NCBI RefSeq assembly: GCF_002770725.1
Contig: NZ_NQVN01000007.1
Coordinates: 124,001-188,000, forward strand
Length of the DNA: 64,000 bases
Source of the DNA: Pleomorphomonas carboxyditropha
Lineage (GTDB): Bacteria > Pseudomonadota > Alphaproteobacteria > Rhizobiales > Pleomorphomonadaceae
Reading direction: 5' to 3'
Shown: in pieces, positions 1-64,000 of the stretch
Position numbering within the stretch: the first letter of the stretch is position 1
How the letters are laid out: every line of letters begins with the position of its first letter
The notes under the pieces: model-generated
The model's input: only the letters and a program-made list of their open reading frames with translations
The model's database searches: none
What the model was told of the DNA's origin: nothing
Made by a program: the position numbers and the translations under genes

Positions 1-749
1 CCGGCCGCGCCGGTGATCGTCTGCGTCAGCTCGTAGAGATCGGCGGCGGCGTCGGCATCGGGCACCACCAGCTTGCCGGCGGCATATAGTTTCTCGAAGG
101 CGGTGTCCGGCTCGATGGTCAGCTGGTAGAGCGACAGGTGGTCGGCGGCAAAGCCGATGGCGCGCCTGAGCTCGGCTTCCCAGGCGTCGAGGCTCTGGTC
201 GGGACGGGCGTAGATGAGGTCGAAGGAAAGGCGCGGAAACGTCTCACGCGCCAATTCGAGCGCGCGGAGCGCCTCGTCGACGTTATGCAGCCGGCCGAGG
301 AATTTGAGGTCCGCGTTGTTCAACGCCTGCACGCCGAGCGACAGGCGATTGACGCCGGCTGCCCGATAACCGCGGAAGCGCTCGGCTTCGACCGACGACG
401 GATTGGCCTCCAGCGTGATCTCGGCATCGGCCGACATCTGCCAGTGATGGCCGATCAGTTCGAGGAGACGGCCGACGCTCTCCGGCTTCATCAGCGACGG
501 CGTGCCGCCGCCCAGGAACACCGACGTCACCGTGCGGCCGGGGGTCAGGCGGGCATGGGCGGCGATCTCCCGCTCCATGGCGGCGAGATAACCGGCCTCG
601 TCGATGCCCTTCGGCCGGACGTGGCTGTTGAAGTCGCAATAGGGACACTTGCGGGCGCAGAACGGCCAATGGACGTAGACGCCGAAACCGATGTCCGGCG
701 TGCCCACGTCCGTCGCTGCCACGCCCGACAGGAGATCCCGTTCGCTCAT
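1..749 (-). CDS. hemW: HemW-type radical SAM protein (3' end missing)
   Basis: HemW is a radical SAM protein related to oxygen-independent coproporphyrinogen oxidase and is thought to act as a heme chaperone in the cytoplasm. The protein starts MSERDLLSG and shows the radical SAM cluster motif CARKCPYC at residues 31-38, followed by a GGGTPS motif and an ENPSS stretch typical of the family. The reading frame stays open to the left edge, so about 250 of an expected 380 or so residues are present. The ATG at 747-749 lies 4 bp after the rdgB stop, so rdgB and hemW are probably one transcript, as is common in Rhizobiales. The CxxxCxxC spacing and neighbour order make HemW more likely than HemN. 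Confidence 0.9.
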   Translation of the reverse strand, partial: MSERDLLSGVAATDVGTPDIGFGVYVHWPFCARKCPYCDFNSHVRPKGIDEAGYLAAMEREIAAHARLTPGRTVTSVFLGGGTPSLMKPESVGRLLELIGHHWQMSADAEITLEANPSSVEAERFRGYRAAGVNRLSLGVQALNNADLKFLGRLHNVDEALRALELARETFPRLSFDLIYARPDQSLDAWEAELRRAIGFAADHLSLYQLTIEPDTAFEKLYAAGKLVVPDADAAADLYELTQTITGAA

Positions 750-753
750 CGGC

Positions 754-1419
754 TCACCCGCGCGGTCCGAAGCCTATGGGGAAGGCGCCCTCGACCAGCA
801 GCTTCAACGACCGCGACCGGTGCGACAGCGGCCCCGGCACGCCCCAGATCGAGCCGTGCTTTTCCGCCTCGGTCATCTCGCCGAACGTCCTGGTCTCGCC
901 GTCCGGCATGAAAACAGGATCGTAGCCGTGGCCGAAATCGCCCGAGCGCGGCGGCCACACCAGCGTGCCGTCGCGCTTGCCGAGATATTCCTGGGTATGC
1001 CCGTCCGGCCAGGCGAGGCAGAGCAGCGACACGAAGGTCGCCCGCCGCTTGTCCGGCGTCGCGGCGCCGACCTTGTAGAGCTCCTCCTCGACGAGTCGCA
1101 TGGCCATCGACCAGTCGCGGTTCGGCCCGGCCCAGTCGGCGGTATAGACGCCCGGACGACCGTCCAGGGCTTCGACGCAGAGGCCGGAATCGTCGGCGAG
1201 CGCTACCTCGCCGGCGGCGCGGGCGGCGGCCAGCGCCTTGATGCGGGCATTGTCGACAAAGCTCTCGCCGTCCTCGACCGGCACCGGCAGGCCGAGGTCG
1301 CCGGCCGAGACCAGCTCGATGGGAAGACCGCCCAGCAGGAAATAGAATTCCCGGAGCTTGCCGTTGTTGTGGGTGGCGACAATCAGGCGCTTGCCGTCGA
1401 TGCGGCGCTGTTCGGTCAT
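754..1419 (-). CDS. rdgB: RdgB/HAM1 non-canonical purine NTP pyrophosphatase
   Basis: The enzyme hydrolyses dITP, XTP and ITP to monophosphates and keeps deaminated purines out of nucleic acids. The 221-residue product has the family N-terminal strand-loop IVATHNNGKLREF (substrate binding), the DDSGLCVEALDG motif near residue 76 and the C-terminal SHRSRS motif near residue 199. Length is normal for bacterial RdgB. It lies between rph (upstream, 13 bp gap) and hemW (4 bp downstream), the standard alphaproteobacterial order. Start chosen at the ATG preceding TEQRRIDGKRLIVATHN. Confidence 0.95.
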   Translation of the reverse strand: MTEQRRIDGKRLIVATHNNGKLREFYFLLGGLPIELVSAGDLGLPVPVEDGESFVDNARIKALAAARAAGEVALADDSGLCVEALDGRPGVYTADWAGPNRDWSMAMRLVEEELYKVGAATPDKRRATFVSLLCLAWPDGHTQEYLGKRDGTLVWPPRSGDFGHGYDPVFMPDGETRTFGEMTEAEKHGSIWGVPGPLSHRSRSLKLLVEGAFPIGFGPRG

Positions 1420-1432
1420 ATCCTCAGTCCTC

Positions 1433-2155
1433 TCAGGAGGCGATGGCCGCTTTCTGCAGCTCGATCAGCTTGGCGATGCCGCCCTTGGCCAGCCTCAGCA
1501 ACTGCTGCAGCTCGTCTTCGGAGAACGGGGCGCCTTCGGCGGTGCCCTGGATCTCGACGAGGCCGCCGGAGCCGGTGATCACGAAGTTGGCGTCGGTCTC
1601 GGCCGAGGAATCCTCGATATAGTCGAGGTCGAGCACCGGCACGCCGTCGGAGATGCCGCAGGAGATGGCGGCGACGTGGTCGCGCAGCACCTTGGCCTGA
1701 GCCGGCACCAGATTGCGCCGGCGCATCCACTCGATGGCGTCGTAGAGCGCCACGAAGGCGCCGGTGATCGAGGCGGTGCGGGTGCCGCCGTCGGCCTGGA
1801 TGACGTCGCAGTCGATGACGATCTGCCGCTCGCCGAGGGCGATCAGGTCGACGACGGCGCGCAGGGATCGGCCGATCAGCCGCTGGATCTCCTGGGTGCG
1901 GCCCGATTGCTTGCCGGCCGCCGCCTCGCGCTTCATGCGCTCGCCGGTGGCGCGCGGCAGCATGCCGTATTCGGCGGTCACCCAGCCCTTGCCGCCGCCC
2001 CTCAGCCACGGCGGCACCTTCTCGTCGACCGAGGCGGTGACGAGCACGTGGGTGTTGCCGAACTTCACGAGGCAGGAGCCTTCGGCGTGGCGCGACACGC
2101 CGCGTTCGAGGCTGACGGGACGCAACTCGTCGGGGGCACGGCGGGACGGGCGCAT
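1433..2155 (-). CDS. rph: Ribonuclease PH
   Basis: RNase PH is a phosphate-dependent 3'-5' exoribonuclease that trims tRNA 3' ends. The 240-residue product starts [14 protein letters not shown], as family members do, and carries the conserved stretch [14 protein letters not shown] and the [17 protein letters not shown] segment. A longer frame reaches an upstream start at 2278, but the ATG at 2155 has a good GGAG ribosome site 6-7 bases upstream and gives the family-standard N terminus. It heads the rph-rdgB-hemW unit. In many Rhizobiales hrcA-grpE sit divergently next to rph; here an RNA methyltransferase gene takes that place. Confidence 0.95.
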
Positions 2156-2292
2156 GGTTTCTCCAAAGAATATCGGGCGCGGAGCGATGGGCTTCGCAAG
2201 ATCGCGCCCTTGTAGCGCTGTCGGGGAAGTCCCGTAAAGGGCGGCGATCGACGAACGGGCGGGAAAGCGGCGCTTCATTCCGGCCGGCGGCC

Positions 2293-3444
2293 GTGTATAA
2301 GGGGCCGGAACCTCCTTTCCTGCCCGGACGATCCGCCTTGGCCAAGCCGCCCTTCCCCGTCAAGCCCGCATCCCGCGCCGGCCGCCCCGCCTCCCGCAAG
2401 CCGGAGCGACAGGCGGACGCGGCGAAAGAAACGGCCCGGCCGGAGACGCGCGGTCACGAGGCTCGCGGCCCGGCCCGTCCGTCGGGAGCCGCGGCGCTGA
2501 AGCGACCGATGCCGGCCGTGCTCGGCCCGCGCCTCGCCGCCGAGGAGGTAGGATCGCTGCTCGTCACCGAGGGGTGGGACGATTATCGCCTTCTCGACAT
2601 GGGCGAGGGCGAGAAGCTCGAGCGCTACGGTGCGCTGACCGTCATACGGCCGGAGCCGCAGGCCATGGGGCCGCGCCGGCTGGCGCCGTCGGTCTGGGCG
2701 GCGGCCGGCGCCGCCTTCACCGGCGACGTCGAGGAGGACGGACCGGGCCGCTGGCGGACGGAGCCGGGCATCGGCAGCGCCTGGGAGATGCGGGTGATGG
2801 GCCTGCCGGTCGTCTGCCGGCTGACCGCTTTCCGCCACGTCGGCATCTTCGCCGAGCAGATCGCCCACTGGACCTGGATGGCCGAACGGCTTCGCGCGCA
2901 TCGCGGCCCGGAGCGGCCTAAGCTCCTCAACCTCTTCGGCTACACCGGTATCGCCTCGCTGATCGCCGCCGAGGCCGGCGCCGAGGTGACGCATGTCGAC
3001 GCCTCCAAGAAGTCGGTGGCCTGGGGGCGGGAAAACCAGGCGCTGGCCGGTCTCGACGCCGCGCCCATCCGCTGGATCGTCGACGACGCCGTCAAGTTCG
3101 CCGAGCGCGAAGTGCGGCGCGGCAAGCGCTACGACGGCATCCTGCTCGATCCACCGCGCTTCGGCCGCGGCCCGGACGGCGAGGTCTGGTCGCTGGAAGC
3201 CGACCTGCCCCATCTTCTCGACCTGACGCGCCAGATCCTGGCGCCGGGACCGGCCTTCATGGTGCTGACGGCCTACGCCATCCGCGCCTCTTTCCTGTCC
3301 ATTCACGAGATCACCGCCGATCTCCTCGGTCACCGTCCCGGCACGATCGCCTCGGGCGAGCTCGCCGTGCGGGAAACCGGCGATCCGGCGCGGCCGGGCC
3401 GGCTGCTCGCCACCTCGATGTTCTCACGTTTTCTCGGAGCCTGA
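2293..3444 (+). CDS. Class I SAM-dependent RNA methyltransferase (COG1092/RlmI-like)
   Basis: This is a probable rRNA methyltransferase of the RlmI-type Rossmann family. The SAM-binding strand [20 protein letters not shown] is followed by [10 protein letters not shown] and the motif IV block [25 protein letters not shown] is the catalytic-site signature of this group. The N-terminal 70 residues are basic, proline- and alanine-rich and look like a poorly conserved tail. The GTG at 2293 is the longest option; TTG at 2338 or ATG at 2509 are possible and I see no decisive ribosome site. The next methyltransferase gene starts 3 bp after the stop, so the two are co-transcribed. The target nucleotide cannot be read from sequence. 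Confidence 0.85.
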
Positions 3445-3447
3445 GCC

Positions 3448-4275
3448 ATGGCCGACAGGGAAAGGGCGCCCGGCGCCGTCCGGCAGATCACTTCGCTCGT
3501 CAATCCGATCGTCAAGGATATCCGGGCGCTCGCCATGAAGAAGGCGCGCGAGGAAACGGGACGGTTCCTCGGCGAGGGGCTGAAGCTCGTCACCGACGCG
3601 CTGGAGGAGAACTGGCCGATCGTCGCCATCGCCTATGCGCCGGCGGTGCGCGACCAGCCGCATGTGGCGAAAGCCGCCGCCGCCGTGCGGGCGCGCGGCG
3701 GCGACGTGCTGGAGATGGGCGAGGCGGTGCTCGCCAAGATCACCCGCCGCGACAATCCGCAGATGGTAGTCGGCGTGTTCGGCCAACGGCTGAAGCCGCT
3801 GGCCGACGTCAAGGTGGGTGAGGGCGAGGTCTGGGTGGCGCTCGAACAGGTGCGCGACCCCGGCAATCTCGGCACCATCATCCGCACCGTGGATTCGGTC
3901 GGCGCCAAGGGCGTCGTCCTGGTGGGCGACACCTGCGATCCCTTCTCCTTCGAGACGGTGCGCGCGACCATGGGCTCGCTGTTCCACGTGCCGCTGGTCA
4001 AGACCAATCGCGACGCCTTCCTCGCCTGGGCGAAGGCGACGGGCGTCCGCCTCGTCGGCACCCACCTCAAGGCGACGCACGACTACCGCAAGGTCGAAAG
4101 CCGCGCGCCGACGGTGCTGGTGATGGGCAACGAGCAGGCCGGCATGACCGAGGAGATGACGGCCGCCTGCGACGTCCGCGTCAAGATCCCGATGGCCGGC
4201 CGGGCCGACAGCCTCAATCTGGCGGTGGCGACCGGCGTCATGCTCTACGAGCTCCGGCGCGGCCAGCTGAGTTAA
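3448..4275 (+). CDS. TrmH/SpoU-family RNA 2'-O-methyltransferase
   Basis: SPOUT-fold enzymes of this family methylate ribose 2'-OH groups in rRNA or tRNA. The N-terminal part (ITSLVNPIVKDIRALAMKK...FLGEGLKLVTDAL) is the RNA-binding SpoU substrate domain. The C-terminal part has the three family motifs: EQVRDPGNLGTIIRT (motif 1, near residue 133), VLVMGNEQAGM (motif 2) and IPMAGRADSLNLAVATGV (motif 3, knot). It is 275 residues. A GGAG lies 7-8 bases before the ATG inside the end of the preceding gene. Its stop overlaps the stop of the convergent GNAT gene by a few bases. TrmH, RlmB or TsnR-like specificity is not resolved. Confidence 0.9.
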   Translation: MADRERAPGAVRQITSLVNPIVKDIRALAMKKAREETGRFLGEGLKLVTDALEENWPIVAIAYAPAVRDQPHVAKAAAAVRARGGDVLEMGEAVLAKITRRDNPQMVVGVFGQRLKPLADVKVGEGEVWVALEQVRDPGNLGTIIRTVDSVGAKGVVLVGDTCDPFSFETVRATMGSLFHVPLVKTNRDAFLAWAKATGVRLVGTHLKATHDYRKVESRAPTVLVMGNEQAGMTEEMTAACDVRVKIPMAGRADSLNLAVATGVMLYELRRGQLS

Positions 4276-4790
4276 GTGAGTTCCTTGTAGTAGTAGAGCG
4301 TGCCGGTGTAGCCGCCGTGCGGTTTCAAGGCGTAATTCGGAATTTCGCCGGCGAGACGGAAGCCGCAGCGCTCGTAGAGCGGTCCGGCGCCGCCGTCGCT
4401 CGCCGTGTCGAGCACGATCAGCGTCCGCCCCTTAGCGCGAGCGATCTGCTCGGCCGCGCCGATCAGCGCCGTGGCGATGCCGCGGCCGCGATGGCTCGGC
4501 CGCGTCATCATCTTGGCGAACTCGGCCCGGTGCGGCTGGTTGGGCGGGCAGTCGAGCAGCAGCGTCAGCGTGCCGACGAGCGCCTCGCCGTCGAAGGCGC
4601 CGAGGATAACGCGCCGGCCCTCGACGGCGGCGGCGAGCGATCCCTGCCAGAAGGCGCGTGCGTCTTCCACGGCCAGCGGGTGCATGAAGCTGACCGAGCC
4701 GCCGCCGGCCACCGTCTCGACGATCAGCGTGGCGAGCGCCTCGATGGTGGCGGCATCCGGGCCGAGCGGACGGATGGTGATCTCGGGCAT
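4272..4790 (-). CDS. GNAT-family N-acetyltransferase
   Basis: A 172-residue protein with one GNAT fold. The acetyl-CoA pyrophosphate loop is visible as SHRGRGIATALIGAAEQIARA near residues 100-120 (R-G-x-G-x-A), preceded by the strand VGTLTLLLDCPP and followed by LIVLDTASDGGAGPLYERCGF, the usual motif B. The substrate is unknown. It begins 1 base from the stop of the XRE-cupin regulator gene on the same strand, so it is probably co-transcribed with the regulator and possibly modifies the compound or amine to which that regulator responds (inference). Confidence 0.85.
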   Translation of the reverse strand: MPEITIRPLGPDAATIEALATLIVETVAGGGSVSFMHPLAVEDARAFWQGSLAAAVEGRRVILGAFDGEALVGTLTLLLDCPPNQPHRAEFAKMMTRPSHRGRGIATALIGAAEQIARAKGRTLIVLDTASDGGAGPLYERCGFRLAGEIPNYALKPHGGYTGTLYYYKELT

Positions 4791-4791
4791 G

Positions 4792-5358
4792 TCAGCTCCT
4801 CGTCAGCGCTACGACATAGCGGGCCGGCGCGTCGCTCTCGTTGGAAATGGTCACGTCGGCCGGCGGGCCGAAGCCGAGGCAGTCGCCGGCCGCCAGTATG
4901 TGCCGGCCGTCCGGATCGCTGACGACGAGTTCGCCCTCGGCCAGCCAGACCACCTGCCGGATGAAGGCGTAGGAGGCGGCCGGCAGCAGGGCGCTTTTTC
5001 CCGGCGGCATGATCACCTCGACGATTTCCAGGGGATGGTCGGGGCGAAGGAAGACCTGCCGCCGGAGATAGCCGGTGTCCGGATCGCGCCAGATCGCCTG
5101 ATCGGAAGCCCGGATCAGCCGGTCGGCGCCGGCTTCCGCCCTGACCAGCAGGCCGGCCAGCGTCAGATCGAAGGCGGCGGCGAGCCGGACCAGCACGCCC
5201 GCCGTCGGCGAGGCGTCGCCGCGCTCGATCTTGGAAATGGTCGCCTTGCCGACGCCCGAGCGCGCCGCCAGGTCGGCCAGCGACCAGCCGCGCCCCTCGC
5301 GCTCGAGGCGGATGCGGGCGGCCAGCCGGGCGCCGGCTTCGTCTTCAAAAGTATCCAT
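4792..5358 (-). CDS. XRE-family regulator with C-terminal cupin sensor
   Basis: A 188-residue transcription factor. The N-terminal helix-turn-helix (RLEREGRGWSLADLAARSGV then KATISKIERG, residues about 14-45) is of the XRE/Cro type. The C-terminal half is a cupin barrel (LEIVEVIMPPGKSALLP...WLAEGELVVSDPDGRH...AGDCLGFGPPADV). This HTH-cupin design is used by regulators of amino acid or polyamine uptake, such as PuuR and SutR. A start at 5439 would add a Cys-rich unrelated N terminus; the ATG at 5358 gives the family N terminus. A perfect 14-bp palindrome ends three bases upstream of this ATG and could be its own operator. GNAT follows, and an MFS symporter precedes it on the same strand. Confidence 0.88.
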   Translation of the reverse strand: MDTFEDEAGARLAARIRLEREGRGWSLADLAARSGVGKATISKIERGDASPTAGVLVRLAAAFDLTLAGLLVRAEAGADRLIRASDQAIWRDPDTGYLRRQVFLRPDHPLEIVEVIMPPGKSALLPAASYAFIRQVVWLAEGELVVSDPDGRHILAAGDCLGFGPPADVTISNESDAPARYVVALTRS

Positions 5359-5361
5359 ACA

Positions 5362-5375
5362 TCTCTTATAAGAGA
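5362..5375. promoter_or_regulatory. Perfect palindrome, probable XRE-cupin operator
   Basis: TCTCTTATAAGAGA is a perfect 14-bp palindrome positioned 3 bases upstream of the regulator ATG at 5358. Its centre CTTATAAG resembles a -10 element, so binding there would block transcription start or ribosome access. Autoregulation by the adjacent XRE-cupin protein is an inference from position and symmetry. No second copy is visible upstream of the MFS gene. Confidence 0.5.
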
Positions 5376-5493
5376 CGCCAACGCGGAAGGCAACGAAGAA
5401 ACGAAGCTGCCAAAGGCAGCTTCCGGCACCAAGCGCCAAAGAAAAAGCGGCCGCCGATGGCGACCGCTTCCTCGAGTATTTTGCCCTTGCCGA

Positions 5494-6849
5494 TCAGGCG
5501 TCGATGTCGACGCCGCTCGTTTCCTTGCCGAGCACCAGCGAGATGAAGGTAAGGCCGGCCATCACCGTCAGGTAGACGCCGACCCAGAACGGACTGCCAG
5601 CGCCATAGGTCCAGAGCGCCACGGCGATGAACGGCGCGACCGCGGCGCCGAGGATCGACGACACGTTGTAGGAGATGCCGGAGCCGGTGTAGCGGACGTT
5701 GGCCGGGAACAGTTCGGGCAACAGGGCGCCCATCGGACCGAAGGTCATGCCCATCAGCGTGAAGCCGATGATCAGGAAGGCCATGACGCCGAAGCTGCCG
5801 AGCGACAGGATCGGCACCCAGACAAGGCCGAACAGCATGATGGCGGCGGTGACCCAGAGCAATGTCCGCCGGCGGCCCCAGCGGTCGGCCCAGGGACCGG
5901 ACACCATGGTGAAGATGCCGAAGAACACCACGCCGACGATCATCATCATGACGAAGGTGCGATAGTCGTAGCCGAGGCCGGGGATCGGCGCCGTGGTGGC
6001 GGCGCGGCCATAGCTCAGCGAGAAGGTGGTCATCAGGTAGAACAGCACGTAGGTCGCCAGCATGTAGAACGTGCCAAGGATCAGTTCGCGCCAGTGATGG
6101 CGCACGGCGTCGGCCATCGGCAGCTTGCGCACCTTGCCGGACTTCACCGTGTTCTCGAAGGCGGCGCTTTCCACCAGGCTGAAGCGCACCCAGAGCCCGA
6201 CGATCACCATCACGGCCGAGAACAGGAAGGGAATGCGCCAGCCCCAGTCGAGGAAGGCCAGCGACGGCCGCGTCGGATCGTCGGACGGCAGGGCCGCCGA
6301 GATGATCAGGAACAGGCCGTTGGCGATGATGAAGCCGATCGGCGCGCCGAGCTGCGGGAAGGTGCCGTAGAAGGCCCGCTTTCCCGTCGGCGCATTCTCG
6401 GTGGCGACCAGCGCCGCGCCACTCCATTCGCCGCCGATGGCGAAGCCCTGGGTCAGGCGCATCACCACCAGCAGGAAGGGCGCGAACCAGCCGACCGAGG
6501 CGTAGGTCGGCAGGCAGCCGATCAGGAAGGTGGCGATACCCATGGTCAAGAGGGCGGCGACCAGCGTCACCTTGCGGCCGCGCTTGTCGCCGAGATGTCC
6601 GAAGAACACCGCGCCGAGCGGCCGGGCGACCATGGCGGCGCCGAAGATGGCGAAGGAGGAGAGCAGCGCCGTGGTGTCGTTGCCGGCCGGGAAGAACAGG
6701 TGCGGGAACACCAGCACGGCGGCCGTGGCGTAGACGTAGAAGTCGTAGAACTCGATGGTGGTGCCGACGAGGCTGGCGAGGATGACACGCGCGCGCGAAT
6801 TGCCGGCGCGGACGGTGCCGGACGCACCGGCGAGAGTGGTACTGGACAT
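5494..6849 (-). CDS. MFS transporter, metabolite:H+ symporter (MHS) type
   Basis: A 451-residue, 12-helix major facilitator of the MHS branch (ShiA, ProP, KgtP-like). Diagnostic features are VGTTIEFYDFYVYATAA in helix 1, the loop 2-3 motif GHLGDKRGRKVTL, and RLTQGFAIGGEWSGAALVATENAP around helix 5, all typical of this branch. The substrate is probably an organic acid, an osmolyte or a shikimate-like compound, but sequence alone cannot say. ATG at 6849 is preceded by GGAAAG; the longer frame to 6921 adds an implausible Cys/Arg-rich extension. The XRE-cupin gene follows 135 bp downstream on the same strand and may control it. Confidence 0.9.
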   Translation of the reverse strand: MSSTTLAGASGTVRAGNSRARVILASLVGTTIEFYDFYVYATAAVLVFPHLFFPAGNDTTALLSSFAIFGAAMVARPLGAVFFGHLGDKRGRKVTLVAALLTMGIATFLIGCLPTYASVGWFAPFLLVVMRLTQGFAIGGEWSGAALVATENAPTGKRAFYGTFPQLGAPIGFIIANGLFLIISAALPSDDPTRPSLAFLDWGWRIPFLFSAVMVIVGLWVRFSLVESAAFENTVKSGKVRKLPMADAVRHHWRELILGTFYMLATYVLFYLMTTFSLSYGRAATTAPIPGLGYDYRTFVMMMIVGVVFFGIFTMVSGPWADRWGRRRTLLWVTAAIMLFGLVWVPILSLGSFGVMAFLIIGFTLMGMTFGPMGALLPELFPANVRYTGSGISYNVSSILGAAVAPFIAVALWTYGAGSPFWVGVYLTVMAGLTFISLVLGKETSGVDIDA

Positions 6850-7284
6850 GGCTTTCCGTTCGTCAGAGGCACCCACCCGAAAGGTTGAGATCCCTCGGCG
6901 ACAGCGGATGCACGAAAACAAGGGCGCGGAGCAAAAACCCCTTTCGGGCCGGTCGGCTTTTGCTTCGTTCGTTCTTTGCGATGTCCGCGACGGCGTTGGC
7001 AGGCCGAAGAGACACCGCTGGAAGCGCGTTTATTAGACGAAGGTCGCGCTCATGTTAAGCGGCCAACGAGCGTTTCCAGAAATTTTGTTGCGCATGGCTG
7101 CCATGTTGAGACCGAACCGTTCGTGCGGCCCAATGCTTTTGAAAGAAAGCAAATGGTTGTCGACGGCATCCTTCACGCGGCCACGCGAGTCTCGACGGAA
7201 CAGAAGGCCCCTATTTGTTCCCTTCTCGTTCTTGACAGGCCAATGGGCATCCGCTTAGGTTGTGGCGGCTTGGGGGAATGAACA
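6850..7284. other. Intergenic region between divergent MFS and comM genes
   Basis: 435 bp with no convincing gene. Open frames here lack ribosome sites and family-like sequence. It holds the MFS ribosome site (GGAAAG next to 6850), an inverted repeat CATGGC-T-GCCATG near 7094-7106, and a candidate comM promoter at its right end (listed separately). The rest shows nothing I can name. Confidence 0.6.
7232..7260 (+). promoter_or_regulatory. Candidate sigma-70 type promoter for comM
   Basis: TTGACA at 7232-7237 matches the -35 consensus exactly and TTAGGT at 7255-7260 is a weaker -10, with 17 bases between. It lies 24 bp upstream of the comM ATG, so the transcript leader would be very short. The call rests on motif and spacing only. 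Confidence 0.4.
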
Positions 7285-8820
7285 ATGGTCGCGCACGTCA
7301 GGACCGTTTGCTTTCAGGGCGTCGAGGCGACGCCGGTCGACGTTCAGGTCCACATGGGACCGGGCAAGGTGTTGTTCAACATTGTCGGCCTCGGTGACAA
7401 GGCGGTAACCGAAAGCCGCGAGCGGGTCCGCGCCGCGCTGGCCGCTTCCGGCCTCGCCCTGCCGGCCAGGCGCATCACGGTCAATCTGGCACCCGCCGAC
7501 CTGCCCAAGGAAGGCAGTCACTACGATCTGCCGATCGCGCTCGCCGTGATGGTGGCGATGGGCGCCTTGCCGGCCGACGCGCTCGCCGACCATGTCGTGC
7601 TCGGCGAACTTTCCCTCGATGGCACCATCGCACCGGTGGCCGGCGTGCTGCCGGCGGCGATCGCCGCCAACGCCGAGGGGCTGGGGCTGATGTGTCCGCG
7701 CGCGTCCGGCCCGGAGGCGGCGTGGGCCGACGCCGAAATGCCGATCTTGGCGCCGATCAGCCTGATCGCCGTCGTCAACCATTTCAAGGGCACGCAGGTG
7801 CTGTCGCGGCCCGAGCCGAGGGTGGCCGACGCCATGGCGGCGCTGCCCGACCTGGCCGACGTCAAGGGTCAGGAGAGCGCCCGCCGGGCCCTCGAGGTGG
7901 CGGCCGCCGGCGGCCACAATCTCCTGATGATCGGCCCGCCCGGTTCCGGTAAGTCGATGCTGGCGAGCCGCCTGCCCTCCATCCTGCCGGCGTTGACGCC
8001 GCCGGAACTGCTGGAAATCTCCATGATCGCCTCGATTGCCGGCACGCTCGCCGACGGCCGGCTGTCCGATCGCCGGCCGTTTCGCGCGCCGCATCATTCG
8101 GCGTCGATGGCGGCATTGGTGGGCGGTGGCGTGCGGGCCAAACCCGGCGAGATCTCGCTGGCCCATCGCGGCGTGCTGTTCCTCGACGAGCTGCCGGAAT
8201 TCGCTCCGGCGGTGCTCGACAGCCTGCGCCAGCCGCTCGAGACCGGCGACGTGGTGATCGCCCGCGCCAACAATCGCGTCACCTATCCGGCCCGCTTCCA
8301 GCTCGTCGCCGCCATGAATCCCTGCCGCTGCGGCCTCGCCGGCACGCCGGGTCATACCTGCCGGCGCGGGCCGGCCTGCGCCGCCGAATATCAGGAGCGC
8401 ATCTCCGGCCCGCTGCTCGACCGCTTCGATCTCACCATCGAAGTGCCGGCCGTGTCGGCATCCGATCTGATCGGCGCACGCCGCAGCGGCGAGCCGTCCG
8501 CGGCGGTGGCCGCCCGTGTCGCGGCGGCGCGCGCCATTCAGGCCGAGCGCTATGCTTCGCTCGGCCTCGACGCGTCGGTCACCAACGCCACGGCGCCGGC
8601 GGCGGTGATCGATGGCGTGTCCGAGCCCGACAACGCCGGCATGGCACTGCTGAAACAGGCGGCCGAGCGGCTGTCGCTGTCGGCGCGCGGCTATCACCGC
8701 GTGCTGAAAGTGGCACGCACGCTCGCCGATCTCGATGGCGCCGATGGTGTCGGCCGCCTGCACGTCGGCGAAGCGCTCGCCTATCGCACCGGTCCCGACC
8801 GGCGGTCGCGGGCGGCGTGA
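7285..8820 (+). CDS. comM: ComM/YifB-family Mg-chelatase-like AAA+ ATPase
   Basis: A 511-residue YifB/ComM protein. In Vibrio, ComM is a hexameric helicase driving branch migration during natural transformation; in non-competent bacteria its role is unclear. The N-terminal ChlI domain (VDVQVHMGPGKVLFNIVGLGDKAV trimmed to VHMGPGKVLFNIVGL, then PADLPKEGSHYDLPIALAVM) precedes the AAA+ core with Walker A GPPGSGKSML near residue 218 and Walker B GVLFLDELPEF near residue 296. The MNPCRCG stretch and the C-terminal SARGYHRVLKVARTLADLDG helix are also diagnostic. It starts after a GGGGG-AATGAAC leader. The hybrid kinase gene follows 171 bp later on the same strand. Confidence 0.92.
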   Translation: MVAHVRTVCFQGVEATPVDVQVHMGPGKVLFNIVGLGDKAVTESRERVRAALAASGLALPARRITVNLAPADLPKEGSHYDLPIALAVMVAMGALPADALADHVVLGELSLDGTIAPVAGVLPAAIAANAEGLGLMCPRASGPEAAWADAEMPILAPISLIAVVNHFKGTQVLSRPEPRVADAMAALPDLADVKGQESARRALEVAAAGGHNLLMIGPPGSGKSMLASRLPSILPALTPPELLEISMIASIAGTLADGRLSDRRPFRAPHHSASMAALVGGGVRAKPGEISLAHRGVLFLDELPEFAPAVLDSLRQPLETGDVVIARANNRVTYPARFQLVAAMNPCRCGLAGTPGHTCRRGPACAAEYQERISGPLLDRFDLTIEVPAVSASDLIGARRSGEPSAAVAARVAAARAIQAERYASLGLDASVTNATAPAAVIDGVSEPDNAGMALLKQAAERLSLSARGYHRVLKVARTLADLDGADGVGRLHVGEALAYRTGPDRRSRAA

Positions 8821-8991
8821 CCGACAGGTGACGACCCGGCCGAATCGGCAAGCCATCCGAGCGTGATTGTCGGCCCGTCCTTGAGCACCGCGGCGGAAAT
8901 CTCGAATTTTCGCCTGATCATCAACCGATTGGCAACCTTGCCGGCCTAGCCTTCGCTTGCCCTGTCGAGAGCGGCGGGGCCGGCGCATTCC

Positions 8992-11487
<2,496 letters not shown>

Positions 11488-11660
11488 ACAGGGTTCCGCG
11501 ACGATTGGGAAAGGCGAGGGGCGGGCACGGCGGTGCCGTCCCGTTTGTGTTCCTTGTCGATAAAGTGCAATACGACGTGCTGTAATCCGCCGGCGGGCGA
11601 TAGGATCCGGCCGGGCTTCGCCCGTCCGCAATCGGCGGGCGTGGCCGAAACGAGGTGAGC

Positions 11661-12569
11661 ATGCCAAAGCAGAATACCGTCTTCAAGGATGCCTATAACC
11701 GGTGCCTGCGGCTGCTGGTGGTGGGGGAAAGCCTGCCCTCCGAGCCGGAGCTCTGCACTCTGCTCGGCGTGTCCCGGACGACGGTGCGTTCCATTCTCTT
11801 CCAGATGGTCGAGACCGGCCTGATCGAATGGAACAAGCGCTCCAAGGCGGTGCAGCGGCCGCCGACCAAGGCCGACTTCTTTCCCGAGCACGAGACCAGC
11901 TCGCTGTCGGAGGTGATCGAGCGCATGTTCATGCAGCGCATCCTGATGGGAAGCGCCGAACCGGGCATGCAGATCAACGAACTGGAGCTCGCCCGTGAGA
12001 TCGGCATCGGTACCACGTCGGTGCGCGAATTCCTGATCCGCTTCAGCCGCTTCGGTCTCATCGAGAAGCGGCCGAACAGCCACTGGGTGCTGAAGGGATT
12101 CACCCGGCAGTTCGCCGAGGAACTGACCGACGTGCGCGAGATGTTCGAGCTGAAGTCGGCCGCCGCCTTCGTTCGCCTGCCGGCCGACCATCCTGCCTGG
12201 ACCGAGCTCGAAACCCTGCGCCGCGCCCATGCCGAGGTGTTCGCCGACATCGACAGCCGCTATCTCGAATTTTCCGCGCTCGACGACCGCCTGCATCGGC
12301 TGATCCAGCAGGCGTCGGACAACCGCTTCATCATCGACTTCTACGACATCATCGCCATCGTCTTCCACTATCACTACCAGTGGAACAAGGCGAATGCCCG
12401 CGAGCGCAACGGCAAGGCGATCCTGGAGCATCTCGACTATATCGACGCGCTCAAGACGCGCCGGCCGGAAGCCGTCGAGGCCGCCTGCCGGCTCCATCTC
12501 TCATCGGCGCGCCTGTCGCTGATGCAGTCGCTATCGGCTACCTCTACGGCGACCGGCGTTGCTCAATAG
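11661..12569 (+). CDS. GntR/FCD regulator with two tandem winged-helix domains
   Basis: A 302-residue transcription factor. Two separate GntR-like winged helices are visible. The first is residues about 10-65, with LPSEPELCTLLGVSRTTVRS then ILFQMVETGLIEW. The second is about 82-150, with INELELAREIGIGTTSVREF then LIRFSRFGLIEKR. An all-helical FCD ligand domain follows (DVREMFELKSAA...DDRLHRLIQQAS...HYQWN). Standard FadR/FCD proteins have one HTH and about 220-240 residues. ATG at 11661 has GAGG five bases upstream; an in-frame GTG two codons earlier is less likely. It converges on, and overlaps by 7 bp, an FAH-family hydrolase gene, which may be its target. Confidence 0.82.
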   Translation: MPKQNTVFKDAYNRCLRLLVVGESLPSEPELCTLLGVSRTTVRSILFQMVETGLIEWNKRSKAVQRPPTKADFFPEHETSSLSEVIERMFMQRILMGSAEPGMQINELELAREIGIGTTSVREFLIRFSRFGLIEKRPNSHWVLKGFTRQFAEELTDVREMFELKSAAAFVRLPADHPAWTELETLRRAHAEVFADIDSRYLEFSALDDRLHRLIQQASDNRFIIDFYDIIAIVFHYHYQWNKANARERNGKAILEHLDYIDALKTRRPEAVEAACRLHLSSARLSLMQSLSATSTATGVAQ

Positions 12570-13405
12570 GCGGCCACCTTCTGGCGCTGCTCGCCGAGCC
12601 CCTCGACGGAGAGGCGCAACACGTCGCCCGCCTTGAGGAATTCCGGCGGCTTGCGGCCCATGCCGACGCCCGGCGGCGTGCCGGTGGTGATCACGTCGCC
12701 CGGGTCGAGCTTTACGAAGCGCGACACGTAGGACACCAGCGTCCGGACGCCGAACACCATGGTGGCCGTGTTGCCGCGCTGGCGCGGCGCGCCGTTGAGG
12801 TCGAGCTCCATGGCGAGCGCCTGCACGTCGGCGATCTCGTCCGGCGTCACCAGCCAGGGGCCGAGCGGGCCGAAGGAAGGGGCGCTCTTGCCCTTCAGCC
12901 ACTGGCCGGTGCCTTCCATCTGGAAGGCGCGTTCGGAGACGTCGTTGCACAGCACGAAGCCGGCGATGTGGTCGAAGGCGTCGGCCTCCTCGACCTGCCA
13001 GGCGGTCTCGCCGATGACGATCGCCAGTTCCACTTCCCAGTCGAGCTTGGTGGCGCCCGGCGGGATCAGGATGTCGTCGTTGGGGCCGACGATGCAGTTG
13101 GGAGCCTTGCTGAACAGGAGCGGCTCGCGCGGCACCGTGCCACCCGTTTCGGCGGCGTGGTCGGCGTAGTTCATGCCGACGGCAATGAAGTTGCGCGTGC
13201 CGGCCACCGGGGCGCCGAGACGCGTGCCCTCGGGCACCAGCGGCAGGCTCTCCGGATCGAGGGCGGCAAGCGTGGCGAGCGAGACCTTCGACAGCGTCGC
13301 GCCCGAAAGGTCGGCGACGCGAGCCGAGAGATCGCGGTAGCGGCCGGCGGCGTCGACGAGGCCCGGCTTTTCGGCGCCGAAGGCGCCGTGGCGAATGAGC
13401 TTCAT
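12563..13405 (-). CDS. Fumarylacetoacetate hydrolase-family enzyme (sugar-acid type)
   Basis: A 280-residue FAH-superfamily hydrolase/lyase. The N terminus MKLIRHGAFGAEKPGLVDA resembles 2,4-diketo-3-deoxy-L-fuconate or -rhamnonate hydrolases and proteins annotated ureidoglycolate lyase. The FAH core shows NFIAVGMNYADHAAE, a metal-site region KLDWEVELAIVIG, GFVLCNDVSERAFQ, and TGTPPGVGMGRKPPEFL near the end. It probably cleaves a C-C bond in a 2,4-diketo acid with Mg2+. ATG at 13405 gives the family N terminus; the upstream extension to 13642 is not protein-like. It overlaps tail-to-tail with the tandem-HTH GntR gene. The exact substrate is not decidable here. Confidence 0.85.
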   Translation of the reverse strand: MKLIRHGAFGAEKPGLVDAAGRYRDLSARVADLSGATLSKVSLATLAALDPESLPLVPEGTRLGAPVAGTRNFIAVGMNYADHAAETGGTVPREPLLFSKAPNCIVGPNDDILIPPGATKLDWEVELAIVIGETAWQVEEADAFDHIAGFVLCNDVSERAFQMEGTGQWLKGKSAPSFGPLGPWLVTPDEIADVQALAMELDLNGAPRQRGNTATMVFGVRTLVSYVSRFVKLDPGDVITTGTPPGVGMGRKPPEFLKAGDVLRLSVEGLGEQRQKVAAY

Positions 13406-13626
13406 GGGGAGCATCCTGGAAAATAAGCGGCATCCGCTTCTACCGCAGGACGTCGGCATCGGAAAGGCGGCAAGCGGCGTCCCGTCGCAGCATCCGCTCC
13501 CCCTTGCAACCTTCGTCGGGCTCCTGACCCTGCTTTTTTCCTTTACTGTTCCGGGACGACGTCTACGGAAACTGCGGATGAGGGCGCACGGCCAGTTGTT
13601 GCTGTCGGCAGAAGAGGAGGTTCGCC

Positions 13627-13989
13627 ATGGATGACGATGCACTGTTCCTCGGCTTTGATCTCACTGCCGTCGAGCCGGAGGATGGCGGCCCCGACCCCGA
13701 CCGGATCATCAAAGGCAATCCGCGCAGCCGAACCTGGCTGGTCGAGGAACGCGACGTCGAAAAGCTTTACGCCGGCGTCTGGGAATCGACACCGGGCGCC
13801 TGGCGCATCGCCTATGACGAATGGGAGTTCTGCTCCATCCTCTCGGGGGTCTCCATCGTGCACGAGACCGGCAAGGAGACGCCGCGTGTGCTCAGAACCG
13901 GTGACAGCTTCATCCTGCGGCCGGGCTTCTCTGGCATCTGGGAGGTGGTTGAAACGACGCGCAAGCTGTTCGTGGTGCGCATGCCGTAA
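13627..13989 (+). CDS. Small cupin-domain protein (EutQ-like)
   Basis: A 120-residue single-domain cupin. The barrel core is EFCSILSGVSIVHETGKE followed by TGDSFILRPGFSGIWEVVET, as in the cupin_3/EutQ-like group, which often lacks the full metal-binding His set. There is no signal peptide or membrane segment. A strong ribosome site, AGGAGG, lies 6 bases before the ATG. The neighbours (FAH hydrolase upstream on the opposite strand, cold-shock protein downstream on the opposite strand) do not suggest a pathway. Function is unknown. Confidence 0.8.
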   Translation: MDDDALFLGFDLTAVEPEDGGPDPDRIIKGNPRSRTWLVEERDVEKLYAGVWESTPGAWRIAYDEWEFCSILSGVSIVHETGKETPRVLRTGDSFILRPGFSGIWEVVETTRKLFVVRMP

Positions 13990-14109
13990 GGGCGGCCTCG
14001 ATCGAAATAAGGCGGCCTGAAGCCTGTCGGCGATTTCGCCTGCCGGGCGCCCGGCGCGGAGGGATCGCCCGGTTTGAGCTGCGGTGGCAATTTGCAAAAC
14101 AAAAACTTT

Positions 14110-14136
14110 CGGGCGGCGACGGGATGCCGCCGCCCG
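14110..14136 (-). terminator. Rho-independent terminator of the cold-shock gene
   Basis: A 9-bp perfect stem (CGGGCGGCG with CGCCGCCCG, arms 14110-14118 and 14128-14136) has a 9-base loop. Read on the minus strand it is followed by GAAAGTTTTTGTTTT, a good U-tract. It sits 24 bp beyond the cold-shock gene stop. Confidence 0.8.
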
Positions 14137-14159
14137 GTAATGACCGATGGTCGCAGGGA

Positions 14160-14873
14160 TCAGTCGAGGAGGCTGATCTCGACCGCCTCGCGCCCCTTCG
14201 GGGTTTCGACGATCTTCATGGCGACGCGCTGTCCGTCGGTCAGCGGCCCCATGCCGGCCGACTGAAGGACGGAGATATGGACGAACACGTCCTTACCACC
14301 GTCCTCGCCGGCCACGAAGCCGAAGCCCTTCTCGGGGTTGAACCACTTGACGGTGCCGTCGAGCGGCGTCGCCTGGGAGGTATCGACCGACCGGCGCGGC
14401 GGGCGCGGAGCGCCAAAGCCGCCACCACCGCCACCGAAGCCGCCCGGACGCGGGCCACGATCGCCACCGCCGAAGCCGCCCGGACGCGGGCCGCGCGGCG
14501 CCTGCGGCGTCGCGGTCGACTCGTCGACCTCGAGCACCTTGACGACCTGCTTGCCCTTGGCGCCCTGGGCCACCTGGACCTTCAGCGTGGCGCCCGGCGG
14601 CACGCTGTCGCGGCCGACCGCCTGCAGCTGGCCGATGTGCAGGAAGGCGTCACCCGAACCATCGGTGAGCGCGGTGAAGCCGAACCCCTTCTCCGGGTTG
14701 AACCAGGATACCGTCGCCTCGACCACGGGGCCGGTCGGCGGGGCGCTGTCATACGGCGAAGGGCCGCCGAAACTGCGCGCCGGCCGCTCGGGACGAATGT
14801 CGAACGACGGCATCATGTCGTCATCAAATCCGCCACGCCGCCGCGGCGGGCGGAAATCCTTACCCTTACCCAT
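14160..14873 (-). CDS. Double cold-shock-domain protein with Gly-rich linker
   Basis: A 237-residue nucleic-acid-binding protein of the alphaproteobacterial two-CSD type. CSD1 is about residues 50-116 and CSD2 about 170-236. Each has RNP1 (KGFGF at 62-66 and 182-186) and RNP2 (DAFLHI at 75-80, DVFVHI at 195-200). Between them lies a Gly/Arg/Pro linker with the repeated unit GPRPGGFGGG (around 129-160), reminiscent of RGG boxes. The N-terminal 45 residues are basic and probably disordered. It likely acts as an RNA chaperone in the cytoplasm. A hairpin terminator follows its stop; the leader upstream of 14873 is long and contains an inverted repeat at 14999-15014. Confidence 0.92.
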   Translation of the reverse strand: MGKGKDFRPPRRRGGFDDDMMPSFDIRPERPARSFGGPSPYDSAPPTGPVVEATVSWFNPEKGFGFTALTDGSGDAFLHIGQLQAVGRDSVPPGATLKVQVAQGAKGKQVVKVLEVDESTATPQAPRGPRPGGFGGGDRGPRPGGFGGGGGGFGAPRPPRRSVDTSQATPLDGTVKWFNPEKGFGFVAGEDGGKDVFVHISVLQSAGMGPLTDGQRVAMKIVETPKGREAVEISLLD

Positions 14874-15397
14874 TCTGTCTTCTCATCTCCGCCAAAACAT
14901 AGCCCCAGACCGATGCCCACGGAGAGCTGCATCGAGCCAGTTTGTTTCTAAAGAGCTATTCCACCGCAGAATTCGTCTTTTTGCTCGGCACATCGCATCA
15001 TTGCCTCGGCAATGACCCGCCAGACCGCCCGCATTTCAGAACCGCTCCACCCCTAGTCTTATCACAGATGTTAGCGTTTTTGCTGCTTGAAAATCGCGCC
15101 GTGGGTGGTTCGCAAGTCACTTTTTGCGTTTTTTTACGGGCTTGACGCACCCTGTGCGCCGACCAAAGGCGATAACAACGGTAAATGGTCGATGTCGATG
15201 GCGCGCGGCACGGAGCGAAAAGACAAGCACGGCCCGCCGCCGGTCGATCGAATCGTCTCCGCGCCGCCGGCCCTGTTCGCGCAAGATCAGAATGGTTCCA
15301 ACCCCAATCCCAAAAAAGTCCTCGGCCACTCTTGAAGGCGGCTTTGACCGGGGCCACTTCGGTATCGTTGCTCGGAACGATCCGAAAGGGAAGAAAA
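14874..15397. other. Divergent intergenic region, cold-shock gene to DUF2852 gene
   Basis: 524 bp without a supportable gene. It must hold the promoters and leaders of both flanking genes. I see a 7-bp-arm inverted repeat at 14999-15014 and an isolated TTGACG at 15142-15147 that lacks a convincing -10 at 16-18 bases. A T-rich run (15121-15135) precedes it. The open frames here have no ribosome sites and no family-like sequence. Confidence 0.6.
14999..15014. repeat. Inverted repeat in the cold-shock gene leader
   Basis: CATTGCC-TC-GGCAATG is a perfect inverted repeat with 7-bp arms and a 2-base centre, about 125 bp upstream of the cold-shock start. The short centre favours a protein-binding site over an RNA hairpin. 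A partially similar TTGCTCGGCA lies just left of it. The binding protein is unknown. Confidence 0.45.
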
Positions 15398-15796
15398 ATG
15401 AGAAGCTGCGTGATGAGACCCGGCTTTCATCCGCTATCCATCGCGGCGATGATCGTCGGTTTCGTGATCTTCTGGCCGATCGGCCTGGCAGTACTTGCCT
15501 ATATACTTTGGGGGGATCGCATGCGCGCCCGCTGGAACGACCTTCGCCCCGATCTCGAGCGCGCCGCCCGCCGGGCCGGCTTCGAGCGCGGCGGCTTCCA
15601 TCACCACCGCGCCGGCTCGACCGGCAATACCGCCTTCGATGCCTATCGCGAAGCTGAGTTGAAGCGCCTCGAGGAAGAGCGCGCCGCTCTCGACCGGATG
15701 CGCGACGAGTTCGACGAATTCCTCGCCAACCTGCGTCGCGCCAAGGATCAGGAAGAGTTCGATCGCTTCAAGGCGAGCCGTAACCCGGCGGTCTGA
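15398..15796 (+). CDS. DUF2852 family membrane protein
   Basis: A 132-residue protein of the DUF2852 family, found mainly in Rhizobiales. One hydrophobic segment (PLSIAAMIVGFVIFWPIGL and the following LAVLAYILWG, residues about 12-38) is followed by a charged, coiled-coil-like C terminus (AELKRLEEERAALDRMRDEF then DEFLANLRRA). It is probably an inner-membrane protein with a cytoplasmic helical tail; function is unknown. The ATG at 15398 has GGGAAG just upstream. A strong terminator follows 45 bp after the stop, so the gene is monocistronic. Confidence 0.85.
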   Translation: MRSCVMRPGFHPLSIAAMIVGFVIFWPIGLAVLAYILWGDRMRARWNDLRPDLERAARRAGFERGGFHHHRAGSTGNTAFDAYREAELKRLEEERAALDRMRDEFDEFLANLRRAKDQEEFDRFKASRNPAV

Positions 15797-15841
15797 TTTC
15801 GGGGCCTGATCCGGGTCCCTCCACGACCGGCAGGCCGATAC

Positions 15842-15874
15842 GCCCCCGCGTTGCAAACGGCGCGGGGGCTTTTT
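15842..15874 (+). terminator. Rho-independent terminator of the DUF2852 gene
   Basis: The stem GCCCCCGCG (15842-15850) pairs with CGCGGGGGC (15861-15869) across a 10-base loop and is followed by TTTTT. It is a textbook intrinsic terminator located just before the start of the metalloprotein gene. Confidence 0.9.
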
Positions 15875-15904
15875 CATGGCCGATGCCGCCTCTACACTTG
15901 GGTG

Positions 15905-16654
15905 ATGCCGATTCGTCTGCCCTTCCTGCAATCGCCCGAAAAGAAGCGCTCGGCGCCCGCGAGTTTTCCGATCCTCGCCGGCGACAGCGTCGTCGAGGTG
16001 ACGGTGCGGCGGAATGCCCGCGCCCGCCGCTACACGCTGCGGCTCGATCGACGCGGTGACGGCGCCGTCGTCACCATCCCGCGCCGTGGCTCGCTCGCCG
16101 AGGCCAAGGCTTTCGTGGCCCGCCATGCGGCATGGATCGCCGAGCGGCTCGCCGCCCGGCCCGACATGCCGGACGTGCCGGCCGCCGTTCCGATCCGCGG
16201 CGTCGTCCACCGGGTCCTTTCCACGGGCTCGCCACGCGGCCGGATCCGCCTGGTCACGCTCGACGACGGCCCGGCGATCGAGGTGCCCGGCGAGGCGCCG
16301 CACGTCCGCCGCCGTCTTGCCGATCACCTCAAGAAGGAGGCGCGAGCCGACCTCGCCGCCGCGGTGGCGCGCCATGCCGGGACGATCGGCGTCCGGCCCG
16401 CGGCGATCCACCTCAAGGATACCACTTCGCGCTGGGGATCGGCATCGGCGCGGGGCGTGCTCGCCTTCTCCTGGCGGCTCGTCATGGCGCCGCCTTTCGT
16501 CCTCGACTACGTCGCGGCCCACGAGGTGGCCCATCTCAGGGAGATGAACCACTCCGACCGCTTCTGGGCGATCTGCGAAAGGCTTTGCCCGGCGACCGAC
16601 GCGGCCAAGGCCTGGCTGAAGGCGAACGGCGCCGGCCTGCACCGGCTGCCGTGA
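15905..16654 (+). CDS. YgjP/WLM-type zinc metallopeptidase (DUF45, M48-like)
   Basis: A 249-residue protein of the YgjP (SprT/DUF45) family. The zinc motif HEVAHLREMNHSDRFW is at residues 206-221, with HExxH at 206-210 and a third His downstream. It is preceded by the family signature KDTTSRWGSASARGVLAFSWR trimmed to TTSRWGSASARGVLAFSWR. No signal peptide or membrane helix is visible. The family is predicted to be metal-dependent peptidases of unknown substrate. The ATG at 15905 has no clear ribosome site; a start at 15851 would lie in the terminator hairpin and is unlikely. Confidence 0.85.
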   Translation: MPIRLPFLQSPEKKRSAPASFPILAGDSVVEVTVRRNARARRYTLRLDRRGDGAVVTIPRRGSLAEAKAFVARHAAWIAERLAARPDMPDVPAAVPIRGVVHRVLSTGSPRGRIRLVTLDDGPAIEVPGEAPHVRRRLADHLKKEARADLAAAVARHAGTIGVRPAAIHLKDTTSRWGSASARGVLAFSWRLVMAPPFVLDYVAAHEVAHLREMNHSDRFWAICERLCPATDAAKAWLKANGAGLHRLP

Positions 16655-16671
16655 CGCGTCCCGGACGGCTC

Positions 16672-16704
16672 ATACCAACAGGCCTTGAAAATGCCTGTTG
16701 GTAT
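16672..16704. repeat. Palindromic hairpin element 1
   Basis: ATACCAACAGGC (16672-16683) and GCCTGTTGGTAT (16693-16704) are perfect 12-bp inverted arms around a 9-base loop. It lies between the convergent YgjP-type gene and mrcA, where it could stop transcription from both sides. It has no strong T-tract, so it may be a dispersed palindromic unit and not a simple terminator. Confidence 0.6.
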
Positions 16705-16709
16705 TCCGC

Positions 16710-16752
16710 TTGCCGATTTCTCATGCCCTTGCTGCGCATGAGAAACCGGCAA
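16710..16752. repeat. Palindromic hairpin element 2
   Basis: TTGCCG (16710-16715) and TTTCTCATGC (16717-16726) pair with GCATGAGAAA (16736-16745) and CGGCAA (16747-16752), with one A/C mismatch, giving 16 pairs and a 9-base loop. It follows element 1 by five bases, so the two hairpins stand side by side between convergent genes. Confidence 0.6.
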
Positions 16753-16795
16753 TGACTTCAATGAGCGGATGCGTCGGCATCTTCGCGAATTGGAA

Positions 16796-19081
16796 TCAGT
16801 TGCCGAACAGGCGCTGCAACAGGCCTTTTTCCTCGGCGCTTGGCTCGGTGACCGGCACGTTGAGCGGCGGCATGGGCTGGGCGCCCGGCAGTTGCGGTCC
16901 TTGCATCGGCAGGCCGTCCGTCTCTGCGAACGTGACGCCGACGTTGGTGGGCGGCGGCACCAGCTCGACGCCCGGCAGCGGCCGGGCCGGCAGTTCGCGG
17001 CTGGCCTCTGTCATGAAGCGGTTCCACACCAGTGCGGTCAGCGCGCCGCCGGTCGCCTTCCTGGTCGGCGTATTGTCGTCGTTGCCGAGCCAGACGCCGG
17101 CGGTAAGGCCGTTGGTGTAGCCGATGAACCAGGCGTCGCGGAAATCCTGGCTGGTGCCGGTCTTGCCGGCCACAGGCCGGTCGGAAAGAAGCGCCTTCTG
17201 TCCGGTGCCGTTGGTGACGACGGCAGACAGCATGCGGTTCATGGTGCCGACCGCCACGTCGGAAATGACCCGTCCGGGGCCATCGCCCTGGCGATGGAAC
17301 AGCACCTTGCCGTCCTTGGTGCGGATATCTTCGACGAGATAGGGAATGATGCCCCAGCCGCCGTTGGCAAACGGCACGTAGGCGGCGGTGATCTCGAGCG
17401 GCGTCACCTCGCCGGTGCCCAGCGCGATCGACGGGTTGTCGTGGAGCTGGCTGACGATGCCGACGCGGCGGGCGGTCTGCACCACGCTATCCGGCCCGAG
17501 CGTGGCGGTGAGGCGGGCGGCCACCGTGTTGAGCGAGCGGGCCAGCGCCGTCGTCAGCGTCACCGGCCCGAGATATTCGTTCTCGTAGTTCTTCGGCGAC
17601 CAGCCGTTGATGGAGACCGGTTCGTCGACGACGATGGAATCGGGCGTGAAGCCGTGCTCGATGGCGGTGAGATAGACGAAGGGCTTGAAGGCCGAACCCG
17701 GCTGGCGCCGCGCCTCGATGGCGCGATCGAACTGGCTCGTTGCGTAATCCTTTCCCCCCACCAGCGCCTTGACGGCGCCGTCGTTGTCGACGGCGACCAG
17801 CGCCCCCTGGCTCGCCTTGTACTTGACGCCCTCCTTGTCGAGCGTCGTGCGGACGGCGTTTTCCGCCGCCGCCTGCATGCGGGCGTCGATGGTGGTGGTC
17901 ACCACGATGTCGGTGCGATAGCGCGCGACATAACCGGGCAGAAGGTCCATCACCCAGTCGGCGACGTAGTTGGCGGCCGAACCGTTTCGGGCCGGCAAGG
18001 ACGGCGCGCCGACCGACCTGGCCCGCGCCGCCTCGTCGCGGCTGACGTAGCCCTCGTCGACCATGGCGGCGAGCACCACCTTCGCCCGTTCGGCGGCGAG
18101 CTCCGGCGAATTGGTCGGCGCGTAGCGCGATGGCGCCTTGAGAAGGCCGGCGATGGTGGCCGCTTCGGCGAGATTGACATCGCGCGCCGACTTGCCGAAG
18201 TAGCGCCGCGCCGCCGCGTCGACGCCATAGGCGCCGGCGCCGAGATAGACGCGGTTGAGGTACATCTCCAGGATTTGCTGCTTGGAGAAGCGCCATTCCA
18301 GCCAGAGGGCGAGCACCGCCTCCTGCAGCTTGCGCTCCAGCGTGCGGTCGGGCTGCAGGAACAGGTTCTTGGCGAGCTGCTGGGTCAGCGTCGAGCCGCC
18401 CTGCACCACCGAGCGGGCGAAAAGATTGGTGACCAGCGCACGCGAAAGACCGATCGGGTCGACGCCGAAGTGGTGGTAGAAGCGTCGGTCCTCGATGGCC
18501 ACCACCGCTTCGGGCAGGAAGGGCGACATGTCGGACAGCGCCACTTCCTCGCCGCCGGTGTCGCCGCGGTTGGCGATGATCGTGCCGGAGGCGTCGACGA
18601 TCTCGACGTTGGGCGGCCGGGCCGGCACCTTCCAGTCGTCGGTTTGCGGCATGGTGGCGACGGTGTAGCCGATGATGCCGGCGACGCCGATCAGCCCCCA
18701 GATGCAAAGAACAGCACCCCAGTAGATCAGGCGGCCGACCAGCCCCATGCCGGAACGCCGGCTCCGCTTCGCCGGACGCTTGGAGGACTTGCGGCGACGT
18801 GGTTGCCGTTCGGCCATCTCCGCCTCCTCGCCATCACGCTGTTCGTCGTCAAAGCTGGGCTCGATCCGTTCAGAGCGCGCCGACCGGCCGCCGCGCGAAT
18901 TGGGCAGGCTTCTTGGCGGCGTGAAGCGATCACCCTCGCGGGCGGAAAAATCGCCGTCGCGGGCCGGCGCCTCGAACGTCGGCTCGGCCCGTTCGCGTCG
19001 GATGTTCCGTCTGTCGCTCCGCATCGTCCGCCGCAACTCCTTCCATCCGGGCCACGTCAGCCCGTGGAGCATCCGATTCAT
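16796..19081 (-). CDS. mrcA: Penicillin-binding protein 1A, bifunctional class A PBP
   Basis: The enzyme polymerises and cross-links peptidoglycan in the periplasm. The 761-residue product has a charged cytoplasmic tail of about 115 residues, a membrane helix (GRLIYWGAVLCIWGLIGVA), and a GT51 transglycosylase domain with catalytic Glu in IEDRRFYHHFGVDP near residue 196 and GGSTLTQQLAKNLFL. The transpeptidase has SxxK in PGSAFKP near 460, SLN, and KTG in GKTGTSQ near 638. The tail is longer and more Arg-rich than usual, so starts at 19072 or 19024 are possible; 19072 has AGGA eight bases before it. The upstream region has two CtrA-type boxes, suggesting cell-cycle control. Confidence 0.93.
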   Translation of the reverse strand: MNRMLHGLTWPGWKELRRTMRSDRRNIRRERAEPTFEAPARDGDFSAREGDRFTPPRSLPNSRGGRSARSERIEPSFDDEQRDGEEAEMAERQPRRRKSSKRPAKRSRRSGMGLVGRLIYWGAVLCIWGLIGVAGIIGYTVATMPQTDDWKVPARPPNVEIVDASGTIIANRGDTGGEEVALSDMSPFLPEAVVAIEDRRFYHHFGVDPIGLSRALVTNLFARSVVQGGSTLTQQLAKNLFLQPDRTLERKLQEAVLALWLEWRFSKQQILEMYLNRVYLGAGAYGVDAAARRYFGKSARDVNLAEAATIAGLLKAPSRYAPTNSPELAAERAKVVLAAMVDEGYVSRDEAARARSVGAPSLPARNGSAANYVADWVMDLLPGYVARYRTDIVVTTTIDARMQAAAENAVRTTLDKEGVKYKASQGALVAVDNDGAVKALVGGKDYATSQFDRAIEARRQPGSAFKPFVYLTAIEHGFTPDSIVVDEPVSINGWSPKNYENEYLGPVTLTTALARSLNTVAARLTATLGPDSVVQTARRVGIVSQLHDNPSIALGTGEVTPLEITAAYVPFANGGWGIIPYLVEDIRTKDGKVLFHRQGDGPGRVISDVAVGTMNRMLSAVVTNGTGQKALLSDRPVAGKTGTSQDFRDAWFIGYTNGLTAGVWLGNDDNTPTRKATGGALTALVWNRFMTEASRELPARPLPGVELVPPPTNVGVTFAETDGLPMQGPQLPGAQPMPPLNVPVTEPSAEEKGLLQRLFGN

Positions 19082-19090
19082 CCTAAATGC

Positions 19091-19118
19091 GGCGGTTTAA
19101 GGGGGCGTAAAGGATAAC
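19091..19118. repeat. 28-bp direct repeat, left copy, with near-consensus CtrA box
   Basis: This sequence recurs at 19268-19295 with 27 of 28 bases identical. It contains TTAA-N7-TAAA at 19097-19111, one base off the CtrA consensus TTAA-N7-TTAA. It begins 10 bp upstream of the mrcA start at 19081, so bound CtrA could act on mrcA. Confidence 0.75.
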
Positions 19119-19140
19119 ACTGGGCATCCATATCTCGTGA

Positions 19141-19257
19141 GGCGGCTTTCGGCGCCAAGCGGCGCCGCGCGAAGCGGGCCTGACGTGGCGAGCATCGCCC
19201 CGTCAGGCACAAAGCGGAGCGGAAGCCAAGGGCGGGATGCCCGCCGGCGACTGAGGC
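19141..19257. repeat. Structured intergenic repeat, copy 1
   Basis: A 117-bp element matching 53701-53814. The opening block (19141-19178) is identical at about 36 of 38 positions. It includes a hairpin GGCGCC-AAGC-GGCGCC. A variable hairpin follows: GCCTGACG pairs with CGTCAGGC, with an inner GGCGA/TCGCC stem. Next come a conserved AAAGCGGAGCG...AAGCCAAGGGC block and a conserved end GCCCGCCGGCGACTGAGGC. It shows no coding signature and sits between mrcA and the cob riboswitch. The same order of conserved and variable blocks in both copies indicates a dispersed element family. Confidence 0.8.
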
Positions 19258-19267
19258 GACCGAAAGT

Positions 19268-19295
19268 GGCGGTTTAAGGGGGCGTTAAGGATAAC
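19268..19295. repeat. 28-bp direct repeat, right copy
   Basis: Right-hand copy of the 19091-19118 repeat (27/28 identical). The single difference turns TAAA into TTAA, completing a perfect CtrA-type box. The two copies bracket the 117-bp structured element with unequal spacers of 22 and 10 bp. Confidence 0.75.
19274..19288. promoter_or_regulatory. Perfect CtrA-type box TTAA-N7-TTAA
   Basis: TTAAGGGGGCGTTAA matches the alphaproteobacterial CtrA consensus TTAA-N7-TTAA exactly. It lies about 190 bp upstream of mrcA on one side and about 23 bp upstream of a TTGACT that may be the cob operon -35 on the other. Which gene it controls cannot be read from position alone. Confidence 0.6.
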
Positions 19296-19310
19296 CCCTC
19301 TGCCGCTCGA

Positions 19311-19339
19311 TTGACTTTACCTCGCAACAAGCCGCAAAT
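19311..19339 (+). promoter_or_regulatory. Weak candidate promoter for the cob operon
   Basis: TTGACT at 19311-19316 and GCAAAT at 19334-19339 are 17 bases apart and would start transcription just before the cobalamin riboswitch. The -35 is good and the -10 is poor. Position supports it more than sequence does. Confidence 0.3.
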
Positions 19340-19349
19340 GGCCGGGCGC

Positions 19350-19522
19350 GACGGTCCCTCTTCCCTGAGGAGGGCGAAAAGGGAACGCGGAATCGGGCAA
19401 CTCCCGAAAGCCGCGGCTGCCCCCGCAACTGTGAGCGGCGAGCCGGATGCTGAGCGTGCCACTGGTCGGAAGACCGGGAAGGCCGTATCCGGCGACGAAC
19501 CGCGAGCCAGGAGACCTACCGC
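19350..19522 (+). promoter_or_regulatory. Cobalamin (AdoCbl) riboswitch
   Basis: The conserved landmarks appear in order: GGTCCC near 19353; GGGAACGCGG near 19381; GCCGCGGCTGCCCCCGCAAC then TGTGAGCGG (19410-19438); GCCACTG (19458-19464); CGGAAGACCGGGAAGGCC; and the B12 box GAGCCAGGAGACCT at 19504-19517. It precedes the DUF1636-cobW-cobN operon, so adenosylcobalamin binding should lower expression of cobalamin synthesis. About 105 bases separate the B12 box from the DUF1636 start. In that stretch GGGGC can pair with GCCCC across the ribosome site and ATG of a 20-codon frame, which would fit translational control. Confidence 0.93.
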
Positions 19523-19569
19523 CGCGCACGGATGTCGGGACCGCCGGTGGGGCGGGAAAGGACCTTATC

Positions 19570-19632
19570 ATGACGCTTGCCCCGGCGGCTTTCGGCCGCC
19601 GCCCATTGACGTTTCCGGAGCGCCGGCCATGA
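19570..19632 (+). CDS. Possible 20-residue leader peptide between riboswitch and DUF1636 gene
   Basis: A short frame (MTLAPAAFGRRPLTFPERRP) has its own good ribosome site GGAAAGGA eight to ten bases before its ATG. It ends in TGA overlapping the ATG of the DUF1636 gene (ATGA). The segment GGCGGC-TTTCG-GCCGCC inside it can form a hairpin. It may be a translated leader that couples ribosome entry to the next gene, placed where the riboswitch could hide its ribosome site. Chance cannot be excluded for so short a frame. Confidence 0.35.
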   Translation: MTLAPAAFGRRPLTFPERRP

Positions 19633-19994
19633 CGGCGCCGCCGATCACCCTGCACGTCTGCCTCGGTTGCCGGGCGGCGGGAGATGACGACGCCGACCGG
19701 GCCGGCTCCCGTCTCCATGCTGCCCTCGCCGACCGGCTCGCAGGGCGGAGCGACATCCGGCTCTCCGGCGTCGACTGCCTGTCGGTCTGCAAACGGCCGG
19801 TCACCGTTGCCCTGGCGGCGCCGGACAAATGGACCTATGTCGCGGCCGACGCGGCCGATCCCGACGAAGTCGCCGCCGCCGCCGCGCTCTACGCATCGAG
19901 CGACGATGGCCGCGTGCCCTGGCGCGACCGGCCGCCGCTCCTGAAATCGGGCCTCGTCGCCTGCATCCCGCCGCAGCCGGAGACCCGCCGATGA
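19629..19994 (+). CDS. DUF1636 small iron-sulfur/metal-binding-like protein
   Basis: A 121-residue protein of the DUF1636 family, often encoded next to cobW/cobN and thought to be thioredoxin-fold ferredoxin-like. Cysteines at 11, 14, 50 and 54 (CLGC and CLSVC) could bind a [2Fe-2S] cluster or a metal; the CLSVCKRPVTVAL stretch matches ferredoxin-like family members. It is first in the riboswitch-controlled operon and overlaps cobW by ATGA, implying translational coupling. A role in cobalt delivery or electron transfer for corrin synthesis is inferred only from context. Confidence 0.8.
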   Translation: MTAPPITLHVCLGCRAAGDDDADRAGSRLHAALADRLAGRSDIRLSGVDCLSVCKRPVTVALAAPDKWTYVAADAADPDEVAAAAALYASSDDGRVPWRDRPPLLKSGLVACIPPQPETRR

Positions 19995-21019
19995 ACGCCC
20001 AGCCGAAAATCCCCGTCACCATCGTCACCGGCTTCCTCGGGTCCGGCAAGACGACGCTGATCCGCCACGTCATCGAGCGGGCCGGCGGTCGCCGTCTCGC
20101 GCTCATCGTCAACGAATTCGGCGACGTCGGCGTCGATGGCGACATCCTCAAGGCCTGTGGCGCCGCCGACTGCCCGGAGGAGGCGATCGTCGAGCTCGCC
20201 AACGGCTGCCTCTGCTGCACCGTCGCCGACGACTTCCTGCCGGCCATCGAGGCGCTGACCCGCGGCCCGCGCCGGCCCGACCATATCGTCGTCGAGACCT
20301 CCGGCCTCGCATTGCCCAAGCCGCTGATCAAGGCCTTCGACTGGCCGGACGTGCGCGCCCGCCTCACCGTCGACGGCGTCATCGCCGTGGTCGACGCCGC
20401 CGCCGTGGCGGCCGGCCGCTTCGCCGACGACCCCGAGGCCGTGCTTGCCCAGCGGCAGGACGATCCGTCGGTCGATCACGACAATCCGCTGGAGGAGGTC
20501 TACGAGGACCAGCTTCTCGCCGCCGACCTCGTGGTGCTCAACAAGGCCGACCTGCTCACGGCCGACGAACTGGCGCGCGTTTCCGGGGACATTGCCGCCT
20601 CGCTGCCGAAGGCGGTGCGCGTGGTGCCGACCTCCGAGGGCGAGATCGCACCGGAAATCCTGCTCGGTCTCGCCGCTGCCGCCGAAGACGATCTGGCGAG
20701 CCGGCCAAGCCACCACGACGGCCTCGGTGAGCACGATCACGATGACTTCTCGACCTTCGCCGTCGAGATCGGCGCCGCCGGCGATCCGGACAGCCTGATC
20801 GCCCGGCTGAAGGCGGTGGCCGAGGCGCACGACATCCTGCGCATCAAGGGCTTCGTAGAAATCGCCGGCAAGCCGATGCGCCTCCTGGTGCAGGGCGTCG
20901 GCGGCCGCTTCCGCCATGCCTTCGACCGGTCCTGGCCGGCCGGGCCGCGCCGCAGCGCGCTGGTGGTGATCGGCGAAAAGGGCATCGACGAGGCGGCCGT
21001 GCGCGCCGCCCTCGCCTGA
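19991..21019 (+). CDS. cobW: CobW GTPase, cobalt chaperone
   Basis: CobW is a G3E-family GTPase that delivers cobalt for CobNST. The 342-residue product has Walker A GFLGSGKT at 14-21, the metal-site motif GCLCC (Cys 73, 75, 76), the switch region VETSGLALP, and the guanine motif NKAD. A His/Asp-rich insertion (HHDGLGEHDHDD) before the C-terminal domain probably binds metal. Its start overlaps the DUF1636 stop; cobN starts 12 bp after its end. Confidence 0.94.
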   Translation: MNAQPKIPVTIVTGFLGSGKTTLIRHVIERAGGRRLALIVNEFGDVGVDGDILKACGAADCPEEAIVELANGCLCCTVADDFLPAIEALTRGPRRPDHIVVETSGLALPKPLIKAFDWPDVRARLTVDGVIAVVDAAAVAAGRFADDPEAVLAQRQDDPSVDHDNPLEEVYEDQLLAADLVVLNKADLLTADELARVSGDIAASLPKAVRVVPTSEGEIAPEILLGLAAAAEDDLASRPSHHDGLGEHDHDDFSTFAVEIGAAGDPDSLIARLKAVAEAHDILRIKGFVEIAGKPMRLLVQGVGGRFRHAFDRSWPAGPRRSALVVIGEKGIDEAAVRAALA

Positions 21020-21031
21020 GGAGGATAACCC

Positions 21032-24000
21032 TTGCACATTCTGGCCGAACAGATTCGCTCGCTCGACGATAGCGTCGCGGCGGTCGATCTCGGCCAGACC
21101 CCGGCCGAGATCGTGGTGCTGTCCTTCTCCGACAGCGACCTCGGCCTTATCGCCGCCATGCACGGCCGGCTCGGGCCGGAGGCGCCGAGCCTCCGCCTCG
21201 CCTCGCTTGCCGCGCTGCGCCATCCCTATTCGGTCGACCTCTATCTCGAGAAGGTGCTGTCGAAGGCGCGCTTCGTGCTGGTGCGGCTGCTCGGCGGCGC
21301 CGACTACTGGCGCTACGGCGTCGACGAGCTGTCGATGCTGGCGCGCTCGAAGGGCATCGATCTGGCGCTGATCCCCGGCGACGACAGCCCCGACCCTCGT
21401 CTTGCCGCCGCATCGACGCTGCCGGCGCACGATCTCGATCTTCTGACGCGCTGGTTCGGTTTCGGTGGGCCAGACAATGTCGCGTCGGCCCTCGCCTTCG
21501 TCGCCGCCCGGCTGGGGCGGGCCACGGCTTGGGCCGAGCCGGCGCCGCAGCCGGCCTTCGGTGCCTTTCCTCGGGTGGGCGGCAATGGCGACCGGCGGGT
21601 GCTCGTCGTCGGTTACCGGGCATTGGTCAATGCCGGCGACGCCGCGCCGATCGATGCGGTGACCGAAGCGCTGGCCGCGAGCGGCTTCGCGGCGCTGCCG
21701 GTCTGGGTCACCTCGCTGAAGGACCCGGAAGTCGCCGGTCCGCTCGGCGAGGCCATCGCCGCCTTCCAGCCGGACGCGATCGTCAACTGCACCGCCTTCT
21801 CCGCTCGCCGCGACGATGGCACGACGCTTCTCGACGCCGCCGACGTGCCGGTGATCCAGGCTCCCCTTTCCACCCTGTCGCGCGAGGTCTGGGTTGCCTC
21901 GTCGCGCGGCCTGTCGGCCACCGATCTCGCCATGAGCGTGGTGCTGCCGGAGGTCGACGGCCGGCTCGATGGCCCGGTCGTCAGCTTCAAGGCGCCGGCC
22001 GACCGTGCCGAGGCGCTCGAATACACGCCGATCCGCCATCGGCCCGATGCCGAGGGCATCGCCCGCCTCGTCCGTCTCGTCGACGGCTGGATACGGCTGA
22101 GAAAGACGCCGCGCCCCGAACGGCGCATAGGCCTCGTGCTCTCCAACTATTCCGGCAAGGGCGGCCGCACCGCCTATGCCGTCGGCCTCGACGGCCCGGC
22201 CTCGCTTACCGCCATCGCCGACGATCTGAGGGTGGCCGGCTATGACATCGGTCCGCTGCCGGACGAAAAGGCACTGATAGCCGCGCTGGAAGGCGGCGAG
22301 GCAACGATCGATATCCCGATTGCCGACTACCGCCGTTGGTTCGCGGAGTTGCCGGAGGCGCTACGCGCATCGATGACGGCGGCCTGGGGGGCGCCGGAGG
22401 CCGACCCGCTGGTGAAGGAAGGCGCTTTCCGCCTCGCGGCGATCGTCGCCGGTAATCTTGTGGTCGCCGTGCAGCCCGATCGCGGCCGGTCCGATGCCCG
22501 TGTCGCCGACCATCACGATCCCAATCTTCCGCCGCGTCACGCCTACGCCGCCTTCTATCTCTGGCTCCGGCATGGCTTCGCTGCCCAGGCCATGATCCAT
22601 CTCGGCACCCATGGCACGCTCGAATGGCTGCCGGGCAAGGCGGCGGGACTTTCCGGCGACTGCGCGCCGGCGGCGCTCACGGACGGTCTGCCGGTCGTCT
22701 ACCCGTTCATCGTCAACAATCCCGGCGAGGCGGCCCAGGCCAAGCGCCGCATCGCCGCCGTCACGCTCGGCCACCTGACGCCGCCGCTCACCCGTGCCGG
22801 CGCCCATGGCGACATCGCCGACATCGAGATGCTGGTCGACGAATTCGCCAATGCCCAGGCCCTCGATCCCCGGCGGGCCAAGCACCTCGCCGCCGTGCTG
22901 ACCGACAAGGCGGAGGCCGCCGGCATCGCCGAGGCGGCCGGCCTTTCCGCCGATCTCGATCCGGCCGACAAGCTGGCCCGGCTCGACGCCTGGATCTGCG
23001 ACGTCAAGGACATGCGCATCGCCGACGGCCTGCACGTGTTCGGCCGGGCGCCGGACGAAACCCGCGTTGCCGCCCACCTCGACGCGCTCGGCGGCGACCT
23101 TTCGGCGGCCGGCGCCTTCCTCGCCTCGGCCAGAGCCGAGCGCGAGGGTCTGCTGTCCGCCCTCGACGGCCGGCGGGTGGCGCCGGGTCCCTCCGGCGCG
23201 CCGGGTCCGAGGCGGCTCGACGTGCTGCCCACCGGACGCAACCTCTACGCCATCGATCCGCGCGCCGTGCCGACGCGCACCGCCATGGAAATCGGCGCCC
23301 GCACCGCCGAGGAAGTCGTGGCGCGCTACGTCGAGGACCATGGCGACTGGCCGAAATCCATCGTGCTCGACGTCTGGGCGTCGGCGTCGATGCGCACCGG
23401 CGGCGACGACATCGCGCAAGCGCTGGCGCTGATGGGCGTCAGGCCGACCTGGGATGCCGCGTCCGGCCGGGTCTCCGGCTTCACGGTGCTCGCCCCCGCC
23501 CGGCTCGGCCGGCCGCGCGTCGACGTGACGTTGCGCGTCTCCGGCCTGTTCCGCGACGTTTTCCCCGGCCAGATCGCCCTGTTCGATCAGGCCGTGAAGG
23601 CTGTGGCGGCGCTCGACGAGGACGTGGACACCAATCCGCTCGCCGCCTGCCGCGATGCCGCGCCCTCCCGAATCTATGGCGCAGCACCCGGCGCCTTCGG
23701 CAGCGGCCTCGGCGAGATGACGCCGGATGATCTCGCCGCCGACCGGAGCGCGCTGGCCGACGCCTATCTCGCCGCGTCCGGCCATGCTTACGCGGGCGAG
23801 GCGGACGCTGCCGATCCCTCCGGCTTTGCGGCGCGCGTCGCCGCCGCCGATGCCTTCGTTCATGTGCAGGATCTCGACGGCCAGGATCTCCTTTCCAATG
23901 ACGCCTTTCCCGCTCACGAGGGCGGCTTCGCGGCGGCGGCCGGGACGCTGGGCGGTCGGGCGGCGCTCTATCACGTCGATGCCACCGGCGATGCGCCGAA

Positions 24001-24358
24001 GGTGCGGACGCTCGATGAGGAAATCGGCCGCGTCGTCCATGGCCGGGCCACCAATCCGCGCTGGATCGCCGGGCAGATGCGCCATGGTCATCGCGGTGCC
24101 GCCGAGATCTGCGAGGCGGTCGCCAATCTCTGCGCCTTCGCCACGCTGTCGGATGCCGTCGACTTCAGGCATTTCGACCGGCTGTTCGACGCCACCTTCG
24201 GCGACGACCGGGTGCGCGATTTCCTCATCGACGCCAACCCGGCGGCGGCCCGCGACACGCTTCTGCGGCTCAGAAAGGTGATCGACCGGGGCGCCTGGGC
24301 GCTCCGCCGCAATTCGGTGGCCGCCCGCCTCGCCGACACGGAGGCGCGCCTCAAATGA
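21032..24358 (+). CDS. cobN: Cobaltochelatase large subunit CobN
   Basis: CobN is the catalytic subunit of the ATP-dependent CobNST chelatase that inserts Co2+ into hydrogenobyrinate a,c-diamide. The 1108-residue product shows family landmarks: AVDLGQTPAEIVVLSFSDSD at the N terminus, LGGADYWRYGVDEL, MIHLGTHGTLEWLPGKAAGL centrally, and VLDVWASASMRTGGDDIAQA near the C terminus. It is somewhat short for alphaproteobacterial CobN (often near 1250). The start is TTG at 21032, preceded by a strong GAGGAGG eight bases upstream; no ATG fits better. CobS and CobT are not in this window. It overlaps cobG by ATGA. Confidence 0.94.
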   Translation: MHILAEQIRSLDDSVAAVDLGQTPAEIVVLSFSDSDLGLIAAMHGRLGPEAPSLRLASLAALRHPYSVDLYLEKVLSKARFVLVRLLGGADYWRYGVDELSMLARSKGIDLALIPGDDSPDPRLAAASTLPAHDLDLLTRWFGFGGPDNVASALAFVAARLGRATAWAEPAPQPAFGAFPRVGGNGDRRVLVVGYRALVNAGDAAPIDAVTEALAASGFAALPVWVTSLKDPEVAGPLGEAIAAFQPDAIVNCTAFSARRDDGTTLLDAADVPVIQAPLSTLSREVWVASSRGLSATDLAMSVVLPEVDGRLDGPVVSFKAPADRAEALEYTPIRHRPDAEGIARLVRLVDGWIRLRKTPRPERRIGLVLSNYSGKGGRTAYAVGLDGPASLTAIADDLRVAGYDIGPLPDEKALIAALEGGEATIDIPIADYRRWFAELPEALRASMTAAWGAPEADPLVKEGAFRLAAIVAGNLVVAVQPDRGRSDARVADHHDPNLPPRHAYAAFYLWLRHGFAAQAMIHLGTHGTLEWLPGKAAGLSGDCAPAALTDGLPVVYPFIVNNPGEAAQAKRRIAAVTLGHLTPPLTRAGAHGDIADIEMLVDEFANAQALDPRRAKHLAAVLTDKAEAAGIAEAAGLSADLDPADKLARLDAWICDVKDMRIADGLHVFGRAPDETRVAAHLDALGGDLSAAGAFLASARAEREGLLSALDGRRVAPGPSGAPGPRRLDVLPTGRNLYAIDPRAVPTRTAMEIGARTAEEVVARYVEDHGDWPKSIVLDVWASASMRTGGDDIAQALALMGVRPTWDAASGRVSGFTVLAPARLGRPRVDVTLRVSGLFRDVFPGQIALFDQAVKAVAALDEDVDTNPLAACRDAAPSRIYGAAPGAFGSGLGEMTPDDLAADRSALADAYLAASGHAYAGEADAADPSGFAARVAAADAFVHVQDLDGQDLLSNDAFPAHEGGFAAAAGTLGGRAALYHVDATGDAPKVRTLDEEIGRVVHGRATNPRWIAGQMRHGHRGAAEICEAVANLCAFATLSDAVDFRHFDRLFDATFGDDRVRDFLIDANPAAARDTLLRLRKVIDRGAWALRRNSVAARLADTEARLK

Positions 24359-25575
24359 GCGACACCCTCGTTCGCGGCTGGTGTCCCGGCGCGCGCCGTC
24401 CCATGCGGAGCGGCGACGGCCTGATTGTGCGCCTCAGGATCACCGGCGGCCGCCTGGCGCCGGAAACGGCGCGTGCCATTGCCGGCCTCGCCGCCCGCCA
24501 CGGCAACGGCGAGCTCGACCTCGGCCGGCGCGGCGGCTTGCAGATCCGGGGCATCCGCGACGATCGTCTCGCCGGTGTGGAAACGGAGCTCGCCGATCTT
24601 GGCCTCCTCGACGCGGATGCCGGCGCCGAGGCGGTACGCAACGTCGTCGCCTCTCCTCTCTCCGATTTCGACGACACGGCCGAGGGCGATGCCTTCGCGC
24701 TGGCGCATGAACTGGAAGCGGCGCTCGTCGCCGACGATTTTCTCCGCGCATTGCCCGGCAAGTTCGGCTTCTCGATCGACGACGGTGGTCGCTTCGGCCT
24801 TGCCGACGTGCCGGCCGACGTGCGCCTGCGGCTTGCAAATGGCGATGTGGCGATTTCGCTCGATGGCGATATTCGGGTGGTCGAGTTGCCACCCGAAGCG
24901 GCGGTGGCCGCCACCCTTCGCCTCGCACATGCCTTTCTCGACCTCGCGCCGGACATCGATCCGCCGCCGCGTCGCATGGCGGCGCTGGTCGCCCATGTCG
25001 GTGCCGAAGCTGTTTTCGCCGCCGCCGGGCTCGCAGTGCCAGGCGTCGCGCCGTCTCGCCCTCCCGGCACCGCGCCGCTGATCGGCGCCCTCCCGACCCA
25101 TATTGGCGCCGGCCTGCCCTTCGGCCGGCTGACCGCCGGTCAGCTCTGTCTCCTCGCCGACCTCGCCGTGTCCGATATCCGATTGACGCCCTTCCGCGCC
25201 GTCCTGTTGCCGGGCGCGACCGCGGATATCCTGCCACGCCTCGCGGACGCCGGTTTCGTCACCCGGCCCGACGATCCGATCCTTGCCGTCGCCGCCTGCC
25301 CCGGCGCGCCGGCCTGCGGTTCGGCGAGCATCGAGACGCGCGGCCTCGCCCGCCGTCTCGCGGCGCTGAAACCCGAAGGCCACGGCGTCTGGCTGCACGT
25401 CTCGGGCTGCGAAAAGGGCTGCGCCAGTTCCGCCGCCCACGCGGTGACGCTGGTCGGCCGTGACGGCGGCCTCGACCTCGTGCTAGACGGCAGGCCAACC
25501 GATCCTCCTCGCCACACGGGCCTTTCGCCCGAGGCGGTCGAGGCGCTTTTCCGTTCCGGGACGATTGACAGATGA
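24355..25575 (+). CDS. cobG: Precorrin-3B synthase CobG
   Basis: CobG is the O2-dependent monooxygenase converting precorrin-3A to precorrin-3B, the hallmark of the aerobic cobalamin route. The 406-residue protein has the sulfite/nitrite reductase ferredoxin-like half-domains ([16 protein letters not shown]) and the [4Fe-4S] Cys set ACPGAPAC (about 315-321) and SGCEKGC (about 352-356). It starts inside cobN (ATGA) and ends inside cobH (ATGA). Confidence 0.93.
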
Positions 25576-26198
25576 GCCACGACTACATCCGCGACGGCGC
25601 GGAAATCTACCGCCGCTCCTTCGCCATCATCCGCGCCGAGGCCGACCTCGCCCGCTTTGCGCCCGAGGAGGAAAAGGTCGCCGTCCGCGTCATCCACGCC
25701 GCCGGCATGGTGGAAGTGGCCGCCGACCTCGCCTTCGGTCCCGGCGCCGTGGCGGCGGCGAAAGCGGCACTCCAGGCCGGCGCGCCGGTGATCTGCGATT
25801 CCCGCATGGTGGCCAACGGCATCACCCGCGCCCGCCTGCCGGCCAGCAACGACGTGATCTGCACGCTCGACGACCCCAGCGTGCCGACGCTGGCGCTCAC
25901 CATCGGCAACACCCGCACGGCGGCGGCCATGATGCTGTGGGGCGAACGCCTCAAGGGCGCCGTCGTCGCCATCGGCAACGCGCCCACCGCCCTGTTCCAT
26001 CTTTTCGAAATGCTCGATGCCGGCGCGCCCCGGCCGGCGGCGGTGATCGGCATGCCGGTCGGCTTCGTCGGCGCCGCCGAATCCAAGGAAGCGCTGATAT
26101 CAGACGGTCGTGTGCCCTATATCGTGGTGCGCGGACGGAAGGGCGGCTCGGCCATGGCGGCCGCCACCGTCAACGCGCTGGCGAGCGATCGCGAATGA
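25572..26198 (+). CDS. cobH: Precorrin-8X methylmutase CobH
   Basis: CobH moves the C-11 methyl to C-12, forming hydrogenobyrinate. The 208-residue protein has the catalytic His in [10 protein letters not shown] (His42), the substrate-site stretch [13 protein letters not shown], and [14 protein letters not shown]. The length is typical. Both ends overlap neighbours by four bases, so translation is coupled through cobG-cobH-cobI. Confidence 0.95.
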
Positions 26199-26926
26199 CC
26201 AACCTCGGAACGCTCCACGGTGTCGGCGTCGGCCCCGGCGATCCGGAACTCGTCACCGTCAAGGCGGCGAGGCTGATCGGTTCGGCGCCCGTCCTCGCCT
26301 ATTTCGCCAAGAAGGGCCGGCGCGGCCACGCCCGTACCATCGTCGCGCCCTACGTCCGGCCGGACACCGAGGAACTGCCGCTCTATTACCCGCTCACCAC
26401 CGAGATGAGCTTTTCGGATCCTCTCTATGTGCGCGAGGTCGGCGGCTTCTACGCCGAGGCGGCCGAGGCGCTGGCGGCGCATCTGGCGGCCGGCCGCGAC
26501 GTGGTGCTGGTCGCCGAGGGCGATCCTCTGTTCTACGGCTCCTTCATGCACCTCTACATACGCCTCAGGGACCGTTTTCCGGTGCGGATCACGCCGGGCG
26601 TCACCGGTTTCTCCGGCTGCGCGTCGGCCGCCGGCCTGCCGATGACCTGGGGCGACGACGTCCTCGCCGTGCTGCCGGGCACGCTCTCCGAAGACGATCT
26701 TGCCGCCCGGCTCCAAGGCGCCGACGCGGCGGTGATCATGAAGCTCGGCTCCAATTTCCCGAAGGTTCGGCGGGCGATCACCCGGGCCGGTCTTGCTCAT
26801 CGCGCCATCTACATCGAGCGCGGCTCGATGGACGGCGAGGTCGTGCTGCCGCTCGCCGATAAGGCGGACGACGCCTCGCCCTATTTCTCCCTGATCCTGA
26901 TCGGCGGCGAGGGCAGGCGGCCATGA
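26195..26926 (+). CDS. cobI: Precorrin-2 C20-methyltransferase CobI
   Basis: CobI methylates precorrin-2 at C-20 using SAM to give precorrin-3A. The 243-residue tetrapyrrole methylase starts [19 protein letters not shown] (P-loop-like GVGPGDPE), then [15 protein letters not shown] and [11 protein letters not shown], all CobI/CbiL hallmarks. The ATG at 26195 overlaps the cobH stop, and its own stop overlaps the cobJ ATG. Confidence 0.94.
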
Positions 26927-27690
26927 GCGGAGCGGGCGAAATCCTGGTGGTCGGCCTCGGCCCCGGCCCCGAGTTCTGGCGGACGCCGGAGGCGAGCGCC
27001 GCGCTGGAACGGGCGACCGACCTCGTCGGCTATCAGCCCTATCTCGCCCGCTGCCCGGAGCGGCCCGGCCAGATGCGGCATGGCAGCGACAATCGCGTCG
27101 AGCTCGAACGGGCGCGCCTCGCCATCGATTTGGCTAGCGCCGGCCGCGTCGTCGCCGTCGTCTCCGGCGGCGATCCCGGCGTCTTCGCCATGGCGGCGGC
27201 CGTCGTCGAGGCGGTGGAGGCCGACGCAGCCGCCCGCCACCTGTCCGTGACGGTGATGCCCGGCGTTTCCGCCATGCAGGCGGCGGCCGCCCGGCTCGGC
27301 GCGCCGCTCGGCCACGATTTCTGCGCCATCTCGCTGTCCGACAATCTCAAGCCCTGGACGCTCGTCGAAAGACGCTTGCGGGCCGCCGCCGCCGGCGACT
27401 TCGTCGTCGCCCTCTACAATCCCGCCTCCAAGGCGCGGCCGACCCGCATCTTCGATGCCTTCGATCTCTTGAGGAACGTGAAAGCCGGCTCGACGCCGGT
27501 TGCCTTCGCCCGCGCCGTCGGCCGGCCAGACGAACGGATTGTCGTGACGACGCTTGCCGAGGCCGACCCGTCGATCGTCGACATGGCGACGCTGGTGATC
27601 ATCGGCTCGTCGGAAAGCCGGTTGATCGACCGGCCGGGCGGAACGCCCTGGATCCTCAGCCCGCGTCAGGCGGGGGGAGGGGCGGCATGA
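26923..27690 (+). CDS. cobJ: Precorrin-3B C17-methyltransferase CobJ
   Basis: CobJ performs C-17 methylation with ring contraction to precorrin-4. The 255-residue SAM-dependent tetrapyrrole methylase has LVVGLGPGPEFWRTPEA, VSGGDPGVFAMA, VMPGVSAMQAAAARLGAPLG and VALYNPASKAR; the last is typical of CobJ/CbiH. It is coupled to cobI by a 4-base overlap. Its 3' end overlaps the tail of the convergent cobK by 25 bp. Confidence 0.94.
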   Translation: MSGAGEILVVGLGPGPEFWRTPEASAALERATDLVGYQPYLARCPERPGQMRHGSDNRVELERARLAIDLASAGRVVAVVSGGDPGVFAMAAAVVEAVEADAAARHLSVTVMPGVSAMQAAAARLGAPLGHDFCAISLSDNLKPWTLVERRLRAAAAGDFVVALYNPASKARPTRIFDAFDLLRNVKAGSTPVAFARAVGRPDERIVVTTLAEADPSIVDMATLVIIGSSESRLIDRPGGTPWILSPRQAGGGAA

Positions 27691-28445
27691 GCGAGCCGCG
27701 CCTCGATGTCGGCCATCACGTCGTCGAGTTCGTGATAGGTGGTGACGCTGACCGGCTCGGGCGGCGCCACCATGATCACCGGCAGGCCGAGGCGCCGGGC
27801 CGCCGCCACCTTGCCGTAGGTGGCGTCGCCGCCGGCATTCTTGGTCACCATGATCTCCACCCGCTCGGCCTGCATCAGCCGGGCCTGCGACTCCTCGTCG
27901 AACGGTCCGCGTTCGAGCAGCAGCCGATAGTCCGGCAGGTTCAATTCGTGCGGCGGATCGATGGAGCGGACGACATAGTGATGCTGCGGCGCCGCCTCGA
28001 AGGCGGAAAGGCCGAGCCGGCCGACGGTGAGAAACACGCATTTCGGCTCGGGACCGAGCGCCGCGCAGGCGGCGTCGAGGTCGGGCACCTCGAGCCAGTT
28101 GTCGCCCGGCACCGGCTTCCACGGCTCGCGCGTATAGCGGATGAGCGGCACGCCGGTCGTCTCGCTCGCCGCCACGGCGTTGGCCGAGATGCGGGCGGCG
28201 AACGGATGGGTGGCGTCGATCAGCAGGTCGATCCGCTGGTCGCGCAGGAAGGCGGCAAGGCCCTCGATACCGCCGAAACCGCCGACGCGGGTGTTGAGCG
28301 CCTGGGCCGCCGGCTCGTGGGTGCGGCCGGCCAGCGACAGCAGCGCCCAGATGTCCCGGCGTTTTTGCAGCCGCTCGGAGAGGCGCGAGGCCTCGGTGGT
28401 TCCACCCAGGACGAGAATGCGCATCGGTCTTGCGGAGTCCCCCAT
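27666..28445 (-). CDS. cobK: Precorrin-6A reductase CobK
   Basis: CobK reduces precorrin-6A to 6B with NADPH. The protein shows the dinucleotide-binding start MRILVLGGTTEASRLSE, then DLLIDATHPFAARISANA and VEIMVTKNAGGDATYGKV near the C terminus, all CobK/CbiJ hallmarks. Start at 28445 ([11 protein letters not shown]) has an AGGGAGG ribosome site eight bases upstream; starting at 28424 gives the more common MRILVLGG N terminus but a poorer site. With the 28445 start its ATG shares the CATG at 28443-28446 with the divergent cobL start. It is one of two minus-strand genes inside the cob cluster. Confidence 0.92.
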   Translation of the reverse strand: MGDSARPMRILVLGGTTEASRLSERLQKRRDIWALLSLAGRTHEPAAQALNTRVGGFGGIEGLAAFLRDQRIDLLIDATHPFAARISANAVAASETTGVPLIRYTREPWKPVPGDNWLEVPDLDAACAALGPEPKCVFLTVGRLGLSAFEAAPQHHYVVRSIDPPHELNLPDYRLLLERGPFDEESQARLMQAERVEIMVTKNAGGDATYGKVAAARRLGLPVIMVAPPEPVSVTTYHELDDVMADIEARLAHAAPPPA

Positions 28446-29664
28446 GGCTGAAACCTCCCTTTCACCCTGGCTGACGATCGTCGGCCTCGGAGAGGACGGT
28501 CTCGACGGTCTCTCTCCTGCGGCAGTTTCGGCGATCGCACAAGCGGGTTTCATCGTAGGCGGCCGCCGTCATCTCGATCTCGTCGAGGCCGACCCGGCGA
28601 TTTCCCTTGCCTGGCCGTCGCCGCTCGGGGACGCCTTTCCGGCCATTCTCGCCCGCCGCGGCAGTCCGGTGGCGGTGCTCGCCTCCGGCGATCCCTTCTT
28701 CTACGGCGTCGGCTCGCTCCTTGCCGAAATCGTCGATCCCCGGGAAATGACGGTGCTGCCGGCGCCCTCCGCCTTCGCGCTGGCCGCCGCCCGGCTCGGC
28801 TGGCCGGGGCAGGACGTCGTCCGCGTCAGCCTGCATGGCAGGGCGCTCGAACGCATCCTGCCGCATGTCCAGCCGGGCGCCCGGCTGCTGGCGCTGTCCT
28901 GGGACGGCACGACGCCGGCACGGCTGGCGGCGCTGCTTGACGCGCGCGGCCTCGGCAAGAGCCGCTTCACCGTGCTCGAAGCGATGGGCGGCCTAAGGGA
29001 GCGCCGCCGCTCGGCCTTGGCTGGCGCCTTCGGCATCGAGGATATCGACCCGCTCAACCTCGTCGCCGTCGAGGTGGAGGGCGAGCCCGACGCCCGCGTC
29101 ATTCCCTTCACGCCGGGCCTTCCCGACGACTGGTTCGAGCACGACGGCCAGATTTCCAAGCGCGAGGTCAGGGCGCTCACCGTCGTCGCGCTCAGGCCGA
29201 CGCGCGGCGAGACGCTATGGGACGTCGGTGCCGGCTCGGGTTCGGTCGCCATCGAGTGGATGCTGTGCGACCCTTCGCTGCGCGCTTTCGCCGTCGAGGA
29301 AAACATAACACGCGCCGCCCGCATCGCCCGCAATGCCCTGACCTTCGGCGTGCCCGACCTGCAGGTGATCGAAACCAGGGCGCCGGCCGGCCTCGACGCT
29401 CTCCCCGATCCCGATGCGATCTTCATCGGCGGCGGCTCCGGCGATCCCGGCGTCGTCGACGCCTGTCTCGGCCGGCTCAGATCCGGCGGCCGCCTGGTGA
29501 TCAACGCCGTGACGGTGGAAACGACGGCCGAGGTCTTCGCGTTGCAGGCCCGGCTCGGCGGCGAGCTGACGCAGATCGCCATCTCCCGGCTCGACCGCAT
29601 CGGCGGCTTCCACGCGCTGCGGCCGGCGCTGCCGGTGGTCCAGTGGACCTGGGTGAAGCCGTGA
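28444..29664 (+). CDS. cobL: Precorrin-6Y C5,15-methyltransferase (decarboxylating) CobL
   Basis: CobL methylates C-5 and C-15 and decarboxylates the C-12 acetate. The 406-residue fusion has an N-terminal CbiE-like tetrapyrrole methylase ([30 protein letters not shown]) and a C-terminal CbiT-like Rossmann methyltransferase ([20 protein letters not shown], then [16 protein letters not shown]). ATG at 28444 has GGAG six bases upstream. It is divergent from cobK with overlapping start codons and overlaps cobE by GTGA at its end. Confidence 0.94.
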
Positions 29665-30041
29665 GCGGCCGGTTGGCCATCGGCGTCGGCTGCCGGCAGG
29701 GCGTGTCGGCCGAGGCGATCGTCCGGCTGATCGAGACGGCGACAGCCGGCCTCGCGCCAGCCGCCGGCCTCTTCACCATCGAGGACAAGCGCGGCGAGGC
29801 GGGATTGAGCGAAGCCGCCGAAAGACTTGCCCTGCCGCTCGTCTTCCTCTCGCGCGACGCGCTCGCCGCCGTGGCCGATCGCCTCGTCACGCCGTCGCCG
29901 GCCGCGCTCGCCCGCTTCGGCGTCGCATCGGTGGCGGAGGCCGCGGCGCTCGCCGCCCTCGCCGGCCGGGGGCGCCTCGTCGTTCCGCGCCGCGCCGCGG
30001 GCGGCGTCACCGTTGCCGTGGCCGAGGAGGTTTCAGAATGA
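29661..30041 (+). CDS. cobE: CobE / CbiG C-terminal-domain protein
   Basis: A 126-residue protein matching the CobE/CbiG C-terminal fold: [60 protein letters not shown]. CobE is required for aerobic cobalamin synthesis but its exact step is uncertain. It starts at GTG 29661 overlapping the cobL stop (GTGA) and overlaps cobM by ATGA, so its position and coupling support the call. Confidence 0.88.
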
Positions 30042-30820
30042 CCGTGCATTTCATCGGCGCCGGCCCCGGCGCGCCCGACCTCCTGACGCTGCGCGGCCGC
30101 GACCTGATCGCCGCCTCGCCGGTCTGCCTTTACGCCGGTTCGCTGATCCCGCCGGCCATTCTCGCCCATTGTCCCGAAGGTGCCCGCATCGTCGATACGG
30201 CGCCGCTGTCGCTCGAGGAGATCGAGGCGGAATATCTTCGGGCTGAGCGGGCCGGCGAGGACGTGGCGCGGCTTCATTCCGGCGACCTCTCGGTGTGGAG
30301 CGCCCTCGGCGAGCAGATCCGCCTGCTGGAAAGGCACGCCATTCCCTACACGGTGACGCCTGGCGTTCCCGCCTTTGCGGCGGCGGCGGCGGCGCTCGGC
30401 CGCGAGCTGACCTTGCCGGAGGTCGGCCAATCGCTGGTGCTGACGCGCACCTCCGGCCGCGCCTCGGCCATGCCGGAGAAGGAGACGCTGTCGGCCTTCG
30501 CCGCCACCGGCGCCACGCTCGCCCTCCATCTTTCCATCCATGTCGTCGACCGCATCGTCGCGGAGCTCATCCCCTTCTACGGCGCCGAGTGCCCGGTCGC
30601 CGTCGTCTACCGGGCGAGCTGGCCGGACCAGCGCATCGTCAAGGGAACGCTGGCCAGCATTCTCGGCGACCTCCAGAACGCGCCGATGGAGCGGACGGCG
30701 CTGATCCTGGTCGGCCGGGTGCTCGGCGCCGAGGATTTCCGGGCGAGCGCCCTTTATTCGGCCGACTATCAGCGCCGTTTCCGGGGCCGCGATTCCCGGG
30801 CCGGGGAGGGCGAGGACTAG
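30038..30820 (+). CDS. cobM: Precorrin-4 C11-methyltransferase CobM
   Basis: CobM methylates precorrin-4 at C-11 to give precorrin-5. The 260-residue protein has [49 protein letters not shown] and [15 protein letters not shown], all strong CobM/CbiF markers, and ends with a short charged tail. It is the last plus-strand gene of this sub-operon and overlaps the convergent cbiD stop by four bases. Confidence 0.95.
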
Positions 30821-31932
30821 ACCTTCCGGAAGCCGGTGCTGGCCAGCAGCCCGCCGCTCCGGTCGAACAGCGCCACTTCCAGCGCCATGCCGCTGCCGGC
30901 GATCAGCGCGGCCGCCGTGGCGAAGCCGCGTTCGGCCACCGCCTCGGCAATCGGGATGCCGGCGGCACGGCAGAGCGTCAGCGCTTCCAGGGCGGTGTTG
31001 GCGTTGTTGACGGCCCGAACGAGATCGGCGCCGCCGCCGAGGTCGGCAATGATTGCCGAAAGCACGTCGAGGTCGACGCTGCCGCGCTTGGAATGCAGGT
31101 CGAGAAGGCCCTGGCCGAGCTTCACCCCCTTGGCGAAGCCCAGCGCCAGCGTCACGCGCGGCACCGGCGCTTTCCTCAAATATTTCAGCGTGCCGCCGAC
31201 GAAATCGCCCATGTCGATCAACTGGATGTCGTCGAGACCGTGGAGCGCCTTCACCGCCTGCTCGGAGGTGTTGCCGGTCGCGGCGGCGACATGGCTGAAG
31301 CCCGAGGCGCGCGCCACGTCGATGCCGCGCTGGATGGAGGCGATCCACGCCGCGCAGGAAAAGGGCACGACGATACCGGTAGTGCCGAGGATGGAGAGGC
31401 CGCCGACGATGCCGAGCCGGCCGTTGAGCGTCCGCTCGGCCAGCTTCTCGCCGTTGTCGACCGAAATCTCCACCTCGATGTCCTCGGGGCCGCCGAGGAC
31501 GGCGCGCGCCTCGTCGAGCGTCCGCGCGATCATGGCGCGCGGCACCGGGTTGATCGCCGGCTCGCCGACGGCGAGCGGCAGGCCGGGGCGGGTGACAGTG
31601 CCGACGCCGGGGCCGGCGCGGAACACCAGGCCGGCGCCCCTCGCGGCCGGCCGCACCGTCGCGACAACGAGGGCGCCATGGGTGACGTCGGGATCGTCGC
31701 CGGCGTCCTTGACCACGCCGGCCCGTGTCCAGCCGTCGCCGCCGGCGGTAATCGCCAGCGCGAAAGCCGGTCTCTGGCCGCCCGGCAGGGTCACCGTCAC
31801 CGGGTCGGGAAAGTGACCGCCGACCAGACCCTCGAAGGCGGCGCGGGTCGCCGCGGTGGCGCAGCTGCCGGTGGTCCAGCCGCGCCTCAGATGCGGTGTT
31901 CCGCCGTCCGCTGCCTTGTCCGCATCCGCCAT
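30817..31932 (-). CDS. cbiD: Cobalt-precorrin-5B C1-methyltransferase CbiD
   Basis: CbiD catalyses C-1 methylation, the step done by CobF in the classical Pseudomonas aerobic route. The 371-residue protein begins near [20 protein letters not shown], the family signature, and has [20 protein letters not shown] and [18 protein letters not shown]. Its presence beside CobG and the absence of cobF from the cluster suggest CbiD fills this step here (inference). It is divergent from cobB, with 74 bp between starts, and convergent with cobM. Confidence 0.93.
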
Positions 31933-32006
31933 CGAGCCGCCCGATCCTTTCGGGCGACAAGGTCGGCGCTGTCTGCTATCGGGTCAAGGGGAAAGGTGAG
32001 GCGGCG

Positions 32007-33317
32007 ATGAAGGGCTTTCTGATCGCATCGGTGCGCTCCGGCGCCGGCAAGACGACCGTGTCGCTCGGGCTGATGGCGGCGCTTGCCCGGCAGGGATTGA
32101 AGGTCGCGCCGGCCAAATGCGGGCCGGACTACATCGACCCGGCCTTTCACGCCGCCGCCGCCGGCCGGCCGGGCGTCAATCTCGATAGCTGGGCGATGAC
32201 GCCGGCCCAGGTGGCGGGCCTCGCCACTCGCCAGGCAGAGGGCGCCGACGTGCTGGTGGCCGAGGGGCTGATGGGCCTTTTCGACGGCGTCGGCCACGAG
32301 ATCGGCCGCACCGGGTCGTCGGCCGACATTGCCGCCGCCCTCGGCCTCAAGGTGCTGCTGGTGCTCGACGTGACGGGCCAGTCGACCTCGGCCGCCGCCG
32401 TGGCGCTCGGCGCCAGGCTTCTCGATCCGCGACTGACGATCCTCGGCGTCGTGCTCAATCGCGTCGGTTCCGAGCGTCATCGCCGGCTCTGCACCGAGGC
32501 GATCGAGGCGCTCGGCCTCGCCGTGCTCGGCGCTCTGCCGCGCGAGGCGACGGTCGAATTGCCGGAACGGCACCTCGGTCTCGTCCAGGCTGAGGAGACC
32601 GGCGATCTTCGCCATCGGCTCGAAGGGCTCGCCGATTTCGTCGAGCGGCATATCGACATCGACAGGCTGATCGGTCTTTGCGACGACGTCGCGCCGCCGC
32701 CGGGCGGCGACGCGCCGCCGTTGCCGCCGCCCGGCCAGCGCATCGCGCTGGCCCGCGATGCCGCCTTCAGCTTCGTCTATCCGCACCATCTCGCCGCCTG
32801 GCGGACGGCCGGCGCCGAGATCCTGCCGTTTTCGCCGCTGGCCGGCGAAGTGCCCGACCCCACCGCCGACGTCTGCTGGCTGCCGGGCGGCTATCCCGAG
32901 CTCTATGCCGGCGTCCTCGCGGCGGCGGATGGCTTTCTCGCCGGTCTCCGGGCGTTTGCGGCGGCAAAGCCGGTGCACGGCGAATGCGGCGGCTACATGG
33001 TGCTGGGGCAGGGCCTCGTCGATGCGGGCGGAACCTGTCACGTCATGGCCGGGTTGCTCGGCCTCGAAACCAGCTACGAAAAGCGCCGCCTGCATCTCGG
33101 CTACCGCCGGGCAAAGCTGTTTTCCGACGGGCCGCTCGGGCCGGCCGGCGCCATGCTCACCGGTCACGAGTTCCACTATGCGACGATCCTGGCGACCGGC
33201 GATGATGCCCCGCTTGCCGAAGTCACTGATGCCCACGGCGGCGCGCCGGCGCCGGATGGATCGCGGCGCGGTCGGGTGAGCGGCAGTTTCTTTCACGTTA
33301 TCGCAAGGACGGAATGA
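32007..33317 (+). CDS. cobB: (Hydrogeno)cobyrinate a,c-diamide synthase CobB
   Basis: CobB amidates the a and c side chains using glutamine and ATP. The 436-residue protein has an N-terminal dethiobiotin-synthetase-like ATPase (VRSGAGKTTVSLGLMAAL, KCGPDYIDPAFH) and a C-terminal class I glutamine amidotransferase (WLPGGYPELYA, VHGECGGYMVLG with nucleophile Cys near residue 327, ETSYEKRRLHLGYR). ATG at 32007 has GAGG upstream; an earlier start is not protein-like. Its product is the CobNST substrate. Confidence 0.94.
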   Translation: MKGFLIASVRSGAGKTTVSLGLMAALARQGLKVAPAKCGPDYIDPAFHAAAAGRPGVNLDSWAMTPAQVAGLATRQAEGADVLVAEGLMGLFDGVGHEIGRTGSSADIAAALGLKVLLVLDVTGQSTSAAAVALGARLLDPRLTILGVVLNRVGSERHRRLCTEAIEALGLAVLGALPREATVELPERHLGLVQAEETGDLRHRLEGLADFVERHIDIDRLIGLCDDVAPPPGGDAPPLPPPGQRIALARDAAFSFVYPHHLAAWRTAGAEILPFSPLAGEVPDPTADVCWLPGGYPELYAGVLAAADGFLAGLRAFAAAKPVHGECGGYMVLGQGLVDAGGTCHVMAGLLGLETSYEKRRLHLGYRRAKLFSDGPLGPAGAMLTGHEFHYATILATGDDAPLAEVTDAHGGAPAPDGSRRGRVSGSFFHVIARTE

Positions 33318-33323
33318 GGAGGC

Positions 33324-33902
33324 TCAGACGAAACGCCCGGCCTCGCCGATCAGCGCGGTGACCAGCCGCTCGAGCTGTGCCGCCGCCTTGTCATTGGCGA
33401 GATTGCCTCCTTCGTCGAAGGCCTTGTCGGCATAGGGCACCGCCACCTGCTGCGTCAGCACCCGGGCGCCAAGGGCATTTTCGAGGATATGTCGGAGATG
33501 CATCAGCGAGCGGATGCCGGCGAAATGACCGGGCGAGGCGGCCCCGATGGCGAAGACGCGCTCCGTCCATAGACCGCGGTAGCGGTCGCCCCGAATGCGG
33601 CTCAGCCAGTCGATGCTATTCTTGAGAAGCGGCGTCACCGACTGATTGTATTCCGGCGAGGCGATGAACACGCCCTGCGACGCAAGCACCAGATCCGCAA
33701 GCTTCAGCGCCGCTTCCGGCACGCCGCGTGCCGCCTCGAGATCGCCGTCGTAGAGCGGCAGCGGATAGTCGGCGAGCGACAGAAGCCGCACCTCGACGTC
33801 GTGCAATGCGAGGTCCCGCGCCGCGAGCGCCGCGAGGCGGCCGTTGTGGCTGCCGCCGCGCGTCGAGCCGGAGAGCACCAGCAGGTTGGGCCGCCCCCTC
33901 AA
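33324..33902 (-). CDS. NADPH-dependent FMN reductase-family protein
   Basis: A 192-residue flavodoxin-fold reductase (ChrR/SsuE/azoreductase-like). The FMN phosphate loop is [20 protein letters not shown] at the N terminus, and [20 protein letters not shown] is the family isoalloxazine-site motif. It starts at TTG 33902 overlapping the msrA stop (TTGA), so it is probably co-transcribed with msrA, which suggests a redox-stress role. It is next to cobB, but it is not the CobR flavin reductase family, so a corrin role is only a remote possibility. Confidence 0.85.
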
Positions 33903-34567
33903 GATAGCGCCCCGGCGCCGGGCGCCGGGCAGGCGATGCCGGTGCCGCCGAGACCGCAGTAGCCGTCCGGGTTCTTGGCGAGATACTGCTGGTGATAGTC
34001 CTCGGCGAAATAATAGGGCCCGGCCGGCTCGATGGTCGTGGTGATCGCCGCCGGCCGGCCGGCCCTGGCAAGCGCCTTGCCGTAGGCTTCGCGGGCGGCT
34101 TCCGCCACGGCGCGTTGCGCCTCGTCGTGCACGAAGATCGCCGAACGGTATTGGGTGCCGACGTCGTTGCCCTGGCGCATGCCCTGCGTCGGATCGTGGC
34201 TTTCGAAGAACAGGCGGACGAGATCGGCGTAGGAAACGGCGTTCGGGTCGAACACCACCTCCACCGCCTCGGCATGGCCGGTGCGGCCCGAGCAGACCTC
34301 CTCGTAGGTCGGGTTCTCGGTGAAGCCGCCGATATAGCCGACCGACGTCAGGTAGACGCCGGGCAGGCGCCAGAACAGCCGCTCGGCGCCCCAGAAGCAG
34401 CCGAGGGCGAAGGTGGCGACGGCGTATCCCTCCGGCACCGGGCCCTTCAGCGGTCGGCCGGTCACGAAATGGGTCTCGGCGGTGGCAACCGGCTGGGCGC
34501 GGCCCGGCAGCGCCGTCTCGGGCGTCGGCAGGACCGCTGGCTTCCGGAACGTCTCGAAAAAGGCCAT
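33899..34567 (-). CDS. msrA: Peptide methionine sulfoxide reductase MsrA
   Basis: MsrA reduces methionine-S-sulfoxide in proteins using thioredoxin. The 222-residue product has the catalytic GCFWGAE (Cys57), [24 protein letters not shown] trimmed to [27 protein letters not shown] and [12 protein letters not shown]; a C-terminal [13 protein letters not shown] holds possible recycling cysteines. ATG at 34567 gives the family N terminus, with a 45-residue leader before the core. It is divergent from a Crp/Fnr regulator gene 142 bp away. Confidence 0.94.
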
Positions 34568-34709
34568 GGCTCTTCCTTGTCTCCCCGTCGCGGTTCCCCC
34601 CGGAACCGGCTTCCGAAGATGGGACCGCCGCCGCTGCTTTGCAAGCCGGGCTCGCTGGCGCTCGGTGGTAGCTTTGCTTATAACGATCGCCAAGAGGAGA
34701 TCTTCACCC

Positions 34710-35408
34710 ATGGCGTCCCGTAAACTCGACCGATCGCTGATCCGCGGCTTCGACCTGTTCCGCGACATGACGGAAGAGAACCTCGATGCCGTGCTGGCCA
34801 CCGTGCAGGTGCGCACCGTCGAACCGGGCGAGCCGGTGTTCAGCCAGGGTGCGCCGGCCGACGAGTTCTACTTGCTGCTCCATGGCCACCTCAAGGTGAT
34901 CCAGGTCACGCCGTCCGGCGAGCAGGTGGTGGTGCGCCACGTGCTGCCCGGCGAGGTGTTCGGCATCGCCAGGGCTATCCGCCGCACCGACTATCCGGCC
35001 ACCGCCGAGGCGGTGACCGAGAGCCTCGTCCTGGTCTGGATGTCCTCGCAATGGCAGGATTTCGTGACGCTCAACCCGGTGCTCGCCGTCAACGCCCTCG
35101 AGGCGGTGGGCGAGCGGCTGCAGGAGGCGCATACCCGCATTCGCGAATTGTCGACCGAGGAAGTGGAACGCCGCGTCGCCCATGCGCTGCTGCGCCTCGT
35201 CCGCCGGGCCGGCCGCAAGGAGGAGGACGGCGGCATCCTCATCGACTTCCCGCTGACCCGGCAGGACATCGCCGAGATGACCGGCACCACGCTGCATACG
35301 GTCAGCCGGCTGCTCAGCGCCTGGGAGGGGCAGGGCATCGTCCGCAGCGCCCGCCGCCGCATCGCCGTCACCGACGAGAACCGGCTCGCCGCGCTGGCCC
35401 GCGGCTGA
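34710..35408 (+). CDS. Crp/Fnr-family transcriptional regulator
   Basis: A 232-residue regulator. A cyclic-nucleotide-binding-like barrel (about 15-110: [34 protein letters not shown]) is followed by a Crp-type winged helix (about 175-210: [20 protein letters not shown]). It lacks the N-terminal cysteine cluster of FNR, so it is not an Fe-S oxygen sensor. The signal is unknown. AAGAGGAG lies before the ATG. It is divergent from msrA and may respond to redox or nitrogen-oxide stress, which is inference only. Confidence 0.88.
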
Positions 35409-35415
35409 CTTCTCC

Positions 35416-36945
35416 TCAGATCCAGCCGAGGCTGGCGGCGGCGATCACCACGAGCGACAGCGCGCCGACCCAGAGCGGCAGGGCGATCGAACGGCGACGG
35501 CGGCTGATGTCGGCCGCTTCGGTCCGGGCGGCGATCGTCTCGATGGCGTCGAAAAGCCGCGGCAGGCGCGGGGTGAGGGCCAGAAGATCGCCGGCCGCCG
35601 ACACCGCCGTCTCGATGCGGCCGATCGGGCCGAGATTGCGGGCGATCCAGCCGCCCACCACCGGTTCGGACACCTTCCACATGTCGAGCTCGGGATCGAG
35701 GCTGCGGGCCACGCCCTCCACCACCACCATGGTCTTCTGCAAGAGGATGAGTTCGGGCCGCGTCTGCATGGCGAACAGCTCGGTGGTCTCGAACAGCTGG
35801 TTGAGCAGCCGCGACATGGCGATCTCCGACGCCGGCACGCCGTGCAGCGGCTCGCCGACCGCCCGGAGCGCCTGCGCGAAGGTTTCGAGCTCCTGCTCGG
35901 GCGGCACGTAGCCGGCCTCGAAATGCACCTCGGCGACGCGGCGGTAGTTGCGGGTAATGAAGCCGTGCAGGATCTCGGCGAGGTAGCGGCGCTCGCGCGG
36001 GCCGAGGCGGCCGACGATGCCGAAGTCGACGGCGACGATCCGCCCGGCGGCGTCCACGAACAGGTTGCCCTGGTGCATGTCGGCGTGGAAGAAGCCGTCG
36101 CGCAGCGCATGCCTGAGGAAGGATTGCAGCAGCGTCGCAGCGAGCTTGGGAAGGTCGTGGCCGGCGGCGCGGATGGCGGCGACGTCCGACAGCTTGATGC
36201 CGTCGATCCACTCCATGGTGAGTACCGAGCGGCTGGTGCGCCGCCAGTCGACGGTCGGCACGCGAAAATCCTCGTCGCCGGCCGTGTTCTGCCCCATCTC
36301 CGACAGCGCGGCCGCCTCGAGGCGCAGGTCCATCTCCAGCGTCAGCGAGCGGGCGAGCGTGTCGACGACGGCGACCGGCCTCAGGCGGCGGACGCGCGGC
36401 GCGAGCCGCTCGATCAGCCGGGCGGCGAGATAGAAGCCGGCGAGGTCGGAGGCGATGCGCCGGTCGATGCCGGGCCGCAGTACTTTCACCGCCACGTCGC
36501 GGCGGGGCCCGCCCCGGTCGGTTACGATCGCCTTGTGAACCTGGGCGATCGAGGCGGCGGCGATCGGCGCGCCCAGCTCGGGAAACAGCCGGTCCGCCTC
36601 AAGGCCGAAGCTTTCGCCGATCACCGCCCGGGCGCCCGAAAGCCCGAAGTCCGGCATGGCGTCCTGCAGCTCGGCGAGGTCGGCGGCCAGCGCCGCGCCG
36701 ACCACGTCCGGCCGCGTGGCGAGGAACTGGCCGAGCTTGACGTAGGAGGGACCGAGACGGGAGAAGGCGATGGACAGCCGCTCGGCCCGGCTGGCCGCGC
36801 CGCGCCGGCGGATCGCTCTTGCGAAGAGCAGCGCGGTCGATACGGCGAAGGGCCGCGGCTCGGGCAGCGGCAGCGCGTTGATCACCCCCTCGCGGGCGAG
36901 CACCCAGGCGGCGCGGACGAGGCGAGCGAGATCGACGGGAAGCAT
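35416..36945 (-). CDS. ubiB: UbiB (ABC1/AarF family) ubiquinone biosynthesis kinase-like protein
   Basis: UbiB is a membrane-associated atypical kinase/ATPase needed for ubiquinone synthesis. The 509-residue protein has the KxGQ motif in SYVKLGQFLATRPDVVG, the Ala-rich loop AAASIAQVHKA, VAVKVLRPG, HADMHQGNLFV (catalytic loop) and VAVDFGIVGRLG. A C-terminal hydrophobic anchor (ALPLWVGALSLVVIAAASL) is at residues about 485-507. It follows ubiE by 103 bp on the same strand, the usual ubiE-ubiB order. Confidence 0.93.
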   Translation of the reverse strand: MLPVDLARLVRAAWVLAREGVINALPLPEPRPFAVSTALLFARAIRRRGAASRAERLSIAFSRLGPSYVKLGQFLATRPDVVGAALAADLAELQDAMPDFGLSGARAVIGESFGLEADRLFPELGAPIAAASIAQVHKAIVTDRGGPRRDVAVKVLRPGIDRRIASDLAGFYLAARLIERLAPRVRRLRPVAVVDTLARSLTLEMDLRLEAAALSEMGQNTAGDEDFRVPTVDWRRTSRSVLTMEWIDGIKLSDVAAIRAAGHDLPKLAATLLQSFLRHALRDGFFHADMHQGNLFVDAAGRIVAVDFGIVGRLGPRERRYLAEILHGFITRNYRRVAEVHFEAGYVPPEQELETFAQALRAVGEPLHGVPASEIAMSRLLNQLFETTELFAMQTRPELILLQKTMVVVEGVARSLDPELDMWKVSEPVVGGWIARNLGPIGRIETAVSAAGDLLALTPRLPRLFDAIETIAARTEAADISRRRRSIALPLWVGALSLVVIAAASLGWI

Positions 36946-37048
36946 CAGGGCAATTTCCTCGATGGCGTCGTGCCGGAAGGCGCGCCCTACGGCATGCCGT
37001 TCGCGAATGTTACACGCGTCGAATCGGCGGGAGACATTCGCGATGGTT

Positions 37049-37807
37049 TCAAATCTTGACGCCGACGTGGAGCGCCACGACGCCGAGCGACATGTTGGTA
37101 TAGCCGACGCGGGAAAAGCCGGCCGCCTCGATCATCGCCTTGAAGCGTTCCTGGTCGGGGAAGCGGCGGATCGATTCGACGAGGTAACGGTAGCTGTCCT
37201 CGTCCTTGGCGACGACCCGGCCGATCTTCGGCACCAGGTGGAAGGAATAAAGGTCGTAGACCTTGTCGGCGACCGGCGCATCGACGCGCGAGAATTCGAG
37301 GCAGAGGAAGCGGCCGCCCGGCTTCAGCACGCGGAAGGCTTCGGATAGCGCCTTGTCGATCTGCGGTACGTTGCGGATGCCGAAGGCGATCGTATAGGCA
37401 TCGAAGCTGGCGTCCGGCCAGGGCAGGTCCTCGGCGTTGGCCTCGACGAAGTCCAGCTTGTCGAGGCCGCGCGCCCGCGCCCGCTCGCGGCCGACTTCGA
37501 GCATCGAGGAATTGATGTCGGCGACGGTGATATCGGCGGTGCGGTTCGAGCGCTCGGCGATGCGGAAGGCGATGTCGCCGGTGCCGCCGGCCATGTCGAG
37601 CACCTTGAACGGCCGCCGTCCCGAGCGCGGCGGGGCGAGGCGGGAGACCATGGCGTCCTTCCAGAGCCGGTGCAGGCCGCCCGACATCAGGTCGTTCATC
37701 AGATCGTAACGGCCGGCCACCGAATGGAAGACACGGTCGACAAGGCCCTGTTTTTCGCCCGCGTTGACCTCGCGAAAGCCGAAGGAAGTGCTGTTGTCCG
37801 TCATCAT
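37049..37807 (-). CDS. ubiE: UbiE C-methyltransferase (ubiquinone/menaquinone)
   Basis: UbiE adds the C-methyl to the demethyl-benzoquinol ring using SAM. The 252-residue product has the family opening [42 protein letters not shown] loop [13 protein letters not shown] (about 69-81) and [20 protein letters not shown]. It could start at either of two consecutive ATGs (37807 or 37804). It is divergent from mutM and followed by ubiB. Confidence 0.95.
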
Positions 37808-37934
37808 CCGTCCCGTCCTGCCGTGAACCTCGCGCCATCGGCGCGCCCGCGACCATAGCCGAAGAGAACGGCGGGCGCTATGTTGGCCGCAAGCGACGGG
37901 TGATCCTGCGTCGCCATGAGGAGACCATCCGCCA

Positions 37935-38801
37935 ATGCCTGAACTGCCGGAAGTGGAGACGGTGCGCCGCGGCCTTCAGCCGGTGCTGGAAGGCGCGACC
38001 ATCCTGAGCGTCGTGCTGGCCCGGCCGACCCTCCGCTACCCCTTTCCCGAGCGCTTTGCCGAACGGCTTGCCGGCCGGCGCGTCCTCGGCCTCGACCGCC
38101 GGTCGAAATATCTCCTCTGGGACGTCGAGGGCGGCGAAACGCTGCTTGCCCATCTCGGCATGTCCGGCTCCTTCCGGATCGAGAGCGCCGAAGGGACCGG
38201 CGCCGTGCCCGGCGCCTTCGCGCTCGCCCGCTCGCGCGACGACCGCCACGACCACGTCCGCTTCGAACTCCGGGGCGGCACGGCGATCATCTATAACGAC
38301 CCTCGGCGTTTCGGCTTCATGGACCTGCTGCCGCGCGCCGAGCTGGAACGGCATCCGCGCCTCGTGGGGCTCGGTGTCGAGCCGACCTCCAACCTGTTCT
38401 CGGCCGCAACGCTCGCCGCCCTGGCCGACCGGCGGACGCCGCTGAAGGCGGCGCTCCTCGACCAGGGGACCGTCACCGGCCTCGGCAATATCTACGTCTG
38501 CGAGGCGCTTTGGCGGGCGGAGCTCGATCCGCGCCGGCCGGCCGCCGTGCTGGCGGATCCGCCGGTGGCCGAACGGCTGGCGGCGGCGATCCGCGCCGTC
38601 ATCGCCGAGGCGATCGAGGCCGGCGGCTCGAGCCTGCGCGACCATATGCGGACCGACGGCACGCTCGGCTATTTCCAGCACCGCTTCGCCGTCTACGACC
38701 GCGAGGGCGAGCCCTGCCGGCGGCCGGGCTGCGGCGGCACGGTGGCGCGCATCAGGCAGGCGGGGCGCTCGACCTTCTTTTGTCCGTCCTGTCAGCGCTG
38801 A
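37935..38801 (+). CDS. mutM: Formamidopyrimidine-DNA glycosylase
   Basis: MutM (Fpg) excises 8-oxoguanine and nicks the AP site. The 288-residue protein begins [14 protein letters not shown] with the catalytic Pro2 and Glu3, has [14 protein letters not shown] and the helix-two-turn-helix region, and ends with the zinc finger [20 protein letters not shown] followed by CPSC. GAGGAG lies about 15 bases before the ATG. It is divergent from ubiE, 127 bp away. Confidence 0.96.
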
Positions 38802-38966
38802 TGGCGTTGACGGCGGCCGTTCCAGCGTCTATAAGCCCGCCCCAAGGACGGTGGCCGATGGTCGTCGGCCGCCTGAAAGTTTTACGTCGTCCGTGTGGCC
38901 GGGTCCGGCAGCCGCGGCGGCTCAACAACAAGTCCCGGCTTGGCCGGGAGAGAGAAAGGCTCGAGA

Positions 38967-39233
38967 ATGGCCAATACGTCGTCGGCCAAGAAGGCGACCC
39001 GCAAGATCGCGGCTCGCACCGAAGTGAACAAGGCTCGCCGCAGCCGCATGCGGTCCTTCGTGCGCAAGTTCGAGGAAGCCGTCGCTTCCGGCGACAAGAC
39101 GGCCGCCACCGAGGCCTTCAAGGCCGTCGAGCCGGAGCTCATGCGGGCGGCGACCAAGGGTATCGTTCACAAGAACACGGCGTCGCGCAAGGTGTCGCGC
39201 CTGGCCGCCCGCCTGAAGTCGATCGGCGCCTGA
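38967..39233 (+). CDS. rpsT: 30S ribosomal protein S20
   Basis: S20 binds 16S rRNA during early 30S assembly. The 88-residue, Lys/Arg/Ala-rich protein reads [20 protein letters not shown] and contains [20 protein letters not shown], the family end. ATG at 38967 gives the standard N terminus, with GAGAAAGG upstream. It is followed 56 bp later by a strong terminator. rpsT just upstream of dnaA is a recurrent order in Rhizobiales. Confidence 0.96.
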
Positions 39234-39847
39234 TGCCGGACGCCTGGCGGCGTCGGAGAGGCCTTCGTTTCGTCAAGACAAGTCCATCGGGGCCTGGCTT
39301 TTAGCCGGGCCCTTTTGCTTTTCCGGCTCGTACGGTCCGGTCGAAATGACCGCCGGGATCCGGGAGTCGGATGGCAAATTTATTCGTTAAAAAACAAAGG
39401 GTTGGTTATACGTCGGTTTCAGGCTGCGCAGAATCCGCGGCGGCGGAAACGAAAACGCGGCTAAGCAATGGCGGGCCAGCCGGCGTACGACCAAATAGGG
39501 TTTGGCCGTATGGGGTGGCGCAAATCTTTGAATCCCCTAGGGTTCGCCGATCGCTTTTCGGGGGGTGTCCTCGCCGGTAAAAAGCGGGTTAACGACATAG
39601 GAAGATTCGGCTCTTGCTCCCCCCTTGGGGCCTGTGTATGGTCAACCCGATTGAAGCGAGCGAGCCAAGCACTCGCTTATGAAAGTAAATTAAAGCAGGG
39701 GGCTAGCCGTCGGTAATTCTTTAGGTGCGATGGCCGAGGCAAGTAGCCAACTTAATCCAGAAAGGCAATTCGGGCATATATGCGCATTTTGCGCATGGAT
39801 TTGTTTTGTCTTTTCTGTTTGGTTCTTTATGGGGTGGTGGGGCAATC
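39234..39847. other. Gene-poor, AT-richer region upstream of the rhodanese and dnaA genes
   Basis: 614 bp without a supportable gene. After the rpsT terminator it becomes clearly AT-richer than the rest of the window, especially 39370-39415 and 39660-39840. It holds four GANTC methylation sites (39364, 39431, 39530, 39604), the perfect palindrome GCATATATGC (39774-39783) and a nearby TGCGCA direct repeat. I found no consensus DnaA boxes (TTATCCACA), so an origin is possible but unproven; promoters for the rhodanese and dnaA genes are expected here. Confidence 0.55.
39290..39316 (+). terminator. Rho-independent terminator of rpsT
   Basis: A 10-bp stem (GGGCCTGGCT with AGCCGGGCCC, one G-T pair; arms 39290-39299 and 39303-39312) with a 3-base loop, followed by TTTTGCTTTT. 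Confidence 0.88.
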
Positions 39848-40303
39848 TTGGTTTCGGGGTCATTCAACGAAGGTCCGGGCTATGCGGGGGACGTCGGTGT
39901 GCGCGACGCGTGGGAGGCGCTTGCCGCCGACCCTCGTGCCGTGCTGATCGACGTCCGGACGGTGGCGGAATGGAACTTCGTCGGTCTTCCCGATCTTGAG
40001 AGCATCGGCAAGCGCGTGCTGCTCGTCGAGTGGCAGCGCTTTCCGGATATGGCCGTCAATCCGGCTTTCGCCGACGAGCTCGGGGAGGCGCTTGCCGACC
40101 TTGGCGTCGGCGCGGACGCTCCGCTCTATTTCATCTGTCGGTCGGGAGCGCGCAGTCGGTCTGCGGCGACCGTGGCAACAGCCGGCGGCTTCACGCGGGC
40201 TTTTAATGTGGCAGGCGGTTTCGAGGGGGCGCTCGGTCCGGATCGACACAGGGGATGTGTCGACGGCTGGAAGGCGAGCGGCTTGCCCTGGATCCAGAGT
40301 TGA
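39848..40303 (+). CDS. Rhodanese-like domain protein
   Basis: A 151-residue single rhodanese domain: VLIDVRTVAEWNFVGLPDL and the active-site loop FICRSGARSRSAATV, with Cys as the sulfur/phosphate-binding nucleophile and CRSGARS loop size typical of sulfurtransferases. The start is uncertain. TTG at 39848 with GGTGGGG just upstream gives the N terminus expected for close relatives (VSGSFNEGPGYAGDV). The frame stays open to 39725, but that extension is encoded by AT-rich DNA and is probably untranslated. It precedes dnaA, with 382 bp between. Confidence 0.82.
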   Translation: MVSGSFNEGPGYAGDVGVRDAWEALAADPRAVLIDVRTVAEWNFVGLPDLESIGKRVLLVEWQRFPDMAVNPAFADELGEALADLGVGADAPLYFICRSGARSRSAATVATAGGFTRAFNVAGGFEGALGPDRHRGCVDGWKASGLPWIQS

Positions 40304-40685
40304 CCCGATGCGTTGGACAAACGCGGCTTTACGGCCGGCGCGGTGCGCGCGGATCGGGAGACCTGCCACGCTGACCACAATCTGAGATCCGGAGGGCTGC
40401 GGCTCCGGTGGATGACGGGCTTCTGTCTGTCATGAGTGTTGCCGTCGGCCTTGCGGCCGAAAAAAACTTGATGGGACGTCTCCTCGTAAGGGATGAACGT
40501 CCTGTCCTCGCCGGCGGAGATGGCGGTATGATGGGCGTGTCCCGGAAGCCGCCGCTCAAGGCTGGCAGGCAAGAGTGAATTGGTCCGGTCGTCGCTTCGG
40601 GACGGCCGGCGGAGGGCGCTCCTGGCGGAAGCGCTCTTCGGATGGAAGACCTGGTAGCTGGTATTTTTTGGATGGAGGCCGAGAT
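40304..40685. other. Intergenic region upstream of dnaA
   Basis: 382 bp between the rhodanese stop and the dnaA ATG. It contains a small hairpin TCGGCC-TTGC-GGCCGA followed by seven A residues near 40453-40474, and the dnaA ribosome site GGAGG at 40673-40678. I see no consensus DnaA boxes, no CtrA box and no credible small gene. Confidence 0.55.
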
Positions 40686-42149
40686 ATGTTGGAAGCGGAA
40701 GCCTGCGGCGTCGCCGGAGCGGCAGTTGGTCATGCCGATGCCTGGATGCGCGTTCGTGGCCGCCTCAAGGCCGATCTTGGCGACGAGGTGTTCTCCTGCT
40801 GGTTTGCCGGCATGAACGTCGAGCAGATCGAGGGCGGCACCGTCTGGCTTTCGGTGCCGAGCCGCTTCCTGAAGACCTGGATCTCCACCCACTATCGCGA
40901 CAAGCTCGCCGCCCTCTGGCAGGCCGAGGGGCCTGCCTATCGCAAGGTCGAAGTGTCGGTCCGCTCGGCCATGCGGGCCAAGGTCGAGGCGCCCAGCCGT
41001 TTCGCGACGCCGGAAGCCGCTCGCCAAGCCAGCGTGCCGGCGCCGCGCGTCGTCTCTCCGGTCCGTCCTGTTGCCGATGCCGCTTCCGCCCGGCTGTTCG
41101 ACGACATCTCCTCGCCGCTCGATCCGCGCTACACCTTCGACAATTTCGTCGAAGGCGCCTCCAACCGCCTGGCGCTGGCCGCCGCCCGCCAGGTCGCCGA
41201 CGGTTCGGCCTCCGGCGTCAAGTTCAATCCGCTCTACATCCATTCTTCGGTCGGCCAGGGCAAGACGCACCTCCTGCAGGCGCTCACCCATCACCTCAAG
41301 GCCGAGCATCCGGAAATGCGGGCGCTCTATCTGACGGCCGAGCATTTCATGTACCGCTTCGTGCAGTCGCTGCAGACCCAGTCGGCCCTCGCCTTCAAGG
41401 AAGCGCTCCGCACCATCGATCTGCTGGTCATCGACGACATGCAGTTCCTGCACGGCAAGCAGATCCAGCAGGAATTCTGCCACACGGTGAACACGCTGAT
41501 CGACGGCGCCCGGCAGGTCATCGTCGCCGCCGACCGGCCGCCGGTCGAGCTGGAAACCATGGACGAACGCGTCCGTTCGCGCCTTTCCGGCGGCCTCCTG
41601 ATCGAGATCGGCGCCCCCGATGCGGCGCTGCGCCGTTCGATCGTCGAGCGCCGTATCGCCCTTACCGCCCAGCACATGCCCGGCTTCTCGGTTCCCGACG
41701 ATGTCATCGACTTCATCGTTCGCAACGTTACCACCTCGGGTCGCGACCTCGAGGGCGCGGTGACGCGCCTCGCCGGCCACAACCAACTGACCGGCCTGAC
41801 CCTGTCGCTGGCCATGGCCGAGACGACGCTGAAGGACCTCATCCGCGTCACCGATACCCGCCGGGTCAAGATCGAGGACATCCAGCGCGTCGTTTCCAAG
41901 CACTACAACGTTTCCAAGCAGGACCTGTTGTCGTCGCGCCGCACCCGTTCGATCGTCTGGCCGCGCCAGATCGCCATGTATCTCGCCAAATCGCTGACGC
42001 TGCGCTCCCTGCCGGAGATCGGCCGGCGCTTCGGCGGCCGCGATCACACCACCGTCCTGCATGCGGTGCGCAAGGTCGAGGAGATGATCGGTTCCGACGA
42101 GGCGCTGACCCAGGAGATCGAGGTCCTGAAGCGCATGCTCGAGGCCTGA
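40686..42149 (+). CDS. dnaA: Chromosomal replication initiator DnaA
   Basis: DnaA binds DnaA boxes and melts the origin in its ATP form. The 487-residue product has domain I (WMRVRGRLKADLGDEVFSCW), a short linker, and an AAA+ domain III with Walker A SSVGQGKTHLLQA near residue 190 and Walker B LLVIDDMQFLHGK near 248. Domain IV has the DNA-binding signature GRRFGGRDHTTVLHAVRKVE near 447-466. ATG at 40686 has GGAGG eight bases upstream; the longer frame to 40575 is not DnaA-like. It begins the conserved dnaA-dnaN-recF-gyrB order. Confidence 0.95.
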   Translation: MLEAEACGVAGAAVGHADAWMRVRGRLKADLGDEVFSCWFAGMNVEQIEGGTVWLSVPSRFLKTWISTHYRDKLAALWQAEGPAYRKVEVSVRSAMRAKVEAPSRFATPEAARQASVPAPRVVSPVRPVADAASARLFDDISSPLDPRYTFDNFVEGASNRLALAAARQVADGSASGVKFNPLYIHSSVGQGKTHLLQALTHHLKAEHPEMRALYLTAEHFMYRFVQSLQTQSALAFKEALRTIDLLVIDDMQFLHGKQIQQEFCHTVNTLIDGARQVIVAADRPPVELETMDERVRSRLSGGLLIEIGAPDAALRRSIVERRIALTAQHMPGFSVPDDVIDFIVRNVTTSGRDLEGAVTRLAGHNQLTGLTLSLAMAETTLKDLIRVTDTRRVKIEDIQRVVSKHYNVSKQDLLSSRRTRSIVWPRQIAMYLAKSLTLRSLPEIGRRFGGRDHTTVLHAVRKVEEMIGSDEALTQEIEVLKRMLEA

Positions 42150-42367
42150 AGCCGCAGCGGAAACGAAAAACGCCGGCGAAAACCCGTTCGGTCAACGGCT
42201 TGCCGGCTTGCGGAAATCGGCAGTTGCCGTAATGTGCTTTTCCCTGCGGTCGCCACCTTGGCGGCGACGGGGAGAAACGGCCTCGGGCGCCAGATTTTCC
42301 GGAGGCCGCGTCGGTCGCGCTCAGCGCGGCGACTTGGGCGCGGCAGCCACGACAGACGGGTTTTTCC

Positions 42368-43486
42368 ATGCGCGTTACGCTGGAGCGGTCGCACCTCCTT
42401 GCCTCCCTCACCCACGTCCACCGCGTCGTCGAGCGTCGGAACACCATTCCGATTCTCTCCAACGTGCTGATCCGGACCGACGACGGCCAGCTCAAGCTGA
42501 AGGCGACCGACCTCGATCTCGAGGCGCAGGAAACGGTGCCGGCGATCGTCGAGCGTCCCGGCGCCACCACGGTGCCGGCGCACATGTTCTACGACATCGT
42601 GCGCAAGCTGCCCGAGGGATCGCAGGTCTCCCTCGAGGCGTCGGCCGACGGCGCCACGCTGGCCATTTCCTCCGGCCGCTCGCGCTTCGCGCTGCAGATG
42701 CTGCCGGAGAGTGACTTCCCCGACATCACCGTCGGCGACCTCAGCCATTCCTTCACGCTGGAAGCCGGCGACCTCAAGCGGCTGATCGACCGGACGCAGT
42801 TCGCCATCTCCAACGAGGAGATCCGCTACTATCTGAACGGCATCTTCCTGCACACCGTCGACGGCCCCGAGGGGCCGCTGTTCCGCGCCGTCGCCACCGA
42901 CGGCCATCGCCTCGCCCGCGCCGACATCGCCGCGCCGAACGGTTCCGAGGGCATGCCCGGCATCATCGTGCCCCGCAAGACGGTGGGCGAGATCCAGCGC
43001 CTCATCGAGGACCCCAAGGCCGAGCTCAAGGTCGAGCTGTCGGATGCCAAGATTCGCCTCACGGTCGGCAACGTGGTGCTGACGTCCAAGCTGATCGACG
43101 GCACCTTCCCCGACTATGGCCGGGTGATCCCGCAGGGCAACGACAAGGAGCTCAGGGTCGACAAGTCCGAATTCGCCGAGGCCGTCGATCGCGTCTCGAC
43201 CATTTCCTCCGAGCGCGGCCGCGCGGTGAAGCTGGCGCTTGCCGAGGGGCGCATGGTGCTCACCGTCGTCAACCCGGATTCGGGCACGGCCACCGAGGAG
43301 GTGATGGTCGACTATGGCGACACGCCGCTCGAGATCGGCTTCAACGCCCGCTATCTTCTCGATATCGCCGGCCAGCTCACCTCGGAGACGGCGCTGTTCC
43401 ACCTCGCCGACGCCGGCTCGCCGACGCTGATCCAGGATGCCGGAGACGACGCCACGCTCTATGTGCTGATGCCGATGCGGGTGTGA
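42368..43486 (+). CDS. dnaN: DNA polymerase III beta sliding clamp
   Basis: DnaN forms the dimeric ring that tethers polymerase III. The 372-residue product shows the three clamp subdomains: RVTLERSHLLASLTHVHRVV, TDGHRLARADI in the middle, and the C-terminal LYVLMPMRV end expected for the clamp tail. It is 218 bp downstream of dnaA. recF follows within 20 bp or overlaps, depending on start choice. Confidence 0.96.
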   Translation: MRVTLERSHLLASLTHVHRVVERRNTIPILSNVLIRTDDGQLKLKATDLDLEAQETVPAIVERPGATTVPAHMFYDIVRKLPEGSQVSLEASADGATLAISSGRSRFALQMLPESDFPDITVGDLSHSFTLEAGDLKRLIDRTQFAISNEEIRYYLNGIFLHTVDGPEGPLFRAVATDGHRLARADIAAPNGSEGMPGIIVPRKTVGEIQRLIEDPKAELKVELSDAKIRLTVGNVVLTSKLIDGTFPDYGRVIPQGNDKELRVDKSEFAEAVDRVSTISSERGRAVKLALAEGRMVLTVVNPDSGTATEEVMVDYGDTPLEIGFNARYLLDIAGQLTSETALFHLADAGSPTLIQDAGDDATLYVLMPMRV

Positions 43487-43506
43487 CCGCCACTTGCTGG
43501 AATGCC

Positions 43507-44658
43507 ATGACCGAATCCCGTCCGGAGGCGAAGGTGCGCGTGAGCCACCTTCGCCTCAGCGATTTCCGCAACCATGCCGATCTCGCGCTCGACTTCGCGG
43601 GCCGGTCGGTGGTGCTCATCGGCCAGAACGGCGTCGGCAAGACCAACGTGCTCGAGGCGCTGTCCCTGCTCGCCCCCGGCCGTGGCTTTCGCCGGGCGAC
43701 GCTCGCCGAGATGGCCCGGCTCGGCGGTTCCGGCGGCTTTTCCGTGCTGGCCGGTGTTGAGGGCGCTTTCGGGGCGGTGCGGATCGGCACCGGCGCGGTT
43801 CCCGGCGAGCCGGGCCGGCGGATCCTCGTCGACGGCGAACCGCAGAAGGCAAGCGAACGGCTTTCCGACCATCTGCGCCTCATCTGGCTCGTTCCGGCCA
43901 TGGACGGCCTGTTCACCGGCGCGGCGGCGGACCGCCGCCGCTTCCTCGACCGCCTGGTGCTGGCGGTCGACCCGGCGCATGGCCGGCGCGTTTCGGCCTA
44001 CGAGCAGGCGGTCGCCTCCCGCAACCGCCTGCTGGAGGGGCGCGAAGCCGACGTGGTCTGGCTTGACGCCCTCGAAACCGAGATCGCCGCCACCGGCGTC
44101 GCCGTTGCCGCCGCCCGCCGCGAGACGGTGCATTGCCTCGCCCGGCTGATCGAGACGCGCCCCGATGGCGATGGCGCTTTCCCGCGCGCCGCCGTCCAAC
44201 TGACCGGCGAGGTCGATACGGCGCTCGACGGCGCGGCGGCGGCCGATGTCGAGGACTGGCTGCGGGCCGACCTCAGGGCCGGCCGCTCGCGCGACCGGGC
44301 GGCCGGCCGCACGCTCGTCGGCCCTCATCGCTCCGACCTGTCGGTCCGCCATGCCGAAAAGGACATGCCCGCCTCGGCCTCCTCGACCGGCGAGCAGAAG
44401 GCACTGCTCACCGGCCTGGTGCTGGCCCAGGCGGCACTGGTCACCGAGCTGACCGGCAACCCGCCGGTGCTGCTGCTCGACGAGGTGGCCGCCCACCTCG
44501 ATGCCCGCCGGCGACGGGCGCTGGTCGACCTCATCGCCGCGCTCGGCGTCCAGGCCTTCATGACCGGCACCGACATCGCCCCTTTCGAGGGCTTTTCGAA
44601 CGAGGCGGAAATCATCGCGATTCCCGATGTCGCAGCGCCGGATTCCGGGGAATTCTGA
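43507..44658 (+). CDS. recF: DNA replication and repair protein RecF
   Basis: RecF is an SMC-like ATPase that helps RecA loading at gapped DNA. The 383-residue product has Walker A LIGQNGVGKTNVLEALSLL near the N terminus, the ABC signature region TGEQKALLTGLVLAQAALV and Walker B VLLLDEVAAHLD. The ATG at 43507 is chosen over a GTG at 43483 that overlaps the dnaN stop; both are possible because neither has a strong ribosome site. Confidence 0.93.
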   Translation: MTESRPEAKVRVSHLRLSDFRNHADLALDFAGRSVVLIGQNGVGKTNVLEALSLLAPGRGFRRATLAEMARLGGSGGFSVLAGVEGAFGAVRIGTGAVPGEPGRRILVDGEPQKASERLSDHLRLIWLVPAMDGLFTGAAADRRRFLDRLVLAVDPAHGRRVSAYEQAVASRNRLLEGREADVVWLDALETEIAATGVAVAAARRETVHCLARLIETRPDGDGAFPRAAVQLTGEVDTALDGAAAADVEDWLRADLRAGRSRDRAAGRTLVGPHRSDLSVRHAEKDMPASASSTGEQKALLTGLVLAQAALVTELTGNPPVLLLDEVAAHLDARRRRALVDLIAALGVQAFMTGTDIAPFEGFSNEAEIIAIPDVAAPDSGEF

Positions 44659-44746
44659 GAGTGATTCGCCGCATTTCCACCCGATTGCCGGGCCATGGTG
44701 CGGCCGCTGCCGCTCCGCCGGGATGAATCCCCGATAAGAGCATTGA

Positions 44747-47281
<2,535 letters not shown>

Positions 47282-47285
47282 TATT

Positions 47286-47316
47286 CTCGCCCGGTTCGCC
47301 TGCCGGACCGGGCGAG
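47286..47316. terminator. Bidirectional hairpin between gyrB and the DUF429 gene
   Basis: CTCGCCCGGT (47286-47295) and ACCGGGCGAG (47307-47316) are perfect 10-bp arms around an 11-base loop, between the convergent gyrB and DUF429 genes. It lacks a clear U-tract on either strand, so termination efficiency is uncertain. Confidence 0.55.
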
Positions 47317-47321
47317 CCGGG

Positions 47322-48119
47322 TCAGCGGCCGGCGCTTCCGCCGAACGGCACCCATACCGCCGACGCCGCGTCGCCGTAAGGCCGCGCCCGGCCGTCGAGC
47401 GCCATGGCGCCGGCATGCGCGGCGACGACGGCGTCGAGGCGGTCCTCGAAGGCCTTGAGGCGGCGGCCGCGTGCCTCGGACGGGGGCAAAGGAAGAAGGG
47501 CGGAGCTGCCGGCAAGCGTGCCGTCGAGGGCGGCGACGATAGTTGACCACACCCCGGAAAGACGCCGCCGCCGCTCGGCGAGCGGCAGGCCCGGCCAATA
47601 ACGGCCGGTGCGGCTGATCTTGTATTCGAGACGCCTTGCCGCGCCGGTGAGCTCGATCAGCGCAGGGTGCGGATAGATCTCGATGCGGCACGGCGGCCGG
47701 ATATCGAGCGTCGCGAGCGGATAGCCCGCCTCGGAAAGCCCCGATTCCAGCGCGCGTCCGACGGCTCCGGGGCGGTCGACGGTTGGCGAGTGGGTGCCGG
47801 CGCCCCGGCCCGCATAGGCGCGGTTGACGGCATTGTCGGCGGCCCGGCGCGCGACGATCGGCGCATCCATCATCGGCATGTCCACGGCGACGAGGTCGGG
47901 CGCCCGCCCGGCGAGACGGGCGGCGGCGGCGATCAGCGCCGCCGGACCGGATCCTTGGCCGGCGTCCGAGAGAGCGATGAAGTCTTCGAAGGAGGCGGCG
48001 ACGGCGAGCAGGCGCCAGACGCCGCTGGCTCCGGCCGCCAGCGCCACGCCGCTCGGGTTGGCCGCTGTCCAGGCGGCATCGATGCCCAGCACGATCTTCT
48101 CAGGTGGGGAAGCCGACAT
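47322..48119 (-). CDS. DUF429 family predicted nuclease
   Basis: A 265-residue DUF429 protein, predicted to adopt an RNase H-like fold. Visible landmarks are KIVLGIDAAWTAANPSGVAL at the N terminus (acidic residue on the first strand), LVAVDMPMMDAPIVARRAAD, and RIEIYPHPALIELTG followed by an RLEYKI-type stretch. No characterised function. It overlaps the end of the upstream small membrane-protein gene by 20 bp on the same strand, so both are likely translated from one mRNA. Confidence 0.82.
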   Translation of the reverse strand: MSASPPEKIVLGIDAAWTAANPSGVALAAGASGVWRLLAVAASFEDFIALSDAGQGSGPAALIAAAARLAGRAPDLVAVDMPMMDAPIVARRAADNAVNRAYAGRGAGTHSPTVDRPGAVGRALESGLSEAGYPLATLDIRPPCRIEIYPHPALIELTGAARRLEYKISRTGRYWPGLPLAERRRRLSGVWSTIVAALDGTLAGSSALLPLPPSEARGRRLKAFEDRLDAVVAAHAGAMALDGRARPYGDAASAVWVPFGGSAGR

Positions 48120-48432
48120 GATGCCTCGTCGGGCGCGGCAGCCGGCGGGCGCCGGCCAGCATCAGGAAGATGCCGGAAATGCCCGCGACGGCCAGCGTCG
48201 GCCAGGCGAGCACCGCCGAGCCCCACTCGGCCCAGGCCGCCTCGCCGACGAGCGGCTTCAACACCGCCTCGATGCGGTCCACGAAATCGGGGGCGATGAG
48301 GGCGAGACTTCCCGATAGCGGCGTCATCACCACCGCGTCGGCGGCAATCGACGAGATGCCGTCGGAAATCAAAGCCACCACGCCGATGGCGAACAGCCCC
48401 AGCCCCAGCACACGCGCAACAAAGGACAACAT
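48100..48432 (-). CDS. Small two-helix membrane protein of unknown function
   Basis: A 110-residue protein with two hydrophobic segments, FVARVLGLGLFAIGVVALIS (near the N terminus) and VLAWPTLAVAGISGIFLMLA (near the C terminus), and an Arg-rich C-terminal tail. Similar small membrane proteins occur in Rhizobiales without known function. ATG at 48432 has GGGGAG upstream; the longer frame to 48639 is not protein-like. Its 3' end overlaps the DUF429 start. Confidence 0.72.
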   Translation of the reverse strand: MLSFVARVLGLGLFAIGVVALISDGISSIAADAVVMTPLSGSLALIAPDFVDRIEAVLKPLVGEAAWAEWGSAVLAWPTLAVAGISGIFLMLAGARRLPRPTRHHVGFPT

Positions 48433-48642
48433 ACGACGTGCTCCCCGCCCGGACACAAGGAACATCTTGCGGCTTTCGCGTCTTCCGTGCAACGTCGACG
48501 ATGAGCATTTATCGTAATTTTCAAGTTTTTTCAGCCTTCGGTTCCACTCGGCAACCGAGACAGCTATCATCCGCAGCCACGCCTGGAGAGAATCATGCCG
48601 GGAGCCACGGCATCTCTCTTCGCCCTCTGGGAGCCTCACCTG

Positions 48643-49164
48643 ATGCGCATCATCGCCACCGCCTCCGTCGTTTCCGTCCTCGCGCTCGCCGCCTGCAGCA
48701 GCTACGCGCCGCCGCCGCCGCGCATCGCGCCGCTGGCGCCGCAGCCGGTCAATCCCGTGGCGAGCCAGGCGTTGCCGGCCCCGGTGGCGCCGGCGATGCC
48801 GCAGCCGACGACCGACATGGCCATGGGCCAGCCGACGGGCCCGGCGGTCGCGCCGGTCAATCCGGCGGTTGCCGCCGATGTGCGCAAGGCCGACCTGATC
48901 GGCGGCTGGACGCTCGCCTCGGCCGGCGAGACCTGCCAGCTCTCCATGAATCTTACTACTTGGAGTGGTGGCTACCGCGCCTCGACGCGCGGCTGCGTAT
49001 CCGACGAGCTGAAGGCGATCGGTGCCTGGGACGTGGCCGGCAAGGAAATTCTGCTGAAGGATGCCTCCGGCGCCGTGGTCGCCCGTCTCTACGCCGCGGC
49101 TCCCAACCGCTATTCCGGCCAGACCGACGTCAGCAAGCGCGGCGTGCAGTTCTTCCGCAGCTGA
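48643..49164 (+). CDS. Omp19/Inh-like outer-membrane lipoprotein
   Basis: A 173-residue predicted lipoprotein. The signal peptide (MRIIATASVVSVLALAACSS) ends in a lipobox LAAC. A Pro/Ala-rich linker (about 22-75) follows, then a C-terminal beta-barrel-like domain (LIGGWTLASAGETCQLSMNL, TRGCVSDELKAIGAWDV) of the Inh protease-inhibitor/Omp19 type with a Cys pair. In Brucella, Omp19 is an antigenic lipoprotein that inhibits proteases; a similar role here is inferred. The start has GGGAG upstream. zapE follows with a 1-base overlap (TGATG). Confidence 0.85.
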   Translation: MRIIATASVVSVLALAACSSYAPPPPRIAPLAPQPVNPVASQALPAPVAPAMPQPTTDMAMGQPTGPAVAPVNPAVAADVRKADLIGGWTLASAGETCQLSMNLTTWSGGYRASTRGCVSDELKAIGAWDVAGKEILLKDASGAVVARLYAAAPNRYSGQTDVSKRGVQFFRS

Positions 49165-50309
49165 TGGCGGAGACCCCGGCCGGCGCGGTCGCCCTCTGGT
49201 TCGACGGCGAAGTCGCCGCCGGCCGCCTGACGGGCGACGCCGCCCAGCGGCAGGCGGCCCTGGCTTTCGACCGGTTGCTCAAACGGCTCGCCGCCCCGCC
49301 TCCGCGGCGGCGTCTTCTCGGCCTCATTCCGGTGGGGCCGACTCCGGCGGCGCGTGGCCTCTACCTCTGGGGCGGCGTCGGGCGCGGCAAGACGCTGCTG
49401 ATGGACCGCTTCCATGCGGCGGCGCCGGTCGACAGGAAGCGGCGGCAGCATTTCCACGCCTTCATGGCCGACATGCACGACGCCATCGCCGCCGCGCGGC
49501 GGGCCATGGCGGCCGGCGATCCGCGCGACCCCGTGGAGATCGTGGCGCGGACGCTCGCCGACGACGTGCGGCTCCTCTGCTTCGATGAGTTTTCGGTCAC
49601 CGACATCGCCGACGCCATGTTGCTCGGCCGTCTGTTCGGCCGCCTCTTCGACCTCGGCCTGACGCTCGTCGCCACCTCCAACGTCGCCCCCGATCGTCTC
49701 TACTGGAACGGCCTCAACAGGGCGAGCTTCCTGCCCTTCGTCGGCCTCCTGAAGGAACGCTGCGAGATCGTGCATCTCAGGGGCGGCGCCGACCATCGGC
49801 TCGAAGGGCTTTCGGCGGCCGACGTTTATCTCTCGCCGCTCGGTCCGGCCACCGACGCCGCCGCCGACCGCCTGTGGTCTAGCCTTTCCGCCGGTGGCGA
49901 GGAGGCTTGCGATCTTCGCGTCAAGGGGCGGCTCGTCCACGTGGCGCGGGCCGCCGGCCGGCGCGCCCGCTTTACCTTCGAAGAGCTTTGCGACCAGCCG
50001 CTCGGCGCCGCCGACTATCGGGCGATCGCCCGCCGCTTCGACCTGCTGATGGTCACCGGCGTGCCGCGTCTTGCCGCCGGCGAGCGCAACCGGGCGAAAC
50101 GCTTCATCACCCTGGTCGACGTGCTCTACGACGCCGGCCGGGGACTGCTGCTGACGGCCGACGGCGAGCCGGCCGACCTCTATCGCGCCGCCGAGGGCAA
50201 CGAGGCCTTCGAGTTCGCGCGGACGGCGTCGCGGCTCGTCGAGATGCGCACCGAGGCGTGGCTGCACCGGACCGCCGACGGGTCGCGCCAGCAACCGCCG
50301 GCCGCATGA
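49164..50309 (+). CDS. zapE: ZapE/AFG1-like cell-division ATPase
   Basis: ZapE is an AAA-like ATPase that associates with the Z-ring under stress; relatives are the mitochondrial AFG1/LACE1 proteins. The 381-residue product has Walker A GGVGRGKTLLMDRF near residue 70, HAFMADMHD, Walker B LLCFDEFSVTDIADAMLLGR, and TSNVAPDRLYWNGLNRASFL, all typical. Its ATG overlaps the lipoprotein stop. ZapE next to a lipoprotein and upstream of mdh is a common Rhizobiales arrangement. Confidence 0.92.
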   Translation: MAETPAGAVALWFDGEVAAGRLTGDAAQRQAALAFDRLLKRLAAPPPRRRLLGLIPVGPTPAARGLYLWGGVGRGKTLLMDRFHAAAPVDRKRRQHFHAFMADMHDAIAAARRAMAAGDPRDPVEIVARTLADDVRLLCFDEFSVTDIADAMLLGRLFGRLFDLGLTLVATSNVAPDRLYWNGLNRASFLPFVGLLKERCEIVHLRGGADHRLEGLSAADVYLSPLGPATDAAADRLWSSLSAGGEEACDLRVKGRLVHVARAAGRRARFTFEELCDQPLGAADYRAIARRFDLLMVTGVPRLAAGERNRAKRFITLVDVLYDAGRGLLLTADGEPADLYRAAEGNEAFEFARTASRLVEMRTEAWLHRTADGSRQQPPAA

Positions 50310-50450
50310 CGCGAACGTCACCTACCGCGTGAAGAAGAAGTCCGGCAAAGCGGTATCATCTTCGTGAAAAGTTGACTTTCCCCGATAGTCTCGCTTGCAC
50401 GCGAGTCGCGATCATTGTAATTCCATGCCGATCGATTTCGATCTAACTAA

Positions 50451-50464
50451 CCTTTACGTAAAGG
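50451..50464. promoter_or_regulatory. Perfect palindrome in the mdh leader
   Basis: CCTTTACGTAAAGG is a perfect 14-bp palindrome 15 bp upstream of the mdh start, overlapping the start of the purine-rich ribosome site AAGGGAAAGG. It could be an operator or, in RNA, compete with ribosome binding. Upstream, TTGACT at 50372-50377 is a possible -35 but I see no convincing -10. Confidence 0.4.
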
Positions 50465-50476
50465 GAAAGGTAATAA

Positions 50477-51442
<966 letters not shown>

Positions 51443-51457
51443 TCGTCTGAAAACATG

Positions 51458-51489
51458 GGCCGGGCCGCCAGACGGCGACCCGGCCTTTT
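51458..51489 (+). terminator. Rho-independent terminator after mdh
   Basis: GGCCGGG (51458-51464) pairs with CCCGGCC (51479-51485); an inner CGCC/GGCG stem extends it past one mismatch, and TTTT follows. The sucC start is 72 bp downstream. Confidence 0.82.
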
Positions 51490-51560
51490 CGTCTCTGGCG
51501 AATCCATCCGCATTTTCACTCAGTCCGCCTCTCTTCCCCACCCAAGCCAAGGACTTCCGG

Positions 51561-52757
<1,197 letters not shown>

Positions 52758-52761
52758 CGCG

Positions 52762-53676
52762 ATGTCCATCCTCGTCAACAAGGACACCAAGGTCATCGTC
52801 CAGGGCCTGACCGGCAAGACCGGCACCTTCCACACCGAGCAGGCGCTCGGTTACTGCGGCACGCAGATGGTTGCCGGCGTCACGCCCGGCAAGGGCGGCT
52901 CCACCTGGGAAGGCACGCTGCCCGACGGCACCAAGGCGACATTGCCGGTGTTCGACACCGTCGCCGAAGCGCGGGACAGGACCGGCGCCAACGCCTCCGT
53001 CGTCTATGTGCCGCCCAAGGCGGCCGGAGCCTCGATCATCGAGGCGATCGACGCCGAGATGCCGCTGATCGTCACCATCACCGAAGGCATTCCCGTGCTC
53101 GACATGGTGAAGGTGAAGGCCCGGCTCGATCGCTCGGCGTCGCGCCTGCTCGGCCCCAACTGCCCCGGTGTGCTGACGCCCGGCGAATGCAAGATCGGCA
53201 TCATGCCCGGCTCCATCTTCCGGCGGGGTTCGGTCGGCATCGTGTCGCGATCGGGAACCCTGACCTACGAAGCGGTGTTCCAGACGACGAACGAAGGTCT
53301 CGGCCAGACGACGGCCGTCGGCATCGGTGGCGATCCCGTGAAGGGCACCGAGTTCATCGACGTGCTGGAGCTGTTCCTCGCCGATCCCGAGACGACGTCG
53401 ATCGTCATGATCGGCGAGATCGGCGGCTCGGCCGAGGAGGCGGCGGCTCAGTTCCTCAAGGATGAAGCCAAGCGCGGTCGCGTGAAGCCGGTGGTCGGCT
53501 TCATTGCCGGTCGCACGGCGCCGCCCGGCCGCACCATGGGCCACGCCGGTGCGGTGATTTCCGGCGGCAAGGGAGGGGCCGAGGACAAGATCGCCGCCAT
53601 GGAGGCGGCCGGTATTGTCGTATCGCCGTCGCCGGCGCAGCTCGGTCGTACGCTGGCCGAGCGCCTGAAGGGCTGA
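52762..53676 (+). CDS. sucD: Succinyl-CoA ligase alpha subunit
   Basis: SucD carries the CoA-binding Rossmann domain and the phospho-histidine. The 304-residue product shows [39 protein letters not shown] and the phospho-His loop [20 protein letters not shown] near residue 252. It is coupled to sucC (4 bp gap, GGGAG site in the sucC end). The structured repeat copy 2 lies in the 213 bp between it and sucA. Confidence 0.96.
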
Positions 53677-53689
53677 ACCTGAAGGGCTG

Positions 53690-53708
53690 AAGCCGCCTTG
53701 GGCGGCTT
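53690..53708 (+). repeat. Hairpin at the entry of structured repeat copy 2
   Basis: AAGCCGCC (53690-53697), TTG, GGCGGCTT (53701-53708): a perfect 8-bp stem with a 3-base loop, 14 bp after the sucD stop. The right arm is the first conserved block of the structured repeat. In copy 1 the matching left arm is absent. It may weaken read-through from sucD to sucA. Confidence 0.6.
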
Positions 53709-53814
53709 CCGGCGCCAAGCGGCGCCGCGCGCAGCGGGTCTTTCGGGGCTTCGTCCCGAAAGACGGAAAGCGGAGCGAAAAGCCAAGGGCCGGAGGCCCG
53801 CCGGCGACTGAGGC
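53701..53814. repeat. Structured intergenic repeat, copy 2
   Basis: A 114-bp element matching 19141-19257. The conserved opening block and conserved end GCCCGCCGGCGACTGAGGC are nearly identical. The middle hairpin has a different sequence, GTCTTTCGGG pairing with CCCGAAAGAC around a 7-base loop, but keeps the pairing. The small 3' hairpin is GGGCC-GGA-GGCCC here versus GGGC-GGGAT-GCCC in copy 1. It lies between sucD and sucA, in the same orientation as copy 1 relative to the window. Confidence 0.8.
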
Positions 53815-53889
53815 AGAAAAAACACCCACGGCGAAGCGATCCTGCTGTCGCCGGAACGCGAGGACGGAGCGGACGGCTCCGAAACGCAC

Positions 53890-56850
53890 ATGGCACGGCA
53901 GAACGATAACGACGCTTTCGCCGGAACCTCGTTCCTCTACGGCGGCAACGCCGCCTACATCGAGGCGCTCGAGGCCAGCTACCTTGCCGATCCCAATTCG
54001 GTCGACCCCGAATGGCGGGAATTCTTCGACGCGCTTTCCGAGCCGGCGGCGGCGAAGGGCCCGAGCTGGACGCGGCCCGACTGGCCCCCCAAGATCAACG
54101 GCGAGCTGGTGTCCGCTCTCGACGGCAACTGGCCGGAGGCCGGCAGAATCCTTGAGAAGAAGATCGAGGCGAAGGCGCAGCCGGCCGGCATCAGCGCCGA
54201 CGAGCTCAGGCAGGCGACGCTCGATTCGGTGCGCGCCATCATGATGATCCGCGCCTACCGCATGCGCGGCCATCTGCACGCCGACCTCGATCCGATCGGC
54301 GTCGCCAGGAAGCTCGACCACGAGGAGCTGCATCCGGCGAGCTACGGCTTCACCGAGGCCGACATGGACCGGCCGATCTTCATCGACCACGTGCTCGGCC
54401 TCGAATACGCCAACGTGCGCCAGATGATCGACATCTTGAGGCGTACCTACTGCGGCACCATCGGCTACGAATTCATGCATATCTCCTCGCCCGAGGAGAA
54501 GGCCTGGATCCAGGAGCGCATCGAAGGGCCGGACAAGCAGATCGAATTCACCGAGAAGGGCAAGAAGGCCATTCTCAACAAGCTGGTGGAAGCCGAGGGC
54601 TTCGAGAAGTTCCTCGACGTCAAGTACACCGGCACCAAGCGCTTCGGCCTCGACGGCGGCGAGAGCCTCATCCCGGCGCTGGAGCAGATCATCAAGCGGG
54701 GCGGCAATCTCGGCGTCAAGGAAATCGTGCTCGGCATGCCGCATCGCGGCCGCCTCAACGTGCTGACGCAGGTGATGGCCAAGCCGCACCGGGCGCTGTT
54801 CCACGAATTCAAGGGCGGCTCCTACGCCCCCGACGACGTCGAGGGCTCGGGCGACGTCAAGTATCACCTCGGCGCTTCCTCGGACCGCGAGTTCGACGGC
54901 AACAAGGTGCACCTCAGCCTGACGCCCAACCCGTCGCATCTCGAGATCGTCAATCCGGTGGTGCTCGGCAAGGTGCGCGCCAAGCAGGATGTGTCCGCCA
55001 CCGTCTGGGAAGACGACATCATTCCGCTGCGCGAGCGCGTCAAGGTGCTGCCGCTGCTGCTGCACGGCGATGCGGCCTTTGCCGGCCAGGGCGTCGTCGC
55101 CGAGTGCTTCGGCCTCAGCCAGTTGCGCGGCCATCGCGTCGGCGGCTCGATCCACTTCATCGTCAACAATCAGATCGGTTTCACCACCAACCCGCACTTC
55201 TCGCGCTCGTCGCCCTATCCGTCCGACGTCGCCAAGATGGTCGAGGCGCCGATCCTGCACGTCAACGGCGACGACCCCGAAGCGGTGGTCTATGCCGCCA
55301 AGGTGGCCATCGATTACCGGCAGAAGTTCCACAAGCCGGTGGTGATCGACATGATCTGCTACCGCCGGTTCGGCCACAACGAAGGCGACGAGCCTGGCTT
55401 CACCCAGCCGCTGATGTATTCCAAGATCCGCAGCCATGCGACGACGCTGCAGATCTACGCCAAGAAGCTGATCGACGAGGGCGTCGTCTCCCAGGACGAA
55501 GTGATCGGCATGCAGGCCGCCTTCCGCCAGAAGCTCGATCAGGAATACGAGGCGGGCCAGGCCTACAAGCCCAACAAGGCCGACTGGCTGGACGGCGCCT
55601 GGGCCGGCCTCAAGGTGGCCGACAGCTTCGACGAACAGCGGCGCGGCCAGTCCGGCGTCAACATCGAGACGCTCAAGGAAATCGGCCTCAAGATCAACAC
55701 GGTGCCGCCGACCTTCAACGTCCACCGCACCATCCAGCGCTTCCTCGACGCCCGCAAGAAGGCGATCGAGACCGGCGAGGGCGTCGACTGGGCGCTCGGC
55801 GAGGCGCTGGCTTTCGGCTCGCTGGCGCTCGGCGGCCACAAGATCCGCCTCTCGGGCCAGGACTGCGAGCGCGGCACCTTCAGCCAGCGCCACAGCGTGC
55901 TCTATGACCAGGAGACGGAGGCGCGCTACATCCCGCTCGCCAACCTGTCCCCCGAGCAGGCGCCCTTCGAGGTCATCAATTCGATGCTGTCGGAAGAGGC
56001 GGTGCTCGGCTTCGAATACGGCTATTCGCTGGCCCGGCCCAACGCGCTCACCCTCTGGGAAGCGCAGTTCGGCGACTTCGCCAACGGCGCGCAGGTGGTG
56101 TTCGACCAGTTCATCTCCGGCGGCGAACGCAAGTGGCTGAGGATGTCGGGCCTCGTCTGCCTGCTGCCGCATGGCTACGAGGGCCAGGGGCCGGAGCATT
56201 CGTCCGCCCGCCTCGAGCGCTGGCTGCAGCTCTGCGCCGAGGACAACATGCAGGTCGCCAACTGCACGACGCCGGCCAACTACTTCCACATCCTCAGGCG
56301 CCAGTTGACGCGCGACTTCCGCAAGCCGCTGATCCTGATGACGCCGAAGTCGCTGCTCCGCCACAAGCGGGCGGTGTCGAAGCTTGCCGATTTCGGGGCG
56401 GAGACCTCGTTCCACCGCCTGCTCTGGGACCATGCCGAGTCCGCGCCGGGGACGGTGACGGTGCGCCTCAAGCCCGACGCGGAAATCCGCCGGGTGGTGA
56501 TGTGCTCCGGCAAGGTCTACTACGACCTTCTCGACGAGCGCGAGAAGCGCGGCGTCGACGACATCTATCTCCTGCGCGTCGAGCAGCTCTATCCCTTCCC
56601 GGCCAAGGCGCTGGTCAACGAGCTTTCCCGCTTCCCCAACGCCGAGCACGTCTGGTGCCAGGAAGAGCCCAAGAACATGGGCGCCTGGACCTTCATCGAC
56701 CCCTATCTCGAATGGGTCCTGAAGCAGATCGGCGCCAAGGTCCCGCGCGCCCGCTATGCCGGCCGGGCGCCGGCCGCAGCCACCGCCACCGGCCTGATGT
56801 CCAAGCATCTCGCCCAGCTCGCCGCCTTCCTCGACGAGGCGCTCGGCTGA
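53890..56850 (+). CDS. sucA: 2-oxoglutarate dehydrogenase E1 component
   Basis: SucA is the thiamine-diphosphate decarboxylase of the 2-oxoglutarate dehydrogenase complex. The 986-residue product starts with the family tail and [20 protein letters not shown], has [33 protein letters not shown], the [20 protein letters not shown] ThDP region and a transketolase-like C terminus with [20 protein letters not shown]. The ATG at 53890 has no strong ribosome site. sucB follows after 61 bp. Confidence 0.96.
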
Positions 56851-56911
56851 CCGGCCTTCGAGGCGGCCGCCCGGCCGCCTCCATTCCTTTCGCACCTGGA
56901 GAGAAGCTCAA

Positions 56912-58159
56912 ATGGGCAACGAGATCCGCGTCCCGACGCTCGGCGAATCGGTCACAGAGGCGACCATCGGCCGCTGGTTCAAGAAAATCGGCGAGGCCGT
57001 CAAGGTCGACGAGCCGCTGGTCGAGCTCGAGACCGACAAGGTCACCATCGAGGTGCCGGCGCCGGCCGACGGTACGCTTTCGGAAATTCTGGTCGAGGCC
57101 GGCGAGACCGTCGGCGTCGGCGCCCTCCTGGGTTCGCTTGGCGCCGCATCCGAGGCTGCCCCGTCGCCCAAGGCCGTCGCAACCGACAAGTCGCCCAAGG
57201 AGACCGAGCCGGCCAGGCCCGCGGAACCCGTCGCCCCGGCCAAGGCGGCCGAGCCCGCCAAACCGGCTGCGCCGGTGCCGCCGTCGCCCGCCGCCGCCCG
57301 CGTCATGGCGGAGACCGGCGCCAGCGTGGAAAGCGGTTCGGGCAAGCGCGGCCAGGTGCTGAAGGAAGACGTGCTGGCGGCCGTCGCCGCCGTTCGATCC
57401 GCCGCCCCGGCGCCCGCCGCGCCGCCGGCGCCCCGCGCCCCGGTTGCCGCCGACGACGCCGGGCGCGAGGAGCGGGTCCGCATGACCAAGCTTCGCCAGA
57501 CCATCGCCCGCCGTCTCAAGGAAGCGCAGAACGCCGCCGCCATGCTCACCACCTTCAATGAGGTGGACATGACCGGCGTGATGGCCCTGAGGGCGTCCTA
57601 CAAGGAGCTGTTCGAGAAGAAGCACGGCGTCAAGCTCGGCTTCATGGGCTTCTTCGTGAAGGCGGTGGTGCAGGCGCTCAAGGAGATCCCGGCCGTCAAT
57701 GCCGAGATCGACGGCGAGGACCTCATCTACAAGAACTACTACCACGTCGGCGTCGCCGTCGGCACGGACAAGGGCCTCGTCGTGCCGGTGGTGCGCGACG
57801 CCGACCAGCTCTCCATCGCCGGCATCGAGAAAAAGATCGGCGAATACGGCAAGCGCGCCCGCGACGGCCTGCTGCGCATCGAGGAGATGCAGGGCGGCAC
57901 GTTCACCATTTCCAACGGCGGCGTCTACGGCTCGCTGATGTCGACGCCGATCCTCAATGCGCCGCAGTCGGGCATCCTCGGCATGCACAAGATCCAGGAG
58001 CGGCCGATGGTGGTCGGCGGCAAGATCGAGATCCGGCCGATGATGTATCTGGCGCTCAGCTACGACCATCGCGTCATCGACGGCAAGGAGGCGGTGACCT
58101 TCCTGGTCCGCGTCAAGGAGAATCTCGAGGAGCCGCAGCGGCTCGTTCTCGATCTCTAG
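56912..58159 (+). CDS. sucB: Dihydrolipoyllysine succinyltransferase E2
   Basis: SucB transfers succinyl to CoA and forms the complex core. The 415-residue product has an N-terminal lipoyl domain with the lipoylated Lys43 in [17 protein letters not shown]. An Ala/Pro-rich linker, an E3-binding domain ([20 protein letters not shown]) and the acyltransferase with catalytic [16 protein letters not shown] near residue 388 follow. GGAG precedes ATG. The stop codon TAG is the first three bases of an 18-bp palindromic hairpin. Confidence 0.96.
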
Positions 58160-58198
58160 AGCATTTCCGGCGAAAACAGGTTCGCCGGAAATGCTCTA
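58157..58198. repeat. 18-bp-arm palindromic hairpin at the sucB stop
   Basis: Perfect inverted arms at 58157-58174 and 58181-58198 surround a 6-base loop AACAGG. The left arm starts with the sucB stop codon TAG. The ends carry AGAGCATTTCC/GGAAATGCTCT, the edge sequence of a palindromic repeat family common in Rhizobiales genomes. It could halt transcription after sucB and protect the mRNA 3' end. Confidence 0.8.
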
Positions 58199-58211
58199 TC
58201 TCTTTGATTAG

Positions 58212-58262
58212 GCGCAATTTCGGACGCAAAACCGGTTCCCACTTTTGCTGAAATTGCTCTAG
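58212..58262. repeat. Rhizobiales-type palindromic repeat, second unit
   Basis: Nested arms GCAATTTC/GAAATTGC and GCAAAA/TTTTGC enclose the core AAAACCGGTTCCCACTTTTGC trimmed here to AACCGGTTCCCACTTTTGC. This core recurs in intergenic repeats across Rhizobiales. It follows the 18-bp-arm hairpin by 13 bp and ends in TTGCTCTAG. Confidence 0.75.
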
Positions 58263-58386
58263 CTCTTGTCGGCTGCGGCGTTTCGGCCATCCTCCCTCCC
58301 AAGCGGCGGGAGGCGGCCTGCCGATCGGCCCTGTCGCGGCTCCCTCCCGCTGAAGGGCGTGGCCGCGACGATCGAAAGGAAGCCGG

Positions 58387-59019
58387 ATGTCTCCTTATCT
58401 CGCCGAGCTCGCCAGCGTCATGGCGGTTTTCTCCTTCGCCATCGTGGCGCCCGGGGCGGACACCGCCATGGTGATGCGGCAGAGCCTCGTGCATGGCCGG
58501 CGCGCCGGCATTCTCACCGCCTTCGGCGTCGGCACGTCGCTGCTGTTTCACCTCACCTATACGATCCTCGGCCTGGGGCTGATCGTTTCGCAGTCGCTGC
58601 TGCTGTTCTCGGTGATCAAGTGGGCGGGTGCCGCCTATCTGACCTACATGGGCATAATGGCGCTGCGGGCGCCGGCGCCGGTGCTGCCCGAGGCCGATGC
58701 CGGCGTGGCGACACCGATGGGCGACGGCCGGGCCTTCGGTCTCGGCTTTGTGACCAATGCCCTCAATCCCAAACCGATATTGTTCTTCCTGTCCCTGTTC
58801 TCGGCGCTGGTCAGCCACCAGACGCCTGCCTTGGTGAAGGGCGCCTACGGGCTGGTGATGGCATCCTGCCTCATCCTTTGGTTCTCGGCGGTGTCCTGCT
58901 TTTTGACCATGCCCAGGGTGAGGCACGCCTTTTCGCGGGCCGGCGTGTGGATCAGCCGCGTCACCGGCGCGGTGTTCATCGCCTTCGGCGTCCGCTTGGC
59001 CCTGTCGCGGGCCGAGTAA
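58387..59019 (+). CDS. LysE-family amino acid exporter
   Basis: A 210-residue LysE/RhtB translocator with about six membrane helices. Landmarks are VFSFAIVAPGADTAMVMRQS (helix 1-2 loop with the PGP-like region PGADT), GILTAFGVGTSLLFHLTYTI and FGLGFVTNALNPKPILFFLS, typical of the family. The substrate is an amino acid or a derivative, unspecified. AAAGGAAG precedes ATG. It sits between sucB and lpdA, flanked on both sides by palindromic repeats, which suggests it was inserted into the suc-lpd block and is not functionally part of it. Confidence 0.88.
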   Translation: MSPYLAELASVMAVFSFAIVAPGADTAMVMRQSLVHGRRAGILTAFGVGTSLLFHLTYTILGLGLIVSQSLLLFSVIKWAGAAYLTYMGIMALRAPAPVLPEADAGVATPMGDGRAFGLGFVTNALNPKPILFFLSLFSALVSHQTPALVKGAYGLVMASCLILWFSAVSCFLTMPRVRHAFSRAGVWISRVTGAVFIAFGVRLALSRAE

Positions 59020-59022
59020 ACT

Positions 59023-59048
59023 GGAGCGCTTCCCCGCTCCGTCTTTTT
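59023..59048 (+). terminator. Rho-independent terminator of the LysE gene
   Basis: GGAGCG (59023-59028) pairs with CGCTCC (59035-59040) across a 6-base loop, followed by GTCTTTTT. It lies 3 bp after the LysE stop. Confidence 0.7.
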
Positions 59049-59053
59049 GAATT

Positions 59054-59105
59054 GACGCATTTTCTTCACGCGAACAGGTATCCACTTCGCCCGAAAATGC
59101 TCTAG
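59054..59105. repeat. Rhizobiales-type palindromic repeat upstream of lpdA
   Basis: The outer arms GCATTTTC and GAAAATGC and inner arms GCGAA and TTCGC enclose a core with CAGGTATCCACTTCGCC. It ends GAAAATGCTCTAG, in the same orientation as the 58212-58262 unit. The family is common in intergenic Rhizobiales DNA. Its position between the LysE terminator and lpdA gives the LysE gene a repeat on each side. Confidence 0.75.
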
Positions 59106-59151
59106 CCGCGCCATCGAACACAAGCCGCCGCAGCCTCAGAGGAGTGCTTCC

Positions 59152-60540
59152 ATGTCCTTCGATCTCGTTGTCATCGGTACCGGTCCCGGCGGCTATGTGG
59201 CAGCCATCCGCGCCGCCCAGCTCGGCATGAACGTCGCCGTCGTCGAGAAGCGGGCGAGCCACGGCGGCACCTGCCTCAACGTCGGCTGCATCCCTTCCAA
59301 GGCGCTGTTGCACGCTTCCGAGATGTTCCACGAGGCCGGCCATGTCTTCGCCAAGCTCGGCGTCAAGGTCGGCGCGCCCGAGCTCGACCTTCCGGCGATG
59401 ATGGCCCACAAGGACACTACCATCCGCGGCAACGTCCAGGGCATCGATTTCCTGTTCAAGAAGAACAAGATCACCGTCCATCGCGGGACCGGCCGCATCC
59501 TCGCCGCCGGCAAGGTGGAGGTCACCGCCGAGAGCGGCGACAAGACGGTCGTCGAGGCGCGGAACATCCTGATTGCCACCGGCTCGGACGTGGCCGGCCT
59601 GCCCGGCATCGTCATCGACGAGAAAAGCGTGGTGTCCTCGACCGGCGCGCTGTCGCTCGAAAAGGTGCCCGAGCATCTGGTGGTGATCGGCGCCGGGGTC
59701 ATCGGCCTCGAGCTCGGCTCGGTCTGGCAGCGGCTCGGCGCGCGCGTGACGGTGATCGAGTATCTCGACCGCATCCTGCCCGGGCTCGACGGCGAGGTGG
59801 CCAAGGCCTTCCAGAAGCTGCTCGAGCGGCAGGGCTTCACCTTCAAGCTCGGCCGCAAGGTGACCGGCGTCGAGGCCGGCACGGTGAGCTTCGAACCGGC
59901 GGCCGGCGGCGAGGCCGAAACGCTCGCGGCCGATGTAGTGCTGGTGGCGGTCGGCCGCAAGCCCTACACGCAGGGTCTGGGCCTTGCCGAGGTCGGCGTG
60001 AAGCTCGACGGCAAGGGCCGCGTCGAGATCGATGATCATTACGCGACGAGCGTGCCGGGCATCTACGCCATCGGCGACGTGGTCGCCGGGCCGATGCTGG
60101 CCCATAAGGCCGAGGACGAGGGCATCGCGGTGGCCGAACTCTTGGCCGGCAAGGCCGGTCACGTCAATTACGACGTCATTCCCGCCGTGGTCTATACGTC
60201 CCCGGAGGTCGCCGCCGTCGGCCGCACCGAGGAGGATCTCAAGGCGGCCGGCATCCCCTACAAGGTCGGCAAGTTCAGCTTTATCGCCAACGGCCGCGCC
60301 AAGTCGATCCTGAAGACCGACGGCTTCGTCAAGGTGCTGGCGCACGCCGACACCGACCGGGTGCTCGGCGTTCATATCCTCGGGCCGGGCGCCGGCGAGG
60401 CGATCGCCGAAGCGGCGGTGCTGATGGAGTTCTCCGGCTCGGCCGAGGATCTGGCGCGGACCTGCCACGCCCATCCGACGCTGTCGGAGGCGCTGAAGGA
60501 GGCGGCGCTCGCCGTCGACAAGCGGGCGATCCACGCTTGA
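59152..60540 (+). CDS. lpdA: Dihydrolipoyl dehydrogenase (E3)
   Basis: The E3 subunit reoxidises dihydrolipoyl groups with NAD. The 462-residue product starts with the FAD-binding [20 protein letters not shown], then the redox-active disulfide [13 protein letters not shown] (Cys41, Cys46), an NAD domain [20 protein letters not shown], and a C-terminal dimerisation end with [13 protein letters not shown] containing the catalytic His. AGAGGAG precedes ATG. It serves the 2-oxoglutarate dehydrogenase encoded just upstream and possibly other complexes. Confidence 0.96.
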
Positions 60541-60544
60541 AGGA

Positions 60545-61540
60545 TCAGCGGCGCCGGTCGACGATCGTGAACAGGCCGACGCCGCCGACCACCAGCGCCG
60601 TGCCGAGGAGGTCGACGCCGCGGACCGGTTCGTCGAGGATCAGAACCGCCAGGAACAGCGTCACCACCGGCGACAACGTGCCGATGGTGGAATTGGCGGC
60701 CGCCGAAATGCGCGACAGCGCCGCGCTCATCAGGAAGCTCGGCAGCACCGTGGCGCCGATCGCCAGTGTCGCGGCGAGCGCGAAGGCGCGGCCGGACACG
60801 ACGAGCGCCGACAGCGGATGCGTCACCAGGAATAGCGCCAGCACCACCACGGCCGCGCCGGTCATGGCGACGGAGGTGAAGAGCGGCGCCCCCAGCGTCG
60901 CGATGCTGCCGGTGGCGAGCAACTGGTAGAGCGCGAAGGTAACGGCGGCGGCCAGCACCCAGAGGGCGCCGACCACGATGTCGCCGCCGCCCGATTCGAA
61001 ATCGGCGAGGAAAATGACGGCGAGGCCGATATAGGCGACGCCGAAGGCGGCGAGCGGCTTCCACCGCAGCGGCATGCGGAACAGCGCCGCGCCGAGCAGC
61101 AGCACGAATAGCGGATAGGTGAACAGGATCAGCCGCTCGAATTGCGGCGTCAGCGTCTCCAGGCCCTTGAAGTCGGCATAGGACGAGAACCAGTAGCCGA
61201 TCACCCCGATCAGCAATGCCTTGGTATAGGCCGGCATCGGCACCAGCCGATGGCGCTCCCGGGCGTAGGCGGCAAAGCCGACGGCGACATAGATCGGCAC
61301 CGAAAGCCCCATCCGCAGCGCCAGCAGCGTCAGCGTGTCGACGCCCTCGGCAAAGGCGAGCTTGATCAGGATGCCTTTGGCGGCGAACAGCACGGCGCCG
61401 AGGGCGGCAAAACCGTAGCCGAGCCAGGGCGAGCCGGCGGAAGGTGAGGAAGGGTTCAAGGAACGACGACCCGGGCGGATTGAAGATGCGGCAAGCCATA
61501 AGCCACCGGGCGGCGGCTGGAAAGCCGAGTAGCCGGCCAA
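60545..61540 (-). CDS. EamA/DMT-family transporter
   Basis: A 10-helix drug/metabolite transporter with two EamA repeats: FAALGAVLFAAKGILIKLAF at the start of the first, and VGALWVLAAAVTFALYQLLA at the start of the second. Each ends with the usual proline-containing helices (FERLILFTYPLFVLLLGAAL, TLSPVVTLFLAVLILDEPV). The substrate is unknown. No ATG is available in frame near the N terminus: candidates are TTG at 61540 (331 residues, with a hydrophilic tail) or TTG at 61459 (304 residues), and neither has a strong ribosome site. It converges with lpdA, 4 bp apart. Confidence 0.83.
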   Translation of the reverse strand: MAGYSAFQPPPGGLWLAASSIRPGRRSLNPSSPSAGSPWLGYGFAALGAVLFAAKGILIKLAFAEGVDTLTLLALRMGLSVPIYVAVGFAAYARERHRLVPMPAYTKALLIGVIGYWFSSYADFKGLETLTPQFERLILFTYPLFVLLLGAALFRMPLRWKPLAAFGVAYIGLAVIFLADFESGGGDIVVGALWVLAAAVTFALYQLLATGSIATLGAPLFTSVAMTGAAVVVLALFLVTHPLSALVVSGRAFALAATLAIGATVLPSFLMSAALSRISAAANSTIGTLSPVVTLFLAVLILDEPVRGVDLLGTALVVGGVGLFTIVDRRR

Positions 61541-61555
61541 ACCGTTCGGTTGGCC

Positions 61556-62500
61556 TCAGCCGCGCGGGTGCGCGTCCTTCCAGGCGGCGACCAGCCGCTC
61601 GGCGTCGACGGAGGTGTAGACCTGCGTCGTCGACAGGTTGGCATGGCCGAGCAGCTCCTGGATGGTGCGGAGATCGCCGCCCGAGCCGAGGAGGTGGGTG
61701 GCAAAGGAGTGCCGGAGCGCATGCGGCGTCGCCGTCTCGGGAAGACCGAGGGCACCGCGCAGCCGCTGCAGGGCCAGTTGGACGATGCGGGGCGACAGCG
61801 GACCGCCCTTGACGCCGCGGAACAGCGGCTCGTCCGGCGCAAGACGGAAGGGCACCAGTCGGACGTAGGCGGCGACCGCCCGGCCGACCGCCGGCAACAC
61901 CGGCACCAGGCGCGTCTTGCCGCCCTTGCCGGTGACGCGCAGCGCCCCGCCGGTCTCCGGAGGCGCCTCGGCGGCGGTCAGCGACAGCGCCTCGGAAATG
62001 CGCAGGCCGGCGCCGTAAAGGAGCGCCAGCACGGCGCCGTCGCGCGCGGCCACCCATGGTTCCTCGGCCAGAGCGCCGGCGTCGGAGACGACGGACAGGG
62101 CATCCTTGACCCCGAGCGGCCGCGGCAGCCGGCGCGGCGCTTTCGGCGCCCCGACGGTGGCGACGGCGGCGCTGGTCGTTTCGCCTCGCTTCTCGAGGAA
62201 GCGGATCAGCGAGCGGATGCCCGACAGGCTGCGGGCCAGGCTCGGCGCCGCGAGGCCGTCGCGCCGCCGGCGGGCGAGAAAGGCGCGGTAGTCCGCCGGC
62301 GAGAGCCGGCCGAGATCGGCAACGGTTGGCGGTGCGCCGACGTGGCCGGTCAGGAAGCGGACGAAATCGTCCGCGTCACGGCCGTAGGCCTCCGTGGTCC
62401 GCGGGCTGAGGCGGCGAAGGTCGGCCAGCCAGCGCCGCCATTCCGCGACGGCGGCGGCGAGATCGGGCGCCATGGTGATGAGAGGAGCGGGGTCTGTCAT
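61556..62500 (-). CDS. xerC: Tyrosine recombinase XerC
   Basis: XerC resolves chromosome dimers at dif with XerD. The 314-residue product has an N-terminal SAM-like core-binding domain (LSPRTTEAYGRDADDFVRFL) and a catalytic domain with Arg in GAGLRISEALSL, Lys in GKGGKTRLVPV, HALRHSFATHLL, and LGHANLSTTQVYTSVDAERL with the nucleophile Tyr. XerC is preferred over XerD because of similarity in the N-terminal region and overall length; this distinction is not certain from sequence alone. The ATG at 62500 is preferred over a later Met (ITMAPD). Confidence 0.88.
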   Translation of the reverse strand: MTDPAPLITMAPDLAAAVAEWRRWLADLRRLSPRTTEAYGRDADDFVRFLTGHVGAPPTVADLGRLSPADYRAFLARRRRDGLAAPSLARSLSGIRSLIRFLEKRGETTSAAVATVGAPKAPRRLPRPLGVKDALSVVSDAGALAEEPWVAARDGAVLALLYGAGLRISEALSLTAAEAPPETGGALRVTGKGGKTRLVPVLPAVGRAVAAYVRLVPFRLAPDEPLFRGVKGGPLSPRIVQLALQRLRGALGLPETATPHALRHSFATHLLGSGGDLRTIQELLGHANLSTTQVYTSVDAERLVAAWKDAHPRG

Positions 62501-62657
62501 CGGCCTCTGCTTTCTGCCCGGACTGTCGGCCGAAAAGCTGAATGGTCGATGAACGCCGGCCTCAGGGTCGGTTCAAGGGAGGCGGCGTAGAAAGGCGGTC
62601 AGGATGGACCGACGGCAGGACAGCCGGCAGGTTTCAGGCTCCAAGGAGGGCCGCGTC

Positions 62658-63017
62658 ATGCTTCACAGGCGTCTTCTCACCACCCTTGCCGCCTCCCTCG
62701 CGGTGGCGCTGATCGCCGCCGCCGGCCTTGCCGGCACTGCGTCGACCGCTGCGGCCGACGGCGCCTATTTCGGGTTCGGCTATAACGACGGCCCGCGCAG
62801 GCCGCCCCCGCCGCCGCGCTGGGGCTGGGGACCGCCGCCACCGCCCGGACCAGCCTGGGGAGCGCCGGGTTGGGGACGGCCGGGTCGCGGCTGGGGTCCG
62901 CCGCCGATGTGTCGGTCACGCTGGGTCGATCGGCCGATCGTCGACCCCTGGGGACGCATCGTTCGCTATCAGCGGGTACAGGTCATGGACTGCGGTCCGC
63001 GTCATCGCCGCTGGTAA
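62658..63017 (+). CDS. Secreted Pro/Gly/Trp-rich protein of unknown function
   Basis: A 119-residue protein. A cleavable signal peptide is apparent (basic MLHRR, hydrophobic LLTTLAASLAVALIAAAGLA, cut near TAAADGAY). The middle (about 45-85) is low-complexity, rich in Pro, Gly and Trp (GWGPPPPPGPAWGAPGWG). The end (about 85-119) has two cysteines and reads SRWVDRPIVDPWGRIVRYQR, which may be a small folded domain. AAGGAGGG precedes ATG. I recognise no characterised family; similar short secreted proteins are common in Rhizobiales. Confidence 0.7.
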   Translation: MLHRRLLTTLAASLAVALIAAAGLAGTASTAAADGAYFGFGYNDGPRRPPPPPRWGWGPPPPPGPAWGAPGWGRPGRGWGPPPMCRSRWVDRPIVDPWGRIVRYQRVQVMDCGPRHRRW

Positions 63018-63036
63018 CGCGAACGGTGGCTGAATT

Positions 63037-64000
63037 TCACGGAATGACGACGGCGGTATCGCCGTCGGCAATCACGTCGATCACCTCGAAGCCGCCGCCG
63101 CGGTTGTAGGTGTGCAGTCCCGACAGCGGCGGCGTCGGCCGGAGCGCCATCAGCGTCGTCTCGGCGTAGCCGCCGGCATCCAGCCGGTCGACGCGGGCAA
63201 AGCCGAGACCGGCGCCGTAGCCGCCGACGCTGTCCTGGAAAGGACGAACAACGCTGGCGCCCAGCGAGAACATTCGTCCGGCGGGTCTTGCCGAGGCGAC
63301 GTCCACCTTGGCCGGGCCGGCGAACAACGGTACCCACGGTCCGGCCAGCCGCTCGGCGGTGAATATGGCGAGGCCGTCCCAGCTCGAGCCCCAGTGCGGG
63401 CGCACGGTGCCGAACAGGTAGTTGCGGCCATCCGTCCGAAAAAGCGTGGCGTCGCCGAGATCGATATCATCGATCAGGATCGCCGCTTTTTCCCAGCGGT
63501 CCGGGAAATCGACGGCCCGCCAGAGCTCAACCCTGCGGCGGCCGGACGTTTCCGGAATCATGTAGAGGGCGCCGTCTTCCTCGAAGACGAAGGGATAGGA
63601 CAGATGGCAGTCCGTCTCGATCACCGGCCGGGGCGTGCCGACCGGGCCGTCGGCGCCGAGCTCGACCGCCGAGATGACGCCCTTCTGCGTCGCGAAGGGA
63701 AATTCTTCCACGAAAAGGACGGTCCGGCCGCCGTGCCGCATCACGAAGGGGTCGGCGTAAAAGCGCCCGCCGTCGCCGGCTAGCCGCCGCCAGGGACGAC
63801 CGGCGATCATCGGCAACGCCCCGTCTCCGGTCTCGTCGGCGCGCCAGGCGACCGCCCAGTTGGGCGGGGTGCGCACGAGGCGCTCGAGGCGGGCGGCCAG
63901 CGCGCGCGCGAAGGCGGCGGCCGCGAACAGGGCCGGCTGGCCCGGCCGGTGCGGCGGCGGCTCTGTTTCGACGCGCGGCAGCCTCAGATCATGGAGCGTG
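63037..64000 (-). CDS. Beta-propeller transferase-like protein (5' end missing)
   Basis: The frame stays open to the right edge, so the start is outside the window; about 320 C-terminal residues are seen. Repeated motifs FYADPFVMRHGGRTVLFVEE, CHLSYPFVFEEDGALYMIPE and DATLFRTDGRNYLFGTV fit a five-bladed beta-propeller of the GH43 or glucosamine inositolphosphorylceramide transferase-like type. In bacterial relatives this is often fused to an N-terminal formyltransferase-like domain. A segment before it (LHDLRLPRVETEPPPHR) looks like a linker. A sugar- or nucleotide-related transfer role is inferred; the activity is unknown. Confidence 0.7.
   Translation of the reverse strand, partial: TLHDLRLPRVETEPPPHRPGQPALFAAAAFARALAARLERLVRTPPNWAVAWRADETGDGALPMIAGRPWRRLAGDGGRFYADPFVMRHGGRTVLFVEEFPFATQKGVISAVELGADGPVGTPRPVIETDCHLSYPFVFEEDGALYMIPETSGRRRVELWRAVDFPDRWEKAAILIDDIDLGDATLFRTDGRNYLFGTVRPHWGSSWDGLAIFTAERLAGPWVPLFAGPAKVDVASARPAGRMFSLGASVVRPFQDSVGGYGAGLGFARVDRLDAGGYAETTLMALRPTPPLSGLHTYNRGGGFEVIDVIADGDTAVVIP

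Follow-up and report, generated by a model that had tools for sequence, protein, structure and literature searches.

A modular, hairpin-rich intergenic repeat of Pleomorphomonas with a sequence-variable inner hairpin

The window, by which we mean the whole 64,000-nt stretch of the Pleomorphomonas carboxyditropha genome that was analysed (contig NZ_NQVN01000007.1, positions 124,001 to 188,000), contains two structured stretches of similar layout in two intergenic gaps. The first lies between an mrcA-like penicillin-binding protein gene (PF00912 and PF00905) and a cobalamin riboswitch at 19335–19537, with cobW also among the Pfam neighbours, and the second lies between sucD and sucA, where the neighbours are succinyl-CoA ligase subunits and 2-oxoglutarate dehydrogenase E1. 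These Pfam and Rfam matches support the setting given in the first-pass annotation, which had been made from the letters of the DNA and had placed one copy beside mrcA and the cob riboswitch and the other among the suc genes. The riboswitch was the only match in an Rfam search of the window, and nothing matched either of the two repeat copies.

Both copies lie on the forward strand and are of a long form. Copy 1 (19126–19257; covariance model R1, E 9.5e-23) has a broken hairpin 1 and is otherwise intact, and copy 2 (53686–53814; R1, E 1.1e-25) has all of its hairpins intact. Hairpin 1 of copy 2, GAAGCCGCC/GGCGGCTTC at 53689–53709, begins 12 bp after the sucD stop and is followed by hairpin 2 at 53710–53727, both being evident from sequence and folding; the same hairpin 2, CGGCGCC-AAGC-GGCGCCG, occupies 19150–19167 in copy 1, where it was read from the sequence and its pairing counted in the alignment. 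Hairpin 3, the variable module, is enclosed by short direct repeats recognised in the sequence, namely GCGAAGCG (19169–19176) before it and GCGGAGCG (19214–19221) after it in copy 1, and GCGCAGCG (53729–53736) and again GCGGAGCG (53770–53777) in copy 2. It covers 19178–19208 in copy 1, with the outer stem GCCTGACG/CGTCAGGC (sequence, alignment, and folding), and 53738–53764 in copy 2, with the stem GTCTTTCGGG/CCCGAAAGAC (sequence and alignment). Hairpin 4 reads GGGC-GGGAT-GCCC at 19230–19242 and GGGCC-GGA-GGCCC at 53787–53799, the latter also recovered by folding, and each copy closes with the tail GCCGGCGACTGAGGC (19243–19257 and 53800–53814), a strongly conserved block in alignment A2. RNA folding of the window copies beats most shuffles on either strand (z −1.7 to −2.8).

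The first-pass annotation had reported an element at 19141–19257 that recurs at 53701–53814; both were located at these positions, both match covariance models R1 and R2, and the stems it quoted, the paired hairpin 4 in both copies and the near-identity of the end blocks were confirmed in the sequence. The ends it gave for the unit hold, but the start does not, as copy 2 begins at 53689 with the 5′ hairpin that is broken in copy 1. It had also stated that the central hairpin differs completely between the copies. A difference with pairing kept is indeed present, but it is not complete: the hairpins can be aligned and have a C-G core of the stem in common, and other copies carry hairpin 3 forms intermediate between those of copy 1 and copy 2. 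Elsewhere in the window, a possible remnant at 5400–5464 comprises hairpin 1 and part of hairpin 2 (model match E 0.028).

The description of the element as two-copy is correct for the window but not for the genome. A blastn search with 19141–19257 recovered at least 52 pieces in the P. carboxyditropha genome (the query itself and 51 others; 5.88 Mb in 80 contigs), and R1, which was built from 52 long Pleomorphomonas copies that include both window copies (alignment A2), gave at least 44 matches there and matched 13 of the 14 Pleomorphomonas genomes, P. carboxyditropha included; the copy numbers are lower bounds, the genome searches scoring part of their candidates. The search of the genome and its relatives that had been proposed as a check thus yielded further copies in both. 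Across 40 genomes, again including that of P. carboxyditropha, blastn matched 15: the 14 Pleomorphomonas genomes and one from a different genus in the same family (E 4.4e-4), and an exact 29-base core was found in 17 stretches, 15 of them in Pleomorphomonas records and two in MAGs labelled Proteobacteria only. Plasmid spread was rejected as an explanation, copy 1 having no match among 72,556 plasmid records. Copies are often grouped, with more than one unit in 44 of 126 clusters and a maximum of four. An unrelated second palindromic repeat of about 96–125 bp, MITE-like with an AT-rich centre and the ends CTGCCCGAGGTCCT / AGGACCTCGGGCAG, was seen near copies of the main repeat at five sites in the P. 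carboxyditropha genome (L005, L006, L025, L035, and L042; e.g., L035:644-757) in a scan that covered only the loci fetched for the main repeat.

From 84 extracted units we aligned 52 long ones (variable part 45–60 nt) and 27 short ones, leaving out five. The alignments show end modules that stay constant and, between them, an inner module that may be missing. The order is hairpin 1, hairpin 2, CGC-GNA-GC, hairpin 3, GC-GNA-GCG, hairpin 4 (GGGCC-GGA-GGCCC), and the tail, making a four-hairpin unit of about 88 or 128 bp. Short copies are without hairpin 3 and carry a single GCGNAGCG-like block in place of the two seen in long copies, which is compatible with loss between direct repeats or with insertion accompanied by duplication; the predicted fold of short copies mixed alternative pairings and was set aside. 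A set of 195 model matches (103 and 92) was reduced to 184 distinct rows, decayed copies included. Among 107 long rows, GCGNAGCG stands on either side of hairpin 3 in 69, the outer stem of hairpin 3 comes in 37 distinct versions (some separated by alignment gaps only), and the outer stem of copy 1 recurs in 12. The commonest class of hairpin 3, with the pattern GTCTTTCG..CGAAAGAC, has 10 sites in the P. carboxyditropha genome, all 10 of which fall within listed repeat copies, and a free-standing hairpin 3 in this genome was accordingly rejected. Compared with six other copies of the same genome, copy 2 carries hairpin 3 as an exact reverse complement, and in the other three of the ten sites the loop orientation is usual as well. 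This exact inversion points to hairpin events or conversion at the DNA level, and the orientation is as expected from DNA hairpin inversion.

Outside Pleomorphomonas the repeat is sparse. Of 150 genomes of the order, R1 matched two, that of P. carboxyditropha and G133 of another family (E 3.6e-12), whose copies have the Pleomorphomonas layout with different sequences. A blastn search with a G133 copy matched 18 of the 59 genomes in that genus, G133 itself being one of the 18; judging from a sequence match, this second genus is probably Methylobacterium, and its element matches one large Methylobacterium bullatum record in which the DNA neighbouring that element had no match. Twenty of 30 second-genus loci were aligned (A4), partial or degenerate ones being dropped by eye, and the covariance model R2, built from A4 alone and thus from no Pleomorphomonas sequence, also detects the window copies (53689–53814, E 5.4e-14; 19130–19257, E 8.6e-10). 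R2 matched 16 of 397 order genomes in three of 141 genera, consisting of 12 of the 14 Pleomorphomonas genomes, three of the second genus (two of which had supplied A4 rows) and one of a third genus in a further family, where the layout is again kept with different sequences; an exact pattern search matched 12 of the 397. Such patchy spread among order genomes points to transfer or repeated loss. At four loci of the second and third genera (L305, L307, L316, and L320) a short spacer separates the repeat from a further hairpin (ATCGCT..AGCGAT or similar) behind it, and some copies in these genera have a hairpin CAATCGGG..CCCGATTG in place of hairpin 1.

Pairing is kept across this sequence variation to an extent beyond that of shuffled alignments. 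In A2 (52 sequences, 36 pairs), 96.5% of cells are paired compared with 92.2% in shuffles, and two-sided changes occur at 13 of the 36 pairs (71 cells), a value that none of 500 shuffles reached, although the structure was drawn on A2 itself, which favours it, and changes are common to related copies; with the structure slid along the alignment, at most 46% of cells are paired. Watson–Crick pairing of hairpin 3 in the 107 long rows is 0.941, versus 0.76 after re-dealing of the arms (maximum 0.797 of 500). In A4, 94.9% of cells are paired versus 87.2% in shuffles, and two-sided changes occur at 17 of 38 pairs, which no shuffle of 500 equalled, with hairpin 3 giving 9 of 12. Covariance models and a shuffle-based covariation test on many copies, along the lines of the check that had been proposed, bear out the pairing, and the earlier suggestion of a repeat family with swappable stem modules agrees with the many copies, the excess of two-sided changes over shuffles, and the hairpin 3 differences at orthologous sites.

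We then considered placement relative to genes, which were called by a simple codon-usage script. No cluster overlapped a called gene in a first set of 58, and one did so in a larger set of 126 that contains the first. Of the 55 first-set clusters flanked by two neighbours, 39 are no more than 40 bp from the 3′ end of a gene (null 16.9 ± 2.8); of the 109 clusters of the larger set with called genes on either side, 78 do so, compared with 34.4 ± 3.9 under random placement and a maximum of 50 in 5000 simulations, these counts being inflated because they include orthologous clusters that are not independent. Only 11 clusters of the larger set lie within 40 bp of a gene 5′ end (null 28.8). Among the 94 clusters with a 3′-end neighbour, 56 sit within 15 bp of that end, and of the 78 near-3′-end clusters, 49 have their tail toward the stop and 29 their hairpin 1. 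For the P. carboxyditropha genome alone, the count from the listing is 17 of 25 clusters within the 40-bp limit. Copy 1 breaks this placement rule and sits between divergent genes. The second genus shows no such excess at 40 bp (2 of 20 clusters, null 3.4), and 13 of its 20 clusters lie within 60 bp versus 5.1 ± 1.7 expected, a threshold chosen post hoc. The right flanks of the repeat are A-rich (51–70% A over 10 bases). A scan of the two window copies for intrinsic terminators found none at copy 1 and two sites at copy 2, both on the minus strand, and neither copy shows a GC-rich stem and following T run oriented with the gene upstream of it.

Comparison of orthologous positions reveals both persistence and variation. 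Flanks were compared with repeat units masked, because neighbouring units could yield false matches, and with named loci left out. The resulting table, which covers the copies fetched from each genome and in which the correspondence of units is uncertain in tandems, has 23 sites occupied in at least two of 12 genomes, four of them in eight genomes. Hairpin 3 sequence or the long/short state differs at 21 of the 23 shared sites and is invariant at two, as counted from the listing. At one shared site, five genomes have the outer stem GCCTGACG/CGTCAGGC, one has GCCTTTCG/CGAAAGGC, and two have a stem of the GTCCTTCG type.

The gaps that hold the window copies also vary among relatives. P. carboxyditropha has the long form in the mrcA–cob gap, G004 and G013 have a short or degenerate element there, G003 retains a remnant, and seven of 11 relatives lack the element; the G008 sequence ends too early for a cut-out, and its matches overlap as at empty sites. 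Around copy 1 are two 33-bp direct repeats on the forward strand, the left (19086–19118) 91% identical to the right (19263–19295), at distances of 7 bp and 5 bp from the model match. Their core of about 27 bp is single at the empty sites of seven relatives and doubled around the element in P. carboxyditropha, G004, and G013. The motif GGCGGTTTAAGGGGGCGTAAAGGAT within these two stretches, between mrcA and the cobalamin riboswitch, is retained in the relatives examined, singly where the repeat is absent, and is possibly a promoter or regulator site. In the sucD–sucA gap, none of 13 relatives has an intact repeat, and degenerate remnants were recognised by eye in G010 and G012. A strongly folding stretch is present there in 10 of the 13 (z −2.3 or lower), and folding is weak in G001, G003, and G007 (z −1.2, −0.3, and −0.6), with a conserved 3′ hairpin raising most of these values. 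A conserved leader before sucA at 53863–53880 reads GGAGCGGACGGCTCC in 13 of 14 sequences, with a variant in G006, and had no Rfam match.

Small composite intergenic repeats, including BIME, RIME, BOX, and Bru-RS, are already known as a kind, and ERIC is another. BOX of Streptococcus pneumoniae (boxA-boxB-boxC) likewise has two end modules and an optional inner module, is interspersed and forms predicted stem-loops, and the number of its inner modules varies between strains at one site (PMC3049150). Compared by layout, BOX is the nearest in architecture; however, it belongs to another phylum, and its boxB is an alignable module in tandem, whereas the inner hairpin of the Pleomorphomonas repeat varies in sequence with pairing kept. 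The RIME, Sm-repeats, and A, B, and C palindromes of Sinorhizobium are rhizobial intergenic repeats described as alike in primary sequence and secondary structure (PMC2573895); they resemble our repeat by description in being intergenic in rhizobial genomes. Among the order genomes sampled, R1 matches just 2 of 150 and R2 just 16 of 397. REP/BIME elements with RAYT and GTAG-/CGTC-tagged REPs are similarly palindromic, intergenic, and often grouped, with complementary stem changes reported for tagged REPs (PMC3733652), and another study gives distances that place many REPs close behind stop codons (PMC12306157). In contrast to REPs, the Pleomorphomonas unit is longer, has four hairpins, and ends without GTAG or CGTC: inspection of the 52-copy alignment found no unpaired tag of this type, the ends being GAAGCCGC and CTGAGGC, and the P. 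carboxyditropha genome has no match to PF01797, the Y1 (RAYT-type) transposase. In line with the earlier remark that the element was not recognised as a named family, five repeat loci searched against Rfam at E up to 1 left the element unmatched, we found no published account of it in the literature searched, which lay largely outside the subscription journals, and passages from PMC2680597, PMC2573895, PMC4161386, PMC3733652, PMC3049150, PMC2267715, and PMC12306157 do not describe it.

The strong covariation found in both genera and the long-lived orthologous sites would fit a trans-acting or cis-regulatory RNA family under selection for its fold, the two-sided changes being its footprint, but we consider this improbable. 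Selection on RNA would predict more G-U than A-C departures on the transcribed strand, with the bias reversing when gene direction does. Overall G-U does exceed A-C (135:95 in Pleomorphomonas and 24:14 in the second genus), but the departures are even once split by neighbour direction, at 34:32 where both neighbours run along the element and 23:25 where both run against it, with ratios of 32:20 for clusters between divergent genes and 13:10 for those between convergent ones. Single helices scatter (in the "against" group, 1:10 for hairpin 3 and 10:2 for hairpin 4), and the test is weak because rows have common ancestry and include decayed copies; the departures give no clear support to selection at the RNA level. 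An RNA regulator read from covariation alone was dropped after this strand test. The repeat also stands in either orientation (36 and 45 clusters), no sigma-70-like site was found at either window copy, Rfam offers no match, and the mrcA–cob site lacks the element in at least seven of 11 relatives. Of the earlier proposal of selection on structure, the kept pairing is supported, but the even departures and the inverted hairpin 3 leave RNA without clear support as the target of selection.

The even departures and the inversion would also be expected of a selfish palindromic element without host function, in which templated intrastrand repair and conversion keep the arms complementary and the bias toward stop codons reflects least harm there; the insert between direct repeats, the long and short states at one site, and the relatives with empty sites fit it too. 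We regard this as a close rival to the favoured explanation, albeit a rather unlikely one: occupied sites last in up to eight of the 12 genomes compared, the repeat in the suc gap occupies the place of other folding stretches in relatives, and the excess immediately after stops, with 56 of 94 clusters no more than 15 bp away, goes beyond what mere gene avoidance requires. A mobilised MITE-like element with a long target-site duplication of about 27 bp, most of which have since decayed, would explain the doubled core at mrcA–cob and its almost flush position around copy 1, but appears decidedly improbable. A clear flanking duplication was found in only one of 58 clusters, the others resembling controls, a count that speaks against target duplication across the family; the repeat ends are not mutual inverted repeats, inspection of A2 finding no terminal inverted repeats, and duplication of a local promoter motif would give the same picture. 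A RAYT partner found no support, since PF01797 is present in only three of 14 genus genomes and the repeat in 13 (R1), and at the four Y1 loci R1 found no convincing copy beside the transposase gene (best E 0.13).

Taken together, both window stretches very probably belong to a family of non-autonomous intergenic repeats of the REP/BIME/RIME/BOX kind, modular in build and rich in hairpins. The near-constant end blocks, one comprising hairpins 1 and 2 and the other hairpin 4 and the tail, frame an optional hairpin 3 of variable sequence between short direct repeats. Hairpin 3 may turn over by swaps between copies or by loss between those repeats, with its pairing renewed at least partly at the DNA level. 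Copies may be tolerated, and sometimes retained, just 3′ of genes as transcript-end or intercistronic stem-loops. E. coli REP elements slow transcript decay, and stem-loops 3′ of Pleomorphomonas genes would, in the same way, slow decay or influence ribosome release. An effect of E. coli REPs on translation is reported for those within 15 bp of the stop (PMC12306157). As a whole, this explanation, which joins a REP/BIME/BOX-like repeat, stem-loops behind stop codons, and hairpin 3 exchange, seems likely to us, and for the transcript-end role on its own we remain tentative, leaning slightly against it.

These results add a repeat family for which no earlier description was found in the literature searched, and they caution against equating strong covariation in dispersed repeats with a functional RNA. 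Orthologous sites with differing hairpins across species also provide comparisons in which one could directly measure what a stem-loop does behind a gene. A broader possibility, which we hold to be somewhat doubtful, is that the copies form a superfamily across three families of one order, in which the hairpin cassette is swapped in place at fixed, long-lived intergenic sites and the covariation of its arms stems largely from templated correction or conversion at the DNA level rather than from RNA selection. If true, this would be a natural case in which the usual covariation proof of RNA function fails, and one with a built-in test in the G-U versus A-C departures by strand.
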